NCBI RefSeq assembly: GCF_014697375.1
Contig: NZ_JACJRS010000006.1
Coordinates: 1-64,000, forward strand
Reading direction: 5' to 3'
Origin: Phormidium sp. FACHB-1136
GTDB lineage: Bacteria; Cyanobacteriota; Cyanobacteriia; Phormidesmidales; Phormidesmidaceae
DNA: 64,000 nucleotides
Both the position numbers and the translations under genes were made by a program. This document shows positions 1 to 64,000 of the stretch, one piece after another. The notes beneath the pieces were generated by a model, which ran no database searches, had not been told where the DNA came from, and worked only from the letters and a program-made list of their open reading frames with translations. Position 1 is the stretch's first letter, and each line of letters opens with the position of its first letter.

Positions 1-2
1 TT

Positions 3-317
3 GAAGACTTTGAGCAGGATGGCCCTAAGATTCTTATCATTTTAGACAATGCAAGTATTCATAAAAAGGCAGAGATTCTAGAGAAGATAGCGAAGGAGAT
101 GCCCAACATTGTTTTAGAATTTCTGCCACCCTACAGTCCGGACTATAATTTAATCGAGTTAGTTTGGCACTCTGCAAAGGAATTCATTGCCAATCGTCTA
201 TTTGAGTCGATTGAGGATTTAGAAGCGCTTGTTCATAACCTATTGAACGAAGGGCAGCTTGTCATCAACTGGGATCGCAAGATCAAAAATAAAGGAAACA
301 CAATCAATGCAATTTAA
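3..317 (+). pseudogene. IS630-type transposase, C-terminal fragment at window edge
   Basis: Open from the first bases of the window, so its 5' part lies outside or is lost. The visible ~104 residues match the C-terminal half of an IS630/Tc1 DDE transposase: a strand ending in LDNASIH carries the second catalytic Asp, followed by FLPPYSPDYNLIE, the family's PPYSPxxNxIE block with the last catalytic acid, and a basic tail ending KNKGNTINAI. The stop at 315-317 directly abuts an open helicase frame, which suggests the element inserted into or beside that gene. The transposase may be intact upstream of the window; only the C-terminal third can be judged here. The family call is confident; the state of the element is unknown. 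Confidence 0.85.
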
Positions 318-319
318 AT

Positions 320-865
320 GCATATCAGCTTATCATTTTAGAAAATGCAAATGATAATCCAGCAAGGAGTTATGGAGAACGCCCCCTTGTTGTTGAAGTT
401 GATGATATTCAGGAGGAGGTAAGAGTTATCAAGGAATTCTTTAGGTCTTCAGCGAGGCAAAATCGCATTCCCCTTAGAGCAGCATCTATTCTTTGTCCTA
501 ACAAAGAAATGACCTATGAATATGCACGGCTTATGAATCAGGAGTCTCAGATTGCTAAATTTGTTGAGGGTGGCGACATTGATTTCAGTGAGCCCTTTGT
601 GAAAGTTTTAACTTTAGCGGATGCAAAAGGTTTGGAGTTTCCATTTATAGCTATTGTAGGAATGCACTCTGACACTTTTCCAGGAGATCTAACAGAAATA
701 TTAGAAGAGGAGAGAGAAGTAGTTTTATCTCAGAAGAAGCGAATGCTATATGTTGGCTGTTCAAGAGCAACAAGAGCTTTATTGGTTACGAAGCCAACTA
801 AGAATCCTTCTGAATTTATTGATTTACTAAGAGAGCCTTTATGGGAGCAAAGGAGGAGTTACTAA
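320..865 (+). pseudogene. UvrD/Rep-like helicase, C-terminal fragment
   Basis: The frame is open from the end of the IS630 fragment to the stop at 863-865; the first ATG (509) is internal to the homology, so the N-terminal motor domain with Walker A is missing. Visible motifs are helicase motif V (LTLADAKGLEF, normally TxHxAKGLEF) and motif VI (KKRMLYVGCSRATRALLV, normally RRLLYVAxTRA), which place it in superfamily 1A. The Asp in motif V where most UvrD proteins have His/Ser is unusual. The next gene starts on its stop codon, so the two were probably co-translated. It is most likely a 5'-truncated remnant left by IS insertion, unless the rest lies upstream of the element. Confidence 0.75.
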
Positions 866-2424
866 TGCCATCTCGTGTTTTTCTTAAAGATGAACTGGCC
901 AATGGCGAATTTGGACTTAGGCAGTTAAGCAAAAGAATTTCTGCTAAGCAGATTTGTCTAAATTTTAAGGATGTTAATAGTCTTTCAGAAGCTGAAATTC
1001 AAGCATTATTTTATCATGTTCAAGCTGACTGGGACTATAGTGACTTTGATGATGTTTTTGATACAGAATCATTCGGAAACGAAAAGATAGAAAAAGAGAT
1101 TTCTTCCGCTATAAGTAAGCACATAGCAGAAGGTGCAGTTTCCACGTCATCTTCAGAATCCAAGTCTGTACCTCCTTCTAAATCAGATAAACTCAGTCAA
1201 GGTAAGATAACAGTACAGAGAGATAAGATATCTAAGGTGATGATCGGCTTAATATTGATGGGACTAGTTAGTGGTACTTTTATCTTTAAATTTTTGTTTT
1301 TCTCAAATGGCAATAGATTTAGTCAACCAACTTTAGTTATTGGCGCTGTCAATTCCAGAGAAAATTACATTTTGCTTCAAAAGCACCTTCAAAAAGAGTT
1401 GATTCCATCAAATTTTTGGCATTACTTATTGGGCAGAAAAATTGAAGTCAACTTAGACGCGGGCACTAATGGTAGAGAGATGCCATACCCTCAAGCTATC
1501 ACATCTTTCAAAGATCAAAGTTGGGACGTTGGCTTTGCCTACTCTCCTGTTGTAGGCATGGCAGCAGTAGATTCAGGATATACAACAGTTGCCGTTATGT
1601 TTCCTGATAGCTCAGCCTATCAGTCAAGTATTTTTGTCAGGCAAGATAGCCCAATTCAGTCTTTTGATGATATTAACGAAAACCATACCATTGCACTCGG
1701 AGACTTTTTCTCTGCTTCCAAGTTTTATATGCCTGTTTATGAACTTTATGGCAAGCGATTGAGAGTGGTTTCCAATACTCCAACAAGTAGAATTTTTGAT
1801 CTTGTTCGTAACAGCGAAGTTGAAATTGGCGTAGGCGTCATTGAAGATGTACAATCTGCACGAGATCTGAGAGTAATTAGGCAAAGTCGAAATATTCCTG
1901 GGGCAGGCGTTTATCTTTCTCCAAAACTGAGTCTAGAAGACTCAATCTCACTTCAAAGTGCCTTACTAGGTGCCTCTGATAAAATTCGCTCCCGGCAAAA
2001 TTCCAACTATGGCGTTGGAGATGAACCTGACTTCCAGCAATTCAGAGATATTATTCAACGTGTTCGAGAAGTCACTGCATGTAGTGATTTTAATCAAAAT
2101 CCCGTGAACTTCTTTTGTAATAACCAGACTCAAGTGTTAAGCATTAAGGGACGTATTAACGGCGTCGAAAGAAGTGGTAATGATAATTACTTGTTTAGAG
2201 TGTTTGAATACAACAGTAATGTCTGTAGGTTGCAGGTGTCCAGTGAGTTACTAACTGAAGTGCAGTCCCATGACACTCCTTTTGACTTTCAAGGTTACTA
2301 CGTGAATGCATCCGTAGGAGTGCGAGAAGGAACAAGCTGTGAGCAGGATAGTATCATTGAGATTTTTCAACCAAATCAAATTGAACTAACAAGAAAAAGT
2401 CGATTTCGAGGTCTTGGCGGCTGA
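865..2424 (+). CDS. Membrane-anchored PhnD/TAXI-like binding protein with cytoplasmic STAS-like N-terminus
   Basis: The start at 865 is chosen because AAGGAGG lies at 849-855 and the ATG overlaps the TAA of the helicase fragment, indicating translational coupling. The 519-aa product has a cytoplasmic region (1-120) whose first ~55 residues resemble a STAS-like fold (FLKDELANGEFGLRQLS, then ICLNFKDVNSLSEAEI), a Ser/Lys-rich linker, one transmembrane segment (about 124-146), and an extracytoplasmic part (about 155-395) resembling periplasmic phosphonate/TAXI-type binding proteins (VGFAYSPVVGMAAVDSGY; FVRQDSPIQSFDDI). A C-terminal ~115 residues with four Cys is unrecognised. A binding protein fixed to the membrane with a cytoplasmic head would suit sensing rather than transport. 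Base composition is AT-rich, unlike the core genes. The last residues (RGLGG) come from a repeat, so the native C-terminus may be lost. Function is inferred. Confidence 0.7.
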   Translation: MPSRVFLKDELANGEFGLRQLSKRISAKQICLNFKDVNSLSEAEIQALFYHVQADWDYSDFDDVFDTESFGNEKIEKEISSAISKHIAEGAVSTSSSESKSVPPSKSDKLSQGKITVQRDKISKVMIGLILMGLVSGTFIFKFLFFSNGNRFSQPTLVIGAVNSRENYILLQKHLQKELIPSNFWHYLLGRKIEVNLDAGTNGREMPYPQAITSFKDQSWDVGFAYSPVVGMAAVDSGYTTVAVMFPDSSAYQSSIFVRQDSPIQSFDDINENHTIALGDFFSASKFYMPVYELYGKRLRVVSNTPTSRIFDLVRNSEVEIGVGVIEDVQSARDLRVIRQSRNIPGAGVYLSPKLSLEDSISLQSALLGASDKIRSRQNSNYGVGDEPDFQQFRDIIQRVREVTACSDFNQNPVNFFCNNQTQVLSIKGRINGVERSGNDNYLFRVFEYNSNVCRLQVSSELLTEVQSHDTPFDFQGYYVNASVGVREGTSCEQDSIIEIFQPNQIELTRKSRFRGLGG

Positions 2425-2525
2425 GGGAATATTTGAAAATCCGCTGTACGTCCTTGCCGTCGGCTCCGGCGTTGATGTAGCGCACCACCGGAGCATCAAT
2501 ATCGAGGATAACATCGGCCTCCCAG
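2408..2525 (-). repeat. Duplicated gene fragment, copy A
   Basis: About 118 bp nearly identical to 3760-3877. The minus strand reads openly in both copies through segments such as DVILDIDA, VVRYINAGADGKDVQRIF and KYSLSRQDL, so both derive from one coding sequence that I cannot name. Copy A begins inside the 3' end of the preceding AT-rich gene and marks the switch back to GC-rich DNA. Confidence 0.75.
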
Positions 2526-2557
2526 CAAGGAAGTAGCCCCCCAGGGGAAGACTGGGG

Positions 2558-2737
2558 GCAATCCCCACCCTACAGACTGGCCAAGTTGAACACTGTGGTG
2601 ATGGCGCAACCCAAGGCCCACAGATTACCTGCCCTCTACCTGGCTCTGGCACCTATGAAGTGAAGCCAGCTATTCAGCGGTGATACCAGTACGGTAGCTT
2701 TGGCTATGTCGGCCAGGTGGAGTTTAATCGGCGGTAA
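2558..2737 (+). pseudogene. C-terminal remnant of an unidentified secreted-type protein
   Basis: The frame reads PTLQTGQVEHCGDGATQGP, then ITCPLPGSGTYEV, is interrupted by a TGA at 2681, and continues QYGSFGYVGQVEFNRR to a TAA at 2735-2737. The coding-like composition on both sides of one nonsense codon, and the absence of any start, indicate a decayed 3' gene end. No family is assigned. The region between here and the next gene (2738-2813) shows nothing further. Confidence 0.45.
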
Positions 2738-2813
2738 TCTCGAAGCGATGTGAGTCATCCCCGGAATACCCATTGTCTGGGTTGAATGGAGACCTAGTGT
2801 TTATCTAACTGTG

Positions 2814-3407
2814 ATGAAAAATCTTAGGGTCTACTCCATGGCTAGCCTTGCCCTTGCCCTTGCGGCTGCCCTGGGCCAAACGGCCTGGAGCCAACATGAC
2901 ATTGCGGCTCAGGCTAGACTTTCCGCTGGACAGGTTGAATCCCTCCAATCCGCTGGCATTCCAGTGGCCGTGCCTACCGAGGTGCCCCCTGGGTTTGAGG
3001 TCACTAGCGTTGTGGTTGACCCGGTTCCACCAGATGAATCCTATTCGGGTGGGTATGTGATTGCTTACCAGCAGACTGACCCTAGTTCGGGCCTTAAAAC
3101 GTGCTTTGAGGTGGAAGCCGCGATGGGAGGCTTTGGTGGCCCTACGCCTGAGCATGGGAGAGACGCCCGCCTACCGTCCTTTGCCCAACCCCTAGAGGAC
3201 ATGGAGGACTACACCTATCAACTCTTCTGGAGTGACGGCGGTGAGGGGCTGGAGCCATTTCTAGAACCCATCCTCTTCTCGGATTGGATTCGGGGGGACA
3301 TCGCCTACTACCGAGTCGCCAGTCTAACCTTGGACGACCCAGACTGCACCATGATTGCCCCAGAGACCGCGAACCAAATTTTAGAGTCCCTGCAATATCT
3401 CGAATAG
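2814..3407 (+). CDS. Secreted hypothetical protein
   Basis: The 197-aa product starts with a typical Sec signal peptide: KN-L-R basic head, a hydrophobic run (SLALALAAALG) and a likely cleavage after TAWS-Q. ATG 2814 is preferred over GTG 2811 just before it; there is no strong ribosome site. The mature part is acidic, with PxxVPPGFEVTSVVVDP, two widely spaced Cys (CFEVEA and DPDCTMI) that could form a disulfide, and no membrane segment. Gene fragments lie on both sides, so it may have arrived with rearranged DNA, although its GC content matches the core. I do not recognise the family. Confidence 0.65.
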   Translation: MKNLRVYSMASLALALAAALGQTAWSQHDIAAQARLSAGQVESLQSAGIPVAVPTEVPPGFEVTSVVVDPVPPDESYSGGYVIAYQQTDPSSGLKTCFEVEAAMGGFGGPTPEHGRDARLPSFAQPLEDMEDYTYQLFWSDGGEGLEPFLEPILFSDWIRGDIAYYRVASLTLDDPDCTMIAPETANQILESLQYLE

Positions 3408-3759
3408 CTTCAGGACGGTCGTTTGAGTCCAACGTCAATACAGTTGCTCTTGGTTCCCTGTGAGGTGTTGGCCCAATGCCAGGTCATCCCCCATGAAGTC
3501 CGTCCTACGAAGCTATAGGCTCTGGCGACGACACTGCCTAAGTTTCACAGATGACCCTGGTTGCCTAACACAAGTCCCGAAAGCCTTAAAAATGTGTTGT
3601 CGTGGAGTCGAAGCCTATAGCCCTGGGGTTGGATCTGGAGCGCTTGTCTGAAGAGACCTTTAGCCCAACGTCCCCCACCAGAAATCAGGGGGTTTCAGGG
3701 ATGGGTCAGGCAGTCCAGGGTGGATGAGTTGCTAAGGCCCAGAGAAAATGGCTTCTTCT
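3408..3759 (+). other. Intergenic stretch with no recognised feature
   Basis: About 350 bp between the secreted protein and repeat copy B. Short open frames here have no recognisable protein character. No promoter, RNA or inverted repeat could be supported. Confidence 0.5.
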
Positions 3760-3877
3760 AGGTCTTGGCGGCTGAGGGAATATTTGAAGATGCGCTGTAC
3801 GTCCTTGCCATCGGCTCCGGCGTTGACGTAGCGCACCACCAGGGCATCGATATCTAAAATCACGTCAGCCTCCCACA
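3760..3877 (-). repeat. Duplicated gene fragment, copy B
   Basis: Second copy of the fragment at 2408-2525, differing at scattered positions. The minus strand reads DVILDIDALVVRYVNAGADG and continues to KYSLSRQDLEEAIF, a few codons further than copy A. The direct repeats are about 1.35 kb apart and bracket the secreted-protein gene. Confidence 0.75.
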
Positions 3878-3948
3878 GCGGACGCTGCACATGTCAGCGG
3901 TGGGGTACATTGGTATTTTGTTCGCAGCCGCGAAGTAGCTAGTCTTCA

Positions 3949-4196
3949 ATGTCGCAGGCCGTGGCCACCCTGCTGGAAAAGGCGAAGGATGGGTTTGCCC
4001 AGCAGGGTATCGACGCCGAAGCCATGAACGCCAAGGCCAACCCGCCTTTGTGATCTGCGATGTAGCCGACGAACTGAATGCCGATCTCATTGTGATGGGC
4101 TGTCGCGGTGTGGGCCTGATCGAAGACATCCAGGCCGAAAGCGTCACGACACGGGTGATCAACCTCTCCCCCTGCCCGGTGTTGATTATCCCCTAG
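3949..4196 (+). pseudogene. Universal stress protein (UspA family), frameshifted remnant
   Basis: The plus strand reads VATLLEKAKDGFAQQGIDAE in one frame to a stop near 4051. A shifted frame then continues FVICDVADELNADLIVMG, CRGVGLIEDIQAESVTTRV and NLSPCPVLIIP to the TAG at 4194-4196. The DLIVMGxRG and SxTxRVxxxSPCPVLxxP blocks are the nucleotide-binding loop and C-terminal strand of UspA proteins. The N-terminal half is missing and an indel around 4041-4050 breaks the frame, so this is a double-damaged copy. Confidence 0.8.
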
Positions 4197-4320
4197 GGCT
4201 TTCCTGGGGGCGATCATCCCATCTGTTCTAACCCTACAACTCCCTTGGTTATTCGTTCTATTGTGGTCTAATACCCCATTCGCCCAAGCTGCTGTTGTGC
4301 CCACCTTAGGCTTTCTTACC

Positions 4321-5403
4321 ATGTCAACTGATTCCGATGTACCCAGTGCTGACTCTTCTCAGGAATCCTGGGACAAGACAGAGCGGGTGAGGAGTGGTGG
4401 CGAGGGTTCCCTAAGTTCGTGCAGAAAAAGTCTAGTTAAAAGGGTGTGGATTTACCAAAAAGAGCGCTTTCCCCTCGTCAAACATGGGCTATTGATCGCG
4501 ATTTTTAGTGGGGCGGCTGTGGGCTATGGGGCTAACCTGATCCATACCCGTCCAGCGCTTACGTCGGCATTCGTGGCCTTTTTCAGCACCTTGGCTTTTT
4601 TCTGGCAAATGCGGGTAGCCGACGAGTTCAAAGACCTAGCCGATGACACCCAATATCGCCCCTATCGCCCTGTACCTCGTGGTCTGGTGAGTTTGCGGGA
4701 ACTGGCTATTTTAGGATTGATGAGTGCAATGGTTCAGGCGGGTTTAGCCCTCTGGTTAGCACCTTCCTTGCTAGGGTTACTGGTTTCTATTTGGGCCTAC
4801 TTTGGCCTCATGTGCAAGGAATTTTTTGTGCGTCAATGGCTGCGGGCGCATCCTGTCGCCTACGTCCTCAGCCACATGGTGATTGTCCCGCTGATTGGTG
4901 CCTATGCCGTTGCGGCCCAAACTGTTCCGACGACTGGAATCGTCTTTGCTTGGGGAATGTTGCCCTTTCTGTTGACCTGTTTTTGTAATGGTTTAGTGAT
5001 TGAACTAGGCCGCAAAATTCGCCTACCCGCCGGAGAAGAACTGGGCGTAGAAACCTACAGTGCCCTGTGGGGTCTGCCAAGGGCAATTCGACTATGGTTA
5101 GGGGCGGTGGGGTTGACGGCCATCTTCTCCCTGGGGGCAGCCTGGTCTATCAACACCCTCGCCATTGTCGCGCCCATTGTGTCGGCATTGCTGGGATGGA
5201 TTAGCTTCAAAACATGGCCTTGGTTGGGGCAGGTTGCCACCGTCCAGCCCCCTTCGCCCCCCGTCCCGAATCCTCGTCCAAAGGGAGAGCGGAGTGTCGA
5301 AAAACGACATAAGACCCACGATCCTTTGGACACCCCAACCGCAATTTGGACCTTGGGCATCTACCTTAGCCTAGGTTGGTTGCCGTGGTTATTGGGAGGC
5401 TAG
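4321..5403 (+). CDS. UbiA-family membrane prenyltransferase-like protein
   Basis: 360 aa from the ATG at 4321; a TTG 20 codons upstream is in frame but lacks a ribosome site. A polar N-terminus (~45 residues) precedes several hydrophobic helices. The block RVADEFKDLADDTQYRPYRPVPRG (about 98-121, written here only as landmark) holds the Asp-rich DEFKDxxxD motif that binds prenyl diphosphate through Mg in the UbiA superfamily. The second Asp motif is not obvious; residues around 220-230 (ELGRKIRLPAGEELG) are in the expected place. Near 300 is a polar PSPPVPNPRPKG linker, then a last hydrophobic stretch. Known relatives make quinones, chlorophyll or tocopherol; the substrate cannot be told here and no pathway neighbours are present. 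Confidence 0.7.
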   Translation: MSTDSDVPSADSSQESWDKTERVRSGGEGSLSSCRKSLVKRVWIYQKERFPLVKHGLLIAIFSGAAVGYGANLIHTRPALTSAFVAFFSTLAFFWQMRVADEFKDLADDTQYRPYRPVPRGLVSLRELAILGLMSAMVQAGLALWLAPSLLGLLVSIWAYFGLMCKEFFVRQWLRAHPVAYVLSHMVIVPLIGAYAVAAQTVPTTGIVFAWGMLPFLLTCFCNGLVIELGRKIRLPAGEELGVETYSALWGLPRAIRLWLGAVGLTAIFSLGAAWSINTLAIVAPIVSALLGWISFKTWPWLGQVATVQPPSPPVPNPRPKGERSVEKRHKTHDPLDTPTAIWTLGIYLSLGWLPWLLGG

Positions 5404-5434
5404 GGGCTGAGGCTAGGGGCTGAGGCTAGGGGCT
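5401..5434 (+). repeat. Short tandem repeat, 13-bp unit
   Basis: The unit taggggctgaggc is repeated about 2.6 times immediately at the stop codon of the UbiA-like gene. It is a cyanobacterial-type short tandem repeat with no coding role. Confidence 0.85.
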
Positions 5435-5495
5435 TTGGGGATGGGAAGGTTGACTCTGTAGCGGCTACGCTCTCCTCAATAGGACAGTCTTTCCG

Positions 5496-7046
5496 TTAAG
5501 GCTGGGCTAGGTGGTACTGGTGCCATGCTTGGGCTTGGTGTTGGATGGCGTCCAATTCCGCCGCGCTCATTTTGTCGAGATTTTTGAGGATAACGCTCAT
5601 GCGGCCCTGGGCTTGCAACTTGTCTCGGTGGCGGTGTAGAAAGTCCCAATAAAAGAAGTTAAACGGACAGGCGGTTTCCCCGGTGCGTTCCTTAGGGTTG
5701 TAGCGACAGCCTTTGCAGTAGTCACCCATGCGATTGATGTAATTGGCTGAAGCCGCGTAGGGCTTGGAGGCCAGCCGTCCGCCATCGGCAAACAGGCCCA
5801 TGCCCAGCACGTTGGTCTGCATCACCCAATCGTAGGCATCAATAAACGCGGCATGGAACCAGCTTTCCACCGCCTGGGGGTCGAGTCCGGCAATCAGGGC
5901 AAAGTTGCTGAGGATCATCAGCCGCTGGATGTGGTGGGCGTATCCGGTGCGCTGGATTTGGTCGATGACCTGGTGCAGACAGTTCATTGGCGTATCCCCC
6001 GTCCAAAAGAAATCGGGCAGGGGATGATGATGGCCGAACCCATTGCTCTGGGCATAGTCGGCCCCAAAGTAGTGATACAGCCCGCGCATATATTCCCGCC
6101 AGCCCAGCACTTGGCGGATAAACCCCTCCACGCTGTTGAGGGGGAATGCACCGTCGCGATAGGCGTCCTCCACCCGCCGAATCACCTCCATCGGCTGCAA
6201 CAGGCCCAGATTGAGGTAGGGTGACAGCAGCGCGTGCCACATCGTATCCTCCCCCGTCACCATGGCGTCTTGGTAGGGGCCAAAGGTTTCGAGGCGTTCG
6301 GCAATGAAGGTTTCGAGCACCTGAAGCGCCTGATCACGGGTGACGCCCCAACGGAAGGGAGTCGCTTGGCCAAAGGTGGGGATGTCTAGGCTTTCAACCT
6401 TTTCGATGACGGCCTGGGTGATGGCGTCGGGCTCAAACCATTGGGGTTTAGGCGGATTGAGTTTACCCTTCGGCGGTTGGCGGTTGTCTTTATCAAAGTT
6501 CCACTGACCCCCTTCCGGCTGATCTCCGGTCATCAACACCCCAAACCGTCGCCGCCCTTCCCGATAGAAACTTTCTAGCAATAACCCCTTGCGGGCTCTG
6601 GCCCAGGTTTGGAAATCCGCCCCACTCCACAGAAAATGGTTGTTGTCGAGCATCACAAGATCACAGGGCAACTCCAGCCCTTTCAGCCACGCCCCAAAAG
6701 GATGATCTACTGGATCCATCACCCGTAGTTCCTGGATCTGGTGCTGCTGAATCCAGTCCCGCAGGGCAGCTTCGGTATCGTCGGTGATGGCATAGGTAAC
6801 AGACCAATCCTCGGCTTCAAGCGATTTTGCAAAGTGCCGCATGGCTGACCACACCAGCACCAGCTTTTGCTTGTGATAGGGTCGCTCCTGGGCAAACTGG
6901 GTCGATTCCACGAGCAGCACCGGAGCCTCGCCTCGGCCCACGCTAGCTAGGGCCGCCTGTGCTGCCCACAGTTGATTCCCCAACACCCAAATCCCAACCG
7001 TCATCGCACGTTCTGGCCCTATGACAACGCCTTTATTGTGGCGCAT
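5496..7046 (-). CDS. Cryptochrome/photolyase-related flavoprotein with Fe-S site
   Basis: The 516-aa product belongs to the iron-sulfur bacterial cryptochrome/photolyase group (PhrB/CryB type). The N-terminal photolyase-related domain contains QERPYHKQKLVLVWSAMRHF. The C-terminal FAD-binding region has the WREYMRGLYHY and DANVLGMGLFADGG-type blocks, and DYCKGCRYNP followed by ETACPF supplies Cys ligands expected for a 4Fe-4S cluster. These proteins use FAD to repair (6-4) photoproducts or act as light receptors. The start at 7046 has AGGA upstream; ATG 7004, giving MTVGIWVLG at the N-terminus, is equally plausible from family starts. It stands alone, 35 bp from the serine hydrolase on the same strand. 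Confidence 0.88.
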   Translation of the reverse strand: MRHNKGVVIGPERAMTVGIWVLGNQLWAAQAALASVGRGEAPVLLVESTQFAQERPYHKQKLVLVWSAMRHFAKSLEAEDWSVTYAITDDTEAALRDWIQQHQIQELRVMDPVDHPFGAWLKGLELPCDLVMLDNNHFLWSGADFQTWARARKGLLLESFYREGRRRFGVLMTGDQPEGGQWNFDKDNRQPPKGKLNPPKPQWFEPDAITQAVIEKVESLDIPTFGQATPFRWGVTRDQALQVLETFIAERLETFGPYQDAMVTGEDTMWHALLSPYLNLGLLQPMEVIRRVEDAYRDGAFPLNSVEGFIRQVLGWREYMRGLYHYFGADYAQSNGFGHHHPLPDFFWTGDTPMNCLHQVIDQIQRTGYAHHIQRLMILSNFALIAGLDPQAVESWFHAAFIDAYDWVMQTNVLGMGLFADGGRLASKPYAASANYINRMGDYCKGCRYNPKERTGETACPFNFFYWDFLHRHRDKLQAQGRMSVILKNLDKMSAAELDAIQHQAQAWHQYHLAQP

Positions 7047-7081
7047 TCATTCCTAGGCCGTGAGTAGCTTTGCGCCAACGC

Positions 7082-8254
7082 CTAGGGCAAATATAAATCG
7101 GCAATCGCAAAGGCTGTCGTTTCCGCATCCTGTTCGGCATCGTCGAGGTTGAGCAGCACCACAATGGATAGGCTGGCCTCAGGAAAGCGCAGATAGTAGC
7201 TGTCAAACCCCAACCAAGACCCCTGGTGGCCCACGTAGTCATAGTCGCCGTAGGTATCCACCTCCACCCCAAAGCCGTAGTGGGTTTCCTGGCCATTGTT
7301 GAGGGTGCCTGACGTTACCATTTCCGCCAGCCAGTCTGAGCTAAGGAGGGTCTCGCTATCCAACGCCTGATCGTATAAATACAAGTCGCCCAGGGTGGAA
7401 TAGATGCTACCGGATCCATTGACGTTATCTAACACATCGGGTTCGTAGGGGCCATCCGAGGCGTAACTCTGGGCCACCGAGGGGCCAAACCGCCTTTCGT
7501 TGGGCAAGGCAAAGGTATTCGTCATGCCCAGGGGCGCAAAGATAGCGGTCTCCATAAATTGGGCATAGGTTTGGCCGGAGATCCGCTCAATCAGCAGGCC
7601 CAGAAGGTCGTAGCCCGTGTTGCTGTAGTGGAACTCCTCGCCCGGATCAAACTGCATCGCTTGAAATGGTGAGAGGGCCGTCACCACATCCTCATTGCTG
7701 GGGTTGGGGGATGCCGCCAGCAGGGCATTATAGATATCGTCGCTGTCGTCGTATCCCATCACGCCAGCGGTGTGATGCAGCAGACGGCGCACCGTCACCC
7801 CCTCATCCATCCAATCCAGTTCAGGAATATAGGCGCTGATTGGGTCATCCAGATCCACTTGCCCTTGATCCACCAGCATCAACACACCCATGGCGGTCAA
7901 CTGCTTGCCGACGGATCCGAGATGAAACAAGGTCTGCGGGGTAATGGGACTCTCCTGATCCACATCGGCCAGCCCATAGCCCTTTTGATGAACCACCTCG
8001 CCGGATTGGATCACCATCACAGCACCGCCGGGGCCATCGTCATACTGCGCCATCCACTGATCAATTTGGGCGGAGGCTGAATCAGAAATCGCGCTGTTGG
8101 TGCCGGATTCGGCCTTTGATCGCTCGCCAGCCCCATCGCTTAACCCCGACTCCACAGGTGCGTCGGACGAGGAATCTGATCCTTGCCCCGCCCCCCAGCC
8201 ATCGCAAGCCGTCAGCAGAAACACCATGGCCACTAGCAGCAATGTATGGGTCAT
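7082..8254 (-). CDS. Serine hydrolase lipoprotein, class C beta-lactamase/DD-peptidase fold
   Basis: 390 aa. The signal peptide ends in a lipobox (LLTAC), so the mature protein is probably a lipoprotein. After an acidic Ser/Gly-rich linker, the catalytic domain carries all three active-site elements of the family: SxxK (GSVGKQLT), the YxN tyrosine motif (HYSNTGYDLLG) and an HxG motif near the end (GHQGSWLGF). Such enzymes act on peptidoglycan peptides, esters or D-amino-acid peptides in the periplasm. The sequence does not tell which, and resistance should not be assumed. It is followed by the photolyase gene and shares a 182-bp divergent region with the 8437 gene. Confidence 0.88.
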   Translation of the reverse strand: MTHTLLLVAMVFLLTACDGWGAGQGSDSSSDAPVESGLSDGAGERSKAESGTNSAISDSASAQIDQWMAQYDDGPGGAVMVIQSGEVVHQKGYGLADVDQESPITPQTLFHLGSVGKQLTAMGVLMLVDQGQVDLDDPISAYIPELDWMDEGVTVRRLLHHTAGVMGYDDSDDIYNALLAASPNPSNEDVVTALSPFQAMQFDPGEEFHYSNTGYDLLGLLIERISGQTYAQFMETAIFAPLGMTNTFALPNERRFGPSVAQSYASDGPYEPDVLDNVNGSGSIYSTLGDLYLYDQALDSETLLSSDWLAEMVTSGTLNNGQETHYGFGVEVDTYGDYDYVGHQGSWLGFDSYYLRFPEASLSIVVLLNLDDAEQDAETTAFAIADLYLP

Positions 8255-8436
8255 AGAGATGGCGGATCGAGAGGTGACAGGTTATCAGGCCCATTCAATC
8301 GCTCTTCGTCCCTAGAGACCCATGTATAACGAAAAGTTAACATTTGGTTTAGTTTTTCTATACTTTTGTTGCGCTAGGTTGAGAAATCCCAGGCACCTAG
8401 ACCAAGCTAAGAATAGTTATTTTCCCTGAGAAAGCC

Positions 8437-8880
8437 ATGTTCTCCAACCTATCCCTAGCGCCTCGGTACCGCCTGGATGACGAGTCTGCCTGGTTACAAG
8501 GCATTGATCCCCTGCGGCGCTATTGGGTGATGGTGAATGGCGAAGAAACCCTGGTACGGCGGCTTCCTGGCCTCAGTACCCAAGACTTTGAAAGCTTTAA
8601 GCAGGCCATTCTCAGCTTTCGGGCGTTGGATGTCGGCCAAGAACTGACCCTACCCGCCGAGATGGGCGAAGACCTAACGATCACCTGCGTGGCAGAAAAT
8701 ACCTACGCCATCGCCGACCATGCCGCCGCCCCCGTATGGCACCTGTTTGATCGTGAATCCCTCGAATCGCTGTTGATGACGGCCCATCCCGACTGGCAAT
8801 GTGCGCCCCAACATTTGCGCTTGGGGCAATCTGTCCTCACCGCCGCCTGGGGCCAACCCGCCGTCGCTAAAGCGGCCTAG
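8437..8880 (+). CDS. Hypothetical protein beside the carotenoid-protein genes
   Basis: The 147-aa soluble protein has no signal peptide or membrane segment: an aromatic N-terminus (LAPRYRLDDESAWLQG), a middle LVRRLPGLS and a C-terminal LRLGQSVLTAAWGQ. I do not recognise a family. Its TAG (8878-8880) overlaps the stop codon of the convergent CTDH gene by two bases, so the two transcripts must run into each other. Codon use matches the core. A carotenoid link is suggested only by position. Confidence 0.65.
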   Translation: MFSNLSLAPRYRLDDESAWLQGIDPLRRYWVMVNGEETLVRRLPGLSTQDFESFKQAILSFRALDVGQELTLPAEMGEDLTITCVAENTYAIADHAAAPVWHLFDRESLESLLMTAHPDWQCAPQHLRLGQSVLTAAWGQPAVAKAA

Positions 8881-9272
8881 CCCCGGTTGAATGGCAATAA
8901 CTCTTGCAAACTGGCCAGCAGTTTAATTTCGGTGCGCTGAATCTGATCGGCATCGGTAATGTCGAACATCCATTGCACATTCACGGAAAAGAGGGGCGTT
9001 TTGACGCGACCCTTCACCGTCACTTGGCGACCGTTCTCTGTCGCCTGGGTGTGGCTTTCTTTGGCCATGGCCCGCATCCCCGCCGCTTCCTGGGCTAGAT
9101 AGGCCGCAATGGCGGGTGGCCCCACAATGGCCTCCTCAAAGGGCGGACAAAGATACCCTGCATCGCTAAACAGAATTGCCACAGCGGCATAGTTACCCAG
9201 GTTGAAGTTCTCGAAGTAACGTTCCGCTACCGGGTCTAGGGTGAGGGCGGCTTGGGAAAGGGTTTGAACCAT
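8877..9272 (-). CDS. OCP C-terminal-domain homologue (CTDH), carotenoid carrier
   Basis: 131 aa from ATG 9272; a longer frame to 9335 adds only Ser/Pro-rich sequence. The fold is NTF2-like, with the features of the orange carotenoid protein C-terminal domain: PVAERYFENFNLGNY, a PPFEEAIVGPPAIAAYL loop and the final strands holding Trp101. CTDH dimers bind ketocarotenoids and pass them to helical carotenoid proteins (established for the family). The only Cys is residue 42, in the loop GYLCPP where OCP has no Cys; whether it mediates dimer disulfides is open. The gene lies 185 bp downstream of HCP on the same strand, the usual pairing. Confidence 0.88.
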   Translation of the reverse strand: MVQTLSQAALTLDPVAERYFENFNLGNYAAVAILFSDAGYLCPPFEEAIVGPPAIAAYLAQEAAGMRAMAKESHTQATENGRQVTVKGRVKTPLFSVNVQWMFDITDADQIQRTEIKLLASLQELLPFNRG

Positions 9273-9457
9273 GGGGGTTAGGGATGGGAAAGAGGGAGAT
9301 GATGGGAGACAAGGGATAAGGTGGGGAGTGCTCACCCTACGTTGCCCAGATATAGAGAAGGGATGGGTACCCGGTCGGAGGCCGTGGGGCGCTCCCGGAT
9401 AACCATCCCCTTGTTCATTCGCTAGACATCATGGCCTAGACAGCGTTGTCTAGGTGG

Positions 9458-9955
9458 TTAGGCCAGGGGATCGATGCCCATGGTGATGACGGCCTGACGC
9501 ATGATGGTGATTTGCTGATTGAAGTCGAGCTTGGAGATTTGGCCGAAGACGGCTTGGCCAGCGGATCCCAGCCTGTAGGTGACGGGGACGGGGACGACGG
9601 TTCCAGTCCGCATTTCTTCGGCAAGTTGGAACCAGAAGGCCAGCTTGGTGTTGTTACTCAGCACGCCGTAGGCGCGGGTGAGGGGGGTGCTGGTGCAGTT
9701 CACTAGGTCGCGCATGAACTGAAGCTGATCGGTGTGGGACAGCCCCTTCACCTGGGCTAGCAGACCTTCGGCAAACTGAAGACGGGCAGCGCCAGGAGCG
9801 GCGGGGGTAATGGAACGGCCCATGTTGTCGTATAGAACCCAGAGCAGGCCGAGTTGCTCATCGGTGGTCAAGCCTTTGAAGGCAGAAATCGCGTTCGATA
9901 CCGGAGCGGCCAAGCCAGTGGAGACGGTAGCGGGAGCGTTAAGTGTGTAGGTCAT
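9458..9955 (-). CDS. Helical carotenoid protein (HCP)
   Basis: 165 aa, all-helical, equivalent to the N-terminal domain of the orange carotenoid protein without the C-terminal domain. Trp39, Tyr42 and Trp108 sit where OCP uses Trp41, Tyr44 and Trp110 to hold the carotenoid. HCPs bind carotenoid supplied by CTDH; depending on clade they quench phycobilisomes or singlet oxygen. The clade cannot be fixed by eye. The start at 9955 is preceded by a good GGAGG at 7-8 nt. Its upstream region carries three GTAAC(A/G)A repeats, and CTDH follows downstream, so the pair probably forms a photoprotection unit. Confidence 0.9.
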   Translation of the reverse strand: MTYTLNAPATVSTGLAAPVSNAISAFKGLTTDEQLGLLWVLYDNMGRSITPAAPGAARLQFAEGLLAQVKGLSHTDQLQFMRDLVNCTSTPLTRAYGVLSNNTKLAFWFQLAEEMRTGTVVPVPVTYRLGSAGQAVFGQISKLDFNQQITIMRQAVITMGIDPLA

Positions 9956-9991
9956 GGGGACCTCCGTGTAATGAGTTGTTAGCCTTCACAC

Positions 9992-10028
9992 GTAACAATG
10001 TAACAAACAATTACGATTTGTGTAACGA
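9992..10028 (-). promoter_or_regulatory. GTAAC(A/G)A repeats upstream of HCP
   Basis: Three direct copies of gtaac(a/g)a lie at 9992, 10000 and 10022 (TTGTTAC on the transcribed strand) in an AT-rich stretch 37-73 bp upstream of the HCP start. They resemble half-sites of the high-light element HLR1 bound by RpaB, but the 8- and 22-bp spacing does not fit the usual 10-bp period. Nothing else is apparent up to the repeat at 10354. Confidence 0.4.
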
Positions 10029-10353
10029 ATAATCATTTGCAAAGCTTATATGCATGGTGGGGTTGATTCAATGTATCAATCCTCACAAGTCCCCCTATCC
10101 CTTGGTGGGCAAGGCTTACAGTGCTTCACGCTCCCCAGGGCATAGTGAGTATTATTGCTTATTTTTGGTGAAAAAAGAGTTTCTGTCCCGCTGATCCAAG
10201 TACAAAGCACCCTGCCCCCCATGGCTACAGAGCACTGGCGGGGCATAGGTGGTCGGTGGAAGGCTGGTTTTGGGGAACGATCAGGAAGAACCGCTGGTTT
10301 AAGACCTAAAGAAAGCCCAGGACAAGCCGTCCTAGGCTCAAAGGGGAAATCCT

Positions 10354-10465
10354 CTAATGCCAAATCCGAATTGGATAACCCCGATTCCCAGCCCAGCCAG
10401 CCTGAGGGGCGGGGTCTCCTCGCCCGATGAGACCGGGGGCAAACAAGCCGGGTTTAATATCAGGA
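10354..10465 (+). repeat. Dispersed ~110-bp repeat, copy 1
   Basis: The segment beginning with ccaaatccgaattggataac is nearly identical to 37851-37962. It contains the inverted pair aatccgaattggat at its left and a GGGGCGGGGTCTCCTCGCC-type block in the middle. Short antisense frames inside both copies are by-products. It is probably a non-autonomous dispersed element of unknown class. Confidence 0.75.
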
Positions 10466-10533
10466 GAATCAGCAGTTTGTAAAGTCCCTGCTGATCGGAG
10501 AATTGATGGTCAAAGAAGATCTCATGCAGGCTG

Positions 10534-10809
10534 CTAGTCGGCTTGGAGCAGCCAGTCGGGGGGGGTGCCATCGACATCGATAAAGGCCGTAGAGATATAG
10601 TCGAGGCGGGCAGCGGAGATGGGGCCTTGGTTGATGTAGACCATGTAGTTACCCATCAAAAAGTACACAGCCATCATGGCGGCGGCTGAGGAGGCCACCA
10701 GGAAACCCGCTAGCATTAAGGAAAATTCCTGACCTTTGACAGCCTGCTCCATCAATCGGAGCGACCAGGCCACGAGGGCGATCACAATAGCCAGGATGAG
10801 AAGGAGCAT
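10534..10809 (-). CDS. Small two-helix membrane protein
   Basis: 91 aa with two clear membrane segments (residues 1-17, LLLILAIVIALVAW, and about 30-52, LMLAGFLVASSAAAMMAVYF), followed by a polar tail ending LDYISTAFIDVDGTPPDWLLQAD. I do not recognise it beyond a small cyanobacterial membrane protein. A perfect TGTTACA inverted repeat lies 52 bp upstream of the start and shares its core with the repeats before HCP, hinting at common control. No strong ribosome site precedes the ATG. Confidence 0.65.
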   Translation of the reverse strand: MLLLILAIVIALVAWSLRLMEQAVKGQEFSLMLAGFLVASSAAAMMAVYFLMGNYMVYINQGPISAARLDYISTAFIDVDGTPPDWLLQAD

Positions 10810-10860
10810 GGAGGGCGCGGTTAAAGGGGTTTGTAAGGGAGCGTTGATGATTGCTGTCTA

Positions 10861-10877
10861 TGTTACACATTGTAACA
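10861..10877. promoter_or_regulatory. Perfect palindrome TGTTACA-n3-TGTAACA
   Basis: Seven-base arms with a 3-bp spacer, in the intergenic region 52 bp upstream of the small membrane protein gene. Size and symmetry suit a dimeric regulator. The half-site TGTTAC is also in the HCP upstream region. Confidence 0.5.
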
Positions 10878-11080
10878 GGCGTTCATAAACCCGGCGGCTC
10901 TTCCACAGAAAGAATTTAGCTTTGTCGATCAAATATCCTGAGATCCTCGGTTGCCAAGGCTGGCAGACTGAGGAGGGTTGGCCTTAGGCGGACACCTCTA
11001 ATGTCGTTGACCTCGTCGGGATAGGCGGCGCGAGGAATCCGCTTTGGGTTGGCGGTATGGAGGGGATTGATCGGCTTGCC

Positions 11081-11734
11081 CTAGGGTTTGATAGGCGTTG
11101 CGGCTTGGCAGATGTTCACCAATCGCTGTGCCAGATCGGTGATGCTGTCCCAATTCCCCTGGGCCACGGCCTCGGGAGGAAATAGCCCCGTAGAAAGACC
11201 TACCGCCGTGGCTCCGGCTTGCAGCATGGCCTCCGCCTGATCCACCGTCAGCCCCCCCGTGGGCACCAACGGAATCTGCCCTAGGGGTGCTTGCAAACTA
11301 CGGAGATAGCTTGGCCCACCCATGGCCCACACCGGAAATACTTTTACCGCTGGGGCACCAGTCCGCCACGCCGCCGCGATTTCGCTGGGGGTGAGGGCAC
11401 CGGGCACTAGGGGCCACTGCCGATCCACCGCCCATCGTAATAGATCAGGATCGGTATGGGGGGAAAAGCCAAACTCGGCCCCCGCCGCCATCGCAGCCTG
11501 CCCATCGGCCACCGAGAGCACCGTGCCCACTCCAATCCAGCAGTGGGGTAGGGCATGGCGAAGGTGATCCACTAACGTATCCGGTTGATCACTATTCCAG
11601 GTGATTTCAATCAGCCGCACCCCGCCCGCGGCAACGGCCTCGGCCATGCGCAGCCCCAGATCAACCCGATGGGCACGCAAAACGGCAATGGCCCGTTGTT
11701 GTTGCAGGGTCTCTAAAAACACGGATGAGTCCAT
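11081..11734 (-). CDS. eda: KDPG/KHG aldolase (Entner-Doudoroff pathway)
   Basis: The 217-aa TIM-barrel enzyme splits 2-keto-3-deoxy-6-phosphogluconate into pyruvate and glyceraldehyde 3-phosphate. Diagnostic parts are LIEITWNS (catalytic Glu on strand 2), VGTVLS, the Schiff-base lysine in AVKVFPVWAMGG, and the phosphate loop VPTGGL followed by GLSTGLFP. Length is normal for the family. In cyanobacteria it allows an Entner-Doudoroff glycolytic shunt; it may also act on 4-hydroxy-2-oxoglutarate. No edd or other sugar genes are adjacent, which is common in cyanobacteria. Confidence 0.92.
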   Translation of the reverse strand: MDSSVFLETLQQQRAIAVLRAHRVDLGLRMAEAVAAGGVRLIEITWNSDQPDTLVDHLRHALPHCWIGVGTVLSVADGQAAMAAGAEFGFSPHTDPDLLRWAVDRQWPLVPGALTPSEIAAAWRTGAPAVKVFPVWAMGGPSYLRSLQAPLGQIPLVPTGGLTVDQAEAMLQAGATAVGLSTGLFPPEAVAQGNWDSITDLAQRLVNICQAATPIKP

Positions 11735-11943
11735 GATCTGATCCTACAGGTCGGTCTGTGCAAGGGGCGACCTATGAACCGATCTGTGGACAGGGCAAGG
11801 GGCGGCTACGGTGATGGATCACGGTGATCGATCAAAGGGCGACAGGGGTTGCAGGGTGAACGGTGACTTACCATTAAGCTTCGTTGCTTGATCTAGGGGA
11901 TATTCAGGGGCTGTGTTAACTTCGTTATCGTTGCCTATGTCCA

Positions 11944-12171
11944 ATGTTCAGTAACTCCGAGGTTGTTCCTGTGGCCCTGTCAGAAAAATTCCCCGTGCTG
12001 ACCGAAACCCGCGAAGACTTTTCCGAGTACGTTGCCCATTTGCAACTGCATATGGCCCTCCAGGCCCGTAATTTGGTGCCCTCCTTCCACAGCGCCAGCG
12101 ATAGCCGCCACAGCCTGCTGCACCAAACCCAGGCCGACATTGAGAAGTTAGTCTCCCGTCAGAAGTTTTAA
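11944..12171 (+). CDS. Small conserved-type hypothetical protein
   Basis: 75 aa, soluble, predicted helical in its second half (FSEYVAHLQLHMALQARNLV and HSLLHQTQADIEKLVSRQKF). No motif or family is recognised. The coding-like composition and lack of any competing gene favour a real gene. Antisense frames over the same bases look like shadows. Confidence 0.55.
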   Translation: MFSNSEVVPVALSEKFPVLTETREDFSEYVAHLQLHMALQARNLVPSFHSASDSRHSLLHQTQADIEKLVSRQKF

Positions 12172-12261
12172 GCATTGTAGACCCACGCCCTGGGAAAATT
12201 GAGACTTAACCCAGATAGATTCGATAAACCTAAGCCCAGAGGCCAAACCGTCGCCCTCACC

Positions 12262-12330
12262 CCTGCCCCTCTCCCTTCGGGAGAGGGGTTCTGAATCTGG
12301 CTCCCCTTCTCCCTCGGGGAGAAGGGGTTG
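12262..12330. repeat. C-rich inverted repeats between genes
   Basis: Two adjacent hairpin-forming units, cctctcccttcgggagagg and ccttctccctcggggagaagg, are of the kind scattered through cyanobacterial intergenic DNA. There is no T-run after either, so terminator function is not claimed. The rest of 12172-12460 shows nothing. Confidence 0.6.
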
Positions 12331-12460
12331 GGGGCTGAGGGCTGAGCTTCGATGCTTTATTCGTTGGAATACGCTTAGGGCAGCGGAGATCAGTGGCCAT
12401 CCCTTGGGCGATGGGGCGGTCGGCTACCCGTTGCCCGATCTGGGGCGCTAGACGGCCTCT

Positions 12461-12982
12461 CTAGCAGTTATCATTGCGTACTCGGCCATCGGGCATTCGG
12501 GTGTTGCACAGAAATCCCCCCCTTTCAAAACCCGCATCCATTTGTGCGCCAGTCAGGTTGGTATTTTCTAGGCTCCCATTCCTCAGCCGTGCCCCTCGCA
12601 AATCAGCATTCCTGAGGTCGGCATTGGTAAAAAACGTCCCGTCCATCGTCGCCCCTCTAAGGTCCGCCGCCTGTAGGTTAGCGCCCCCGGTAAAAAACGT
12701 GTTGTTGAGCACGGTATCTCGCAAATCGGCATGGCTCAGGTCGGCCCCCAGGAAAACCACATTACTGAGATTCGCCCCCCGCAAATCCGCCCTGCGCAAC
12801 ATTGCCCCTGACAGATTACGGACTTGGGATGCGCTCGCACTGAGATCGGCTCCTCGCAAGGAACACCCTGCACATTCAAAGACCGCCACCTGATTTTGTG
12901 CCCGAACCATGGAATGGAGTAAGGGAGAGGCTAGGAGAGCAATCGTTGATACTAAAATAAACGGCCTCAGACGACTCGTCAT
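12461..12982 (-). CDS. Secreted pentapeptide-repeat protein
   Basis: The 173-aa product has a signal peptide (hydrophobic FILVSTIALLASPLLHSMV, likely cut after RAQ), then an N-terminal CAGCSLRGADLS and about 20 consecutive A(D/N)LxX pentapeptides (GAMLRRADLRGANLS and similar), predicted to form a right-handed quadrilateral beta helix. Four Cys lie outside the helix, two at each end, and could cap it with disulfides in the periplasm. The family is common in cyanobacteria and usually of unknown role. It stands alone between the small gene at 11944 and the diguanylate cyclase. Confidence 0.85.
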   Translation of the reverse strand: MTSRLRPFILVSTIALLASPLLHSMVRAQNQVAVFECAGCSLRGADLSASASQVRNLSGAMLRRADLRGANLSNVVFLGADLSHADLRDTVLNNTFFTGGANLQAADLRGATMDGTFFTNADLRNADLRGARLRNGSLENTNLTGAQMDAGFERGGFLCNTRMPDGRVRNDNC

Positions 12983-13102
12983 ATCGGTTGCGTAGAAATA
13001 CGGTACCTAAATTTAGCACAGGCCATCACGGCACTTTGTGTATCGGCACGATGGGGATATGGGCCACGTTTGAATGACTTCGACTCCCCACACCGTGTTT
13101 TT

Positions 13103-15061
13103 CTAAGGCAAGGCTGGAGCCAGTCTCACCTGGTCTCGACCGCCAGCCTTGGCGGCGTAGAGGGCTTCGTCGGCTTGTTTGAGGAGGTTGGTCATGGAAT
13201 TGTCGGCGGTGGGAATGCAACTGGCGACCCCCAGGCTCATGGTGACAATCTTGTCGATGGCCGAGCCCTGATGGCTAATGTGACGATCTCGAACGGAACA
13301 TCGGATGGCTTCGGCGACGGTTTCGGCTCCCTTGAGGTCGGTGTTGGGCAGAATGACCACAAATTCCTCCCCGCCGTAGCGGGCGACCAAGTCTCCGGGG
13401 CGTTTGGCGGCATGGTTGAGGGTGCGGGCTACCAGGCGCAGGCAGTTATCTCCGGCTTGGTGGCCATAGAGGTCATTAAAGCCTTTGAAATAGTCAATAT
13501 CGCCCAGAATAATAGAAAGTGGCATCTTTTCTCGGGCCATACGTCGCCATTCGTTCTCTAGGTGCTGTTCAAAGCGGCGACGGTTGGCCACCTGGGTAAG
13601 GCCATCGAGGTAGGCCATGCGACGTAGGCTTTGGTTGGCCAGGGTAAGCTGGCGGTGGAGTTTGGCCTGTTGTACGGCGATACCGACTTGGGTCGATAAA
13701 CTTTGCAGCAGTCGCACATCGGCGGTGGTCCACTGGCGGGGAGTGCTGCACTGGTGGGCAATCAACAGCCCCCAGAGGGTTTGCTCTTGCAGGAGGGGCA
13801 CCACGATTTCCGCTTGGATGTGGAAGTAGTCTAGAAACATGAGCTGGTTTTCCGAAAGCCCCTGTTCCGCTACGTTGGCCACCGCCATGCCCCGCCCCTG
13901 GCGATAGTGGGCCAGAAATTTTTCGTCCACGCTCCAGGGATCGCGCACGGCCCAACCCATCATGGCGGGGTAGGCGGGGGAGCAGGATTCTTGGATCACC
14001 TTACCGCTCATGTCCGGCGAACATTGCAGGATGATCACCCGATCCGCCTCGATAAACTCGTGAACGGCGATCACCGTTTGCTCTAGGATGCTGTCTAAAT
14101 CCAGCAGGTTACGAATACGCTGGGCAATTTCGCTCACGAGGCGCTCTCGCTGGGCCTGGAGCTTCAGTGCCGCCTCCGCCTGCTTCTGGGCCGAAACATC
14201 TAGGGTGACCCCCACCAGTCGGGGGGAGGCATTGGGCGTCTGGAAAACCTGACCCTGAAACAACAGCCACCGCACCGAGCCATCGGGGAGCAGAATCCGA
14301 AACTCGATGTCGCAGCGTTGTGGGTGCTGGGTTGCGGCCTGAAGAATGCGATCCACCCGCCGCTGATCCTCTGGGTGAATATGCTTAAAAATCGCCTGGT
14401 AATGGCCATCATACTCGCCGGGGGGCAGGGCTAGAAGCTGCTGCAATTCCTCCGAAATGACGAGCATATCGGCGCGGATGTCCCAGTCTAGCGTCCCCAT
14501 TTGGGCACCCTTCAGGGCGAGGCTGAGTCGTTCCTGCTGTTCCTGCAAAGACACCGCCTGCATCTGACAGGCGTTCAGTTCAACGGTGCAGGCCGAAGAT
14601 TCTGAGGATTCCAGAAGACCACAGATGCCCTCTGGGGTGATGATCCCCACCCAATGTCCGGCCCCATTGACGATGGCACGATAGGGCGGGGCACAGGCGA
14701 GGGGGTTGGGCGGGCCATCCACCGGGTGCAGATCGGGCCTTGGCCCCAGGCTGGAGAGAGGGGTCATCCAGTCTGCCAGGGAGGACTGGTCAAAGGGGGT
14801 CGCATAGACCGTTGCGGTGGCCACATTGGCATAGGTGAGGACGCCCATCAGCACACGGCCCTCCTGTACCACTAGGGCATAGGTCTTGGCCGCTGCTGCC
14901 ATGGCCAGCACCCCCTGGCTGAGGGAAAGGTGGGGCTTGAGTTCCAGGGGTGCAGGGTCAATGGTAAGGGGCTGACCAAGGGCATTGGTCAGGGAAGCGG
15001 GGGGCGTTGGTTGTCCCGTTGCCATCGAGGGATCAGAAGATGTCACAGATTCATTTGCCAA
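13103..15061 (-). CDS. Diguanylate cyclase with CBS-like, PAS and GAF sensor domains
   Basis: 652 aa. In order: a CBS-like N-terminal region (about 35-150, LVVQEGRVLMGVLTYANV, and GHWVGIITPEGICGL), a PAS/PAC domain (about 185-295, ending LVGVTLDVSAQKQAE), a GAF domain (about 310-460) and a C-terminal GGDEF domain. The active site is GGEEF in ARYGGEEFVVILP, preceded five residues upstream by RPGD, the RxxD inhibitory c-di-GMP site. It should therefore make c-di-GMP under product inhibition, in response to a ligand or light signal. The GAF region lacks an obvious bilin-binding Cys-His pair, so a phytochrome role is not supported. Confidence 0.9.
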   Translation of the reverse strand: MANESVTSSDPSMATGQPTPPASLTNALGQPLTIDPAPLELKPHLSLSQGVLAMAAAAKTYALVVQEGRVLMGVLTYANVATATVYATPFDQSSLADWMTPLSSLGPRPDLHPVDGPPNPLACAPPYRAIVNGAGHWVGIITPEGICGLLESSESSACTVELNACQMQAVSLQEQQERLSLALKGAQMGTLDWDIRADMLVISEELQQLLALPPGEYDGHYQAIFKHIHPEDQRRVDRILQAATQHPQRCDIEFRILLPDGSVRWLLFQGQVFQTPNASPRLVGVTLDVSAQKQAEAALKLQAQRERLVSEIAQRIRNLLDLDSILEQTVIAVHEFIEADRVIILQCSPDMSGKVIQESCSPAYPAMMGWAVRDPWSVDEKFLAHYRQGRGMAVANVAEQGLSENQLMFLDYFHIQAEIVVPLLQEQTLWGLLIAHQCSTPRQWTTADVRLLQSLSTQVGIAVQQAKLHRQLTLANQSLRRMAYLDGLTQVANRRRFEQHLENEWRRMAREKMPLSIILGDIDYFKGFNDLYGHQAGDNCLRLVARTLNHAAKRPGDLVARYGGEEFVVILPNTDLKGAETVAEAIRCSVRDRHISHQGSAIDKIVTMSLGVASCIPTADNSMTNLLKQADEALYAAKAGGRDQVRLAPALP

Positions 15062-15530
15062 GGAGACCGCCTAGAGGCCATCGTTTTCTTTAACCGCTTG
15101 CGGCGGCGTCTTGTGGTGCCGTCGTGCAGTGTCGTCTAGTCTACAGAATGCCCGATCTCAGTCTAGGGAATTACACGGGCCAACAACCTGTAATAAATTC
15201 GGTAGGAGATGGCTCGATCCGCCCAGTTTTCTCGCGATTGAGGGCGATGGCGATTCCCAGTAGATCACAACGTCTCCGTCGCCCACCCTAACGGGAAGCC
15301 AGCTACACCCCCAGCCCCTCTTCCAGGGCTGACTCAGGGCAAAAGATCATGTTTGTGATCTACCGATCCTCGTTCCCTAGGAGTTCGCAACCCTGGATAA
15401 AGTGCTGCGCTGGCGCTGGCCTGGGGCTAGAGTTTAATCTTTCGCAACAATAGAGAATAAGGCACCGTGGGGGGGAAACCCTTGCGGTATGGTAAAGAAC
15501 AGACCTATCCTTACCCCGCTGTCACCTGCT
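15062..15530 (+). other. Divergent intergenic region before bciB
   Basis: About 470 bp between divergent genes. It must hold the promoters of both, but no -10/-35 pair, operator or hairpin could be supported with confidence. Confidence 0.4.
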
Positions 15531-16727
15531 ATGACCACGGCCCAGCCGCCCCACCGTAAAGCCAAAGCCCTACGCCCCGGTGCCATTCGTCCGGCCAAGG
15601 AACTCTGTAGTGAATGCGGCTTTTGCGACACCTACTACATCCACTACGTGAAGGAAGCCTGCGCCTTCCTCAACCAGCAATTTCCGGCCCTAGAGACCCA
15701 AAGCCATGGTCGCCAGCGGGATCTGGAACAGGACAACGAGGTCTATTTCGGCGTTCACCAAGACATGATGGCCGCCCGCAAGCAGCAGCCCATCGAAGGG
15801 GCGCAGTGGACGGGGATTGTCAGTTCCATTGCCATTGAAATGCTGACCCAGGGCAAGGTGGAAGGGGTGGTCTGTGTGCAAAACACCGAGGCAGACCGTT
15901 TCCAGCCCCAGCCCGTGATCGCCACCACCCCAGAGGAAATCCTCGCCGCCCGCGTCAACAAGCCCACCCTGTCGCCCAACCTCTCCGTACTAGAGCAGGT
16001 GGAACAGTCCGGGATGAAGCGGCTGCTAGTGATTGGGGTGGGTTGCCAAATCCAAGCCCTCCGTGCCGTGCAGGATAAACTCGGCCTGGAAAAGCTCTAC
16101 GTCCTCGGCACCCCCTGTGTGGACAACGTCAGCCGCGCCGGACTGCAAAAATTCCTCGAAACCACCAGCCGCTCCCCCGATACCGTGGTGCATTACGAGT
16201 TCATGCAAGACTTTCGGGTGCATTTCAAACACGAAGACGGATCCACCGAAACCGTGCCCTTCTTTGGCCTTAAAACCAACCAGCTTAAGGATGTGTTCGC
16301 CCCCTCCTGTATGAGCTGTTTCGACTATGTGAACGGCTTGGCCGACCTGGTCGTGGGCTACATGGGCGCACCCTTCGGCTGGCAGTGGATTGTGGTGCGT
16401 AACCCAACCGGGCAGGAAATGCTGGATTTGGTGATGGATCAGCTCGATACCCAACCCGTCATGTCCCAGGGCGACCGTCACCAGGCCGTGCAGCAAAGCA
16501 TCCCCGCCTACGACCAGGGCGTGACCCTACCGATGTGGGCGGCAAAATTGATGGGGATGGTGATCGAGCGCATCGGCCCAAAGGGGTTGGAATACGCTCG
16601 CTTCTCCATCGATTCCCACTTCACCCGCAACTATCTCTATGTCAAACGGAACTACCCCGAAAAACTCGCGGCCCACGTTCCCGACTTTGCCAAAAAAATC
16701 GTCGGCCAATACAAGCTGCCCGATTAA
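15531..16727 (+). CDS. bciB: Divinyl (proto)chlorophyllide 8-vinyl reductase, ferredoxin-dependent (BciB type)
   Basis: 398 aa from ATG 15531; a start at 15489 adds 14 unconserved residues. It belongs to the F420-hydrogenase beta-subunit-like family used by cyanobacteria to reduce the 8-vinyl group in chlorophyll synthesis; its plant relative reduces 7-hydroxymethyl chlorophyll. Cys26, 29, 32 and 44 (ELCSECGFCDTYY, KEACAFL), a later GTPCVDNVSRAG and the SCMSCFDY block supply ligands for two 4Fe-4S clusters; GYMGAPFGWQW is a family signature. Electrons come from ferredoxin and FAD is expected. It is the only chlorophyll-synthesis gene here, as usual for the scattered cyanobacterial pathway. 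Confidence 0.88.
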   Translation: MTTAQPPHRKAKALRPGAIRPAKELCSECGFCDTYYIHYVKEACAFLNQQFPALETQSHGRQRDLEQDNEVYFGVHQDMMAARKQQPIEGAQWTGIVSSIAIEMLTQGKVEGVVCVQNTEADRFQPQPVIATTPEEILAARVNKPTLSPNLSVLEQVEQSGMKRLLVIGVGCQIQALRAVQDKLGLEKLYVLGTPCVDNVSRAGLQKFLETTSRSPDTVVHYEFMQDFRVHFKHEDGSTETVPFFGLKTNQLKDVFAPSCMSCFDYVNGLADLVVGYMGAPFGWQWIVVRNPTGQEMLDLVMDQLDTQPVMSQGDRHQAVQQSIPAYDQGVTLPMWAAKLMGMVIERIGPKGLEYARFSIDSHFTRNYLYVKRNYPEKLAAHVPDFAKKIVGQYKLPD

Positions 16728-16771
16728 CGCCCCGGCCTTGCCCTCGGTGCCCCACCTGCCCTCGGATCAGG

Positions 16772-17845
16772 TCAACACAACACCTTTGAGTAGTTCAACC
16801 ACCCATCCTTAATCGCAAACCCCACAGATTCGTAGAGGGTTTTGGCATGGTTAGGGTTGTCCCGATCTACGCCGATCAGGGCGGTATCTAGCCCAGCCGC
16901 CTGGAGCTGTTGCAAACCATAGAGCAGCATAGCCCGCCCCAAGCCTTGGCGACGGTAGCCCCGACGGGTGCCTAAAAGGGTAATCCAGCCCTCCTGACGT
17001 TGGTGGCGGGCATTGTCTTCCTGGGAAATGTGGGCCGTGCAGAATCCCACGAGGGTGCCATCGTCGGCCACGGCCACCCAAGCGAGGTCGGGCTGATAGG
17101 TGGGGCTTTGTAGCCGATGCTGATATTGGGCTAGGGTGAGGGGCACAAAATGCCAGTGGTCGATAAACGTATCGTTAAACAGGGCCACCCAGTCTTCGGC
17201 CTGGAAGGAATCGGCCCGCTGCATCCCAAAACCGGGCGGCATCTGCGGAGCCTCCAGGGGTAAGCTGAGGGGGCGCTGGAGATCTTGGAACCACCGGGTT
17301 TGGCGAAAGCCGTGGGACTCGTAGACGGCCTGTTCCTCCCTGCGGTCTTGGTTCACCACCACGCGCACATGGACGGGGATTAGGGGATCGGGACGGGTCG
17401 TTTGCACATAGGTTTCGGCCCAGTCCAGCAGAGACGATTCCAAACCCTGGTGGCGATAGCTGGGATGCACCATAATGCCCAAGTGACTAATCACCACGGG
17501 CGCGTAGGTCGCTGGTTTTGGCGATGGATTCCCCTGGTGGCTGGGGTCTGGATCTGGGGCTGGATCTGGATCTGGGGCTGGATCTGGGGGAATGTCGGTT
17601 CTGGGATCGGCTATCCACAAGGTCACCACGCCTACCCGTTGCCCGTCCGCTGTTTCCCAATACTGCCGATGTTGCCGACCACCGGGGGGCGGATGATCGA
17701 GCCGACGCTGAAGCTGCGCTAGGGTAGGAGCGTGGTCGTTGGGGTCGGCCTGTTCGCAAGCTTCGTAAAAGGCCACCAGAGCAGGTAGATCCGCCTGTCC
17801 CCGCTCGGGCCGAGTGGTGAGCAATGGCAAAGACGCAGTAATCAT
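16772..17845 (-). CDS. Tandem GNAT-type N-acetyltransferase
   Basis: 357 aa from ATG 17845 (the TTG at 17854 is less likely). Two GNAT domains are visible. In the first (about 15-185), the acetyl-CoA loop is degenerate (MVHPSYRHQGLESSLL). In the second (about 205-357), LLGTRRGYRRQGLGRAML is a full RxxGxG/A pyrophosphate loop and GVDRDNPNHAKTLYESVGF is the classic C-terminal motif. A low-complexity linker of repeating DP-DPAP units (about 80-105) is inserted in domain one and encoded by a tandem DNA repeat. The substrate is unknown. It converges on bciB with 44 bp between stops. Confidence 0.85.
   Translation of the reverse strand: MITASLPLLTTRPERGQADLPALVAFYEACEQADPNDHAPTLAQLQRRLDHPPPGGRQHRQYWETADGQRVGVVTLWIADPRTDIPPDPAPDPDPAPDPDPSHQGNPSPKPATYAPVVISHLGIMVHPSYRHQGLESSLLDWAETYVQTTRPDPLIPVHVRVVVNQDRREEQAVYESHGFRQTRWFQDLQRPLSLPLEAPQMPPGFGMQRADSFQAEDWVALFNDTFIDHWHFVPLTLAQYQHRLQSPTYQPDLAWVAVADDGTLVGFCTAHISQEDNARHQRQEGWITLLGTRRGYRRQGLGRAMLLYGLQQLQAAGLDTALIGVDRDNPNHAKTLYESVGFAIKDGWLNYSKVLC
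17537..17586. repeat. Tandem repeat inside the GNAT gene
   Basis: The units ggatctggggct and ggatct alternate about four times and encode Asp-Pro/Ala-Pro dipeptides in the acetyltransferase. Copy number is likely to vary between strains. Confidence 0.8.
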
Positions 17846-17955
17846 GGCATCCAAGGACGATAAAATGGGGCTACCCCAGATCCCTACAGTGGTGGATGGG
17901 CCATTCCCGACGTTATCACCTTTCTTAATCCCGCCGGATCCTTCGATTCCACCCC

Positions 17956-18399
17956 ATGATGCCTTCCCCCCGTGCCCGATGGATGAAGCGCCTGTTCATA
18001 GGTGGGGCAATGGTCATTAGCCTGGGAATGGTCGCCCCCTTTGGGCTGCTGGCCGTGGTGATAGCCCAAGACGGCTGGGAAGAGTGGCGGCGCTGTCGGG
18101 GCCATCGGCAATTTGACCCGACGGTATGGAAGAATCCGACCCTCGCCCTAGAACCTCCTTACCTGCGAAGCTGCATGGTGGATAACCTGCTGGCCCAGGA
18201 GTTGCTCCTCCAAAAAACCACAGCGGAGGTCATTGCCCTGCTGGGGACGCCGGAAACCCTGGAACATGGCTTTACGGAGTATGACCTTGTGTTTGTGGTG
18301 GGGCCAGAACGCAGCTTCATCAGCATTGACTACGAATGGCTGCTGCTCAACCTGGATCAGCGAGGGCGAGTGGAGGAAGCACGGTTGATGACGGACTAA
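17956..18399 (+). CDS. Membrane-anchored hypothetical protein, BamE/SmpA-like C-terminus
   Basis: The 147-aa product has a basic head and one hydrophobic segment (about 12-37), giving a signal anchor, followed by a periplasmic domain. The stretch TTAEVIALLGTPETLEHGF followed by a beta-strand pattern ending LNLDQRGRVEEARL resembles the SmpA/OmlA (BamE-type) fold, in which a short helix-turn precedes LGxP. The similarity is weak and based on pattern only. Its stop lies 7 bp before the EamA transporter start, so the two are probably co-transcribed. Confidence 0.6.
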   Translation: MMPSPRARWMKRLFIGGAMVISLGMVAPFGLLAVVIAQDGWEEWRRCRGHRQFDPTVWKNPTLALEPPYLRSCMVDNLLAQELLLQKTTAEVIALLGTPETLEHGFTEYDLVFVVGPERSFISIDYEWLLLNLDQRGRVEEARLMTD

Positions 18400-18406
18400 G
18401 GCGTTC

Positions 18407-19270
18407 ATGATTTATCTAAAACTCATCATCACCATGGCCCTGTGGGGCGGCACGTTTATCGCTGGACGGCTGGTGGTGCAGGAAATGGGAGCCTTTGCGG
18501 CGGCGTTCTGCCGATTCGCAGTGGCCACCCTAGCCCTAGTGGTGCTGACCTATGGGGTAGAAGGGAAGCTACCCCGTCCCCCCAAGCACCTGTGGGGGGT
18601 GATTATGGGGCTGGGGCTGACGGGCATCTTGGCCTACAATGTCTTCTTTTTTTCGGGCTTAAAAACCGTGGAAGCGGGACGGGCGGCGTTGATTATTGCC
18701 CTAAATCCGGTGGCGATTGCCCTAGGGGCCGCGTTGTTTTTGAACGATCCCCTCCGTCCGCGCCAAGGGCTGGGCATCGGCCTCTCGCTGCTGGGGGCGG
18801 GGGTGGTGATTAGCGGCGGTAACCCCTTGGCCTTACTGCGGGGGCAGGTGGGGCGGGGCGAATGGCTCATCCTCGGCTGTGTGGTGAGTTGGATGATCTA
18901 TACCCTGCTAGGCAAACGGGTGATGGGGGAACTTTCCCCCTTTGCAGCCACCACCTACGCCTGTGGGGTGGGGGCGCTGCTGCTGTTGGGGCCAGCCCTA
19001 GGGGATGGCTTGCTCACCGTAATTCCCACCGCCAGCCTAACCGCCTGGGGCAGTATTCTCTACCTGGGGATTTTGGGATCCGCCGTGGGGTTTAGCTGGT
19101 ACTACGAAGGCCTGCGGCAGATTGGCCCAGCCCAGGCGGGGGTGTTTATCAACCTGGTACCCGTCTTTGCCATCCTACTGGCTGCGATAGTTCTGAACGA
19201 AACACCGACCCCGGCGCTGCTGGTGGGTGGGCTGTTGGTGATGGCGGGGGTGGTTCTGACCAACCGTTAA
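18407..19270 (+). CDS. EamA-family (DMT) inner-membrane transporter
   Basis: 287 aa with ten predicted membrane helices in two EamA repeats. MALWGGTFIAGRLVV and FFFSGLKTVEAGRAALI are typical first-repeat signatures; SWYYEGLRQIGPAQAGVFINLVPVFAILLA is the second. Members export amino acids, nucleobases or metabolites by proton exchange; the substrate is not predictable. It sits directly after the 17956 gene, apparently in one transcript, and nothing follows closely. Confidence 0.9.
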   Translation: MIYLKLIITMALWGGTFIAGRLVVQEMGAFAAAFCRFAVATLALVVLTYGVEGKLPRPPKHLWGVIMGLGLTGILAYNVFFFSGLKTVEAGRAALIIALNPVAIALGAALFLNDPLRPRQGLGIGLSLLGAGVVISGGNPLALLRGQVGRGEWLILGCVVSWMIYTLLGKRVMGELSPFAATTYACGVGALLLLGPALGDGLLTVIPTASLTAWGSILYLGILGSAVGFSWYYEGLRQIGPAQAGVFINLVPVFAILLAAIVLNETPTPALLVGGLLVMAGVVLTNR

Positions 19271-19670
19271 CCCTTCATTCTGGCGGCTTCTTCCCGTTGT
19301 TAGCGGGCGAGGAGACCGATTCGCCCAAGGTCTGAGGGCTTGAGGCATGGTTCGCCAGCCTTGCCGTCGGGCTAGGGGCATGGCGAAGGGGTTAACCATA
19401 CCCCAGGTGGCGAGGGCATGTCCGCCTCGACGGGATGGGGAATCCTCCACCAAGGTGGCGTCGTTCCATCCTCATTTCTCTCCGCTGGTATGCCCCCCTG
19501 CTTCCCCAGGGAGGCTACTGGGTTTAACCCCATAGATCCTTTCTCATGACTAATTGTGAATACAATCGCGATTCTGCGGCCCTATCCGGGAGGAGTAGCC
19601 TACTCTAATAGGTATTCCCCCTCAGTTGGCGTTGGCCAACGCAATCGCCGCCCCCGGTTGTTGGATCATC
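19271..19670 (+). other. Intergenic stretch with no recognised feature
   Basis: About 400 bp upstream of the kinase-like gene. Short frames lack protein character; no operator, RNA or mobile-element signature could be supported. The kinase promoter must lie at its right end. Confidence 0.45.
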
Positions 19671-21212
19671 ATGCAGTTGTCTTCCCCACCTCCGGCTTCC
19701 TTGCAAGAGTTGCTACAAAGCAGCGCCGCTATGCCAGATTGCATCCAAATTAAAGCCAAGGGTCTGAAGACGATCCTGCGGTCTGTGGCGGAGTTTTTAG
19801 AAACCTATCAAGTGCAGGCGAATGTCTTTGTAAAGTTGCCCACGGGATCGGTGTGGCAAGAGGATCTGCAACGCTACGGCCAAACCCTGGATCAGAATCA
19901 CCATATTTTTCAGTTTGTGCGACCGGGCGTCGAGGATCGGGTACCAGCGGATCGGATGACGGTGGATCGGGATACTCCCCCAGACGCCCCTGGTACCCTT
20001 ACAGTGGAACTACCCGACGGCCCCTGCTGGCGAGGAGACTACTTCGTCCTGGTTCAGGCCGAAGCCTTTGCCACCCTGATCATGGCCCATCGGCTCCAGC
20101 GGTTGCCCACGAAGCCCCCAGGGGAAGACGGCGCTGGCAACCACGAAGAAGAGGCGGGTCCGGTGGAACGGCATCCCCAGGTATTGGCCCACGAGGCATC
20201 CTCGGCCCAACGATCTATCTATCTGTCGGTGTGTACCTCCATTCACCCAACCCTGGTAGCGGAACTGCAAGGGTTGGTGCGATCCATGGTCGCCCAGTGT
20301 GCCCAAGCCAATCCTCACCCGATGCTGATGGATGTGGTGCAGCACTGGGAACGCTATTGTCCTCCGGTGGAGGCATCAAGTACCGCCTTTTTGGCCATGG
20401 TGGATCGGTGGCTTCTGTGGCAACTGCGTCTGCAAGAACATCTGCGGCAATCTATGGTCACCTATCGTCAGCAGGCGTTGGATATGGCTACCTTGTCCTC
20501 CCAAAACGAGGTGCTGATCGATACTCTGCGGCTGAAGGATGAATTTCTCAACACCGTGGGCCAAGAGCTACGCACCCCCCTCACCACCATCAAAACCGCC
20601 CTCACCCTGCTCGATTCGCCCCACCTGAAGCCCCCCCAGCGGCAGCGCTACATGGAGATGATCAGCCACGAGTGCGACCGCCAGAGTGCCCTGATTAGCG
20701 GTGTGCTCAACCTCCTGCAAATCGAAACCAGCGCCAGCCAAACCCAACTCGTCCCCGTCCACCTCGATGAAACCGTGCCCCCCGTGGTGAGCACCTACCA
20801 ACCCCTCGCAGAGGAAAAGGGCGTGATGCTGGCCTATACCATTCCTAGCAGTCTGCCCAAGGTGACCTGTCCCGATATGTGGCTGCGGCAGATTATGATT
20901 CACCTGCTCAACAACAGCATCAAATACACCCCCAGCGGCGGCGAAGTCTGGGTCACGGCTCGCCCTGGCGATGATGTGGTGGAAATTGAGATTCGCGACA
21001 CCGGGATTGGCATTGCCGCCAACGATCTACCGAAGGTGTTCGACTACTTCCATCGGGGGCGCAACCTGGCGGGCAACGCCACCGATGGGGCCGGACTGGG
21101 GCTGTCCATCGTCCAACAACTGCTGATGCTCTGTGGCGGTACCATCGTGGTCAGCAGCCAGCCCGACCGGGGCACCACCTTCCTTGTCCGCCTCCCCATT
21201 TATGAGGGTTAA
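19671..21212 (+). CDS. Histidine-kinase-like sensor with Gln at the phospho-acceptor position
   Basis: 513 aa from ATG 19671; a TTG at 19626 would add 15 residues. The ~280-residue N-terminal sensory part is unrecognised and has no membrane segment. Residues ~300-370 form a HisKA helix pair, but the X-box reads GQELRTPLTTIKTALTLL where kinases have HELRTPL: His is replaced by Gln (CAA). The ATPase domain is complete: N box (HLLNNSIKYTPSGG), G1 (IRDTGIGIA), F box (FDYFHRG) and G2 (GAGLGLSIVQQL). It could bind ATP but cannot autophosphorylate at the usual His; it may be an allosteric or scaffold pseudo-kinase, or use another residue. I believe related cyanobacterial proteins share this, but could not check. 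Confidence 0.82.
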   Translation: MQLSSPPPASLQELLQSSAAMPDCIQIKAKGLKTILRSVAEFLETYQVQANVFVKLPTGSVWQEDLQRYGQTLDQNHHIFQFVRPGVEDRVPADRMTVDRDTPPDAPGTLTVELPDGPCWRGDYFVLVQAEAFATLIMAHRLQRLPTKPPGEDGAGNHEEEAGPVERHPQVLAHEASSAQRSIYLSVCTSIHPTLVAELQGLVRSMVAQCAQANPHPMLMDVVQHWERYCPPVEASSTAFLAMVDRWLLWQLRLQEHLRQSMVTYRQQALDMATLSSQNEVLIDTLRLKDEFLNTVGQELRTPLTTIKTALTLLDSPHLKPPQRQRYMEMISHECDRQSALISGVLNLLQIETSASQTQLVPVHLDETVPPVVSTYQPLAEEKGVMLAYTIPSSLPKVTCPDMWLRQIMIHLLNNSIKYTPSGGEVWVTARPGDDVVEIEIRDTGIGIAANDLPKVFDYFHRGRNLAGNATDGAGLGLSIVQQLLMLCGGTIVVSSQPDRGTTFLVRLPIYEG

Positions 21213-21372
21213 CCCACCGAGACCTTGACAATCACGTCGTTAAAGTCGCGGTCGCCGCCGCCAAAGATGTCCTCAAAGCCAAAGACGTTGTCGCCCAGGA
21301 GCCGCCCATGGTCTTGGCGGTCACCATTGGCGGCAATGTAGTTGAAGAAGACGGTGGGGAGTACGCTTAGGA
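21211..21372 (-). pseudogene. DUF4114-type C-terminal remnant
   Basis: The minus strand reads TVFFNYIAANGDRQDHGRLL, then FGFEDIFGGGDRDFNDVIVKV, and stops at 21211-21213. This is the calcium-loop-rich end of DUF4114 domains found in large secreted cyanobacterial proteins (FGFEDxxGGGDxDFNDxV). Nothing upstream on this strand continues it, because the coiled-coil nuclease-like gene begins at 21412. It is a leftover gene end. Confidence 0.7.
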
Positions 21373-21411
21373 ATAATGGGAATGTTTTGACTAACCGCTG
21401 AGGTATTCGCC

Positions 21412-21990
21412 ATGGCCGATCCCGTCACCATTCAAGATATTTACGAGTTATTCAAAGTCTCCCAGGCCGAAGCTGATCGGCGGGCCGCTGAGGCCGATCA
21501 GCGGGCCGCTGAGGCGGATCGCAGCATGGAAGAACTGCGGCGCATTGTGGCCAACACCAGCCGGGAAGTGTCTCGGTTGGGGGATCGCTGGGGGCTGTTT
21601 GTGGAAAACCTGGTGGCCCCAGCGGTGCAGCGGTTATTCCAAGAGCGGGGCATTGATATTCAGCAAACCTATCGTCGGGCCAAGTCCACCCGCCCAGAAG
21701 CGCCCATGGAAATTGATATTTTGGCGGTGAATGGTGATGTGGCGGTGGCCATTGAAGTCAAGTCGCGCCTCACCCAGGAAGACGTAGATACCTTTTGCAC
21801 CAAGCTGGAACGGTTCAAACTCGCCTTTCCAGAACGGGCGAACTATCGCATTTTGGGGGCCGTCGCTGCCATCGAGTTTGTGCAAGAGGTGGATCGCTAT
21901 GCCTACCGGAAAGGTCTCTTTGTGATGCGTCAGTGCGGTGATTCCATGGAACTCGCCAACAACGCCACCTTCCAGCCAAAGAGCTGGTGA
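21412..21990 (+). CDS. Coiled-coil plus PD-(D/E)XK nuclease-like protein (DUF3782-like), copy 1
   Basis: 192 aa. Residues 1-20 (MADPVTIQDIYELFKVSQAE) are followed by a short coiled coil of 7-residue EADRRAA-type units (to ~50), a conserved NTSREVSRLGDRWGLFVENLV block, and a C-terminal domain with EIDILAVNGDVAVAIEVKSRL. The Asp and the ExK spaced by beta strands match a PD-(D/E)XK nuclease core. Known relatives (DUF3782/DUF3782-like) are abundant in cyanobacteria and of unknown role. Two paralogues, at 58574 and 61736, are in the accessory island; this copy has the shortest intact coiled coil. Confidence 0.8.
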   Translation: MADPVTIQDIYELFKVSQAEADRRAAEADQRAAEADRSMEELRRIVANTSREVSRLGDRWGLFVENLVAPAVQRLFQERGIDIQQTYRRAKSTRPEAPMEIDILAVNGDVAVAIEVKSRLTQEDVDTFCTKLERFKLAFPERANYRILGAVAAIEFVQEVDRYAYRKGLFVMRQCGDSMELANNATFQPKSW

Positions 21991-22043
21991 AAGGCCAAGT
22001 CTTTGGCATTCCCATCTTCTAGTGAATGGCCGTAACCAAGGGC

Positions 22044-22631
22044 CTAGGGCAGGTCATACCCCGCTTGCCGTTGCAGACAAAACGGCCCCATGGCAGGCCC
22101 CCAGGTGGTTTTTCCGGTGCTGGGGTCTACCCCGTGGTCATAGACTTTCAAACCCACGGTGTCGCCCGCTACGGCAAGGTCAAACCCCAGGGCAATGTAG
22201 CTAGTTTGGCCTTGGTAGGAAATCGCACAGAGGCTATCCGCAGGCATACGGGCAACGTATTGATAGCCATCCCAAGCAATGCTTAGGCCGCAGGTGGGTA
22301 ACTCCACCAAATCAGCACGGGTGAGATTTGTCAGGCGTTCGGGTTCACTACTGCACCCGCGCCAAGCTAGGGGATCGGCCAAGCCGTAGTATTGGCCCCA
22401 GAAACCATCCCCCCGCTGGGTGAGGTGCAAAATCCGCTGACGGTAGGGCGGTGCCCCAGAGGCCACACTAATTTGCTCAATAAAAAAGCCGTAGCCTTCC
22501 CCAAACACATCGGGCCGCAGGGGCCGATTCCACACGCGCAAATGCAGATACCAAATCGGTTCCGCGAGGGATTGGGCCTTGTTGTCAAATTCGCCAGCCA
22601 GGGCAGCGGCGAGGTGGGATAGGGGGGGCAT
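22044..22631 (-). CDS. CpcT/CpeT-family phycobiliprotein chromophore lyase
   Basis: 195 aa, the usual length for this beta-barrel lyase family. Signatures are LAGEFDNKAQSLAEPIWYLHLRVWNRPL at the N-terminus (shown as landmark around residues 11-38), FFIEQISVASGAPPYRQRI, a Cys-bearing GCSSE and a conserved YVARMPADSLCA. These lyases attach phycocyanobilin to a Cys of phycocyanin or phycoerythrin beta subunits, usually beta-Cys153. Which subunit this one serves is not visible; it is away from any phycobilisome operon. It lies 17 bp upstream, on the same strand, of the cyclase stop region. Confidence 0.82.
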   Translation of the reverse strand: MPPLSHLAAALAGEFDNKAQSLAEPIWYLHLRVWNRPLRPDVFGEGYGFFIEQISVASGAPPYRQRILHLTQRGDGFWGQYYGLADPLAWRGCSSEPERLTNLTRADLVELPTCGLSIAWDGYQYVARMPADSLCAISYQGQTSYIALGFDLAVAGDTVGLKVYDHGVDPSTGKTTWGPAMGPFCLQRQAGYDLP

Positions 22632-22647
22632 GGTTGTTGGTTGTTGG

Positions 22648-24060
22648 TTATCGGTTCTTGGGGCCGCTGTAGAGGTAGGTGGTCATGGGGCCACGACCTT
22701 TGATGTGTAGTGTACCTCTGGACTCGAAGGCATAGTGATCCTTGAGGTGTTGGTAGGTGGCTTCGCTGACCTGAATGCGGTCTACCACGCCCTGGGATTC
22801 TAGGCGGCTGGCGACGTTTACCGCATCGCCCCAGAGGTCGTAGCTGAACTTTTTGATGCCAATCACCCCCGCCACCACGGGGCCAGTGTTAATGCCAATG
22901 CGTAGGCAAAAGGGTTGGCCATCTTGGCGCTGAAAGGTTTTGATCACCTGCTGCATTTCCAGGGCCATGGCCATGACGCGGCGGGCGTGGTCGGGCTGGG
23001 GCATGGGCAGGCCACCCACCACCATGTAAGCGTCGCCGATGGTTTTAATTTTTTCGAGTTCCCACTGGTCGGCAATGGTGTCGAAGGCGGAGAAGATGTC
23101 GTTGAGTAGGCAGACCAATTCCGTGGGGGGAAACTGCGCCGCCAGTCCGGTGAAGTCTACCAGGTCGGCAAAGAGAATGGTGGCTTCCTCAAACCGGGAG
23201 GCGATGGCTTTTCCGGTTTCCTGCTTAAGCTGGTCGGCAATGCTAACCGGGAGAATATTCCGCAGCAGCCGTTCTGATTTTTCCTGGGCTTCCATCAGGG
23301 CGGCTTCGGCCTGTTTGCGTTCTGCAATTTCGTGGCGCACCCGGTCAAACATTTGGCCAAAGGCGTGGGTGACTTCCCCCAGTTCGTCCTTGCGTGCCAT
23401 CGACAGGCTGTAAAAGGTCGGGGGCTGATCGCGGCTGACGGCTTCTCCCGCCGCCAGCAGGTCATCGCGCAGATACAGCAGCGGGTTAATCAGCAGCCGT
23501 TCTAAAACAAGGATGGTGGCCAGGGTGACAAAGGCGGCAATAATCACCACCAGCCCCGCAATGGAGAGGGCATAGCGCAGCAGTTCGCGCCCTACCCCGC
23601 TGGCATCGTGGCGGACGGCCAAGAGGTACTGATCTTTGAAGCTTTGGCTAGGCCACACCACATCGTAGCGGGCAGGGTTGCGGTGAACTTGGCGGCGAAC
23701 CTCCGTGGAGGCGAGGTTGGTCAGATCGAGGTGGGGCGGATCGCCAAAGGCCCGGACTAGGGTGCCATCGGGTCGGTAGAGGGCAGCCCCCCGCACCACC
23801 GAATCGGGCCGCAGGTTACTCTGCAAGGCTTCTAGTACATCCAAGGGCGATTGGTCGGCCATCATGCCCGCCTTCACCGCAAACAGCACCTCCTGGGAGA
23901 CCTGTTCTAGGGCTTTGAATTGCTCCTGCCGTCGTCGAAAGAGGGAGGGAACAAAAATCACCGCCTCGATGACCACCAAACTGAGGAAGACCCAAGCCAC
24001 AATTTGGCGTGATAGCCGAGACCGCAAAAGCCCCACCGATGATTGCAGCAAACTGGCCAT
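22648..24060 (-). CDS. Membrane class III adenylate cyclase with HAMP domain
   Basis: The 470-aa product has an N-terminal membrane helix (about 20-38, IVAWVFLSLVVIEAVIFV), an extracytoplasmic sensor of ~120 residues, a second helix (about 165-190), HAMP (to ~250), a short coiled coil and the cyclase domain (about 290-465). ATILFADLVDFTGLA carries the metal-binding Asp; EKIKTIGDAYMVVGG has the Lys and LWGDAVNVASRLES the Asp that select ATP over GTP. It should make cAMP in response to an external cue. Its upstream region is divergent from the HEAT gene. Confidence 0.9.
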   Translation of the reverse strand: MASLLQSSVGLLRSRLSRQIVAWVFLSLVVIEAVIFVPSLFRRRQEQFKALEQVSQEVLFAVKAGMMADQSPLDVLEALQSNLRPDSVVRGAALYRPDGTLVRAFGDPPHLDLTNLASTEVRRQVHRNPARYDVVWPSQSFKDQYLLAVRHDASGVGRELLRYALSIAGLVVIIAAFVTLATILVLERLLINPLLYLRDDLLAAGEAVSRDQPPTFYSLSMARKDELGEVTHAFGQMFDRVRHEIAERKQAEAALMEAQEKSERLLRNILPVSIADQLKQETGKAIASRFEEATILFADLVDFTGLAAQFPPTELVCLLNDIFSAFDTIADQWELEKIKTIGDAYMVVGGLPMPQPDHARRVMAMALEMQQVIKTFQRQDGQPFCLRIGINTGPVVAGVIGIKKFSYDLWGDAVNVASRLESQGVVDRIQVSEATYQHLKDHYAFESRGTLHIKGRGPMTTYLYSGPKNR

Positions 24061-24254
24061 AGATGTTGCTAGAGAAGAGTGGCTAGAGAGGATTGCTAGA
24101 GATTCTGCAAGGATGCGGGCCTGAGGGTGTATTCAGCCATTCCGAGGCCGGATCAGGATGACCTCCCAATGACCCGCCCCGCTTGCTTAACGAAAGTTTG
24201 CAACAACCGCCTGTAACGGATCAAAGGGGAACGGAAACCGATAAAGTAAGCCCT

Positions 24255-25010
24255 ATGTATGATGACGATCTCACTACTCTAAACCCAGATTCGGAGTTTG
24301 CCGACCCCCTGGATGCCCTGGGGCCAGTGGAGGACTCCGACACTCCCCAGTATGACCCAGAGGTGATGCTGCCCCTGCTGAAGGCCACCGATCCTCAGCA
24401 GCGGATGTTGGCTGCCCGTGCCTTCTGCGAACTGGAGGAACCGAGGGCCGTTGCGGAATTGATTGCCCTGCTGGCGGATCGCTGCCCCCTGGTGCGGGTG
24501 AGTGCCGCCTATGCCCTGGGCCGCAACCCCGCCGCCGAAGCTGTAGAACCCTTGATTGCCCAGCTTGGCCAAGACTGGAACGGCTATGTGCGCAAGGGGT
24601 TGGTGTGGGCCTTGGGGAATGTCCACGATGCCCGTACCCTGGAACCGCTGATTAACGCGCTCAAGACCGACATTTCGGCGGTGCGCCTGTGGGCAGCCAG
24701 TGCCCTCGCCCAGATGGCCCAGGTCAGCTACGAATCGGTGATTGCCGCCATTCCGCCCCTGATCGAGGCCATGCGCCGGGATGCGGTGCCCGCCGTGCGA
24801 AGTAACTGCGCCTGGGCCATCGGCCAGCTTTGCCGCGAACTGCCCTCCAACGTGGTCTATCACACGGCAGTAGACGCCTTAATCGAAACCTTCGCCGAGG
24901 ACAAAGACCTCGGTGTGCGCGAAGATGCCCGCACCGCCATCCTCAAAATTGGCGATACCCGTGGCCTTCAAGTGATTGAGGAAATCGAGCGGGATGGCTT
25001 CTTCCTGTAG
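24255..25010 (+). CDS. HEAT-repeat protein
   Basis: 251 aa from ATG 24255; a TTG at 24183 is in frame. After an acidic 35-residue leader come five or six HEAT/PBS-lyase-type repeats (AARAFCELEEPRAVAELIALL; VRVSAAYALGRNPAAEAVEPL; VRKGLVWALGNVHDARTLEPL, each quoted in part). Cyanobacterial proteins of this kind act as scaffolds or as CpcE/F-like lyase partners, but the E/F lyase signature is not evident. It converges on the ArsA-type gene with 32 bp between stops. Confidence 0.85.
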   Translation: MYDDDLTTLNPDSEFADPLDALGPVEDSDTPQYDPEVMLPLLKATDPQQRMLAARAFCELEEPRAVAELIALLADRCPLVRVSAAYALGRNPAAEAVEPLIAQLGQDWNGYVRKGLVWALGNVHDARTLEPLINALKTDISAVRLWAASALAQMAQVSYESVIAAIPPLIEAMRRDAVPAVRSNCAWAIGQLCRELPSNVVYHTAVDALIETFAEDKDLGVREDARTAILKIGDTRGLQVIEEIERDGFFL

Positions 25011-25042
25011 ACTACATTGGCCTCGTTATCCCTCTGGAATGC

Positions 25043-26920
25043 TTACTCCCCTGGGAACAACAGGTGGGCGGCGGCTTTCACCTGTTCAAAGGGGCTATTG
25101 AGGGGCGGCAGGGCGGGCAGACGCACGATGGTTTGTTGGGGGAAGCTATCGGGGGGCAAATCCTGACCGTTTTCGTAGCGGTTGTGGACGATGTAGCGCT
25201 GGGCGATGCCCATATCAGAGAGGGTTTGGTTGAGGCGTTGGGCCTCGGCGAGGATGGCGGACTGGTTTTGCACCACGCCGACAAACTCGGTGTGGGCGGG
25301 ATCCTTGAGTTTGGCTTGGGCAGCCACAACCCGCTGGCGCAGGGTACGCAGACGACCCATAAATTCCACGCGGCCTACCACGTCTTTGTATTTAATCCAC
25401 AGTTTGAAAATCCAGCCTAGCCAGTCGCCCATGGCGGTGGGCATTTCTAGAAAGCGCAGCAGGTGGCCCGTGGGGGCCGTATCCAGGACGATCAACTGCT
25501 GTTCGTTGCGTTCTAGCAAGTCCATCACCGTAATCAGCGACAGCATTTCGTCAATGCCGGGGAGGGCTTGGGAGACAATTTGCCGCCAAGCCTCCGGGCC
25601 GTAGACGAGCTGCATTCCGGCCATCTTGCCATCGTCGCCGCCGAGGATATCTGCCAGTTCCCAGAGGTAATCTTCCCGGAACTGGTCGAGCATCACGGCG
25701 GCGCTCACTTCCTGCCCCTGGAGGTTGGGTCGGAGGGCGGCGGGTTCGTGGCCGAGGGGTTGACCAAAGGCATCGCCAAGGGAGTGGGCGGGGTCGATGG
25801 AAATCATGCGCAGGTGCTGATCGCCATGACGTTCTGCCATGGCCCAGCCGATGGCAGCTGCCACGGTGGTTTTGCCGACGCCGCCCTTGCCGCCCACCAC
25901 AATTAGCCGTCGCCCTGCGGCCAAAAAGTCCTCAAAGCCGGGGGGAATGGGGGCAGGCCAAGGAATGCCGCCGCTGGCCTGGGCGATGCCCGGTAACTCA
26001 GCGATGGGGCTGGTACGGGAAAAGATGGCATCCAAGGCCGCGCCACCCACGGGTTCCCCCGATTGCAGCGGTACCCACAACACCGGATGCCCCGCCGCCA
26101 AGGGTCGAAACTGATCCAACACCTCCGCTTGCACGGGGTTTACCTGCCCACCTTGGAGGATGACTCGATTGATGGCCAGCCCCCCTAGGGGAATCTGCAA
26201 CCGATCTAGGGATTCGATAAACCGCTGGCTTTCCAAAAAGCTCATCGGTTCCGGGATGCCCACCACCCAGCAGGCGGTGCGTTCCGGGTTTTGAATTAGG
26301 CTGCGGCCCGCCTTCAAGTCTTGGCGCATGTCCTCAATGAAGCCATCGGCCTCGTCGGGTTGGTATTGGCCGGAGAGGGTTTGGGTCATGTAGCGGTGCT
26401 TTTCCTGGAATTGATCCAGGGAAGCCAGCAGCGTATCTAAAAAATCCATCAGGGCAAAGAGTGTTAGGGTGTGGCCGCTGGGGGCCATATCTACCACCAC
26501 CCGGTCGGCCTCGTGGTCGCGCAAGATCCGCTGAATTTCCAGCAGCGCCATCAGTTCATCCAGTCCCGGCCAGCCCATTTCCCAAAAGGGGCCGAGGTCT
26601 TCCCCCGCCACAAAGCTGCCCCGCTCCACTAGCAGTTCCAAAATGCCGCCATACTGCGTCCGAAAATCCGCCAGCAGCAATTCCGCATCCAGCGCCCGCA
26701 CCCGCACATTGGGCACATCCTCCAGGGCGGTGGGGGTGTTGTCCACGGGCACTTGCAGCACATCCCCCAGGGAATGGGCCGGGTCGGTAGACAGCAGCAA
26801 AATCGCCTCCTGGGGCCGCCGCTGCCCCAACTGCCGCGCAAAACCGCAGGAGAGCGTGGTTTTGCCCACCCCTCCCTTGCCGCTAACCATAAATAACTGA
26901 TGGGATGTAGACAAAAGCAT
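25043..26920 (-). CDS. Tandem ArsA/Get3-type ATPase
   Basis: 625 aa built of two homologous P-loop ATPase halves. Each has the deviant Walker A GKGGVGKTT (about residues 14-22 and 342-350), a switch I/DPAHSLGD motif (STDPAHSLGD; SIDPAHSLGD) and a switch II TAPTGHLLRFLE or MAPSGHTLTLFA motif. The duplicated architecture matches ArsA arsenite-pump ATPases. In organisms without ArsB next door such proteins may act in Get3-like membrane-protein targeting. No ars genes adjoin; a permease of the ArsB/NhaD superfamily lies 2 kb away but beyond sqr. Metal-binding Cys are few, so arsenite activity is doubtful. Confidence 0.88.
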   Translation of the reverse strand: MLLSTSHQLFMVSGKGGVGKTTLSCGFARQLGQRRPQEAILLLSTDPAHSLGDVLQVPVDNTPTALEDVPNVRVRALDAELLLADFRTQYGGILELLVERGSFVAGEDLGPFWEMGWPGLDELMALLEIQRILRDHEADRVVVDMAPSGHTLTLFALMDFLDTLLASLDQFQEKHRYMTQTLSGQYQPDEADGFIEDMRQDLKAGRSLIQNPERTACWVVGIPEPMSFLESQRFIESLDRLQIPLGGLAINRVILQGGQVNPVQAEVLDQFRPLAAGHPVLWVPLQSGEPVGGAALDAIFSRTSPIAELPGIAQASGGIPWPAPIPPGFEDFLAAGRRLIVVGGKGGVGKTTVAAAIGWAMAERHGDQHLRMISIDPAHSLGDAFGQPLGHEPAALRPNLQGQEVSAAVMLDQFREDYLWELADILGGDDGKMAGMQLVYGPEAWRQIVSQALPGIDEMLSLITVMDLLERNEQQLIVLDTAPTGHLLRFLEMPTAMGDWLGWIFKLWIKYKDVVGRVEFMGRLRTLRQRVVAAQAKLKDPAHTEFVGVVQNQSAILAEAQRLNQTLSDMGIAQRYIVHNRYENGQDLPPDSFPQQTIVRLPALPPLNSPFEQVKAAAHLLFPGE

Positions 26921-27059
26921 CGCCGCTGGCCTGTTGCAAAGGGCTACCTACAGGATTCCCCAGGCCCAGGGGAAGAGAGGAGGTCTGGTAGAAAACTTAA
27001 TTTTCAGGACTTCTCTCCCTGAAGGCTACTCTGTATACACATCTTATTTTCAGGCTACA

Positions 27060-27150
27060 AGTCCTCGGAGATCCCCCTAAATTCCCCTTACAAAGGGGGA
27101 CTTTGCCTCCGGTTCCACCCTTTTTAAGGGGGGCCAGGGGGGATCGATTT
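27060..27150. repeat. Intergenic C/G-run repeat
   Basis: A segment starting near agatccccctaaattcccc and ending ggggccaggggggatcg forms an imperfect palindrome of a type widely dispersed in cyanobacterial genomes. There is no coding content in 26921-27359. Confidence 0.65.
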
Positions 27151-27185
27151 CAGCAATTCTCATTTTGGCAAATTGGCCGTTCGCC

Positions 27186-27225
27186 CTGAGCCTGTCGAAG
27201 GGTTAAAAGGCTTCGACAGGCTCAG
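27186..27225. repeat. Perfect 15-bp inverted repeat (ctgagcctgtcgaag)
   Basis: Arms at 27186-27200 and 27211-27225 with a 10-nt loop. The arm sequence is a very common dispersed bacterial repeat. It lies between the two convergence-free genes arsA-like and sqr; no T-run follows, so a terminator is not claimed. Confidence 0.85.
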
Positions 27226-27359
27226 CCTGAGCGGTATTTTATTCGCCAGCCTAGCCATACTGAGCATTGCTGGATCGATTCCCTGTATCGTCTCCGTCAA
27301 AGACTTCTGTGTACACAGTAGATCCCTGACGGAGTGGGGCAGGGGTGAGGGTGTTATTG

Positions 27360-28688
27360 TCATGGCTTAGCCCGATAGCCGATCACACCCTGTAAAGGCT
27401 TCAGCAGTTCGCCTTCAAAGGGTTTGCCTTTTAACATCCGCTCCCAGTAGAGGCGAGGCAGCATATACTTTTTCACCAGCCACATGCTCCAGCGCTCCTT
27501 GGTGGGATCCATCAAAAAGCTGGATAGGGGGCGGTTACTGTAGTCGAACTCGGCCATGATGGTGCTGTTATAGCCCGTGATCAGGGGGCAGCAGGTGTAG
27601 CCGTTGTAGGTGCTTTGGGGGGCTTGATTCTGAAGGGCGGCGAGTAGGTTGGCCACGAGGGTCGGTGCTTCTCCCCGAACAGCGGCGGCGGTTTTGGAGG
27701 TGGGCAGCGAGGAGGCATCGCCGATGGAAAAAACGTTGGGATAGCGGTTGTGGCGTAGGGTGTCTTTGTTCACATCCACCCAGCCGCCCGGATTGTTGGG
27801 CACCGCCAGGGGGCTATGTTTGATGAAGTCTGGGGCGCTCATGGGCGGTACAACGTGGATCATGTCATAGGGGATGACGACCTGGCGGGTCTCGCTGTTT
27901 TCAGTGACATCAAACACCGCTTCCTTCGCCTCACCCCGAATTTCCACCAGGTTGTGGTGAAAGCGGGGTTCAATGCCACGCCGTGCCACCACTTGATCCA
28001 AGGAATCCGAGTAGGCTTTGACCGCAAACATGGACGCCCCAGCGGTGCAAAACAGCACCCGACTATTGATGCCAACGCCGCTGCGTTCCTTGAAAGAATC
28101 GTCGGCCATATACATGATTTTTTGGGGCGCACCACCGCATTTAATCGGCGTGTTGGGATAGGTAAAAATGGCCGTTCCGCCTGTGAAATCCTGTTTAATC
28201 AACTGGCGCGTATAGAGAGTGAGATCGCGGCGATAGTTGCTGGTGACGCCGTTTTTGCCCAGGGCTTCCGGCAGTCCCTTAACTTTGTGCCAGTCGATCT
28301 GAATGCCGGGGCACACCACCAGATAATCGTACTGAATTTGCACCCCATCTTGGGTTAGCACCGTGTTGTTATCGGGGTCGAGCGTCACCACCGCATCCTG
28401 AATCCAAGTGCTGCCCTTGGGAATGAGGGATTTTTCATCGCGGGTGGTGTCCTCCAGGCGAAACACGCCCCCGCCCACCAGCGTCCAGCCCGGTTGGTAG
28501 TGGTGCTGCGCCGAGGGTTCGATGATGGCAATATCCAGGCCAGGGTTGCGATTCAGCAGTTGGGCCGTCACGGTAATCCCCGCTGCCCCGCCGCCAATGA
28601 CGACAATCTGGTGACGCAGGGTTTTGCGAGTGCCGTCTTGGTCAAGGTTGGCGACGAGGGTTTGGGAAATGTTGGAGGAAAGGGTCAT
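27360..28688 (-). CDS. sqr: Sulfide:quinone oxidoreductase-type flavoprotein
   Basis: 442 aa from ATG 28688 (the TTG at 28724 is rejected because it overlaps an inverted repeat). The N-terminal FAD-binding loop is VIGGGAAGITVTAQLL; YQPGWTLVGGGVF follows. CGGAPQKIMYMA and the late GYTCCPLITGYNSTIMAEFDY hold the redox-active Cys used in type II SQR. The enzyme oxidises sulfide and gives the electrons to plastoquinone at the membrane, for detoxification or anoxygenic electron supply. It could be another member of the NDH-2/SQR family, but the Cys pattern favours SQR. Confidence 0.85.
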   Translation of the reverse strand: MTLSSNISQTLVANLDQDGTRKTLRHQIVVIGGGAAGITVTAQLLNRNPGLDIAIIEPSAQHHYQPGWTLVGGGVFRLEDTTRDEKSLIPKGSTWIQDAVVTLDPDNNTVLTQDGVQIQYDYLVVCPGIQIDWHKVKGLPEALGKNGVTSNYRRDLTLYTRQLIKQDFTGGTAIFTYPNTPIKCGGAPQKIMYMADDSFKERSGVGINSRVLFCTAGASMFAVKAYSDSLDQVVARRGIEPRFHHNLVEIRGEAKEAVFDVTENSETRQVVIPYDMIHVVPPMSAPDFIKHSPLAVPNNPGGWVDVNKDTLRHNRYPNVFSIGDASSLPTSKTAAAVRGEAPTLVANLLAALQNQAPQSTYNGYTCCPLITGYNSTIMAEFDYSNRPLSSFLMDPTKERWSMWLVKKYMLPRLYWERMLKGKPFEGELLKPLQGVIGYRAKP

Positions 28689-28723
28689 GGAATCGGCGGA
28701 TGAAGGGCGGTTAGGCGATGACA

Positions 28724-28742
28724 AATGCTAATCACTAGCATT
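28724..28742. promoter_or_regulatory. Inverted repeat aatgcta-n5-tagcatt upstream of sqr
   Basis: A perfect 7-bp inverted repeat, 36 bp before the sqr start codon. It is placed like an operator; sulfide-responsive ArsR-type repressors are known to control sqr elsewhere, but no regulator gene is in the window. Confidence 0.45.
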
Positions 28743-28922
28743 GAGGCTAATTATAGAAAGTCGCCACAGCCTAAAAGAAGAGGCGACGGCGAAAGAAAAC
28801 CTTAAGCTTGTCGTTTTCTGCCCTGGGTCACTCCCCAGTAACTACCGTTTTCCACGTTTCTCCCCTAGCAACTAGGTTCCCTTGCACAGATCCATGGGGT
28901 TGTGGCCCGCATATGCCCAGCT

Positions 28923-30257
28923 TCACAGAAACCGGAGGATCACAAAAAGACTAATCACTACCAATTGTGCGGCCATGACGGGTAGACCGTAGCGTAGAAA
29001 TTCGTGGAAGGTAATGGCTTTCCCATGCTGTTCGGCAATGCCAGCGGCGACGATATTGGATGATGCTCCGACGAGGGTACCATTTCCCCCTAGGGTGGCC
29101 CCAAACATCATGGCCACAAACAGCGGCAAAATTTCTACGGGAACCTGCCCTGCAAAATCGGTGGCGAGAATTTCTGGCCCCGCTAGGTTGACGTTGACGA
29201 GGTATTCCTTCAGCAGGGGCACCATGGCCACCACCAGGGGAATGTTGGGAATCAGGCTCGATAAAATCCCGGTGACAAACAACAGCACTAGGGAACCGAG
29301 GGCAAGATTTTTCCCAATCACCACGCCCAACAAGCCCGATGCTGCACTAATCACCCCCGCTTCTTGCAGTCCACCAATGAGCACAAAAATGCTCATAAAA
29401 AAGATCAGGGTACTCCAGTCGATATCGCGCAGAATATTTTGAACCGTATCAATGCCGCTGTGGTGGGTCAGCAGGAGACAGAGCGCCGCGCCGAGGAGGG
29501 CAATGGCGGGGGGAGAAATGGGTACGGGCAGACGATCTCCAATCACAAACATCACGAGCACAAGGGCAACAATCACGCTGCCTAGGGCCAACATGCGGGG
29601 ATGATTGACGACCGGGTGGGGCAGTTGGCTGAGGTTATCTAGACGCTTGTTCCAAATGCTAGGAAACAGAATTGGCAGCATGGCCACGATTACTCCAATG
29701 GCAATCACGCCCCCTAAACTAAGCTTTACCAAATAGTCCGCAAAGCTCATGTTGATGGCATCACCCACAATAAAGGTGGCCGGATCGCCCACTAGGGTAA
29801 GCAGTCCGGCACTGTTGGCCACAAACACCATGAGAATGAGCAAGGGCACCACGTTGACGTTAATCTCATCGGCCATGGCTGGCAGCAAGGGTGCTAAGAG
29901 CATGACGGTTGTGGCATTAGGTAATACAGCACAAATGGGTGCTGTAATGGCGACAATTCCCAACAGCAACCGCTTCCCTTCTCCCTTGGCTATTACTACA
30001 ATTTGAGTGGCCAGATAGTCGAAGATTTTGGTCGGTTCAAAGGCTCTCACCATCACCATTACCCCGAAAAATAGGGCCAGGGTGGCATGGCTACGGCTAA
30101 TGTAGTGAATAGCCTGATCCAGGGTAAGCACGTGGAGAAAAATGAGCAGCATTGCACCCAAAAAAGCCGCAATGGTGAGATGCAGTCTCTCCGTGGCAAT
30201 TAGGGCCAGCACGCCGAAGAAAATCACCGAAGCGGTGACTCCAGACAAGGTTTCCAT
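28923..30257 (-). CDS. ArsB/NhaD-superfamily anion or cation permease
   Basis: 444 aa from ATG 30257, chosen for CAGGAGAC 5 nt upstream. Ten or more hydrophobic segments, with LPNATTVMLLAPLLPAM in the first half and ANSAGLLTLVGDPATFIVGDAINMSFADYLV, quoted here in part (GDPATFIVGDAIN), followed by MFGATLGGNGTLVGASSNIVAAGIAEQHG near the end (GNGTLVGASSNIV). These are the two pseudo-repeat signatures of the ion-transporter superfamily that includes ArsB, NhaD and the melanocyte P protein. The substrate may be arsenite, Na+/H+ or an organic anion. Codirectional with sqr, 235 bp upstream of it. Confidence 0.85.
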   Translation of the reverse strand: METLSGVTASVIFFGVLALIATERLHLTIAAFLGAMLLIFLHVLTLDQAIHYISRSHATLALFFGVMVMVRAFEPTKIFDYLATQIVVIAKGEGKRLLLGIVAITAPICAVLPNATTVMLLAPLLPAMADEINVNVVPLLILMVFVANSAGLLTLVGDPATFIVGDAINMSFADYLVKLSLGGVIAIGVIVAMLPILFPSIWNKRLDNLSQLPHPVVNHPRMLALGSVIVALVLVMFVIGDRLPVPISPPAIALLGAALCLLLTHHSGIDTVQNILRDIDWSTLIFFMSIFVLIGGLQEAGVISAASGLLGVVIGKNLALGSLVLLFVTGILSSLIPNIPLVVAMVPLLKEYLVNVNLAGPEILATDFAGQVPVEILPLFVAMMFGATLGGNGTLVGASSNIVAAGIAEQHGKAITFHEFLRYGLPVMAAQLVVISLFVILRFL

Positions 30258-30292
30258 CGATTGTCTCCTGGTGTGAGGGTCGTAAAAATTGT

Positions 30293-30319
30293 CCCCTGAA
30301 AGAATCAAATCCTCAGGGG
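30293..30319. promoter_or_regulatory. Inverted repeat cccctga-n13-tcagggg
   Basis: Seven-bp perfect arms about 36 bp upstream of the permease start, in the divergent region shared with the sugar permease gene. It may be an operator or an mRNA hairpin. The rest of 30320-30671 is featureless to me. Confidence 0.35.
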
Positions 30320-30671
30320 AGCATCACAGAAAGAGAACTACGGATAGCGTTTTAAAAAGCTTCCAAATGTTCCCTCAGGGCTGACGGAGTTAGCTGACGG
30401 GCTAGGGGTGAGAGATCCCCTTCTCTGGCAAATGGACTTGCCCTAAGATTCGCCCCAAAGGTTGGTTCCTCCGCTCTAGCCAATGGGCTAGATTAAGCCA
30501 TTGAAATTGCTGATTATCCTAGCATGTCTCATTTAAGACGGCAACGCTTAGAAGCCCTTTCTTCCTTGCCTTTAGTTGCCTTTTTATGAACCGTTTGTTA
30601 CGCTGGATTTCGGTGTCCCCTGCCGCTATCCCGTAAAATCAAAGGGATTTTCCCTGGGATTCACCCGTCCT

Positions 30672-31601
30672 ATGACTACCGCCCCCCGCCGCAACCTTTA
30701 CCGTCTGGAACGTCTACCCGCCCAAGTTCCCCAGGCGGCGGTGCCCTACCTGTTTTTGCTGCCCGCCTTAGTGGCGCTAACGATTTCCGTCTTTTGGCCT
30801 GCCCTGCGGGCGTTTTACCTCAGTTTCACTAGCTTTGGCCTAGATCTCACGGCACCGCCCACATGGGTAGGTTTGGCGAATCTAAAGCGCCTGATGGCCG
30901 ACGAGGTGTTTTGGCAAACGGTACGCAATAGCCTGGTCTACCTGATGGGAGTCGTCCCGGTGCTTACCTTTGCGCCCCTGGGGTTGGCCATTTTGGTGAA
31001 TCGTCAACTGCGGGGCATCCACTGGCTGCGGGTGGCCTACTATTCTCCGGTGGTGGTGTCGATGGTGGTGGCGGGTATTGCATGGCGCTGGCTCTATGCG
31101 GAAAATGGCCTGTTTAACCAACTGTTGCAGGCGACCGGATTGTTTCCCCAGGGCATTCCCTGGCTCACCAGCCCCAGTTTGGCCCTCTGGAGCGTGATGC
31201 TGGTGACGATTTGGAAGGGTATGGGCTACTACATGGTGATCTACCTGGCGGGGCTGCAAAGCATTCCCCAGGATCTCTATGAGGCGGCGGCGATTGATGG
31301 TTCCGACGGCTGGCGACGCCATTGGGATATCACCCTGCCCCTAATGCGCCCCTACCTGTGGCTGGTGGCGATTATTTCTGCCATTGCCGCCACTAAGGTC
31401 TTCGAGGAGGTCTACATCATGACCCAGGGTGGCCCCCGCAATAGCTCTAAAACGGTGGTCTATTACATCTATGAGCAAGCCTTTGAAAAGCTGGAAATCA
31501 GCTACGCCTGCGCCATTGGGTTGGTTTTGTTTCTGGCGATTGTGGCCCTTTCGGCCCTACGGCTGACCTTGGGTAACCAGGATGTGACGCCCCTCGGTTA
31601 G
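30672..31601 (+). CDS. Sugar ABC transporter permease, MalF type
   Basis: 309 aa from ATG 30672 (an earlier frame to 30576 lacks homology). Six membrane helices, and the MalF/UgpA-type EAA loop is clear: YEAAAIDGSDGWRRHWDITLPLMRPYL (EAAAIDGxxxWxxxxxITLP). It should form the inner-membrane channel of a carbohydrate importer with a MalG-type partner, a binding protein and an ATPase. None of these is adjacent, so partners must be elsewhere. In cyanobacteria this type often imports glucosylglycerol, sucrose or trehalose. Confidence 0.88.
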   Translation: MTTAPRRNLYRLERLPAQVPQAAVPYLFLLPALVALTISVFWPALRAFYLSFTSFGLDLTAPPTWVGLANLKRLMADEVFWQTVRNSLVYLMGVVPVLTFAPLGLAILVNRQLRGIHWLRVAYYSPVVVSMVVAGIAWRWLYAENGLFNQLLQATGLFPQGIPWLTSPSLALWSVMLVTIWKGMGYYMVIYLAGLQSIPQDLYEAAAIDGSDGWRRHWDITLPLMRPYLWLVAIISAIAATKVFEEVYIMTQGGPRNSSKTVVYYIYEQAFEKLEISYACAIGLVLFLAIVALSALRLTLGNQDVTPLG

Positions 31602-31632
31602 GCAGATCTCCCTCAATCTTCCATGGCAAGGA

Positions 31633-31655
31633 GGGGCAGGAGACCTGACCCCTAC
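31633..31655. repeat. Short dispersed repeat (ggggcaggagacctgacccctac)
   Basis: A self-complementary core (gtcaggagacctgac type) followed by ccctac. Variants lie at 40192, 44476, 44507 and 46964. Confidence 0.6.
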
Positions 31656-31724
31656 AGGATTCCAGGCGGTAGGGGTGTGGTCGCCGCGCCCGGTGAAGAG
31701 GCTTTTGGCCGTCAACCCTGTAGA

Positions 31725-31741
31725 GTAGTCACGGTGACTAC
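31725..31741. promoter_or_regulatory. Perfect palindrome gtagtcac-g-gtgactac before the Old Yellow Enzyme gene
   Basis: Eight-base arms with one central base, ending 11 bp before the ATG at 31753. Binding there would block the ribosome site or the transcription start region, as for repressors of OYE-type genes (TetR/MarR families in other bacteria). Confidence 0.55.
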
Positions 31742-31752
31742 GGAATGGTTTT

Positions 31753-32841
31753 ATGACGACAGCAAAGAATTTGTTCACCCCGATCCAGCTTGGGCGCTAT
31801 GAACTCCCGAACCGGATTGTGATGGCTCCCCTCACCCGAAACCGAGCCGGGGCTGGAAATGTGCCTCAGCCATTGAATGCGCTGTACTACCAACAGCGGG
31901 CTTCGGCGGGGCTGATTATCTCGGAGGCCAGCCAGGTTTGTCCCCAGGGTCAGGGCTACCCAGCCACCCCAGGCATTCACAGTGCCGAACAGGTGGCAGG
32001 CTGGAAAGCCGTCACCCAGGCGGTGCATGACCAGGGCGGACACATCTTTCTACAACTCTGGCATGTGGGCCGCATTTCCCACCCCTCTTTCCAGCCGGAG
32101 GGTGCCCTGCCCGTGGCCCCTAGCGCCATCCAGCCCAAGGGCGACGCCATGACCTACGACGGGATGCAGCCCTTTGTCACCCCTCGCGCTTTGGAACTAG
32201 ACGAAATTCCCGGCATCATTGATCAGTATCGCCAAGGGGCAAAAAATGCGCTAGAAGCGGGGTTCGATGGCGTGGAAGTCCACGGCGCAAACGGCTACCT
32301 GCTGGATCAATTTTTGCGGGATGGCACCAACCATCGCACCGATGCCTATGGCGGTTCCCTTGAAAATCGAGCCCGGTTACTGCTGGAGGTCACCCAGGCG
32401 GCGGTGGAGGTGTGGGGTAGCGACCGGGTAGGTGTGCGGCTTTCCCCCAGCAGCACCTTCAACGACATGGCCGATTCTGACCCCAAAACTACCTTTGGTT
32501 ATGCGATCCAAGCACTGAATGCCTTCAACCTGGCTTACCTGCACCTGCTCGAACCCAGCGAAGCCGATCTGCGCTACGGTGGCACCCCCATCCCCACCCG
32601 CGAGTTTCGGCCCCTCTACAACGGAACGCTGATGGTGAACTGGGACTATGACCAAGCCACGGGCCACCAAGCCATTGCCAGTGGCGATGCTGATTTGGTC
32701 TCCTACGGCAAGCTGTTCATCGCCAACCCCGATTTGCCTCGGCGATTTGAGGAAAACGCCCCCCTCAACGAACCCAACTTCGATACCTTCTACGGTGGCG
32801 GAGCCGAAGGCTATACCGACTACCCCAGCCTAGGAGCCTAG
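31753..32841 (+). CDS. Old Yellow Enzyme-type alkene reductase (NemA-like)
   Basis: The 362-aa FMN-dependent barrel reduces activated C=C bonds of enals, enones, maleimides and nitro compounds with NAD(P)H. Evidence: LPNRIVMAPLTRNRA at the N-terminus, the FMN and ligand residues in FLQLWHVGRISHPS, and HGANGYLLDQFLRDGTN, which holds the His/Asn pair that binds the substrate oxygen. Length is normal. A 17-bp palindrome just before the start suggests induction by an electrophile-sensing repressor. It stands alone. Confidence 0.92.
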   Translation: MTTAKNLFTPIQLGRYELPNRIVMAPLTRNRAGAGNVPQPLNALYYQQRASAGLIISEASQVCPQGQGYPATPGIHSAEQVAGWKAVTQAVHDQGGHIFLQLWHVGRISHPSFQPEGALPVAPSAIQPKGDAMTYDGMQPFVTPRALELDEIPGIIDQYRQGAKNALEAGFDGVEVHGANGYLLDQFLRDGTNHRTDAYGGSLENRARLLLEVTQAAVEVWGSDRVGVRLSPSSTFNDMADSDPKTTFGYAIQALNAFNLAYLHLLEPSEADLRYGGTPIPTREFRPLYNGTLMVNWDYDQATGHQAIASGDADLVSYGKLFIANPDLPRRFEENAPLNEPNFDTFYGGGAEGYTDYPSLGA

Positions 32842-32863
32842 GGGGTAATGGCTTAGGGGAGGG

Positions 32864-35176
32864 CTAGGATATGGCCCTGGGCATGACTTCGCCTGACTCG
32901 GTGGGGAGTACTTGCACCCTGGCAAACTTGAGGCCGCTGACGCCCTGGAGGGGTTCTACGTGCCCCTCCTCAATGGCGTCGCCCACCAAGCCTTCGCGGT
33001 GTAGGTAGCGCAGGTATTGCTGGTACTCCTCCCATTCTTCGCTGGTGGAATAGACCACCGTGAGCATTCCGGGCTGGGTGATGCGTGCTTGGGTGGCGGC
33101 GTCACGGGCTTTGTCGATGCGTTTTTTGACGATTTCGTAGCGGGTGTCGCGGGTGCCCCGTACGTCAAACAGGCGCTCGGTGGTTTCGTCGTGGACAATA
33201 TCCACCGTCACCGCCTGCACCAGCACCAGGTGGGTGATCACCATATCGGTGTTGTATTTTTGCTTGAGGGATAGCCCCTGGCGGGCACAGTCGCACACCG
33301 CCCGCAGTTGTTCGTAGCGCAGGGCTTTGAGCTGAAAATCGGTGAATTTCGGGTCGATGGCCTTCCCGGTGTAGATCATGTGGTCGATGCCGTCGGTGGC
33401 TTCTAGGTCGCAGTAGTGGGGGGTAATGGCCTGCATCGACTGTTGCCACTGGTTCCAGGTTTCCCTCAGCAGGTTGTTGATGTAGCTGATGGTTTGGTCG
33501 TAGATGGCGCGGGCCTGGTAGATACAGCCGTGCTCCTTATCCATGGCGTTTTGGTAGCGGTGGATCGCCTCACTGGCGGCGGGGCAAGCCTGGGCAAAGT
33601 AGGGGAAATGGGCTTCCACTTCGGTTTGCAGATAGCGCAGCAGGGTTACCTCGGCGTCCACCGTCACCCCCTGCTCTAGGTTGGCGATGCGGTCTTGCAG
33701 ATCCAGCCACAACTGTTCCACCAGGGCATTGTGAATGGCGGTGGATTGCACGGCTTCGACCACGCTGAGGGCAAGGCGAAACTGGGCCAGCAAATCGGCC
33801 TGGATGGCGTGGTTCCGTTCGTCTGAGGATCCGCGAATATCGGAAATGCCGTAGAGCGGATAGACCCCCTCAAACACAATCGGGGCTGGGGGCAACCCCA
33901 GGCTCAGCCGCTCAGCCTCCTGCTCAAACCGCCACCGCACTGAGGGGTGAATATTGGTGAACCGATCCCGCACACTGTGGCGCATGGAGGCGGTGAGGGC
34001 CGGAATTAGCGTGGTGGCTAGGCTACAGTCGGACTGGTTAAAGGCGTAGGGCTTGGTGCTGGTGAGCCCCACTAGGCCAAACATCTGGCTGCTGGCTTGG
34101 CCGAGGGCCGGGTTGCGCATCACCAAGGGAATCAGCAGCAGCGATCTGGCCCCCGCTGCTATCAACGCTCGCTCCCCGGACGTACAACAGGCCAAACTCA
34201 AATCGGGGATGGTTAATACCTCACCCTGCTCTGTGGCTCGTAGAAAGGACGACCCTTGCAATTCCCCTAGGGTGTAGGTTTGGTTCTGCCAATCGGCCTG
34301 ATCCAGGGCCGTCCAAAGCTGGGCGCGGTCGTTTTCGGCGATCAGTAAAAAGCTGTCCTGGGCTCCAAAGATCTGTTTCATCAGGGTATTGGCCTGGGAA
34401 AACTGCTCTGTCCCCACCACCGATTCGCGGCCTACCAATAGGTGAATCAAGGTTCTCGACGTTTCCCGCTCAGTGACATCGGTACCCTCAATCAAAACTT
34501 GGCCCTGAATGGTGTAGCGCTGGGGATACAGCTTGTTCAGCAACCGATTCAGGGGCGATCCCTTCGTTAAAAGCTGGGTGGTCACCTGGGCGGGGGTCGG
34601 GCCATCATCGGGCCAGCAATCGCGCAAGCTGGCTTCCAAATCGGGGGCCATGGCCAGTACCTGAAGCCCCTCCTCGGCGGTGCGTAGCCGCAGTTCAATA
34701 TGGCGAATTTGTTTAGTTTCGGAATTGGTCAGCGACACCATCAGCGGCTCGTGGCGCAGGCGTGGGGTAATCCAGGTTTCTGGCCCATAGATACGGCTGA
34801 GGAGCGCATGGAGAAAATGCAGTCGAAACCGATGGCGCAGCATTCGGGATGCCGATGGCGTTAACCAAGTCAGGTCTTGCATGGGCACAGGATGGGCGGT
34901 GGGGCCAAGCCCGGTGAGGCGACCAAAATAATCATTGGCGAACACAATCCGGTTGGCCTGGGGTTCGCCATTGAGGCGAGTGCTCACCTCCACCACCGCC
35001 ACCACCAGTTGGCTATGGTGTTGCAGCAGGTTAAACCAGGCTGGGGCCGATCCCTCCGTGGTTAGCAGCGGACTTCCCTCCGGGGACACCCACACCGAGC
35101 CATCGATCCTAGGAGAAATCGGTTCCCCAAGATCCTGGTCTGTAGTCTCTAGACCGGGCAAAAATTCCGTAGCCAT
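32864..35176 (-). CDS. Large cytoplasmic sensor protein with PAS-like and GAF domains
   Basis: The 770-aa protein has no membrane segment. Residues ~50-200 form a PAS-like region (VFANDYFGRLTGLG; LRTAEEGLQVLAMAP), and ~225-400 include LIHLLVGRESVVGTEQF and a GAF-type core (IFGAQDSFLLIAENDRAQLW; SLLLIPLVMR). The last ~330 residues are helical, with a conserved-looking PSVRWRFEQEAERLSLG and PLYGISDIRGSS followed by YSTSEEWEEYQQYLRYLHREGL. No kinase, GGDEF or other output domain is seen. The C-terminal part is characteristic but not assigned. It is likely a signalling protein of unknown output. Confidence 0.75.
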   Translation of the reverse strand: MATEFLPGLETTDQDLGEPISPRIDGSVWVSPEGSPLLTTEGSAPAWFNLLQHHSQLVVAVVEVSTRLNGEPQANRIVFANDYFGRLTGLGPTAHPVPMQDLTWLTPSASRMLRHRFRLHFLHALLSRIYGPETWITPRLRHEPLMVSLTNSETKQIRHIELRLRTAEEGLQVLAMAPDLEASLRDCWPDDGPTPAQVTTQLLTKGSPLNRLLNKLYPQRYTIQGQVLIEGTDVTERETSRTLIHLLVGRESVVGTEQFSQANTLMKQIFGAQDSFLLIAENDRAQLWTALDQADWQNQTYTLGELQGSSFLRATEQGEVLTIPDLSLACCTSGERALIAAGARSLLLIPLVMRNPALGQASSQMFGLVGLTSTKPYAFNQSDCSLATTLIPALTASMRHSVRDRFTNIHPSVRWRFEQEAERLSLGLPPAPIVFEGVYPLYGISDIRGSSDERNHAIQADLLAQFRLALSVVEAVQSTAIHNALVEQLWLDLQDRIANLEQGVTVDAEVTLLRYLQTEVEAHFPYFAQACPAASEAIHRYQNAMDKEHGCIYQARAIYDQTISYINNLLRETWNQWQQSMQAITPHYCDLEATDGIDHMIYTGKAIDPKFTDFQLKALRYEQLRAVCDCARQGLSLKQKYNTDMVITHLVLVQAVTVDIVHDETTERLFDVRGTRDTRYEIVKKRIDKARDAATQARITQPGMLTVVYSTSEEWEEYQQYLRYLHREGLVGDAIEEGHVEPLQGVSGLKFARVQVLPTESGEVMPRAIS

Positions 35177-35687
35177 AGCACTTTCCCGAACGACACCCTA
35201 AACACTCATACAGATCTTCCTGATGGAATTCCGTACATCATCAACCTATCGTTGTACCTAAGATCCCAGCTAGGTCGGCTTAGGTTCCCCATTCAGTTGG
35301 GGATCTTTGCCTTAGCATCGCAAGCGCAGCCGGGATTAAACGGGCTCGTAAACAACGACAGGTCAATCAGAATGTAGTGAGATGCACAATTGGGTTGAAC
35401 GACCCCTCAAAATCTTGGGACAACCCCTGTATCTCTTAGTGTGCCCCGGAATGGGGCGTAATAGAATCTGGGCTTGATAAATGTCGATAAAGATATAAGG
35501 TTTCCCAATCGATAAATTGGGCGATTGCACCATCAGCCAGCAAAGCGGTTGCCGATCCAGTCGCAGGGCCAGCCCAGGGGCCGATGTATCGGCCAGCGCC
35601 AATTCAGGGGGGTAGACCGTTTACAATAGAAAATCGGCCCTGCGGCTGTCGTTGATTGTTCATTTTCTAAAAAGTCCCTAACCTGCC
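35177..35687 (+). other. Long intergenic region before ffh
   Basis: About 510 bp. The right end probably carries the ffh promoter (tttacaat at about 35624 as a possible -10). A short inverted pair cccaat-n6-attggg lies near 35505-35522. A minus-strand frame inside (35363-35602) has no recognisable protein character. No SRP RNA consensus was found. Confidence 0.45.
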
Positions 35688-37178
35688 ATGTTTGAAGCCC
35701 TGTCGGAACGCCTTGAGTCGGCCTGGAAGAGCCTGCGCGGCCAAGACAAAATTAGCGAAACCAACATCAACGATGCCCTGCGGGAAGTGCGGCGGGCGTT
35801 GCTGGAGGCGGACGTTAACCTTCAGGTGATCAAAGATTTCATCGCTGAGGTCAAGGAACAGGCTTTAGGCGCTGAGGTGGTCAAAGGGATCAGTCCCGAT
35901 CAGCAGTTCATCAAAATTGTCCACGACGAACTGGTGCGGCTGATGGGCGACACCAACGTTCCCCTAGCCAGTACCGAAAAGAAACCCACCGTTGTCCTAA
36001 TGGCAGGCTTGCAAGGGACAGGGAAAACCACCGCTACGGCCAAACTAGCCCTGCACCTGCGCAAGGAAAACCGCAGCACGATGCTGGTGGCCACGGACGT
36101 GTACCGTCCGGCGGCGGTAGATCAGCTGATCACCCTGGGCAAGCAAATTAACGTGCCCGTGTTTGAACTGGGCACCGAGGCAAATCCAGTAGACATCGCC
36201 CGCCAGGGGCTAGAACGGGCCAGGGCCGAGGGCGTGGACACCGTGATTGTGGACACGGCGGGCCGCTTGCAGATTGACCCCAAAATGATGGCGGAATTGG
36301 CCGACATCAAAACCGCCATCCAGCCCGATGAGGTGCTGCTGGTGGTGGATGCCATGACCGGGCAAGAGGCCGCCAACCTCACCCGCACCTTCCACGACCA
36401 AATCGGCATCACCGGGGCTATTCTCACCAAAATGGACGGCGATGCACGGGGCGGGGCAGCTCTTTCCGTGCGGCAAATTTCCGGCCAACCGATCAAATTT
36501 GTGGGGGTGGGCGAAAAAGTTGAAGCCCTGCAACCCTTCTACCCCGACCGCATGGCTTCCCGCATTTTGGGCATGGGCGACGTGCTCACCCTGGTGGAAA
36601 AGGCCCAGGAAGCGGTGGACATTGCCGACGCCGAAAAGCTGACCAAAAAAATCCTGGAAGCCGAATTTGATTTTGATGACTTCCTCAAGCAAATGCGCTT
36701 TATGAAGAGCATGGGTTCCCTGGGCAGCATCATGAAGCTGATTCCCGGCATGGGCAAACAAATTTCCGGCGAAATGCTGGAACAGGGCGAAGTTCAGCTC
36801 AAACGCTGCGAAGCCATGATCAACTCCATGACGCGGGAGGAGCGCAAGAACCCCAACCTGCTCTCCGGTTCCCCCAGTCGCCGCCGCCGCATTGCCGCTG
36901 GGTCTGGCCACCAAGAAAAAGAGGTCTCCAAGCTGATTACCGATTTCACCAAAATGCGCACCATGATGCAGCAAATGGGGCGCGGTGGGGGCTTCCCCGG
37001 CATGGGGGGAATGCCGGGTATGGGTGGCGGAATGCCTGGTATGGGTGGCGGAATGCCCGGTATGGGGGGAATGCCCGGAATGCCCGGTATGGGCGGTGGG
37101 GCTATGCCCGGTTTCCGTGCCCCCAGTAACAAAAAACAGAAAAAACAAAAGAAGAAAAAAGGCTTCGGACAGCTTTAG
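35688..37178 (+). CDS. ffh: Signal recognition particle protein Ffh (SRP54)
   Basis: 496 aa. The N domain (1-85) has the helical ALREVRRALLEADVNLQVI pattern. The G domain (86-295) has the P-loop GLQGTGKTTATAKLAL, DVYRPAAVDQL, DTAGRLQID and TKMDGDARGGAALS, GTPase motifs of the SRP family. The M domain (310-440) includes MKLIPGMGKQ and the RNA-binding SGSPSRRRRIAAGSG. A C-terminal tail of about 40 residues is a run of GMGG/PGMGG repeats ending in a Lys-rich stretch. It binds 4.5S RNA and the signal sequence and docks to FtsY. rpsP, its usual partner in cyanobacteria, does not follow. Confidence 0.97.
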   Translation: MFEALSERLESAWKSLRGQDKISETNINDALREVRRALLEADVNLQVIKDFIAEVKEQALGAEVVKGISPDQQFIKIVHDELVRLMGDTNVPLASTEKKPTVVLMAGLQGTGKTTATAKLALHLRKENRSTMLVATDVYRPAAVDQLITLGKQINVPVFELGTEANPVDIARQGLERARAEGVDTVIVDTAGRLQIDPKMMAELADIKTAIQPDEVLLVVDAMTGQEAANLTRTFHDQIGITGAILTKMDGDARGGAALSVRQISGQPIKFVGVGEKVEALQPFYPDRMASRILGMGDVLTLVEKAQEAVDIADAEKLTKKILEAEFDFDDFLKQMRFMKSMGSLGSIMKLIPGMGKQISGEMLEQGEVQLKRCEAMINSMTREERKNPNLLSGSPSRRRRIAAGSGHQEKEVSKLITDFTKMRTMMQQMGRGGGFPGMGGMPGMGGGMPGMGGGMPGMGGMPGMPGMGGGAMPGFRAPSNKKQKKQKKKKGFGQL

Positions 37179-37232
37179 CCGCGATTATCGGGTTCGTCTC
37201 GATGTTTGGCGTCGGCCAGGTCAGGGTATTGT

Positions 37233-37691
37233 TTAGCGACCCTTGGCCACAATGTCCGCTAGCTCTGCCTCAATGGCCTTGGTGCTGATGGCAATTTCGT
37301 AGAGTGACACCAGCAACGACGCCACCAGCAGCACGAGGGCCGACCCAAACAACACCTCCGCTAACCGAAGCTGATCCACAAACAGCGAAAACATCGACAG
37401 GGTGCAGAAGATAAAGCTGGATACCCCCAACGCCTGCATCAACCGAATTAGGGCAATGCGGCGGCGCAGGTTGGTAATTTGCTTTTGCACCATCGCCTCA
37501 AAATAGTCTCGCTCGGAACTGTGCAGTTGCCGAATCAGTTGGGCCAGCACCAAAAAACGGTTGGTATAGGCCAACAGCAGCAGGGAAATGGCGGGAAACA
37601 GCAGGGCCGGGGTGGTGAGGGTGAGTTCCATGGCGGAGGGAATCCCTGACAAGAAAAATCCCTTCCAAAAGAAAGGAGAGAATACAGTCAT
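37233..37691 (-). CDS. DUF2721-family membrane protein
   Basis: 152 aa from ATG 37691, chosen for AAGGAGAGG 8-9 nt upstream. Three membrane segments: LLFPAISLLLLAYTNRFLVLAQLI (about 25-48, PAISLLLLAYTNRF being the DUF2721 signature), and two near the C-terminus (LGVSSFIFCTLSMFSLF; LLVASLLVSLYEIAIS). The middle is a basic cytoplasmic helix pair (QKQITNLRRRIALIRLMQAL). Function is unknown in the family. It converges on ffh with 54 bp between stops. Confidence 0.82.
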   Translation of the reverse strand: MTVFSPFFWKGFFLSGIPSAMELTLTTPALLFPAISLLLLAYTNRFLVLAQLIRQLHSSERDYFEAMVQKQITNLRRRIALIRLMQALGVSSFIFCTLSMFSLFVDQLRLAEVLFGSALVLLVASLLVSLYEIAISTKAIEAELADIVAKGR

Positions 37692-37850
37692 GCATCCTCT
37701 CCTTAGATTATGAGCCAGACAATATTCGTCAGACCGTTGTGGGTGTGGTGCATTGCTTCGCATTGGTGCTAGCCTCGCTTTCGGGAGGCGCGGATGGGTT
37801 GGCGCAGCGTACCCCCTGCGGGCTAAGCCTTTGATGCATTACGCTGGGGT

Positions 37851-37962
37851 CTAATACCAAATCCGAATTGGATAACCCCGATTCCCAGCCCAGCAAACCC
37901 TAGGGGCGAGGTTTCCTCGCCTGCTGATACCAGGGGCAAACAAGCCAGATGCAGTCTAATGC
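37851..37962 (+). repeat. Dispersed ~110-bp repeat, copy 2
   Basis: Counterpart of 10354-10465 in the same orientation: identical at its start (ccaaatccgaattggataac), diverging in the middle, again similar at ggggcaaacaagcc. Flanking 37764-37850 has gcattgcttcgcattgg-type short repeats. No gene in 37764-38222. Confidence 0.75.
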
Positions 37963-38222
37963 ATCCTCCTGGCCTGGATCTCGGCACCTGGGCGCATTGC
38001 CGGAACGCATGGTCAGGGCACATGGTCAGGGCGCATGAATCAAGGGTGGGTAGCCCTTGGTAGACTAAACACTAGCGGCCCTAGGGTGAAGGTGTCGTGG
38101 GCGGCTGGTTGGCTGGATGCCCAGTTTGCTCGTGGTGGGCGATGGCTACCCCACGGTGAGACGTGGTTGTCTCCTGTGATGGGAATCGGTCGGGTTTGTG
38201 TTCTCTCTGGCAATGGTGCGCA

Positions 38223-38897
38223 ATGAACGTATTGGTGATTGATGTTGGTGGTAGCAACGTCAAAATTTTGGCGACGGGGCAGGAGCAATCCCGCAAATTT
38301 CCGTCGGGGACGAGTCTGACGCCCCAGTTGATGGTGGCGGGGGTGAAGGAACTGGCGGCGGACTGGGCCTACGACGTGATCACCCTGGGCTATCCGGGGG
38401 TGGTGCGCCAGGGGCAAATTGTGCGCGAACCCCAAAACCTGGCTCCGGGCTGGGTGGGGTTTGATTTTGAATCGGCCTTTGGCAAGCCTGTGCGGTTGCT
38501 GAATGATGCGGCGATGCAGGCGCTCGGCGGCTATGAAGGCGGCACGATGTTGTTTTTGGGCCTGGGGACGGGGCTGGGGTCGGCGTTGGTGGTGGAAGGG
38601 GTGGTGGTGCCGCTGGAATTGGCCCACCTACCCTACAAAAAAGGCACCTACGAAACCTATTTGGGCAAGCGGGGGCTGGCTCGCCTGGGCAAGAAAAAAT
38701 GGCGCAATCACGTAGATATTTGCGTGAGCTACTTTATGGCGGCCCTGCAACTGGATGATGTGGTGCTGGGCGGTGGCCAAGTCAAAGAGCTGAAGCAGCT
38801 ACCCCCTGGTTGTCGGGCGGGGCAAAATAGTAACGCTTTTTTAGGCGGTTTTCGCCTGTGGGAAACCGATAAAACGGCGCTCCACTTGGCTTCTTAA
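38223..38897 (+). CDS. ROK-family sugar kinase, polyphosphate-glucokinase-like
   Basis: 224 aa from ATG 38223 (a frame open from 38163 lacks homology). Actin-fold kinase: phosphate-1 motif VLVIDVGGSNVKILAT, adenosine-side LFLGLGTGLGSALVVEG, the catalytic region LLNDAAMQALGGYEGG (NDA with the base Asp) and a short C-terminal LGGGQVKEL. The compact size and missing zinc-binding Cys motif of most ROK proteins fit the PPGK branch, which phosphorylates glucose using polyphosphate or ATP. The C-terminal lobe is short. It precedes hppD, 101 bp apart, same strand. Confidence 0.8.
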   Translation: MNVLVIDVGGSNVKILATGQEQSRKFPSGTSLTPQLMVAGVKELAADWAYDVITLGYPGVVRQGQIVREPQNLAPGWVGFDFESAFGKPVRLLNDAAMQALGGYEGGTMLFLGLGTGLGSALVVEGVVVPLELAHLPYKKGTYETYLGKRGLARLGKKKWRNHVDICVSYFMAALQLDDVVLGGGQVKELKQLPPGCRAGQNSNAFLGGFRLWETDKTALHLAS

Positions 38898-38998
38898 AAT
38901 GTCCATAGCCTCTAACCTGGCCCCGTTAAGGTTGAAGACTTGCCCATGGCCTAAGCTGTCGTACTAGGCTGGTGTCTGTTGCCAATGTTCCTAACGCC

Positions 38999-40165
38999 AT
39001 GGATTTTAACCACTTGCACCTCTATGTCGATGATGTAGCGGGTTGGTGTGATCGCTTCGTTCAGCACTGGGGTGGGCAGGCTAAGGCCGTGCATCCCTCC
39101 GTGGCTGAGCACACGGCCTTGGTGTATGTGGGATCGGTTCCGGTGCTGATCAGTGCTCCCCAACAGCCGGGGGACGGGGTGGCCGATTACCTCTGTCAGC
39201 ATCCGATGGGGGTGGGCGATCTGGCCTTTTGGGTGCCGGATCTGGAAATGGCCCTAGCGCGGTTGGTAGCCCACGGGGGACAAGTTCTCACGCCAATTAC
39301 CGAGGAACCCAATGGGCGCTGGTGCCAGGTGCGAGGCTGGGGCCACTTGCGCCACACCCTCGTGCAGTCGGAGCGACCCATGGCCTGGGTACCGGGGGCG
39401 CTGGCTCAGGATTCAAGGCCGGAATCTTCAGTGGCACCAACCCCAACGTTGCCCAGCCCCGCCCTGCAAGCCTCAGTACCTCAAACCCAAACTCAAACTC
39501 AAACTCAAACGCCAGAACGCTCCACAGTCCATCGATTACCGATTAGCCACATTGATCATGGGGTGATCAATGTGCCAGCGGGGCAAATGGCGGCGGCGGT
39601 GGATTGGTACGCGCAGCAGTTTGGGTTTCAGCCCCAACAGCGGTTTGTTATCCATACGCCTTGGTCGGGGTTGCGCAGCCAGGTGCTCATCCATCCCCAG
39701 GGTGGAGCGACCCTGCCGATTAACGAACCCGCCACCGCCAACTCGCAAATTCAGGAATTTTTGGATTGGAACCGTGGCCCTGGGGTGCAGCATGTAGCCC
39801 TGCACACGGAGGATATTGTGCAGACGGTGCAGCGCCTGAAAGCCCTGGAGGTGATCTTTTTAGACGTGCCCCAGGGCTACTACCATTCCTTGGCCCAACG
39901 ACCGGGCGATGGGGGGATTGAGGCGGATTGGGTGCGGCTTCAGATTTTGGCCGATTGGGACGACGACACTCCCCAGGCCAAGCTCCTGCAAACCTTCACC
40001 CAACCGATTTTTCCCATCCCTACCCTGTTTTTTGAGATCATTCAACGCCAAAAAAGTTGGGCCAACCAGCGGCCTATCATCGCCCAAGGGTTTGGGGAAC
40101 GCAACTTTCAAGCGCTGTTTGAGGCCATTGAACGGGAACAACGCAAACGGGGCAGCTTGGCCTAA
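38999..40165 (+). CDS. hppD: 4-hydroxyphenylpyruvate dioxygenase
   Basis: 388 aa from ATG 38999; a GTG at 38972 gives nine extra residues. Two vicinal-oxygen-chelate halves. The iron ligands are His in SHIDHGVINV, His in GVQHVALHTEDI and Glu in PTLFFEIIQR; QGFGERNFQALFEAIE is the C-terminal helix that closes the site. It converts 4-hydroxyphenylpyruvate to homogentisate for tocopherol (and perhaps quinone) synthesis. A QTQTQTQTQT linker encoded by a DNA repeat joins the halves and is unusual. No tocopherol genes adjoin. Confidence 0.9.
   Translation: MDFNHLHLYVDDVAGWCDRFVQHWGGQAKAVHPSVAEHTALVYVGSVPVLISAPQQPGDGVADYLCQHPMGVGDLAFWVPDLEMALARLVAHGGQVLTPITEEPNGRWCQVRGWGHLRHTLVQSERPMAWVPGALAQDSRPESSVAPTPTLPSPALQASVPQTQTQTQTQTPERSTVHRLPISHIDHGVINVPAGQMAAAVDWYAQQFGFQPQQRFVIHTPWSGLRSQVLIHPQGGATLPINEPATANSQIQEFLDWNRGPGVQHVALHTEDIVQTVQRLKALEVIFLDVPQGYYHSLAQRPGDGGIEADWVRLQILADWDDDTPQAKLLQTFTQPIFPIPTLFFEIIQRQKSWANQRPIIAQGFGERNFQALFEAIEREQRKRGSLA
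39483..39510 (+). repeat. Tandem hexamer repeat in hppD linker
   Basis: About four and a half units of actcaa/acccaa encode the Gln-Thr run between the two halves of HppD. It is likely length-variable. Confidence 0.85.
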
Positions 40166-40191
40166 TCTGGTTTTGGGATACAGGAACCCCA

Positions 40192-40213
40192 GGGCGAGGA
40201 GACCTCGCCCCTA
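40192..40213. repeat. Short dispersed repeat (gggcgaggagacctcgcccctac)
   Basis: A perfect inverted core gcgagg-agacctcgc followed by ccctac, downstream of hppD between convergent genes. Other members are at 31633, 44476, 44507 and 46964. Confidence 0.75.
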
Positions 40214-40252
40214 CAGGGGGATGGGGTGTGGGTGGAACGTACCGCCGTTGGG

Positions 40253-42988
<2,736 letters not shown>

Positions 42989-43131
42989 ATCCTGGGGGCT
43001 AAGGAAAGGCCACCGACAAACCCCATCGGCGGCCTAACGGACGACCTGACCATGGGGATCAATCAAGGGTGGCTAAAGCAGTTATACGGCATTCCCCTAG
43101 GGTTTGGGCGGTCGTGGTGATCACAGTTCAT

Positions 43132-43172
43132 AGTTCGTTGTTCACAGTTCGTTTCTAGAGTTCGTTTCTAAA
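43132..43172 (+). repeat. Short imperfect tandem repeat (agttcgt type)
   Basis: Cacagttcatagttcgttg and related agttcgtttct units recur four or five times before the HAD gene. It has no coding content and lies in a divergent promoter region. Confidence 0.6.
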
Positions 43173-43220
43173 GCCAGGGATAATGGGCTCAATCACAGAC
43201 TTGGCGCAGGGAGAGGAACG

Positions 43221-44054
43221 ATGGCAAAGGATATTCGGCTGCTAGTGTTAGACATTGACGGCACCCTAGCGGGGGAATCCAACCAAATTTCGCCACGGGT
43301 GTTGACGGCCATTCAGGAAGTCCAAGGGCGTGGCATTGCCGTGGCCATTGCCACGGGGCGCATGTATCAGGCGGCTCTGCGGTTTCACCAAGCCGTGGAA
43401 TCTACCCTGCCGCTGATGGCCTACCAAGGCGCGTTCATCAAATGTCCCCGTACCGACACCCTACACCGCCACACCCCCCTCCCCCGTGCCCTCGCCCTCG
43501 ATCTGCTGGCCTACCTCGCTCCCATGGAAGCTCAGCAGGATTTGTCGATTCACCTCTACATCGACGACCAACTCCATGTGCGGGCCGTCATCGAAGATAC
43601 CCAAGCCTACGCGGAACGGTCGGGGGTTGACCCCTTAGCGGTGGGGGATTTAGCCACGTTGATGCATCGCCAGAACCACCTTGAAACCACCAAATTGCTG
43701 GCCCTCAGCGGCAATACTGCGTTGATTAGCCAAATTTTGGCCGATTTAGAGCAGCGCTACGCCAGCGATGACCTCTACCTCACCCGTTCGGTGGATTACT
43801 TCGTGGAGGCCACCCATCCCCTGGCCAACAAAGGCGAGGCGGTGCGCTTTGTGGCGGAGGATCTGCTCGACCTCAAGCCTGACCAGGTGATGACCGTGGG
43901 CGACAACTTCAACGATCTAGAAATGTTGCGCTATGCCGGGGTGGGGGTGGCCATGGGCGAGGCGCCGATTCCGGTGCAGCAGGCGGCGGACTGGGTGGCC
44001 CCCGGCGTGGAGGAAGACGGGGTGGCCGTGGCCATCGAGCAGTTTTTGCTATAG
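43221..44054 (+). CDS. Cof-type HAD-IIB phosphatase
   Basis: 277 aa. The catalytic motif I is LDIDGTL (nucleophile Asp and acid/base Asp), motif II is the S/T in AIATGR, motif III the Lys in NKGEAVRFV and motif IV GDNFNDLEML. The class IIB cap lies between motifs II and III. Such enzymes dephosphorylate sugar phosphates or flavin/pyridoxal phosphates; specificity is unknown. GAGAGGA at about 8 nt before ATG 43221 is a good ribosome site. Confidence 0.92.
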   Translation: MAKDIRLLVLDIDGTLAGESNQISPRVLTAIQEVQGRGIAVAIATGRMYQAALRFHQAVESTLPLMAYQGAFIKCPRTDTLHRHTPLPRALALDLLAYLAPMEAQQDLSIHLYIDDQLHVRAVIEDTQAYAERSGVDPLAVGDLATLMHRQNHLETTKLLALSGNTALISQILADLEQRYASDDLYLTRSVDYFVEATHPLANKGEAVRFVAEDLLDLKPDQVMTVGDNFNDLEMLRYAGVGVAMGEAPIPVQQAADWVAPGVEEDGVAVAIEQFLL

Positions 44055-44157
44055 CCCACCCGTCACCGCTGGCCATTTGGCAAGGGTGGATCCCCTGCCG
44101 CCGATCCTGTCGAACCTTTGCTAAGCTAGTTAAAGTTTTAGGTAAGGATGCTTAACT

Positions 44158-44328
44158 ATGCCCTACACCACTGAAGAAGGCGGACGCCTGAATAACTTCG
44201 CCAACGAGCCCAAAATGTATGAGGCGGAACCCCCCACGGCTAACCAAAAGCGCAACTACATCATCCTGGGCGGTCTGGCGGCGGCGCTGGTGGTAGGGCT
44301 GTTTGTGGTAGCCATCTCCGTTTCGTAA
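44158..44328 (+). CDS. psb34: Photosystem II assembly/repair factor Psb34 (Ssl1498-like)
   Basis: A 56-aa gene, missed by length cut-offs. The soluble N-terminal arm reads MPYTTEEGGRLNNFANEPKM, followed by YEAEPPTANQKRNYIILGG and one membrane helix (about 34-54, LAAALVVGLFVVAISV). This matches the Psb34/Ssl1498 family in length, N-terminal motif and single helix. Psb34 binds the CP47 side of photosystem II assembly intermediates, competing with Hlip binding (established in cyanobacteria). AAGGATG lies 8 nt before the start, and a strong hairpin follows at 44366. Confidence 0.9.
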   Translation: MPYTTEEGGRLNNFANEPKMYEAEPPTANQKRNYIILGGLAAALVVGLFVVAISVS

Positions 44329-44365
44329 TCGCCAGGGGTCTCGACCCTTGAACCTGATCAATACG

Positions 44366-44409
44366 ACGCAAAAGGGGGCAAGTCCTAGGGGAGTTGCCCT
44401 CTTTTGCGT
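44366..44409 (+). terminator. Hairpin after psb34
   Basis: Arms acgcaaaagggggcaa and ttgccctcttttgcgt pair with one mismatch; the loop is about 12 nt. The inner GC stem followed by CTTTT fits a rho-independent terminator for psb34. Confidence 0.7.
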
Positions 44410-44475
44410 GGCGTGATTGGGCTGCGTGGGAGGATGTTGCCCTGGTTGACCGACCAACGATTCTGCGCTGGACGA

Positions 44476-44524
44476 GGAGACCTCGCCCCTACCGTCTGGA
44501 GATAATGGTAGGGGTCAGGTCTCC
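44476..44524. repeat. Head-to-head pair of the short dispersed repeat
   Basis: The arms ggagacctcgcccctacc (44476-44493) and ggtaggggtcaggtctcc (44507-44524) pair over 18 bp with two mismatches, loop 13 nt. It is made of two members of the gaggagacctc..cccctac family in opposite orientation. Confidence 0.75.
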
Positions 44525-44644
44525 TGACCCGTTGACGCATCTGGGTGCTGAGCAGGGTTGTCCGTCCAGTCATCTTTTGCCTTGGGGTATGGTGATCTTT
44601 ATAGATCCGATCCTCGGTTTCGTTCCTCGGTTTCGTTCCTCGGT

Positions 44645-46894
44645 ATGGTGATGGCTGCATCCTCGGTTCCCCAACCTGCCCAAGGTGCCCCCAACGGATG
44701 GCCGCGCTGGTGTGAGGGGCCAACGGGCAGCGGTAAAACTACCTGGTTGGTGGATCAGCTTTTGGATTGGGCTAACCCGGAGCGTCCCTCCCCCCTGGCA
44801 CCGGGGCAAACGGTGCTGGTGTTTGCGGCCATTGGCGACAATCGGCTCAGTTTGGCGGACTATCTCTCTAGCCGCATCCAGGGGCGAATTCCGCTGGTCA
44901 CCACCACCCCCAGCGGATTTATTCAGGATGAGGTGACGCTGTTTTGGCCGTTACTGGTGCCACACCTGGGGCCAATGCCGCAGTTTCCGTTGCAGCTTCG
45001 GCCCGAAAATGAGGAGGAATTTGCCACTCGCTTTTGGCAGGAACGGCTACGGGATGGGTCGATGGGGGTTGAGGGCTGGTCGGAGTCCCAGATGGTCAGC
45101 CGTGCCCTGGATTTTTTCAACATGGCGGCTTCAGCGACGATTCCCGCCGAGGACTTGCCGACCCTGTTGCCGGAGGGAATCCCCGCCGGATTTGCCCCGG
45201 AGGCGGTGTGGCGCACGGTGGGGGAGGCGTTGGTGGCTTGGCGTGACTGGTGCCTGAATCACAGCCTGCTCACCTACGGGGTGATGACCGAACTATACTG
45301 GCGCTACCTGCTGCCCCATCCGCTCTATCGCGAAAAATTGCTGGCCCGCTATGGGGGCGTTTGGGTGGATGACCTAGACGAGTATCCTGCTGTGGCCGCT
45401 GAGTGGCTGCGGCTGTTTATCGACCAGGGCCACCCGGTGGTGATGACCTGGAACCCCCAGGGCAAGGTGCGCCTGGGGGTACGCAGCGACCCAGATCGGT
45501 TGGAAACCCTGCGGGAGATCTGTGCGGTGGTGGAAACCCTGCCCCTGCCGGAGGGCACCCTAGCCAACCCCTGGGCCGATACCGTGGTGGAGTGGGTGGC
45601 CAATCCCCTGGCCTTACCGACGCCCTTAGATCCGTTCCATAGTCTGCAAACCACCTCCAGGGGGGCACTACTGCGGCAGGTGGGGGAGGTGATTGCCGAG
45701 GCGGTAGCGGCAAAACAGATTACCCCTGGGGAGATCGCCATTGTGGGGCCGGGGCTCGACACCATTGCCCGCTACACCCTGGCGGAAATTTTGTTGGGTC
45801 ACGGCATTCCCGTTGCTTCATTGAACGATCAGCGGCCCTTAATTCACTCACCCCTGGTACGGGCCTTGTTGACCCTGATCACCTTTGTCTATCCCAATCT
45901 AGGCCACCTGGCCGATGCCGACTCGGTAGCGGAAATGCTGGTGGTGCTCAGCCAACGGCCCCAGTCCCCCGATGTGGCCCCCTGGTTCGACACAGTGCAA
46001 ATTGACCCCGTGCGGGCGGAACTGCTGGTGGATCACTGCTTTGCCCCCCAGTTGGATCGGCCCCAACTGCTGCCCGTGGAGCGATTCGAGCGCTGGTATC
46101 GCCTCGGCTATAGGGCCACCCAATGCTACAACCACCTGCGCCAGTGGATTGCCCAACAGCAGGAGCAACAGCAGCAGCGGTTTATCCCTGGGGTGGTGGG
46201 CTTTTTGGATCGCGCCATCCAAACCTTCTACGGCGGCGGGCACCATCTCCCGGCAGACCAACTTACCGCCCTGCGAGAACTGGTGGAAACCGCCCAACAA
46301 TACTGGATGGTGGATAGCCAACTGCGCCAACGCGAACCCCAAGCTCCCCGGCGGTCGTCCTCCGCCCGCTACCCCAGCCCTGTGAGTGCCAGTTCCGTGA
46401 GTGCCAGTCCCGTTAGCTCTGCCCACTTTAGCCCCCCCACCGCCCAGATTCTCACCGAAAAAAGCGCCACCGAGCGGTTCATTACCCTGCTGCGCCAGGG
46501 CACCGTGGCCGCCAACCCCTACCCCGCCCAACCCATTGACCCCGCCCAGCAGGGGGTCACCTTGGCAACGGTGTTCCAGTACCGTTTGCAACGAATGCGC
46601 CACCGCTGGCACTTTTGGCTGGATATCGGTTCCCCCCGCTGGCTGGCCGCCGATAGTTTGTTTGGCTTCCCGATTTTTCTCTCCTCCTACGCCGGACGCC
46701 CCTGGCGCAGCGATGACCTCGAAGCCCTCCACCAAGCCCGCCTAGACCGTACCCTCCACGACCTCCTAGGCCGCGCCACCGAACGGGTTTTCCTCTGCCA
46801 TAGCGATCTCGCCGTCAGCGGTCAGGAACAGGTCGGCCCCCTACTCACCCTTCTCTCAGCCGCCAACCCAGCGACCAGCGACGAGGAAGCCTAG
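44645..46894 (+). CDS. SF1 helicase/AddB-like P-loop protein
   Basis: 749 aa from ATG 44645 (ATG 44651 also possible; the upstream frame to 44558 covers short direct repeats and is unlikely). Walker A is GPTGSGKTTWL, Walker B VWVDDLDEYPAV, then GEIAIVGPGLDTIARYT and SPLVRALLTL, which resemble the C-terminal region of UvrD/AddB proteins, and a motif VI-like RATERVFLCHSDLAV. The low-complexity SPVSASSVSASPVSSAHF linker near 600 is odd. Classical helicase motifs Ia, III and V are not clear, so helicase activity is uncertain. Annotators often call such cyanobacterial proteins recombinase-like. Confidence 0.7.
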   Translation: MVMAASSVPQPAQGAPNGWPRWCEGPTGSGKTTWLVDQLLDWANPERPSPLAPGQTVLVFAAIGDNRLSLADYLSSRIQGRIPLVTTTPSGFIQDEVTLFWPLLVPHLGPMPQFPLQLRPENEEEFATRFWQERLRDGSMGVEGWSESQMVSRALDFFNMAASATIPAEDLPTLLPEGIPAGFAPEAVWRTVGEALVAWRDWCLNHSLLTYGVMTELYWRYLLPHPLYREKLLARYGGVWVDDLDEYPAVAAEWLRLFIDQGHPVVMTWNPQGKVRLGVRSDPDRLETLREICAVVETLPLPEGTLANPWADTVVEWVANPLALPTPLDPFHSLQTTSRGALLRQVGEVIAEAVAAKQITPGEIAIVGPGLDTIARYTLAEILLGHGIPVASLNDQRPLIHSPLVRALLTLITFVYPNLGHLADADSVAEMLVVLSQRPQSPDVAPWFDTVQIDPVRAELLVDHCFAPQLDRPQLLPVERFERWYRLGYRATQCYNHLRQWIAQQQEQQQQRFIPGVVGFLDRAIQTFYGGGHHLPADQLTALRELVETAQQYWMVDSQLRQREPQAPRRSSSARYPSPVSASSVSASPVSSAHFSPPTAQILTEKSATERFITLLRQGTVAANPYPAQPIDPAQQGVTLATVFQYRLQRMRHRWHFWLDIGSPRWLAADSLFGFPIFLSSYAGRPWRSDDLEALHQARLDRTLHDLLGRATERVFLCHSDLAVSGQEQVGPLLTLLSAANPATSDEEA

Positions 46895-47339
46895 ATCCGG
46901 CCCGTTTACCCCCAGCCTCAGCGGGCGGGGCAACCCTGGTTGACTGGCACAAGGATCCTGCGTCGGGCGAGGAAACCTCTCCCCTACAGCGTGAGGCATG
47001 GGATATTTTCTATAACTTTTGCTAAAACAATTTGCTTTTATAAAAGATTAAGACTTGAAACGAAGACCTTAAATAACCATGTCATTGTAGCGACATTTAC
47101 CAAAGCAAATTCTACGATAGGGAAGTAAAGCAAAATTTATGGCTTTACCTCCCAGCGAAGGCGCTTAAGAGCTATTGGAAACAGCTTTTGGGCTGGTTTT
47201 TGGTGTCGTTATTTCGTGTTTTTGCCCAGGCTGTCTCAACATCTTTTCAGCCTTTAGCCGCTACGTTTTGACCGTGTTTTCGTGCATTTGTGGTGTCTAG
47301 GCATTGCAGATCAAATCCTATTGCGTTTGGAGACTTATT
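46895..47339 (+). other. Intergenic region before ppsA
   Basis: About 445 bp; the first part has a member of the short dispersed repeat (gggcgaggaaacctctcccctac, 46964-46986). The remainder is AT-richer and should carry the ppsA promoter and a long leader. No supported operator or RNA. Confidence 0.5.
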
Positions 47340-49865
47340 ATGGTGCTATCTCATCGTCCAGAAGGCAACCTCTCCAGTCAACACTCTAAGGAAAACTCCT
47401 TTATCCTCTGGTTTGAGGAAGTCGGCATCGATGATATTCCTCTGGTGGGCGGCAAGAATGCCTCTTTGGGGGAAATGATTCAGCAGTTGGGTTCCAAGGG
47501 CGTGAACGTGCCCACGGGCTTTGCCACCACCGCCTTTGCCTACCGCTACTTTATTGAAAAGGCCGGACTGGAAGCGCAACTGCGGGAACTGTTTGCCGAA
47601 CTGGATCTCGATGATGTGCTGGATCTGCGGGCACGGGGTAAGCAGGCTCGTTCCATGGTGATGAACACTCCCTTCCCCCCCGAACTGGAAGCGGCGATTA
47701 GTAGCGCCTACCTGCGGCTGTGCGACCGCTACGGCCAAGATCAGGAATTCTGTGAGCGCTTCGAGGGCGAGTATGCCGATGAGTGCCGCAAGTTCTCCAG
47801 CGATCTGGATGTGGCGGTGCGTTCCTCGGCAACGGCGGAAGACCTGCCCGATGCCAGCTTTGCCGGACAGCAGGAAACCTACCTGAACGTCCACGGCGTA
47901 AAGGGCGTGGTGGAAGCCTGCCACAAGTGCTTTGCGTCGCTGTTCACCGACCGGGCCATCTCCTACCGCCACCAGTACGCCGAGCGGATTGACGGCTTCG
48001 ACGAATTTTCCGTCGCCCTGTCCGTGGGTGTGCAAAAGATGGTGCGGTCTGACCTGGCCACCTCCGGCGTGATGTTCTCCATTGATACGGAAACCGGGTT
48101 TAAGAACGCTGCCCTGATCACCGCCGCCTACGGCTTGGGCGAAAACGTGGTGCAGGGGGCCGTCAACCCCGATGAATACTTTGTCTTCAAGCCCACCCTC
48201 AAGGATGGCAAGCGCCCCATCCTTAACAAGCGTCTGGGCAGCAAAGAGATCAAAATGATCTACGACATCGGCGGCGGCAAGGAAACCAAGAACGTACCCG
48301 TGGCCGAACCTGACCGCAAGAAGTTCTGCATCAGCGACGATGAAGCCCTCATCCTCGCCAAGTGGGCCTGCATCATTGAAGACCACTACAGCGCACACCG
48401 GGGCAAAGAAACCCCGATGGACATTGAGTGGGCCAAGGACGGCATGACCGGGGAACTGTACATTGTGCAGGCGCGGCCTGAAACGGTGCAGTCCCAGAAA
48501 TCTGGCAGCGTGATCAAAAACTACAAGCTGCAAGGCACCAGCGAGGTGATCACCACCGGACGGGCGGTCGGCGAAATGATCGGCGCAGGCAAGGCCCGCG
48601 TAATCATGGATGTCCACCGCATCGCTGAGTTCCAAGAAGGGGAAGTGCTCGTCACCAACCGCACCGACCCCGACTGGGAACCGATCATGAAAAAATCCAG
48701 CGCCATCATCACCAACCAGGGTGGGCGCACCTGCCACGCCGCCATCATTGCGCGGGAAATGGGCATTCCGGCCATCGTCGGCTGCGGCGATGCCACAGAG
48801 GTGATCAAGCCGGGACAGGAAGTGACGGTCTCCTGTGCCGAGGGTGAAGAAGGACGGGTTTATGCCGGGATGGTGCCCTTCGAGGTGATCGAAACGCCCC
48901 TGGATAACCTGCCCCGCACCCGCACCAAGATCCTGATGAACGTGGGCAACCCTGAAGAAGCCTTTGGCCTGTCCGCCATTCCCTGCGATGGCGTCGGTCT
49001 GGCCCGGTTGGAATTCATCATCGCCAACCAGATTAAGGCTCACCCCCTGGCCCTAATGAACTTCGATAAGCTCGAAGACAAGGCCGCCAAGTGGGAAATC
49101 TCCCAACTCACCGCCAACTACGACAACAAGCCAGAGTTCTTCGTAGACAAACTGGCCACGGGCGTAGGGATGATCGCCGCCGCCTTCTATCCCAACCCCG
49201 TTGTCGTCCGCATGTCGGACTTCAAGAGCAACGAGTACGCCAACCTAATCGGCGGTCGCGAGTTTGAACCCCACGAAGAAAACCCGATGATCGGCTGGCG
49301 CGGCGCATCCCGCTACTACGATCCCAAGTACACCGAAGCCTACGGCCTAGAGTGTAAGGCGATCAAGCGCGTCCGCGATGACATGGGCCTCACCAATGTC
49401 ATCCCCATGATTCCCTTCTGCCGCACCCCCGAAGAGGGCAAGCGCGTGCTAGAAACCATGGAAAAATACGGCCTCAAGCGCGGCGAAAATGGCCTGGAAG
49501 TCTACGTCATGTGCGAGATTCCCAGCAATGTCATCCTGGCCGACCAGTTTGCGGAAGTCTTCGATGGCTTCTCCATCGGCTCCAACGACCTCACCCAGCT
49601 CACCCTGGGTCTGGATCGCGACTCTGCCCTGGTGGCCCACATCTTTGACGAACGCAACGCCGGGGTGAAGGAACTGGTGCGCCAAGTCATCACCCGCGCC
49701 AAAGCCACCGGACGCAAGATCGGCATCTGCGGACAGGCCCCCAGCGATTACCCAGAATTCGCCGCCTTCTTGGTGGAACTGGGCATCGATTCCATCAGCC
49801 TCAACCCCGACACGGTGTTGAAAACCATGCTGGAAATCGCCAAAACCGAAGACCGGGTGGGCTAG
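47340..49865 (+). CDS. ppsA: Phosphoenolpyruvate synthase
   Basis: 841 aa from ATG 47340 (the TTG at 47304 is weaker). N-terminal ATP-grasp domain (GGKNASLGEMI; RSSATAEDLPDASFAGQQET), the swivelling His domain (GGRTCHAAIIAREMGIPA, phospho-His) and the C-terminal PEP-binding barrel (RMSDFKSNEYANL; GSNDLTQLTLGLDRD; GICGQAPSDYPEF). It converts pyruvate + ATP to PEP + AMP + phosphate for gluconeogenesis. The long antisense frame over it is a codon shadow. It is the last core gene before the accessory island. Confidence 0.95.
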   Translation: MVLSHRPEGNLSSQHSKENSFILWFEEVGIDDIPLVGGKNASLGEMIQQLGSKGVNVPTGFATTAFAYRYFIEKAGLEAQLRELFAELDLDDVLDLRARGKQARSMVMNTPFPPELEAAISSAYLRLCDRYGQDQEFCERFEGEYADECRKFSSDLDVAVRSSATAEDLPDASFAGQQETYLNVHGVKGVVEACHKCFASLFTDRAISYRHQYAERIDGFDEFSVALSVGVQKMVRSDLATSGVMFSIDTETGFKNAALITAAYGLGENVVQGAVNPDEYFVFKPTLKDGKRPILNKRLGSKEIKMIYDIGGGKETKNVPVAEPDRKKFCISDDEALILAKWACIIEDHYSAHRGKETPMDIEWAKDGMTGELYIVQARPETVQSQKSGSVIKNYKLQGTSEVITTGRAVGEMIGAGKARVIMDVHRIAEFQEGEVLVTNRTDPDWEPIMKKSSAIITNQGGRTCHAAIIAREMGIPAIVGCGDATEVIKPGQEVTVSCAEGEEGRVYAGMVPFEVIETPLDNLPRTRTKILMNVGNPEEAFGLSAIPCDGVGLARLEFIIANQIKAHPLALMNFDKLEDKAAKWEISQLTANYDNKPEFFVDKLATGVGMIAAAFYPNPVVVRMSDFKSNEYANLIGGREFEPHEENPMIGWRGASRYYDPKYTEAYGLECKAIKRVRDDMGLTNVIPMIPFCRTPEEGKRVLETMEKYGLKRGENGLEVYVMCEIPSNVILADQFAEVFDGFSIGSNDLTQLTLGLDRDSALVAHIFDERNAGVKELVRQVITRAKATGRKIGICGQAPSDYPEFAAFLVELGIDSISLNPDTVLKTMLEIAKTEDRVG

Positions 49866-50185
49866 GGTTACGCTCTTGCTAGGCTGAATAGCTAACCTCT
49901 GGGGTGGGTGTGGTTTAGGCCATGCCTGCCCCTTTGGTCTCTGGCTATACTTGTATCTGACTTTAGTGTCAGCGCAAGGAATCGACCTTTCTGGCTTTGC
50001 AATCAAATGTATAAAAAGATACTTTTTATGATGTCAAGGTCTATGCATCGGAGCATGACATTTCATACTTGTAGCGAATGAGGTGTAGTTCATTTATTAC
50101 ATGGGTCATGGTTGATGCCACTTAGTTTCATTTGTTATGATCAGGCTCAAAGAATCCAGACAATCTGGGAATCAGGGAAGTTACC
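49866..50185 (+). other. AT-rich transition into the island
   Basis: About 320 bp in which composition changes from GC-rich to AT-rich near 49980. The region should hold the promoter of the 50186 gene. No integrase, tRNA or attachment-site repeat was seen. Confidence 0.5.
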
Positions 50186-50608
50186 ATGCCTAATGACAAA
50201 AGCCATCAATCAATCAATATTTCTGGAAGTCAGCTTAAAAATAATCAGTTTGGGCAGTCAGGCAGAGATCTGACTCAGAATCAAAGAAATTCTGACGATA
50301 TCCAGGCCGAAATTAGGCTTGAGGATATTATTGCACTCTTTAATCAGCTTAAGGATTTGATTAACTCTGCCGAAATGCCCCCCGAAAAAGCATCACGCTC
50401 TTTGAGCTATGTGGAAATAGCAGAAGAGGAAATAAAAGGACAAGAAGGCAATAAAGATTTTGCGGCAGCAAATCTAAAGAGGCTGGTTTCAACCTTGGAA
50501 AATACAGATAAGGCAATGGAATCTAGTCAAAATATTCTAGAAAAAGCGAAGCCATTGCTGATGCCCATATTCAAATATTTAGGATTAGCAGCGGGGACTT
50601 TTCTTTAG
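50186..50608 (+). CDS. Tag-bearing hypothetical protein 1 of AT-rich pair
   Basis: 140 aa, AT-rich codons. Residues 9-33 carry a patterned tag SI-N-IS-x-S-x5-QF-x-Q-x2-RD-x2-QNQ that aligns without gaps to residues 9-33 of the next gene's product. The rest is helical: EIRLEDIIALFNQLKDLI and a charged coiled-coil-like segment, ending in a mildly hydrophobic FKYLGLAAGTFL. No signal peptide. AGGGAAG lies 6 nt before the ATG. The gene is 52 bp upstream of its partner. No family or function is assigned; the shared tag suggests the products meet the same partner or one another. Confidence 0.65.
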   Translation: MPNDKSHQSINISGSQLKNNQFGQSGRDLTQNQRNSDDIQAEIRLEDIIALFNQLKDLINSAEMPPEKASRSLSYVEIAEEEIKGQEGNKDFAAANLKRLVSTLENTDKAMESSQNILEKAKPLLMPIFKYLGLAAGTFL

Positions 50609-50660
50609 CCTCAATCTTGCCTCGCATTAAATTTGTCAATGAAAATCAAAGTGGATTGAA

Positions 50661-52106
50661 ATGCACAACGAAAATTTTGAGCAAAGCATTGATATTTCTA
50701 ATTCTTCAGTCGAAGGTAGCCAGTTCTCGCAAGCTCAAAGGGATTCAATTCAAAACCAAGCAAGCTTTCAAGGCAATAATAATAACCACATCACTAATGT
50801 CTGGAACACGCTTGTAGGCCCATCTTTAGAGGAGGTTACCGCCTTCCTAAATCAATCCTTTAAGTCTTTGGGGAAAGCCATAAAGCAGAATGATTATCAC
50901 AAAGATATTATTTCTCTTAAGAGAGAACAGATTCAAAATGAAATAGATTATCACTACTGGCCTTTTAATATCAGCAGGAGTGATATCTGCGATTTATTTT
51001 TATCACAAACCAATAAGCTTCTAGTTCTTCCGGCTCCGCCTCAGATTAGCGTGGAAAATCCCTTTTCCACGCACTTTGAATCAATCCGAAGTAAGAATGA
51101 GTATAAACTTGATATTTTAGCCAAAAAGTACTATGCGCTCAGTAGTCGGAATAATACTGTTCTTTCAGATAAATCTGATTCTGCAACCTGTCTAAATGTT
51201 TTCAAAGAGCCCATAGACAAGGCTCATGCATTTATATTTTGCAAGAATTTCTCAGGCATTCCCCTCCTCATCTTAAATAGTCAAATAAATTATGACGAGG
51301 TTTACATATACGTCACTATGACCTCTCCTATGCAGGAGATTAATTCTTCTGAAGAAGAGGATAAAAAGTTTGTTTCGGTAGATCCTGTGCAATTTTCTCT
51401 AGCAGCTTTTAACTGGAGAGAAGTGTATAACTCCCTAAAAGTTGATCACGATCACCATGAATGCATTAAACAAATTTTAGATGCAATAGTGACAATGCAT
51501 GAAGCAGCCTTAGTTTGGATGTCAGATCTTTATTGCCTAAGAAAAGGCTGGAATTACGATTCATATCATGATCCTCACTTTTTCAAATATTTTGATGAAA
51601 AAAAGACTCCTGATTACTTGAAGAGTTGGCTAGAGCCTTTTCATCAGTCACTTTTGCGTTTGAGTGATTATATTCAAGCCCAATTATTGAAAAAGGAAAA
51701 GGATAAACAGGAACAACTTCACAGAGAGCAACAAAAAACCTACCAAGAAGAGACGGTGACACATTCTGGACAAGATGGCTACGGTGCTTTTCTTAGCTTG
51801 CTCGGGATGATTGGAGGAATCATCTTAGCTTCTTTATTACTTTCGTTAGCAACAGGATCTCAGCCGCAAAAACTAGACGCTGACCAGGAGCAATCTTATT
51901 TGAATGACCTTAACAATGCTATCGAGCATTGGGATATACAGACTTCTCAGAGGAGTATATCTTATCTACGTAGAAGTGAGGATCCTTGTGTCTCAAATCT
52001 TGCCATTATGCTTCAGAGGAGTCTAAATCATCATGGAGCAGAAGGATTTAGGAATTTTGAACCTATAAAAAATCAATTAAGCAATCAGTTTGGTTGTGAA
52101 TTTTGA
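50661..52106 (+). CDS. Tag-bearing membrane hypothetical protein 2 of AT-rich pair
   Basis: 481 aa. Residues 9-33 repeat the tag of protein 1 (SI-D-IS..S, QF-x-Q, RD, QNQ) and continue into FQGNNNNHITNVW. The large soluble middle (50-365) is unrecognised, rich in aromatic and charged residues, including the His-rich DHDHHECIKQILDAI. A charged helix (EKDKQEQLHREQQ) leads to a single membrane segment (about 374-397, FLSLLGMIGGIILASLLLSL) and an ~85-residue C-terminal tail on the far side with two Cys. The composition is AT-rich, as in protein 1. A membrane-attached effector or receptor is possible, but this is inference. Confidence 0.6.
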   Translation: MHNENFEQSIDISNSSVEGSQFSQAQRDSIQNQASFQGNNNNHITNVWNTLVGPSLEEVTAFLNQSFKSLGKAIKQNDYHKDIISLKREQIQNEIDYHYWPFNISRSDICDLFLSQTNKLLVLPAPPQISVENPFSTHFESIRSKNEYKLDILAKKYYALSSRNNTVLSDKSDSATCLNVFKEPIDKAHAFIFCKNFSGIPLLILNSQINYDEVYIYVTMTSPMQEINSSEEEDKKFVSVDPVQFSLAAFNWREVYNSLKVDHDHHECIKQILDAIVTMHEAALVWMSDLYCLRKGWNYDSYHDPHFFKYFDEKKTPDYLKSWLEPFHQSLLRLSDYIQAQLLKKEKDKQEQLHREQQKTYQEETVTHSGQDGYGAFLSLLGMIGGIILASLLLSLATGSQPQKLDADQEQSYLNDLNNAIEHWDIQTSQRSISYLRRSEDPCVSNLAIMLQRSLNHHGAEGFRNFEPIKNQLSNQFGCEF

Positions 52107-52121
52107 TTTGTGATCCTGGGG

Positions 52122-52346
52122 TTAGTCATAGAAACTTTTGCGGTGCTGACATTGGCCCAGAATAACTACTTGGTTTTCATCATCAACTTTATAGCGTAGA
52201 CGATAATCACCCATACGAATACAATACTCAGCCCCCATACCCTTAAGCTTCAGCGCACCATCCGGGCGTGGCTCCTCCGCCAGCAGCCGTATTTTCTTGA
52301 GAACGCACTGGTAGACTTGCTCCGGCGATACACAACACTGCCTCAT
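52122..52346 (-). CDS. RelE/ParE-type toxin, N-terminally replaced
   Basis: 74 aa. The C-terminal part is clearly RelE-like: VLKKIRLLAEEPRP, ALKLKGMGAEYCIRMGDYRLRYKV, quoted in part, and the conserved end ILGQCQHRKSFYD with basic catalytic residues. The first ~18 residues are encoded by the edge of leader copy A (52341-52388), so the usual N-terminal helix has been lost to recombination. Without it the toxin may be inactive. No antitoxin lies beside it. Two decayed copies of its 3' end exist at 55471 and 57377. Confidence 0.7.
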   Translation of the reverse strand: MRQCCVSPEQVYQCVLKKIRLLAEEPRPDGALKLKGMGAEYCIRMGDYRLRYKVDDENQVVILGQCQHRKSFYD

Positions 52347-52388
52347 CCTAGTCAGGCATAATGGGAGGTAGGTACATTATTGTCATCC
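52341..52388 (+). repeat. Leader repeat, copy A (before DUF2283 gene)
   Basis: The segment ctcatcctagtcaggcataatgggaggtaggtaca (given for the pattern: agtcaggcataat then gggaggtaggtaca) and gtcatcc recurs at 58515-58562 and, diverged, at 61674-61733. It lies 23 bp before the DUF2283 gene and includes the start of the truncated toxin on the other strand. Its constant place suggests a shared promoter or recombination site. Confidence 0.8.
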
Positions 52389-52410
52389 CCCTAAAGTCTG
52401 GTAAGAGACT

Positions 52411-52608
52411 ATGGACACCCTAAAGATCTACTACGACGAACTTGGCAAAACTCTAACCGTCTGGTTCGGTGATCCATCCGAGGAGTTTATTGCCGAAGAA
52501 ACTGGGGAGGAGGTGCTATTGATGAAGAATCATGCTGGTACCGTGATTGGTTTTGAGCGCTTAAACTATGAACCGACCAAAGACAAAATTTTCAAAATCG
52601 AAGAATGA
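52411..52608 (+). CDS. DUF2283 protein, copy 1
   Basis: 65 aa, a small beta-rich protein of the DUF2283 type: LKIYYDELGKTLTVWFGDP, then EEFIAEETGEEVLLMKN and a C-terminal IGFERLNY. Members are frequent in cyanobacteria beside toxin-antitoxin genes, and their role is unknown. The TGA (52606-52608) overlaps the ATG of the next gene, so the pair is translationally coupled. A paralogue with about 80% identity is at 59279. Confidence 0.8.
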   Translation: MDTLKIYYDELGKTLTVWFGDPSEEFIAEETGEEVLLMKNHAGTVIGFERLNYEPTKDKIFKIEE

Positions 52609-52856
52609 TGCAGCTAAAACCGCGTGACATCGCCATCCAAAACAGCACACTCAAAGTTCTAATCCAAGAACTTGGTCAAGAATGTGAACGGGTGATGGAG
52701 CTAATTTCACAGCTTCAGTTATCTAACTTGCAAGAAGACCAAAAAATCGAAATTCTTTCTGGCCTAATTGTCTCATCCATCCATCTAAGTAGCCATTGCG
52801 ACGAAGCTTTCCAAGGTTTACTGGCAGATGAAATAGACCATTTATCAGAGATTTAA
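52605..52856 (+). CDS. 83-aa helical partner of DUF2283, copy 1
   Basis: Starts inside the stop of the DUF2283 gene (ATGATG). The 83-aa product is helical and acidic: PRDIAIQNSTLKVLIQELGQ, MELISQLQLSNLQEDQKIEI and a C-terminal DEIDHLSEI. No known family was recognised. The same coupled pair recurs at 59279-59724 with few changes, so the two genes move or duplicate together. An antitoxin-like or adaptor role is guessed from context only. Confidence 0.7.
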   Translation: MMQLKPRDIAIQNSTLKVLIQELGQECERVMELISQLQLSNLQEDQKIEILSGLIVSSIHLSSHCDEAFQGLLADEIDHLSEI

Positions 52857-52921
52857 CTTGCAGCTTTGGGGATACGTAGCGTTCCTAATGTCTATTCAAA
52901 AGGCCATTCTGGAGGCTTGGC

Positions 52922-53221
52922 ATGACTACTTTGACCCTTGAAACAGAACCCCTTGCGGTAGCAATCTCCTTTGAAGCTGACAAGCTCATCGTTGAACTTG
53001 CTGACGGTCGCAGTCTAGTTGTGCCTTTGGTATGGTATCCCCGTCTTATGCATGGATCTAAGCAAGAAAGGGCCAACTGGCAATTGTTGGGTGAAGGATA
53101 TGCCATCGAATGGCCCGATCTCGATGAGCATATTGGCATGGAAGGCTTACTCGCAGGTCGTCGCAGTAGCGAAAGCCAACGTTCCCTCGACCGCTGGCTC
53201 CTTAGCCGCCAAGAAAAATAA
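52922..53221 (+). CDS. DUF2442 protein
   Basis: 99 aa. The DUF2442 pattern is present: SFEADKLIVELADGRSLVVPL, RLMHGSKQERANWQLLG and YAIEWPDLDEHI. In other genomes DUF2442 genes sit with DUF4160 or BrnT/RelE-like genes in toxin-antitoxin-like pairs; here the preceding neighbour is the 83-aa gene and the next is an antitoxin, 44 bp downstream. A nucleic-acid-related role is assumed for the family but unproven. Confidence 0.8.
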   Translation: MTTLTLETEPLAVAISFEADKLIVELADGRSLVVPLVWYPRLMHGSKQERANWQLLGEGYAIEWPDLDEHIGMEGLLAGRRSSESQRSLDRWLLSRQEK

Positions 53222-53265
53222 AGCCAAGGCTACAATTGTCCATAGGTTATTTCCGCTGGTGCTGT

Positions 53266-53520
53266 ATGGCCATCCTCATCTCTCTACCCCCCGACCTTGA
53301 AGCCAAACTTCAGGCCAAGGCCGAACGCCAAGGACAAGACATCGCCATTGTCGCCGCCGACCTCCTCAGCGACATCCTAGAATGGGACGACGACGACAAT
53401 GAAGCCGCCATCCAAGGCATCCAGAAAGGACTAGATGACTTTGAAGCAGGGCAGTTTCGTAACTTCAGCGACTTTGCCGCCGAACAGCGCCGTAAATATG
53501 ACTTGCCTCCTAACCCATGA
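53266..53520 (+). CDS. Antitoxin of the 53517 ParE-type toxin
   Basis: 84 aa from ATG 53266, where the homology to the 60376 copy begins. The N-terminal MAILISLPPDLEAKL and KAERQGQDIAIVAADLL have the strand-helix-helix look of RHH-type antitoxins; the C-terminal part (GLDDFEAGQFRNFSDFA) is the toxin-binding tail. The TGA at 53518-53520 overlaps the toxin ATG, typical of coupled modules. A second copy with another C-terminus is at 60376. Confidence 0.78.
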   Translation: MAILISLPPDLEAKLQAKAERQGQDIAIVAADLLSDILEWDDDDNEAAIQGIQKGLDDFEAGQFRNFSDFAAEQRRKYDLPPNP

Positions 53521-53861
53521 TGTATCAAGTCGAAATTTCCAGCGTCGCTGAGGCTGAAGCTGATCAGGCATTTTTATGGATGGCCCAACAGATTTCTCAA
53601 GAGGCCGCTAAACAATGGTATCAAGGTTTACTTCAGGCCATTGAGTCTCTAGCCAAAATGCCAAGACGTTGCCCACTGGCACCAGAGAACAGTGCTTTTA
53701 GTGTAGAAATTCGGCAATTGCTATACGGCAAAGGACGGGGTAAATATCGAGTCATCTTTACTATTGTCGAGGATGCCAATAGCCTTACGATTCGTATTCT
53801 TCATATTCGCCATTCTGCTAAACAAAGATTAAATGATAGCTCTTTGGATGAAACCAACTAG
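53517..53861 (+). CDS. ParE/RelE-superfamily toxin
   Basis: 114 aa. The pattern is VEISSVAEAEADQAFLWM, then AKQWYQGLLQAIESLAKMP and the C-terminal IRQLLYGKGRGKYRVIFTIVEDA, ILHIRHSAKQRL, the R..Y..H.R core of ParE toxins. It overlaps the antitoxin stop. ParE members inhibit gyrase and RelE members cut mRNA at the ribosome; the full-length sequence with GKGRGKYRVIF favours ParE. The module looks intact. Confidence 0.85.
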   Translation: MMYQVEISSVAEAEADQAFLWMAQQISQEAAKQWYQGLLQAIESLAKMPRRCPLAPENSAFSVEIRQLLYGKGRGKYRVIFTIVEDANSLTIRILHIRHSAKQRLNDSSLDETN

Positions 53862-53878
53862 ATTTATCCTTAAGAACT

Positions 53879-54088
53879 ATGAAAATCTTAGACACAGTAG
53901 CCCTAACCCAAAATCTACCCGATCTAGGTTTATACAAAGGCCAAGTTGGCACTATTATCGAAGTCTATGAGCCAACGGTCTTTGAAGTGGAGTTTGTTGA
54001 CCTCAATGGCAAAACCTATGCCGTTGAAACCCTTGAGGCTAGTCAACTGATGCAGCTTTACTATGCGCCCTTGCCCCAAACAGCCTAG
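53879..54088 (+). CDS. DUF4926 protein
   Basis: 69 aa. A small beta-barrel-like protein: LDTVALTQNLPDLGLYKGQVGTIIEVY, quoted in part, and FEVEFVDLNGKTYAVETLEASQLM. This is the DUF4926 pattern, common in cyanobacteria next to toxin genes. It begins 17 bp after the ParE toxin and may be in the same transcript. No activity is known. Confidence 0.8.
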   Translation: MKILDTVALTQNLPDLGLYKGQVGTIIEVYEPTVFEVEFVDLNGKTYAVETLEASQLMQLYYAPLPQTA

Positions 54089-54161
54089 ATGATAGAGCGA
54101 CACAAAACTTTAAGTTTCTATATCAAAGTTGCTCAGCCGTCTTGGTAGTCGAGATGGGGAT

Positions 54162-54431
54162 ATGGGTAACATAGGAACAGTTCCCCTCACCAGAGCTATG
54201 GCACAGGCCACCGACGACAACCCCAATATCAACCCCATCCAGGCGGCGCAAATTCTGGAGGAGATCCGAGCACTACGCCAGGAGGTGGAAGCGGCCAACC
54301 AAAGCACCAATGCCTTTAACCAAAAGTTTGGCACCTACCAAAAGGCAACCCAGTGGGTGGTTCAGCTTGCTTTTAGCCTCATTGCGGTGGCTGCGGTGAC
54401 GGTAATTGTTTCGACGGTGGTGGGAAAGTAG
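54162..54431 (+). CDS. Small membrane protein with coiled coil
   Basis: 89 aa from ATG 54162 (a TTG at 54129 is in frame). An acidic Asn-rich start, a coiled coil (QILEEIRALRQEVEAANQ), the linker TNAFNQKFGTYQKATQW and one membrane helix to the end (VVQLAFSLIAVAAVTVIV). The linker and helix resemble the C-terminal half of the fused protein at 60376. No family is known. Confidence 0.65.
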   Translation: MGNIGTVPLTRAMAQATDDNPNINPIQAAQILEEIRALRQEVEAANQSTNAFNQKFGTYQKATQWVVQLAFSLIAVAAVTVIVSTVVGK

Positions 54432-54492
54432 TGAATTGTTAGGAGTGAAGCGAGTACTCAGTATAGATTTCGCTGTACTCATCTACTCTATA

Positions 54493-55323
54493 TCATGTTT
54501 TTTCAATGAAGCGATGATAATGTTCAGCAAGTAACACCCCGTCTATAGTATTTTTAGCGATCTCTATTTGCTTTAAATACTTACCTTCAAGCTCCATATA
54601 CTGAATATAATCACGCAGAGATGGATGGATGTGGATCACCAAGTCTGCATCTATTGCAAGTAAATACAAATCAAATAGAGTATGAAAGTCCGCTCTAAGT
54701 AGAAGACCATTAGATATATGATTTGTTCCATTTTCGGCGTACGGATGGATATGTGCTGCTTCTAGTGTGTCTTTCACAGAACAACCTGAAATTAGACAGC
54801 AACCATATCGATCAATAAGATTCCTCCTGAATCTAGGCTGTCCTTGCCTGATTGCAATAGATTTAAGAAGTCTTTTTCTTTGCTCTACTGGATTTTCTTT
54901 TTCACAAAAAGGAAATTCCTTGTTATCTATTCTAGAAATTTCTTCTTCTAACTCCGGCGATTCCGAATAATTTTCCTGAGAAAAGCTTTCTATAAGTTGC
55001 CTGATTGAATCAGGAATTGAATAGAGAAATGTTCTTCCTTCATCTGTAACTGTCCAAATCCTACTTTCTTTATCCAAACTCTTTCCATCAGATTTAACTC
55101 TTCCTTTGTGTAAGAGTCTTCCAATAGAAAGCCCTGAAATCTTATCAGTCCATGTATCACCATTTTTTCCAGGTTTATATATCTCTGGAATTCGATATTT
55201 CTTTCTCAGGCGCTCGGCTATAAACTGGTTGCTTGCACTTCCTCCAGCGTCTATAATTTCTCGCAAAATCTCATAACCCAAAACGTCTTTTTGACGCTCT
55301 TTTGAAATCTTCTCCCAGTTCAT
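54493..55323 (-). CDS. HNH endonuclease with N-terminal winged-helix-like domain
   Basis: 276 aa, AT-rich codons. N-terminal (1-110): LREIIDAGGSASNQFIAERL and WTVTDEGRTFLYSI look like a winged-helix restriction-type DNA-binding domain. The C-terminal HNH motif is DTLEAAHIHPYAENGTNHISNGLLLRADFHTLFD, given in part (AAHIHPY, NGLLLRADFHTLFD), the HNH_2 nuclease form with its metal-binding His/Asn. Such proteins are often solitary restriction nucleases (type IV-like or modification-dependent). No methyltransferase adjoins. Promoter side faces 55324-55695. Confidence 0.85.
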   Translation of the reverse strand: MNWEKISKERQKDVLGYEILREIIDAGGSASNQFIAERLRKKYRIPEIYKPGKNGDTWTDKISGLSIGRLLHKGRVKSDGKSLDKESRIWTVTDEGRTFLYSIPDSIRQLIESFSQENYSESPELEEEISRIDNKEFPFCEKENPVEQRKRLLKSIAIRQGQPRFRRNLIDRYGCCLISGCSVKDTLEAAHIHPYAENGTNHISNGLLLRADFHTLFDLYLLAIDADLVIHIHPSLRDYIQYMELEGKYLKQIEIAKNTIDGVLLAEHYHRFIEKT

Positions 55324-55695
55324 ATAACCTCTAAAAGTTCGTAGGATGCGTCAGTAATCTTCAGGATGCACTAGCGACAGCGTAACGCATTACCTCGATA
55401 TAAATTGCCTCTCACCAGATCTCCCACTGTGGAATGGATTAGCAAAGCGTAATCTATTCCACGATGGTATCGGGGTTGATTGTAAACATTTTTGTGATCC
55501 TGAAATTTGCCTTAAATAACCACTTAGTTATCATTGCAAACTAGCTCTTCCGGGTTCAGGATGAAGAGACTCGGCCTTAACGCACTATCTTTAGAGGACA
55601 CCTCGATTAATTGCCTTATTCTGAATCAGAAGAGCCTGAAGCTCCAGTCATTTTAGACTGTTCAGATGCCCAGTAATTCAATTAATTAGGATACC
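55324..55695 (-). other. Intergenic DNA with gene debris
   Basis: About 370 bp. It contains short atgcgt/gcgtaacgcatt repeats and a decayed RelE 3' end (described separately). The HNH gene promoter should be at its left end. Confidence 0.5.
55471..55542 (-). pseudogene. Decayed RelE 3'-end, copy 2
   Basis: The minus strand contains aagtggttattt and aaaaatgtttac in the same spacing as 57377-57438 and the functional-looking end at 52122. The frame is broken. It is recognised by nucleotide pattern only. Confidence 0.45.
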
Positions 55696-56145
55696 CTAGA
55701 AAGAATCAATTATAGCATTCTTGATAGAGTCGATGTAAGCATCTAGCTGTTGAATCTCCTGGCCATTACTATTTGTGCCAATTTTCTTGACTCCATCACC
55801 AACAGCCTTGCCAACGCCTGCCGCACCAATGCCACCTATTAGTGTAATTGCACCAGCGATTGCCGTAGGTGGAAATAGCATTAAAGCCACACCTGTAGCC
55901 ATTGCAGCTAATCCAGCACCCCCAGCCGCTACTGTGGTGATCTCACCGCCTGTTTGAGTGTTATTCATGGCTCTTTGGCATTGAACTTTTGCAGATTCAA
56001 AGCCTTCAATAACTAGCTTTGCTTCCTGCACAGTCATACTAATTCCTTTCCATGAAACTGGTGTTACCTCTGGACGTTCACCTACTTCAACACGATGTTG
56101 TTCCAACATTTGATTTACAAGGTCAACTGCGGCAGTAAGATTCAT
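55696..56145 (-). CDS. Glycine-rich hydrophobic hypothetical protein
   Basis: 149 aa. N-terminal helical part (VDLVNQMLEQHRVEVGERP; LVIEGFESAKVQCQRAM), a Thr/Gly-rich TGGEITTVAAGGAGLAAMATG and a hydrophobic hairpin (VALMLFPPTAIAGAITLIGGIGAAGVGKAVGDGV, quoted in part), then a C-terminal amphipathic helix. The glycine-zipper-like hairpin resembles membrane-inserting or pore-forming segments, but no family is recognised. AT-rich like the HNH gene before it, same strand. Confidence 0.6.
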   Translation of the reverse strand: MNLTAAVDLVNQMLEQHRVEVGERPEVTPVSWKGISMTVQEAKLVIEGFESAKVQCQRAMNNTQTGGEITTVAAGGAGLAAMATGVALMLFPPTAIAGAITLIGGIGAAGVGKAVGDGVKKIGTNSNGQEIQQLDAYIDSIKNAIIDSF

Positions 56146-56291
56146 AAGATATGTCCTCGAATGATCTAGCTTGTAAGTAAAGTCAGCTATGAAATACAGA
56201 GTATCCTTTTCTTAGCCTTTCCCCTAGCTAGAGTTGTATTTCTACTGACTAGGAGCAAAAGAAATCCATGTTGCCAATGGATTAGGGATAA

Positions 56292-56918
56292 TTACCGTTT
56301 GCAACTACGCTTAGATGAGAAATGGTGTACTAATATTGCCCCACTGACGGCTAGATAACCTCCAGTATGGGTGTAAGTCTCCTTGGCGTTAATCAATCCG
56401 ATATTATGGGTTCTTGAACCATAGGAATCCCTAGGGGCTGTTTCGTAAACTAAACCAACACCCATCATCAAGATGCCGACAGCAAACATAGACCAGCTTA
56501 CTAAAATCATGAAGATATTAGGCCCAGTCTCAGAACTTGATTGTGCAGTAGATTGGCTAGCCGCAATTGGCGTATTGATTCTAGTCAATTGCTGATTTAC
56601 TGAGGTCGTATTGGAGCCAGACAATGAAAACGGGTTCGTATCTTGACCGTCCTTAGATAAATGTGCTTTCATTTGCCACTCTGGCTGCCTACCAGTTTCC
56701 CGGCCATAGAACTTGATTAGATCTAGGCCAGAAATATCAAGACTGCATAAGGCATCCATAATTTTCTGTCTCAGGCTTTCATACTCAGCGCTTTTACCAT
56801 GTTGACGGTTAAGCACGATAGTTAATTGAGAACCAGATGAACTAACTTGGGGGGTAATATCTTGTCCAGTTAGTGCAGAACTGATTGCGGACTTAATTGG
56901 AGCCAGATCGATAGGCAT
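56292..56918 (-). CDS. Hypothetical protein with C-terminal membrane hairpin
   Basis: 208 aa from ATG 56918 (an ATG at 56945 adds nine residues). The N-terminal domain (1-90) is IDLAPIKSAISSALTGQDIT, then LTIVLNRQHGKSAEYESLRQ and LDISGLDLIKFYGRETGRQPEWQ, which read like a conserved globular domain. A Ser/Thr linker precedes two membrane segments (about 135-158, IFMILVSWSMFAVGILMMGVGLVY, and 180-197, GGYLAVSGAILVHHF). Function is unknown. It precedes the 55696 gene on the same strand. Confidence 0.65.
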   Translation of the reverse strand: MPIDLAPIKSAISSALTGQDITPQVSSSGSQLTIVLNRQHGKSAEYESLRQKIMDALCSLDISGLDLIKFYGRETGRQPEWQMKAHLSKDGQDTNPFSLSGSNTTSVNQQLTRINTPIAASQSTAQSSSETGPNIFMILVSWSMFAVGILMMGVGLVYETAPRDSYGSRTHNIGLINAKETYTHTGGYLAVSGAILVHHFSSKRSCKR

Positions 56919-56945
56919 AGTCAAATTCTCTCGCTCATGCGACAA

Positions 56946-57376
56946 CTAGTAGCAGGCGCTACCTTGCTTGAGTTGTAGCTCTTAGGATACGTTATGCTAT
57001 TGCTAAAATATCTATTTTTTGCACAGCATAGATGACGCTTTGCTAATTCACGTCATACCCCAAAAGACCACACCAATTATGGTGTAGTGAATACGTTATC
57101 GGTTCAGCGACCAAGAAGACAGACCAAACGACTAGGCTCAGTAGACGCTTGAGTCTCTGAGCGTTGGCAGATGAACATTAAGCACAACTCATCTACCTAT
57201 TTAAGAATACCCGCATGGGCAGAAAATCAACTTCTTGCAAAACTAAAATCAATGCTTCTTAGGATATGCTGACAATAACGCAACACTCCAACATCTATCA
57301 GAATTTTTCTTCAAAAAACCTCCACTGTATGGATGACGCTACACTAGTCAATCCCACAGTGCTTCTGGGGTTAGCC
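56946..57376. other. AT-rich intergenic region
   Basis: About 430 bp with no credible frame, hairpin or array. Composition stays AT-rich. The right end meets a toxin remnant. Confidence 0.5.
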
Positions 57377-57438
57377 GTAAACATTTTTCGGTGCTGACAT
57401 CAGTCCAAAATAACCACTTGGTTTTCACTGTCAACCTT
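57377..57438 (-). pseudogene. RelE 3'-end remnant, copy 3
   Basis: The minus strand reads KVDSENQVVILD, a stop, then CQHRKMF, matching KVDDENQVVILGQCQHRKSF at the end of the 52122 gene. It ends at the VapC stop codon, so the VapBC module replaced the rest. Confidence 0.7.
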
Positions 57439-57826
57439 ACTGAGGTTCCCAGAGGCGCTGGATCGGGTAGGCATCCATCTGGCTATCCTGGCTGACAAGG
57501 AACAGATTATGATTGATAGCCTGGGCAATAAGGATTCTGTCAAAAGGATCACGGTGGTGCAGAGGCAACGATAGATAAACCTCCAAGGCTTTGAACGTGA
57601 TAGGCAATGACGTAATACCCAAGGCTACCAAGTTAGGCTCAAGGGTGCTAAACGGGGCAGAGAGAGCGAGTTTACCAATGTTGGCCTTAATAGCAATTTC
57701 CCAAAGAGAAGCAATGCTGACAAAAACAGTGGGAGTAGTTTCAATTTGGGTGCGGGTAAGAGCAGGGAGTCGGGTATCGTTATCGAGAAACCAGATCAGA
57801 GCGTGGGTATCAAGCAAGAGGGTCAT
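57437..57826 (-). CDS. vapC: VapC-type PIN-domain toxin
   Basis: 129 aa. The acidic PIN residues are at LLLDTHALIWFL (Asp), ASLWEIAIKANIGKL (Glu) and HHRDPFDRILIAQA (Asp pair), the RNase site of the family. Length is normal. It begins 3 nt after the stop of its antitoxin. It is expected to cut specific tRNA or rRNA when free. Confidence 0.9.
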   Translation of the reverse strand: MTLLLDTHALIWFLDNDTRLPALTRTQIETTPTVFVSIASLWEIAIKANIGKLALSAPFSTLEPNLVALGITSLPITFKALEVYLSLPLHHRDPFDRILIAQAINHNLFLVSQDSQMDAYPIQRLWEPQ

Positions 57827-57828
57827 GG

Positions 57829-58053
57829 CTACATGTAGTCTTTGAGATCTTCTAAAGGCGCGTCAAAGTCATCAGCCATGGTGAACATTCCTTTCATCGT
57901 TCCAGCTTGGCGATATTGCCCAGGCGATGCCTCAGAGGATAGATTTTTTTCATATTTAGCCGCTAGATATTCAGCATAATGAAGGACTTCTGTTTGCAAA
58001 TCTGGAGAGAGTTTCTCAATCGTTTCAATTAACTGACTCGATAGCATCGACAT
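57829..58053 (-). CDS. vapB: VapB-type antitoxin (DUF2281-like)
   Basis: 74 aa. The N-terminal helix LIETIEKLSPDLQTEVLHYAEYL, given in part (KLSPDLQTEVLHYAEYL), is the DUF2281 pattern found beside PIN toxins; the C-terminal GTMKGMFTMADDFDAPLEDL is the toxin-binding tail. It lies directly upstream of vapC with 2 nt between stop and start. Confidence 0.85.
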   Translation of the reverse strand: MSMLSSQLIETIEKLSPDLQTEVLHYAEYLAAKYEKNLSSEASPGQYRQAGTMKGMFTMADDFDAPLEDLKDYM

Positions 58054-58139
58054 TCTCCCTAGAAAGAATCAGAGTTTTCTTTGTGGGCTTAGACTTGGCC
58101 TTGGTCTTAATATCAGATCATTGCCCCTGGATAAAATTT

Positions 58140-58364
58140 TTATAATTCTAATCGACCTTTCACCACTTCCCAAGAAGAGCCTATTTTTGGATCTGCCTGA
58201 TATTGCTCCAACCGTCGATCAAGTTCCTGGGTTTGTGCATCGGTCCACGGCAATTCATCTGACTCAGCCAGAATACTATCCCAAAGATCCTCAGCTAACT
58301 GAATACGCTCCGCCACACTAAGCTGAGAAATCTCCATTTTCAGCAGCGGATGGCCACTCATCAC
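58140..58364 (-). CDS. Addiction-module antitoxin-type protein, orphan
   Basis: 74 aa. The pattern EISQLSVAERIQLAEDLWDSI followed by a short acidic LPWTDAQTQELDRRLEQY matches the TIGR02574 addiction-module family, whose partner is usually a RelE-type toxin directly downstream. No such toxin follows; vapB begins 86 bp away. Either the partner was lost or it acts on another RelE in this cluster, such as 52122. The stop region at 58140 is AT-rich. Confidence 0.8.
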   Translation of the reverse strand: MMSGHPLLKMEISQLSVAERIQLAEDLWDSILAESDELPWTDAQTQELDRRLEQYQADPKIGSSWEVVKGRLEL

Positions 58365-58514
58365 AAAACCTAGCAGAACAATGCACCTATCTTAACTTCA
58401 TTGTCTGCGGATTGCCTCAGTTCAACCCAAGCGTCTAAGCCAAGGCTACAGATGTCTATGCCTAACAGCTTCCAACATAGCTACCGTGGATAACACCTTA
58501 TCCCATGCCCCTGT

Positions 58515-58562
58515 CTCATCCTAGTCAGGCATAATGGGAGGTAGGTACAGCATTGTCATCCT
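58515..58562 (+). repeat. Leader repeat, copy B (before nuclease-like gene)
   Basis: Matches copy A almost exactly from ctcatcctagtcaggcataat through gggaggtaggtaca. It lies 12-60 bp before the ATG at 58574. Confidence 0.85.
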
Positions 58563-58573
58563 CCCAAGCATCC

Positions 58574-59272
58574 ATGGCAGACCCCGTTACCCTTCAGGAT
58601 ATCTACGACCTCTTCAAAGCCTCCCAGGCCGACCTCCAAGCCTCGCGAGAAGAATTTGATCGTCGCATGGCAGAATCTAAAGCCGAAGCAGAGCGGCAGA
58701 TGGCAGAGGCTAAAGCCTCGCGAGAAGAATTTGATCGCCGTATGGCAGAAGCTAAAGCCGAAGCAGACCAGCGCATGGCGGAAGCTAAAGTCGAAGCAGA
58801 TCGGCGTATGGCAAAATTGGAAGAAATTGCCGCCAACACCAGCCGGGAAGTAGGGCGTTTGGGTGATCGTTGGGGCACCTTCGTTGAGAACTTGGTTGAA
58901 CCAGCGGTATTGCGGTTATTTCAAGCACGAGGCATAGACATTCAAACCACCTATCGCCGAGCCAAATCCACCCGTCCCGCCGCCCGAATGGAAATTGATA
59001 TTCTGGCCATTGATGGCGATGTGGCCGTAGCGATTGAAGTCAAATCTCGACTCACCCAGCAAGATATCGATGACCTATGTGAAAAGCTTCAGAAATTTAA
59101 GCTTGCCTTCCCAGCATACGCATCCCATCGAATCTATGGAGCCGTTGCCGCCATTGAATTTGTGCAAGACGTAGACCGCTACGCCTACCGCAAAGGTCTA
59201 TTTGTCATTCGCCAGTGCGGCGACTCTGTAGAACTAGCCAATGATGAGAGCTTTCAGCCTAGAGCCTGGTAA
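58574..59272 (+). CDS. Coiled-coil plus PD-(D/E)XK nuclease-like protein (DUF3782-like), copy 2
   Basis: 232 aa from ATG 58574, as in its paralogues. MADPVTLQDIYDLFKAS is followed by a long coiled coil (about 20-85) of repeating REEFDRRMAEAKAEAD-type heptads, roughly 40 residues longer than copy 1, and then NTSREVGRLGDRWGTFVEN and the nuclease-like EIDILAIDGDVAVAIEVKSRL. It is followed 6 bp later by DUF2283 and its coupled partner; leader copy B precedes it, so the three form one cassette. Substrate is unknown; the coiled coil may set oligomerisation or a partner. Confidence 0.8.
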   Translation: MADPVTLQDIYDLFKASQADLQASREEFDRRMAESKAEAERQMAEAKASREEFDRRMAEAKAEADQRMAEAKVEADRRMAKLEEIAANTSREVGRLGDRWGTFVENLVEPAVLRLFQARGIDIQTTYRRAKSTRPAARMEIDILAIDGDVAVAIEVKSRLTQQDIDDLCEKLQKFKLAFPAYASHRIYGAVAAIEFVQDVDRYAYRKGLFVIRQCGDSVELANDESFQPRAW

Positions 59273-59278
59273 TCGATC

Positions 59279-59476
59279 ATGAAGACTTTGAAAATTTACC
59301 ACGACAAACTTGGTAAAACCCTCACTGTCTGGTTTAGCGATCCATCCCAAGAGTTTATCACCGAAGAAACTGGGGAGGAGATTTTGTTGATGAAGAATCA
59401 GGTTGGCACCGTGATTGGCTTTGAACACTTAAACTATGAACCGACCAAAGACAAAATTTTCAAAATCGAAAAATGA
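59279..59476 (+). CDS. DUF2283 protein, copy 2
   Basis: 65 aa, closely similar to the 52411 copy (LKIYHDKLGKTLTVWFSDP; EEFITEETGEEILLMKN). It begins 6 bp after the nuclease-like gene and overlaps the next ATG at its stop. The pair of copies shows it is part of a recurring unit rather than a solitary small gene. Confidence 0.8.
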   Translation: MKTLKIYHDKLGKTLTVWFSDPSQEFITEETGEEILLMKNQVGTVIGFEHLNYEPTKDKIFKIEK

Positions 59477-59724
59477 TGCAGCTAAAACCGCGTGACATCG
59501 CCATTCAAAACAGCACACTCAAAGTTCTAATCCAAGAACTTGGTCAAGAATGTAAACGAGTGATGGAGCTAATTTCACAGCTTCAGTTATCTAACTTGCA
59601 AGAAGACCAAAAAAACGAAATTCTTTCTAGCCTAATTGTTTCATCCATCTATCTTAACAGCCATTGCAACGAAGCTTTTCAAGATTTACTAGCAGATGAA
59701 CTAGATCGTTTATCCGATACTTAG
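59473..59724 (+). CDS. 83-aa helical partner of DUF2283, copy 2
   Basis: 83 aa, differing from copy 1 at about ten positions (for example KNEILSSLIV, LNSHCNEAFQDL, LADELDRLSDT). The same ATGATG overlap with the DUF2283 stop is kept. Conservation of both proteins with coupled translation suggests selection for the pair. Confidence 0.7.
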   Translation: MMQLKPRDIAIQNSTLKVLIQELGQECKRVMELISQLQLSNLQEDQKNEILSSLIVSSIYLNSHCNEAFQDLLADELDRLSDT

Positions 59725-59845
59725 CTTATTAGAATGAGCTAGCGACAGCGCACGAATCTGCTTTATTTTCCCCTCGTTCTAATCCAATGAGCTACATTCC
59801 TAGATACCCTAGGATAAAATTGAGACATTACTTTTGGTGGCAACT

Positions 59846-60043
59846 ATGTTAAAAACCCTATGGACCACAGTTCGGCAAGGCAAGATTGAACTCCTGGAAT
59901 CAGAAGAACTCCCAGAAGGCGTAAGAGTTCTTGTCACCGTCCTCCCCGACGACGAAACTGAATTTTGGCAAACCGCCAGCCAACCCTCCCTAGATGCCGT
60001 TTGGGATAACACCGAGGATGATGTCTATGCCGAACTACTCTAA
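59846..60043 (+). CDS. Antitoxin-like protein before MazF/PemK-type toxin
   Basis: 65 aa from ATG 59846. N-terminal LKTLWTTVRQGKIELLES and LPEGVRVLVTVLP form a strand-rich start of the kind seen in AbrB/DUF104-like antitoxins; the acidic end (WDNTEDDVYAELL) is the toxin-binding tail. Its last 17 bases overlap the toxin gene. A related tail (YSEDDAIYDAL) is in the orphan at 61367. Confidence 0.75.
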   Translation: MLKTLWTTVRQGKIELLESEELPEGVRVLVTVLPDDETEFWQTASQPSLDAVWDNTEDDVYAELL

Positions 60044-60356
60044 GCACGACATTATCTTAGTCCGTTATCCGTTCTCAGACCTGTCCGCCTCAAAAGTAAG
60101 ACCTACTGTTATCGTCAGCGCACCCCATCCATCTCAAGACCTTTTTATTACACCCTTGACCAGCAAAATAAATTCACTGTTGGCCGGAGAATTTATCCTG
60201 TCTAACTGGAAAGAGTCCGGCTTAAATATAGCAACAGCAGTTAAAAGAGGTGTGTACACAGTTCATAAAAGCTTGGTGTTCAAGGTCATTGATCAGCTAA
60301 ATACTGCTGATGCTAATCAGCTTGAAGAATCCTTGCGATACTGGTTTGGTCTGTAG
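60027..60356 (+). CDS. MazF/PemK-superfamily toxin
   Basis: 109 aa from ATG 60027, inside the antitoxin end. SKHDIILVRYPFSDLSASKVRPTVIVS contains the family's P-x-SD-x4-K-x-RP-x-VIVS block; TPLTSKINSLLAGEF and the late VKRGVYTVHKSL follow. These enzymes are sequence-specific mRNA endonucleases. Module order and overlap are as in other chromosomal pairs. It appears intact. Confidence 0.85.
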   Translation: MPNYSKHDIILVRYPFSDLSASKVRPTVIVSAPHPSQDLFITPLTSKINSLLAGEFILSNWKESGLNIATAVKRGVYTVHKSLVFKVIDQLNTADANQLEESLRYWFGL

Positions 60357-60375
60357 TTTATACGAATGATGCCGT

Positions 60376-60684
60376 ATGGCCATCCTCATCTCCCTACCCC
60401 CCGACCTTGAAGCCAAACTTCAGGCCAAAGCCGAACGCCAAGGACAAGACATCGCCGTTGTCGCCGCCGACCTCCTCAGCGACATCCTAGAATGGGACGA
60501 AGACGATACCGAAGCCGCCATCCAATGCAAGGCATCGCAAGTAAATCAGCGTATAGCTACCGTTAATCAGGATTCTGATAATCATTACAATTCAACCCAG
60601 TGGATGATGCCGCTTTCCTTTATTCTCATTGCCATTGCCACAATCACCGTCATTGCTTCAAGAATTTTTGACACACTAAGCTAG
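60376..60684 (+). CDS. Antitoxin head fused to a membrane tail
   Basis: 102 aa. Residues 1-54 are almost identical, at DNA level too, to the 53266 antitoxin (MAILISLPPDLEAKL; VAADLLSDILEW). After that the sequence switches to SQVNQRIATVNQDSDNHYNS, then TQWMMPLSFILIAIATITVIAS, a membrane helix like that of the 54162 protein. No toxin follows; the MntA/HepT pair starts 60 bp later. A chimera formed by recombination between island genes is the simplest reading; whether it is made or functional is unknown. Confidence 0.7.
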   Translation: MAILISLPPDLEAKLQAKAERQGQDIAVVAADLLSDILEWDEDDTEAAIQCKASQVNQRIATVNQDSDNHYNSTQWMMPLSFILIAIATITVIASRIFDTLS

Positions 60685-60744
60685 TGATCTATAAAAATAC
60701 CTATGGCGAGATAGATTGTTTATCTGACCAATAGCGAGTTAATC

Positions 60745-61035
60745 ATGAAACGACAAGATGTCCTAACACTAATTCAGTCACACCAAGCTCATCTAGAAGC
60801 TCTTGGTGTCAAAACCCTAGAGCTATTCGGTTCTGTTGCCCGTGATGAAGCTGGCCCCACTAGCGACGTTGACTTTTTAGTTGAGTTCAGTCTAGAACCC
60901 ACCTTATTCGATCTATTCAACGTGCAGCACTACCTAGAAGATATCCTGGGTTGCTCTGTAGATTTAGGCACCCGCGCCGCCCTCAAAGCCCACCTTCGCA
61001 TTTCCGCCACCCAGGAAGCGATCCGTGTCTTCTAG
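60745..61035 (+). CDS. mntA: MntA-type nucleotidyltransferase antitoxin
   Basis: 96 aa. The nucleotidyltransferase core is LELFGSVARDEAGPTSDVDFLVEF, cited in part (GSVARDE..SDVDFLVEF): G-S-x10-D-x-D. In MntA/HepT systems this enzyme adds AMP to the HEPN toxin (known for homologues). It overlaps the next gene by 11 nt. Confidence 0.88.
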   Translation: MKRQDVLTLIQSHQAHLEALGVKTLELFGSVARDEAGPTSDVDFLVEFSLEPTLFDLFNVQHYLEDILGCSVDLGTRAALKAHLRISATQEAIRVF

Positions 61036-61366
61036 AGACTGGCATCTCCGCATTTATGATATTTTGTCCGCAATGCAGTCTATTCAAACTCTCACAGAAA
61101 ATCTGAGTTTTGAAGACTTTGCGTCAGACGAAATCCTAGTTAAGGCTGTGCTCTATGACTTCATTGTTATCGGAGAAGCATCAGCCAACGTACCCGCTAG
61201 TGTTCAAGAACAGTATCCCAATATCCCCTGGCGATCTATGAAAGATATGCGAAACATCGCCGCCCATGAGTATTTCCAAGTAGATCTGCCAACAGTCTGG
61301 CGAACAATCAAGAAAAGCCTACCTCCCCTTGTCCAGCCCCTTTTAGACTTGTCAGAATCTCAATAA
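61025..61366 (+). CDS. hepT: HepT-type HEPN toxin
   Basis: 113 aa with a GTG start at 61025 inside mntA. All-helical; the RX4H active-site motif is RNIAAH in MKDMRNIAAHEYF, followed by the Tyr targeted by AMPylation in related toxins. IGEASANVP precedes it as usual. The protein is predicted to be an RNase. The module appears intact; its stop abuts the stop of the convergent 61367 gene. Confidence 0.88.
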   Translation: MSSRDWHLRIYDILSAMQSIQTLTENLSFEDFASDEILVKAVLYDFIVIGEASANVPASVQEQYPNIPWRSMKDMRNIAAHEYFQVDLPTVWRTIKKSLPPLVQPLLDLSESQ

Positions 61367-61594
61367 CTAAAGCGCATCATAGATGGCATCATCTTCACTG
61401 TAACCCGCCAAAAACTGATCCGCCGCCATAGTTTGCCACTCAACCGATTCCTCTTTTTCAAAATCCTCCGGCACCAGCACAATCACCCTCGCATAATGCC
61501 CCGCCAACTGCACCAGGGCCGCTTCCGGCAGCTTCAGTTGCCCATCAGCCAAAATTTCCCCGGCAAACTCGTAGGCTTTCACAGTCTCCCTCAA
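61367..61594 (-). CDS. Orphan antitoxin-like protein
   Basis: 75 aa. AYEFAGEILADGQLKLPEAAL is the strand-turn-strand start of SpoVT/AbrB-like or DUF-type antitoxins; the acidic end YSEDDAIYDAL fits a toxin-binding tail. Its partner would be expected downstream on the minus strand, but hepT occupies that place on the other strand. It is an orphan half-module, perhaps left by the insertion of the MntA/HepT pair. Confidence 0.7.
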   Translation of the reverse strand: MRETVKAYEFAGEILADGQLKLPEAALVQLAGHYARVIVLVPEDFEKEESVEWQTMAADQFLAGYSEDDAIYDAL

Positions 61595-61673
61595 TTATGG
61601 CTAATAGGATGCGTTAGCCCTAGCCTAGCGCATCATCGTTGTGTAAACAGCCTAACGACATAGGACACAACGC

Positions 61674-61733
61674 TATCCTATTCTAGTCAGGCATAATTGC
61701 AGGTAAGCGCATCATTGTCATCCTCCCAAGCAT
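61674..61733 (+). repeat. Leader repeat, copy C (before broken nuclease-like gene)
   Basis: Diverged copy of the leader: ctagtcaggcataattgcagg instead of the usual gggaggtag form, then gcatcattgtcatcctccca leading into the same ATG context as copy B. It is directly upstream of the broken copy. Confidence 0.75.
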
Positions 61734-61735
61734 CC

Positions 61736-62107
61736 ATGGCAGATCCCGTTACCCTTCAAGACATCTACGACCTCTTCAAAGCCTCCTAGACCGACCTCCA
61801 AGCCTCGCGGGAAGCATTTGATCGGCGTATGGCAGAATCTAAAGCCGAAGCAGATCGCCGCATGGCGGAGTTGGAAAATATTATCGCCAACACCAGTCGC
61901 AAAATAGGGCGCTTAGGGGATGATCGCTGGGGAACCTTTATCGAAGATTTAGTCGAACCATCGGTATCACGGTTATTTGAAGCGCGAGGTATAGACATTC
62001 AAACCACCTACCGTCGGGCCAAATCCACCCGTCCCGCCGCCCGAATGGAAATTGACATTCGGGCCATTGATGGCGATGGGGCCGTAGCGATTGAAGTCAA
62101 ACCTTGA
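61736..62107 (+). pseudogene. Broken DUF3782-like nuclease copy 3
   Basis: Begins MADPVTLQDIYDLFKAS as copies 1-2 but has a TAG at 61787-61789 where copy 2 has CAG. The frame continues through a short coiled coil, an extra Asp in GRLGDDRWG and the nuclease-like EIDIRAIDGDGAVAIEVKP, then stops, so the C-terminal third is missing. The early stop, the insertion and the truncation show it is decaying. Confidence 0.85.
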
Positions 62108-62368
62108 TCTTCAGGGTTGATCTCCGGGAGGTTCAGTTGTGAGGGCGGTTGAATCGTCATGCCCCTTACTCTAAGGTTTACCCCTTCAGGCGTCAAAGCT
62201 TAAGAAAACCCGCATAGGTTTGGGGAGGACAGTGGCGGGGAAAGCGGCTATGGCATTCTGATGGCGTTAATGGGGCGTTAACAACGGCCCAAACCGCTGT
62301 GATTACAATAATGTGGACAGCAACGGGGGGCCACCCCTCTCACCGTCTCACCATTCCAGGAGAACATC
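62108..62368 (+). other. Intergenic return to core DNA
   Basis: About 260 bp. The minus strand reads MTIQPPSQLNLPEINPEDQG at 62110-62165, possibly an antitoxin start, ending inside the broken gene. Its right end has AATGTGG-type sequence before the transaldolase, and AGGAGAA 6 nt before that ATG. Confidence 0.4.
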
Positions 62369-63541
62369 ATGGCCAGCCTTTTAGAGCAACTTCGGCAAGT
62401 CACCATTGTGGTGGCCGACACCGGGGACATTCAAGCCATCGAAAAATTTACGCCCCGCGATGCCACCACCAACCCCTCGCTGATTACGGCGGCGGCACAG
62501 ATGCCCCAGTATCACCAAATTGTGGATGAAACTCTGCTCAAGGCCAAGGCGGATGCGGGTTCTGAGGCGTCGGATAAGGACATTGCCAACCTGGCGTTTA
62601 ATCGCTTAGCGGTGTCCTTTGGTCAGCGGATTCTCGATATTATTCCCGGTCGGGTCTCGACGGAGGTGGATGCGCGACTCTCCTACGATACCGAAGCCAC
62701 CATCGCCACCGCCCACAACATCATCGATCAGTATGACAAGCTGGGCATTGGCCCGGATCGGGTGCTGATTAAAATTGCCTCCACCTGGGAGGGCATCAAG
62801 GCTGCTGAGGTGTTGGAAAAAGAAGGGATTCACTGCAACCTGACATTGTTGTTTGGCACCCACCAAGCTATCGCCTGCGCCGAGGCCGGGGTAACGTTGA
62901 TTTCCCCCTTTGTGGGCCGTATTTTGGACTGGTACAAAAAGGAGACTGGGCGCGAGGAATACGCCCCCCACGAAGATCCCGGCGTGGTGTCTGTGACGCA
63001 AATCTACAACTACTACAAAAAGTTTGGCTACAGCACTGAGGTAATGGGAGCTAGTTTCCGCAACATTGGCGAGATTACGGAACTGGCGGGCTGCGACCTG
63101 CTGACCATTTCGCCCCAGTTGTTGGCCCAGTTGAAAGGCACCGAGGCCGATCTACCCCGCAAGCTTGATCCTGAGAAAGCGGTGACCCTGGACATCGAGA
63201 GAATCCCCATGGATGAGGCCACCTTCCGCACCATGCACGAGGCCGACCGTATGGCCAAGGAAAAGCTAGACGAGGGCATCAAAGGCTTTAGCAAGGCGCT
63301 GGAAACCCTGGAAGACTTTCTGGCCACCCGTCTCGCTCAGCTTACCCAGGGCGAAATCATGATCACCCACGCCCGCGATGACCTGTTCAAAGCCTACGAT
63401 CTGGATGGCGACGGCTTTATTACCCGCGAAGAATGGCTCGGCACCGATGCCGTGTTCGATGCCCTTGATTCTGACCACGACGGCAAACTCTCCGTCCACG
63501 AAATTGGCGTTGGCCTGGGGGCGGCATTCCAACTAGCCTAG
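62369..63541 (+). CDS. tal: Transaldolase with C-terminal EF-hand pair
   Basis: 390 aa. The transaldolase barrel (1-325) has DATTNPSLI, the Schiff-base Lys in [32 protein letters not shown] and FVGRILDW. Then a C-terminal extension holds two EF-hand loops, [13 protein letters not shown] and [13 protein letters not shown], each with the canonical Ca ligands. Such an extension is known in cyanobacterial transaldolases. The pentose-phosphate step is thus possibly calcium-sensitive. AGGAGAA lies 6-12 nt before the ATG. Confidence 0.95.
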
Positions 63542-63702
63542 GGCAGGTTCCGTCGCAGGAAAGGAGAACCCAGTGGCGGTAGTAGCCCCACCGGTCCGAA
63601 GGGCGTCCTTCGTTCAACCCGTCACACCCTAGGTCGATATCGTCCTTGCCCGTCTCAGCTAGGACGATATGGATCAGGGTTAATCCGGTCTGTGGCCATG
63701 GC

Positions 63703-64000
63703 CTAGGGCGAAGCGCTGACCGTGGGTTTGGTGAGGCGGCGTAGGCGTTGGGTATCGGCCCAGGCCAGCCCCTTGAGAAAGTAGATTAAGCTGGTAATGG
63801 TGGCGAGAATTAAGTAAAACAGGCGAATACCCCAGCCCGCCCCGTCAAAGATCATGGAAAATACGCCCGGTTCAATGCCGCTGAACCGGGTGAGTTCTGC
63901 GCGAAACCACCGCTGATCTTCGGTCATGCGCTGAAGTTCGGCCCCGGTGGCGGGTAGGAGAGGCATCCGGGTGGTGGTGCGGTAGTATCCCCAAAATCCG
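63703..64000 (-). CDS. Small membrane protein, 5' end outside the window
   Basis: Open to the right edge: upstream of the first ATG (63966) the frame continues GFWGYYRTTTR, which reads as coding, so the start lies beyond the window. The visible part has an amphipathic N-terminal region (LTRFSGIEPGVFSMIFDGAGW), one membrane segment (IRLFYLILATITSLIYFL) and a basic tail. It is not recognised. Confidence 0.55.
   Translation of the reverse strand, partial: GFWGYYRTTTRMPLLPATGAELQRMTEDQRWFRAELTRFSGIEPGVFSMIFDGAGWGIRLFYLILATITSLIYFLKGLAWADTQRLRRLTKPTVSASP

Follow-up and report, generated by a model that had tools for sequence, protein, structure and literature searches.

A cluster of three related units between 52 and 62 kb of the window (the whole stretch of 64,000 nucleotides that was analyzed) is, in the reading that we favor at a probability of roughly 55%, a lineage-specific composite formed in a toxin-antitoxin-rich island behind ppsA. 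Two small genes, encoding a DUF2283-like protein and an 83-residue protein (P83), would be orphaned antitoxin-type halves placed on the promoter of a nuclease-like gene (nuc), and nuc itself would be a passenger. We take the gene at 47304-49865 to be ppsA (phosphoenolpyruvate synthase). The features are as follows.

21412 to 21990, plus strand: nuc paralogue within the window, free of stops, with no DUF2283 or P83 adjoining.
47304 to 49865, plus strand: ppsA-like gene, the left anchor for comparing the site across relatives.
52338 to 52404, plus strand: leader of unit 1, including the nuc 3' end remnant CCTAAAGTCTGGTAA, whose last nucleotide is 52404.
52411 to 52608, plus strand: DUF2283, copy 1.
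52605 to 52856, plus strand: P83, copy 1 (protein 87% identical to copy 2).
58511 to 58573, plus strand: leader of unit 2, the putative nuc promoter and 5' region, with a CATAAT box 44 nt before ATG 58574.
58574 to 59272, plus strand: nuc of unit 2 (232 aa), PD-(D/E)XK endonuclease-like and DUF3782-like, with an N-terminal coiled coil.
59279 to 59476, plus strand: DUF2283-like protein, copy 2 (65 aa).
59473 to 59724, plus strand: P83, copy 2 (83 aa, acidic), a predicted three-helix bundle.
61673 to 62107, plus strand: unit 3, a leader and a broken nuc.

The initial annotation had described a leader, a nuclease-like gene, a 6-bp gap, DUF2283, and an overlapping 83-residue gene at 58515-59724. 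These spacings were confirmed: nuc stops at 59272, DUF2283 starts 6 bp later at 59279, and the end of DUF2283 overlaps the start of P83 by 4 bp. The start of nuc is most likely ATG 58574, not TTG 58553. It was also correct that the leader recurs before a DUF2283 plus 83-residue pair at 52341 and before a broken nuclease-like gene at 61674. At the former, a nuc 3' remnant lies between leader and pair. The broken gene has a TAG early, in the N-terminal part of the frame, and a second stop directly behind its EVK motif. The leader copies start at 52338, 58511, and 61673 (repeat family D6), the second and third being 91% and 77% identical to the first. The DUF2283-P83 repeat (52390-52689 and 59258-59557) is 87% identical over 300 nt, and nuc is repeated in two stretches (58511 and 61673, 88%; 58861 and 61918, 87%). 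The leader, DUF2283-P83, and nuc repeats are all far above chance expectation.

The surrounding 52 to 62 kb contain toxin-antitoxin-type genes (ParE, DUF2442, PIN, Unstab_antitox, PemK/MazF, and MNT/HepT) and a DUF2281 gene. Behind each DUF2283-P83 pair is a third duplicated stretch (53257-53419 and 60367-60529, 94% identical), and the genes between the pair and this repeat differ, being DUF2442 in one case and a MazE/MazF-like pair in the other. Given this third repeat, the segment originally duplicated may have been longer and rearranged later.

The 300-nt repeat shared by units 1 and 2 starts at 52390 and 59258, the second of which is inside the 3' end of the unit 2 nuc. The unit 1 sequence CCTAAAGTCTGGTAA matches the unit 2 nuc end CCTAGAGCCTGGTAA at 13 of 15 positions. 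Because a nuc 3' remnant thus lies between leader and DUF2283, nuc was once present in unit 1 and lost later, and unit 1 is an internal deletion of nuc rather than an excision. The cluster had been proposed to be a duplicating or excisable cassette. Duplication is supported, but excision is not, because the common front end is the putative nuc promoter, the deletion is internal, and the copies have unlike ends. The units share only their left part, their right ends differ between copies, and no inverted repeats of at least 25 nt (12-nt seed) were found at 50-64 kb of the window. A mobile or excisable cassette is not supported, since no constant ends or terminal repeats are common to all copies.

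The leader appears to be the promoter region that belongs to nuc itself. Of the 27 nuc homologues compared from other genomes (the best match in each of 30 genomes, minus our own and two in which no N-terminus was found), 17 carry a CATAAT box 30 to 50 nt before the ATG. Mononucleotide shuffles of the same 27 loci gave a mean of 0.11 and a maximum of 2. Among the homologues the box often appears as GCATAATGG, and its spacing to the nuc start hardly varies. The box is absent in 10 of the 27 and at the paralogue at 21412. In unit 1, it stands 54 nt before DUF2283. A sigma-70 consensus scan reported no plus-strand promoter at the leader, so it is the conserved CATAAT box that marks the leader as a putative promoter. 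A search of the genome itself with 58515-58700 gave five matches. The leader part was covered by the three units only, so the leader is not just a common intergenic repeat, and the remaining two matches (58713 and 21410) cover coding sequence only. We also ruled out the leader as a mobile-element end, its identity as the putative nuc promoter region accounting for it.

To see the site in relatives, we used the ppsA-like protein. The nearest genus members were G014 (99% over 287 aa), G021 (99% over 256 aa), and G013 and G001 (91% each); this comparison used part of the gene, and the G021 match lies at a contig end. In G014, a 104-residue gene (P104) followed by DUF2283 comes directly after ppsA, and stretches related to ParE, Unstab_antitox, and DUF2442 of the window lie further downstream in changed order. 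The start region of DUF2283 copy 1 is identical to the G014 P104-DUF2283 junction over 43 printed nucleotides, and this identity begins within the last codons of P104. The site of P104 in this close relative is occupied in the window by a promoter-bearing nuc, a member of a multicopy PD-(D/E)XK-like family. The change of partner in comparison with relatives, like the nuc remnant and the duplication, is visible directly in the sequence. Behind ppsA, G001 has two leader-nuc units, and between them a 90-residue gene related to window positions 54163-54427; the fetched stretch contains neither DUF2283 nor P83. None of these families was found at the site in G013, G018, or five further genus members (stretches of 1.7 to 7.1 kb). 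At the right-hand gene (62369), 2.7 to 19 kb of upstream sequence in four relatives held no other similarity to the window.

P104 is the usual neighbor of DUF2283. It lies directly upstream in 23 of 29 DUF2283 loci from other genomes (30 loci were fetched out of 36 matches), with an overlap of about 13 nt in intact examples. Relatives of P104 also occur on six plasmid records from Synechocystis, Chondrocystis, and Leptospira, and in three of these (Leptospira) DUF2283 is annotated under the P104 match. Copy 1 of the window just passes the Pfam DUF2283 cut-off (23.2 bits against 23.0), and copy 2 is below it (16.8 bits). DUF2283 had no match in PADLOC, and a literature search by that name found no paper. 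We take DUF2283 and HicB-type proteins to be antitoxins, as general background or from family names.

P83 has a different usual neighbor. It matched in 80 genomes of a 388-genome draw of the class, which is a sample with many fragmented assemblies. We scanned 84 P83 places with profiles, including the window's two and dropping places above an E value of 1e-15. At 62, a basic 61-residue gene (P61) lies within 200 nt upstream. DUF2283 is upstream at three, two being the window's own copies and the third in G225, and a HicB-like gene is upstream at two, adjoining P83 in one and 106 nt away in the other. The remaining 17 have no recognized partner, and some of these look like P61 deletions. In L152, L156, and L158, the P61 start (MGKKNHEKSI or nearly so) is in frame with P83, apparently by deletion of the rest of P61. 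Separately, a helix-turn-helix gene precedes P61-P83 or P83 in L096, L101, L102, L129, and others, and in some genus members that lack P61 at this place the gene continues directly into P83. A second scan covered 41 P83 loci from named genomes (a single pattern, which may omit our own genome and very near ones). It found no DUF2283 or nuc within up to 4 kb on each side. Four of these loci are from Desulfobacterota or a proteobacterium, with P61 recognized by profile in one of the four. A plasmid search with one P83 relative gave no match.

The two proteins are oppositely charged, with a pI of 10.6 to 11.4 for P61 (two sequences) and 4.1 to 4.5 for P83 (three sequences). Among 48 strong P61 matches in the 388-genome draw (E < 1e-15, free of internal stops), 47 have P83 within 120 nt downstream. 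The exception lacks its N-terminus, and a few of the 47 are likewise partial. In the reverse comparison, strong P61 was present at 47 of 82 P83 places, and several others had a broken or partial P61. P61-P83 therefore shows what looks like the occurrence asymmetry of a toxin-antitoxin pair, weakened because, where P83 lacks a strong P61 beside it, a broken or partial one is often kept; P61 is also the shorter protein and harder to detect. No P61 match was found in the genome under study. In the window, no basic P61 lies directly upstream of P83; DUF2283 occupies that position.

Weaker P61 matches that do not adjoin P83 proper define a second subfamily, present in many cyanobacterial genomes. 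A P61-like gene was found in 17 of 18 fetched stretches (L236-L250, L252, and L253 of L236-L253); the eighteenth is the P61 exception without an N-terminus. In these 17, a second gene, acidic and encoding about 80 residues, overlaps the end of a basic 64-residue gene. The overlap is 4 nt in 12 of the pairs; in the other 5 it is longer, the mechanical start being further upstream. Two pairs gave a pI of 9.7 for the P61-like protein and 4.3 to 4.4 for its partner. All P61 and P83 sequences scanned stayed below the Pfam and NCBIfam cut-offs, and PADLOC and PHROGs gave no match for those submitted to them (variants P61b and P83b were scanned with Pfam only, and the second subfamily with Pfam and NCBIfam only). 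P61-P83 thus appears, on these comparisons, to be a widespread pair without a curated family in Pfam, NCBIfam, PADLOC, or PHROGs. The P83 model is a confident three-helix bundle (pLDDT 89.4) of generic fold. Structure searches with it were uninformative: the best Foldseek E value was 0.3, and VIA-align gave Z scores of up to 8.4, which the tool warns are common among helical bundles. Sequence matches of P83 to solved structures (protein A, E of 0.036; MazG-related, E of 0.51) were weak and set aside.

A tentative extension, to which we give less weight than to the main reading, is that P61-P83 is an unrecognized toxin-antitoxin-like module of cyanobacteria that has two subfamilies and Desulfobacterota relatives, and that P83 swaps partners to build antitoxin-antitoxin operons protecting against several toxins. 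Such a swap would involve loss of P61 and then recoupling, to DUF2283 (here and in G225) or to a HicB-like gene (in two genomes).

The main rival to the composite that we favor is that DUF2283 replaced P61, or P83 moved beside DUF2283, and that the two now form one functional complex. We consider this a lesser but real possibility. Their 4-nt stop/start overlap resembles that of many P61-P83 pairs, and both copies look selected. Between copy 1 and copy 2, dN/dS was 0.11 for DUF2283 (Fisher p = 6e-8) and 0.30 for P83 (p = 0.018), on at most 250 nt per gene and with p from rounded counts. This suggests that both copies of both genes are under selection. Synonymous divergence between copies was unequal, at 0.77 for DUF2283 and 0.19 for P83 (p = 0.002), so the copies are possibly recombinant. 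The G225 locus (L137, G225:C8, 1116-2371) reads P104, then three successive DUF2283 genes that differ from one another, then P83; it is an independent case of DUF2283 immediately before P83. The HicB-like antitoxin genes ahead of P83 point the same way. Against a working hybrid, DUF2283 precedes P83 at only 3 of 84 places, two of them the window's own, and neither protein, judged by charge and position, resembles the toxin-type half of the pair it usually forms.

The initial annotation had suggested that the 83-residue protein and DUF2283 keep a nuclease in check, as a toxin-antitoxin-like or defense module. We think a three-gene module with nuc as the restrained toxin improbable. Unit 2 does have operon-like tight spacing, and unit 3, where the one nuc of the cluster without the pair lies, is broken. 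The catalytic D...ExK motif is also kept, with E140, D142, E155, and K157 conserved in 28 to 29 of 30 aligned proteins. The nuc protein falls below the Pfam DUF3782 gathering cut-off (20.6 bits against 24.4). Its model has elements in the order H-E-E-E-H-E, where an alpha-beta-beta-beta-alpha-beta core is expected; because the model is of low confidence (pLDDT 54.5), a PD-(D/E)XK fold is suggested only. Solved structures gave coiled-coil matches only (best E, 0.0018), and PADLOC gave weak matches only (best 6.9e-5, to CARF_PDDEXK). The coiled-coil part (58638-58820) contains a 75-nt tandem duplication and 33-nt (11-residue) repeats, and protein length differs strongly among homologues.

It is the neighborhoods of nuc that argue against its being the toxin. 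The genome contains 21 nuc matches, in pieces, of which 13 besides unit 2 are full length without stops; none of these 13 is near a DUF2283 or P83 match, and searches for those two families (E up to 0.001) matched only the two window units. Neither DUF2283 nor P83 was within 1.5 kb at any of 29 nuc loci from other genomes, only our own locus having them (30 loci with our own, some ending at contig ends). No P83 locus scanned had a nuc match except our own, and the pair persists in unit 1 although nuc is gone. In a type II module, the toxin gene is generally accompanied by its antitoxin; nuc is not so accompanied by DUF2283-P83. In one other genome (L089), a truncated nuc start lies directly behind a P104-DUF2283 pair, so the nuc-DUF2283 neighborhood is not wholly unique to the window and has arisen at least once more. 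Viral origin was rejected, as no nuc or P83 relative was confirmed among viral contigs. The idea of restraint by the pair is thus little supported. Independent scattering of the three genes, which the initial annotation had named as a refutation, was found in the loci examined (29 of 29 for nuc, 23 of 29 for DUF2283, and 62 of 84 for P83). The toxin-antitoxin-like character holds for DUF2283 and P83, which sit in such pairs elsewhere, but not for a module with nuc.

A neutral reading, in which recombination has scattered the remnants of a decaying toxin-antitoxin island and these now have no function, would fit the broken unit 3, the deleted unit 1, the many partial copies nearby, and the 17 of 84 P83 places without a recognized partner, but is doubtful because all four reading frames of the two copies are intact and their dN/dS is well below 1.

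We return to the lineage-specific composite, inferring the order of its events before the duplication and all functions. The nuc gene would have taken the place of P104 upstream of DUF2283, and P83 would have docked behind DUF2283 through overlapping stop and start codons. The nuc-DUF2283-P83 composite was then duplicated. In unit 1, nuc was deleted with its putative promoter region retained in front of DUF2283-P83, and in unit 3 nuc decayed. DUF2283 and P83 are probably antitoxin-type proteins, a label based on neighborhood, size, charge, and occurrence patterns, and would be halves separated from the partners they began with, P104 and P61. Expressed now from the nuc promoter, the pair would most likely have been retained as solitary antitoxins that neutralize P104- or P61-type partners of incoming modules by binding. 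Alternatively, they might repress such modules. The nuc gene would be an unrelated upstream passenger rather than a toxin that the pair controls.

The cluster may thus exemplify re-wiring of toxin-antitoxin-like genes with likely starting arrangements still present in relatives. A nuclease-like gene would replace the usual partner, a promoter region would be captured on deletion, and a small gene would dock. The occurrence pattern of P61-P83 also singles out a widespread pair of small genes that has no Pfam or NCBIfam family.

Three known systems invite comparison. DUF3782/PD-(D/E)XK endonucleases (Pfam PF12644) have coiled-coil stalks, according to the passages of PMC4786415 that treat them. 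Like them, nuc has an N-terminal coiled coil before a PD-(D/E)XK-like core with the motif residues kept. Unlike them, it is just below the Pfam cut-off, and nuc together with DUF2283 and P83 was found in its own genome only. DUF2283 (Pfam PF10049) with its usual upstream neighbor P104 is represented in that copy 1 passes the cut-off and G014 has the pair at the same site, whereas the window lacks P104 and P83 follows DUF2283. The main text of a study of cyanobacterial type II toxin-antitoxin systems (PMC4963859) mentions DUF4258 once and does not contain DUF2283. In contrast to the systems in that text, P61 and P83 stay under every Pfam and NCBIfam cut-off, and PADLOC gives no match for them. 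What they share with the systems described there is small coupled genes of opposite charge, a patchy distribution, and a toxin-antitoxin-rich region.
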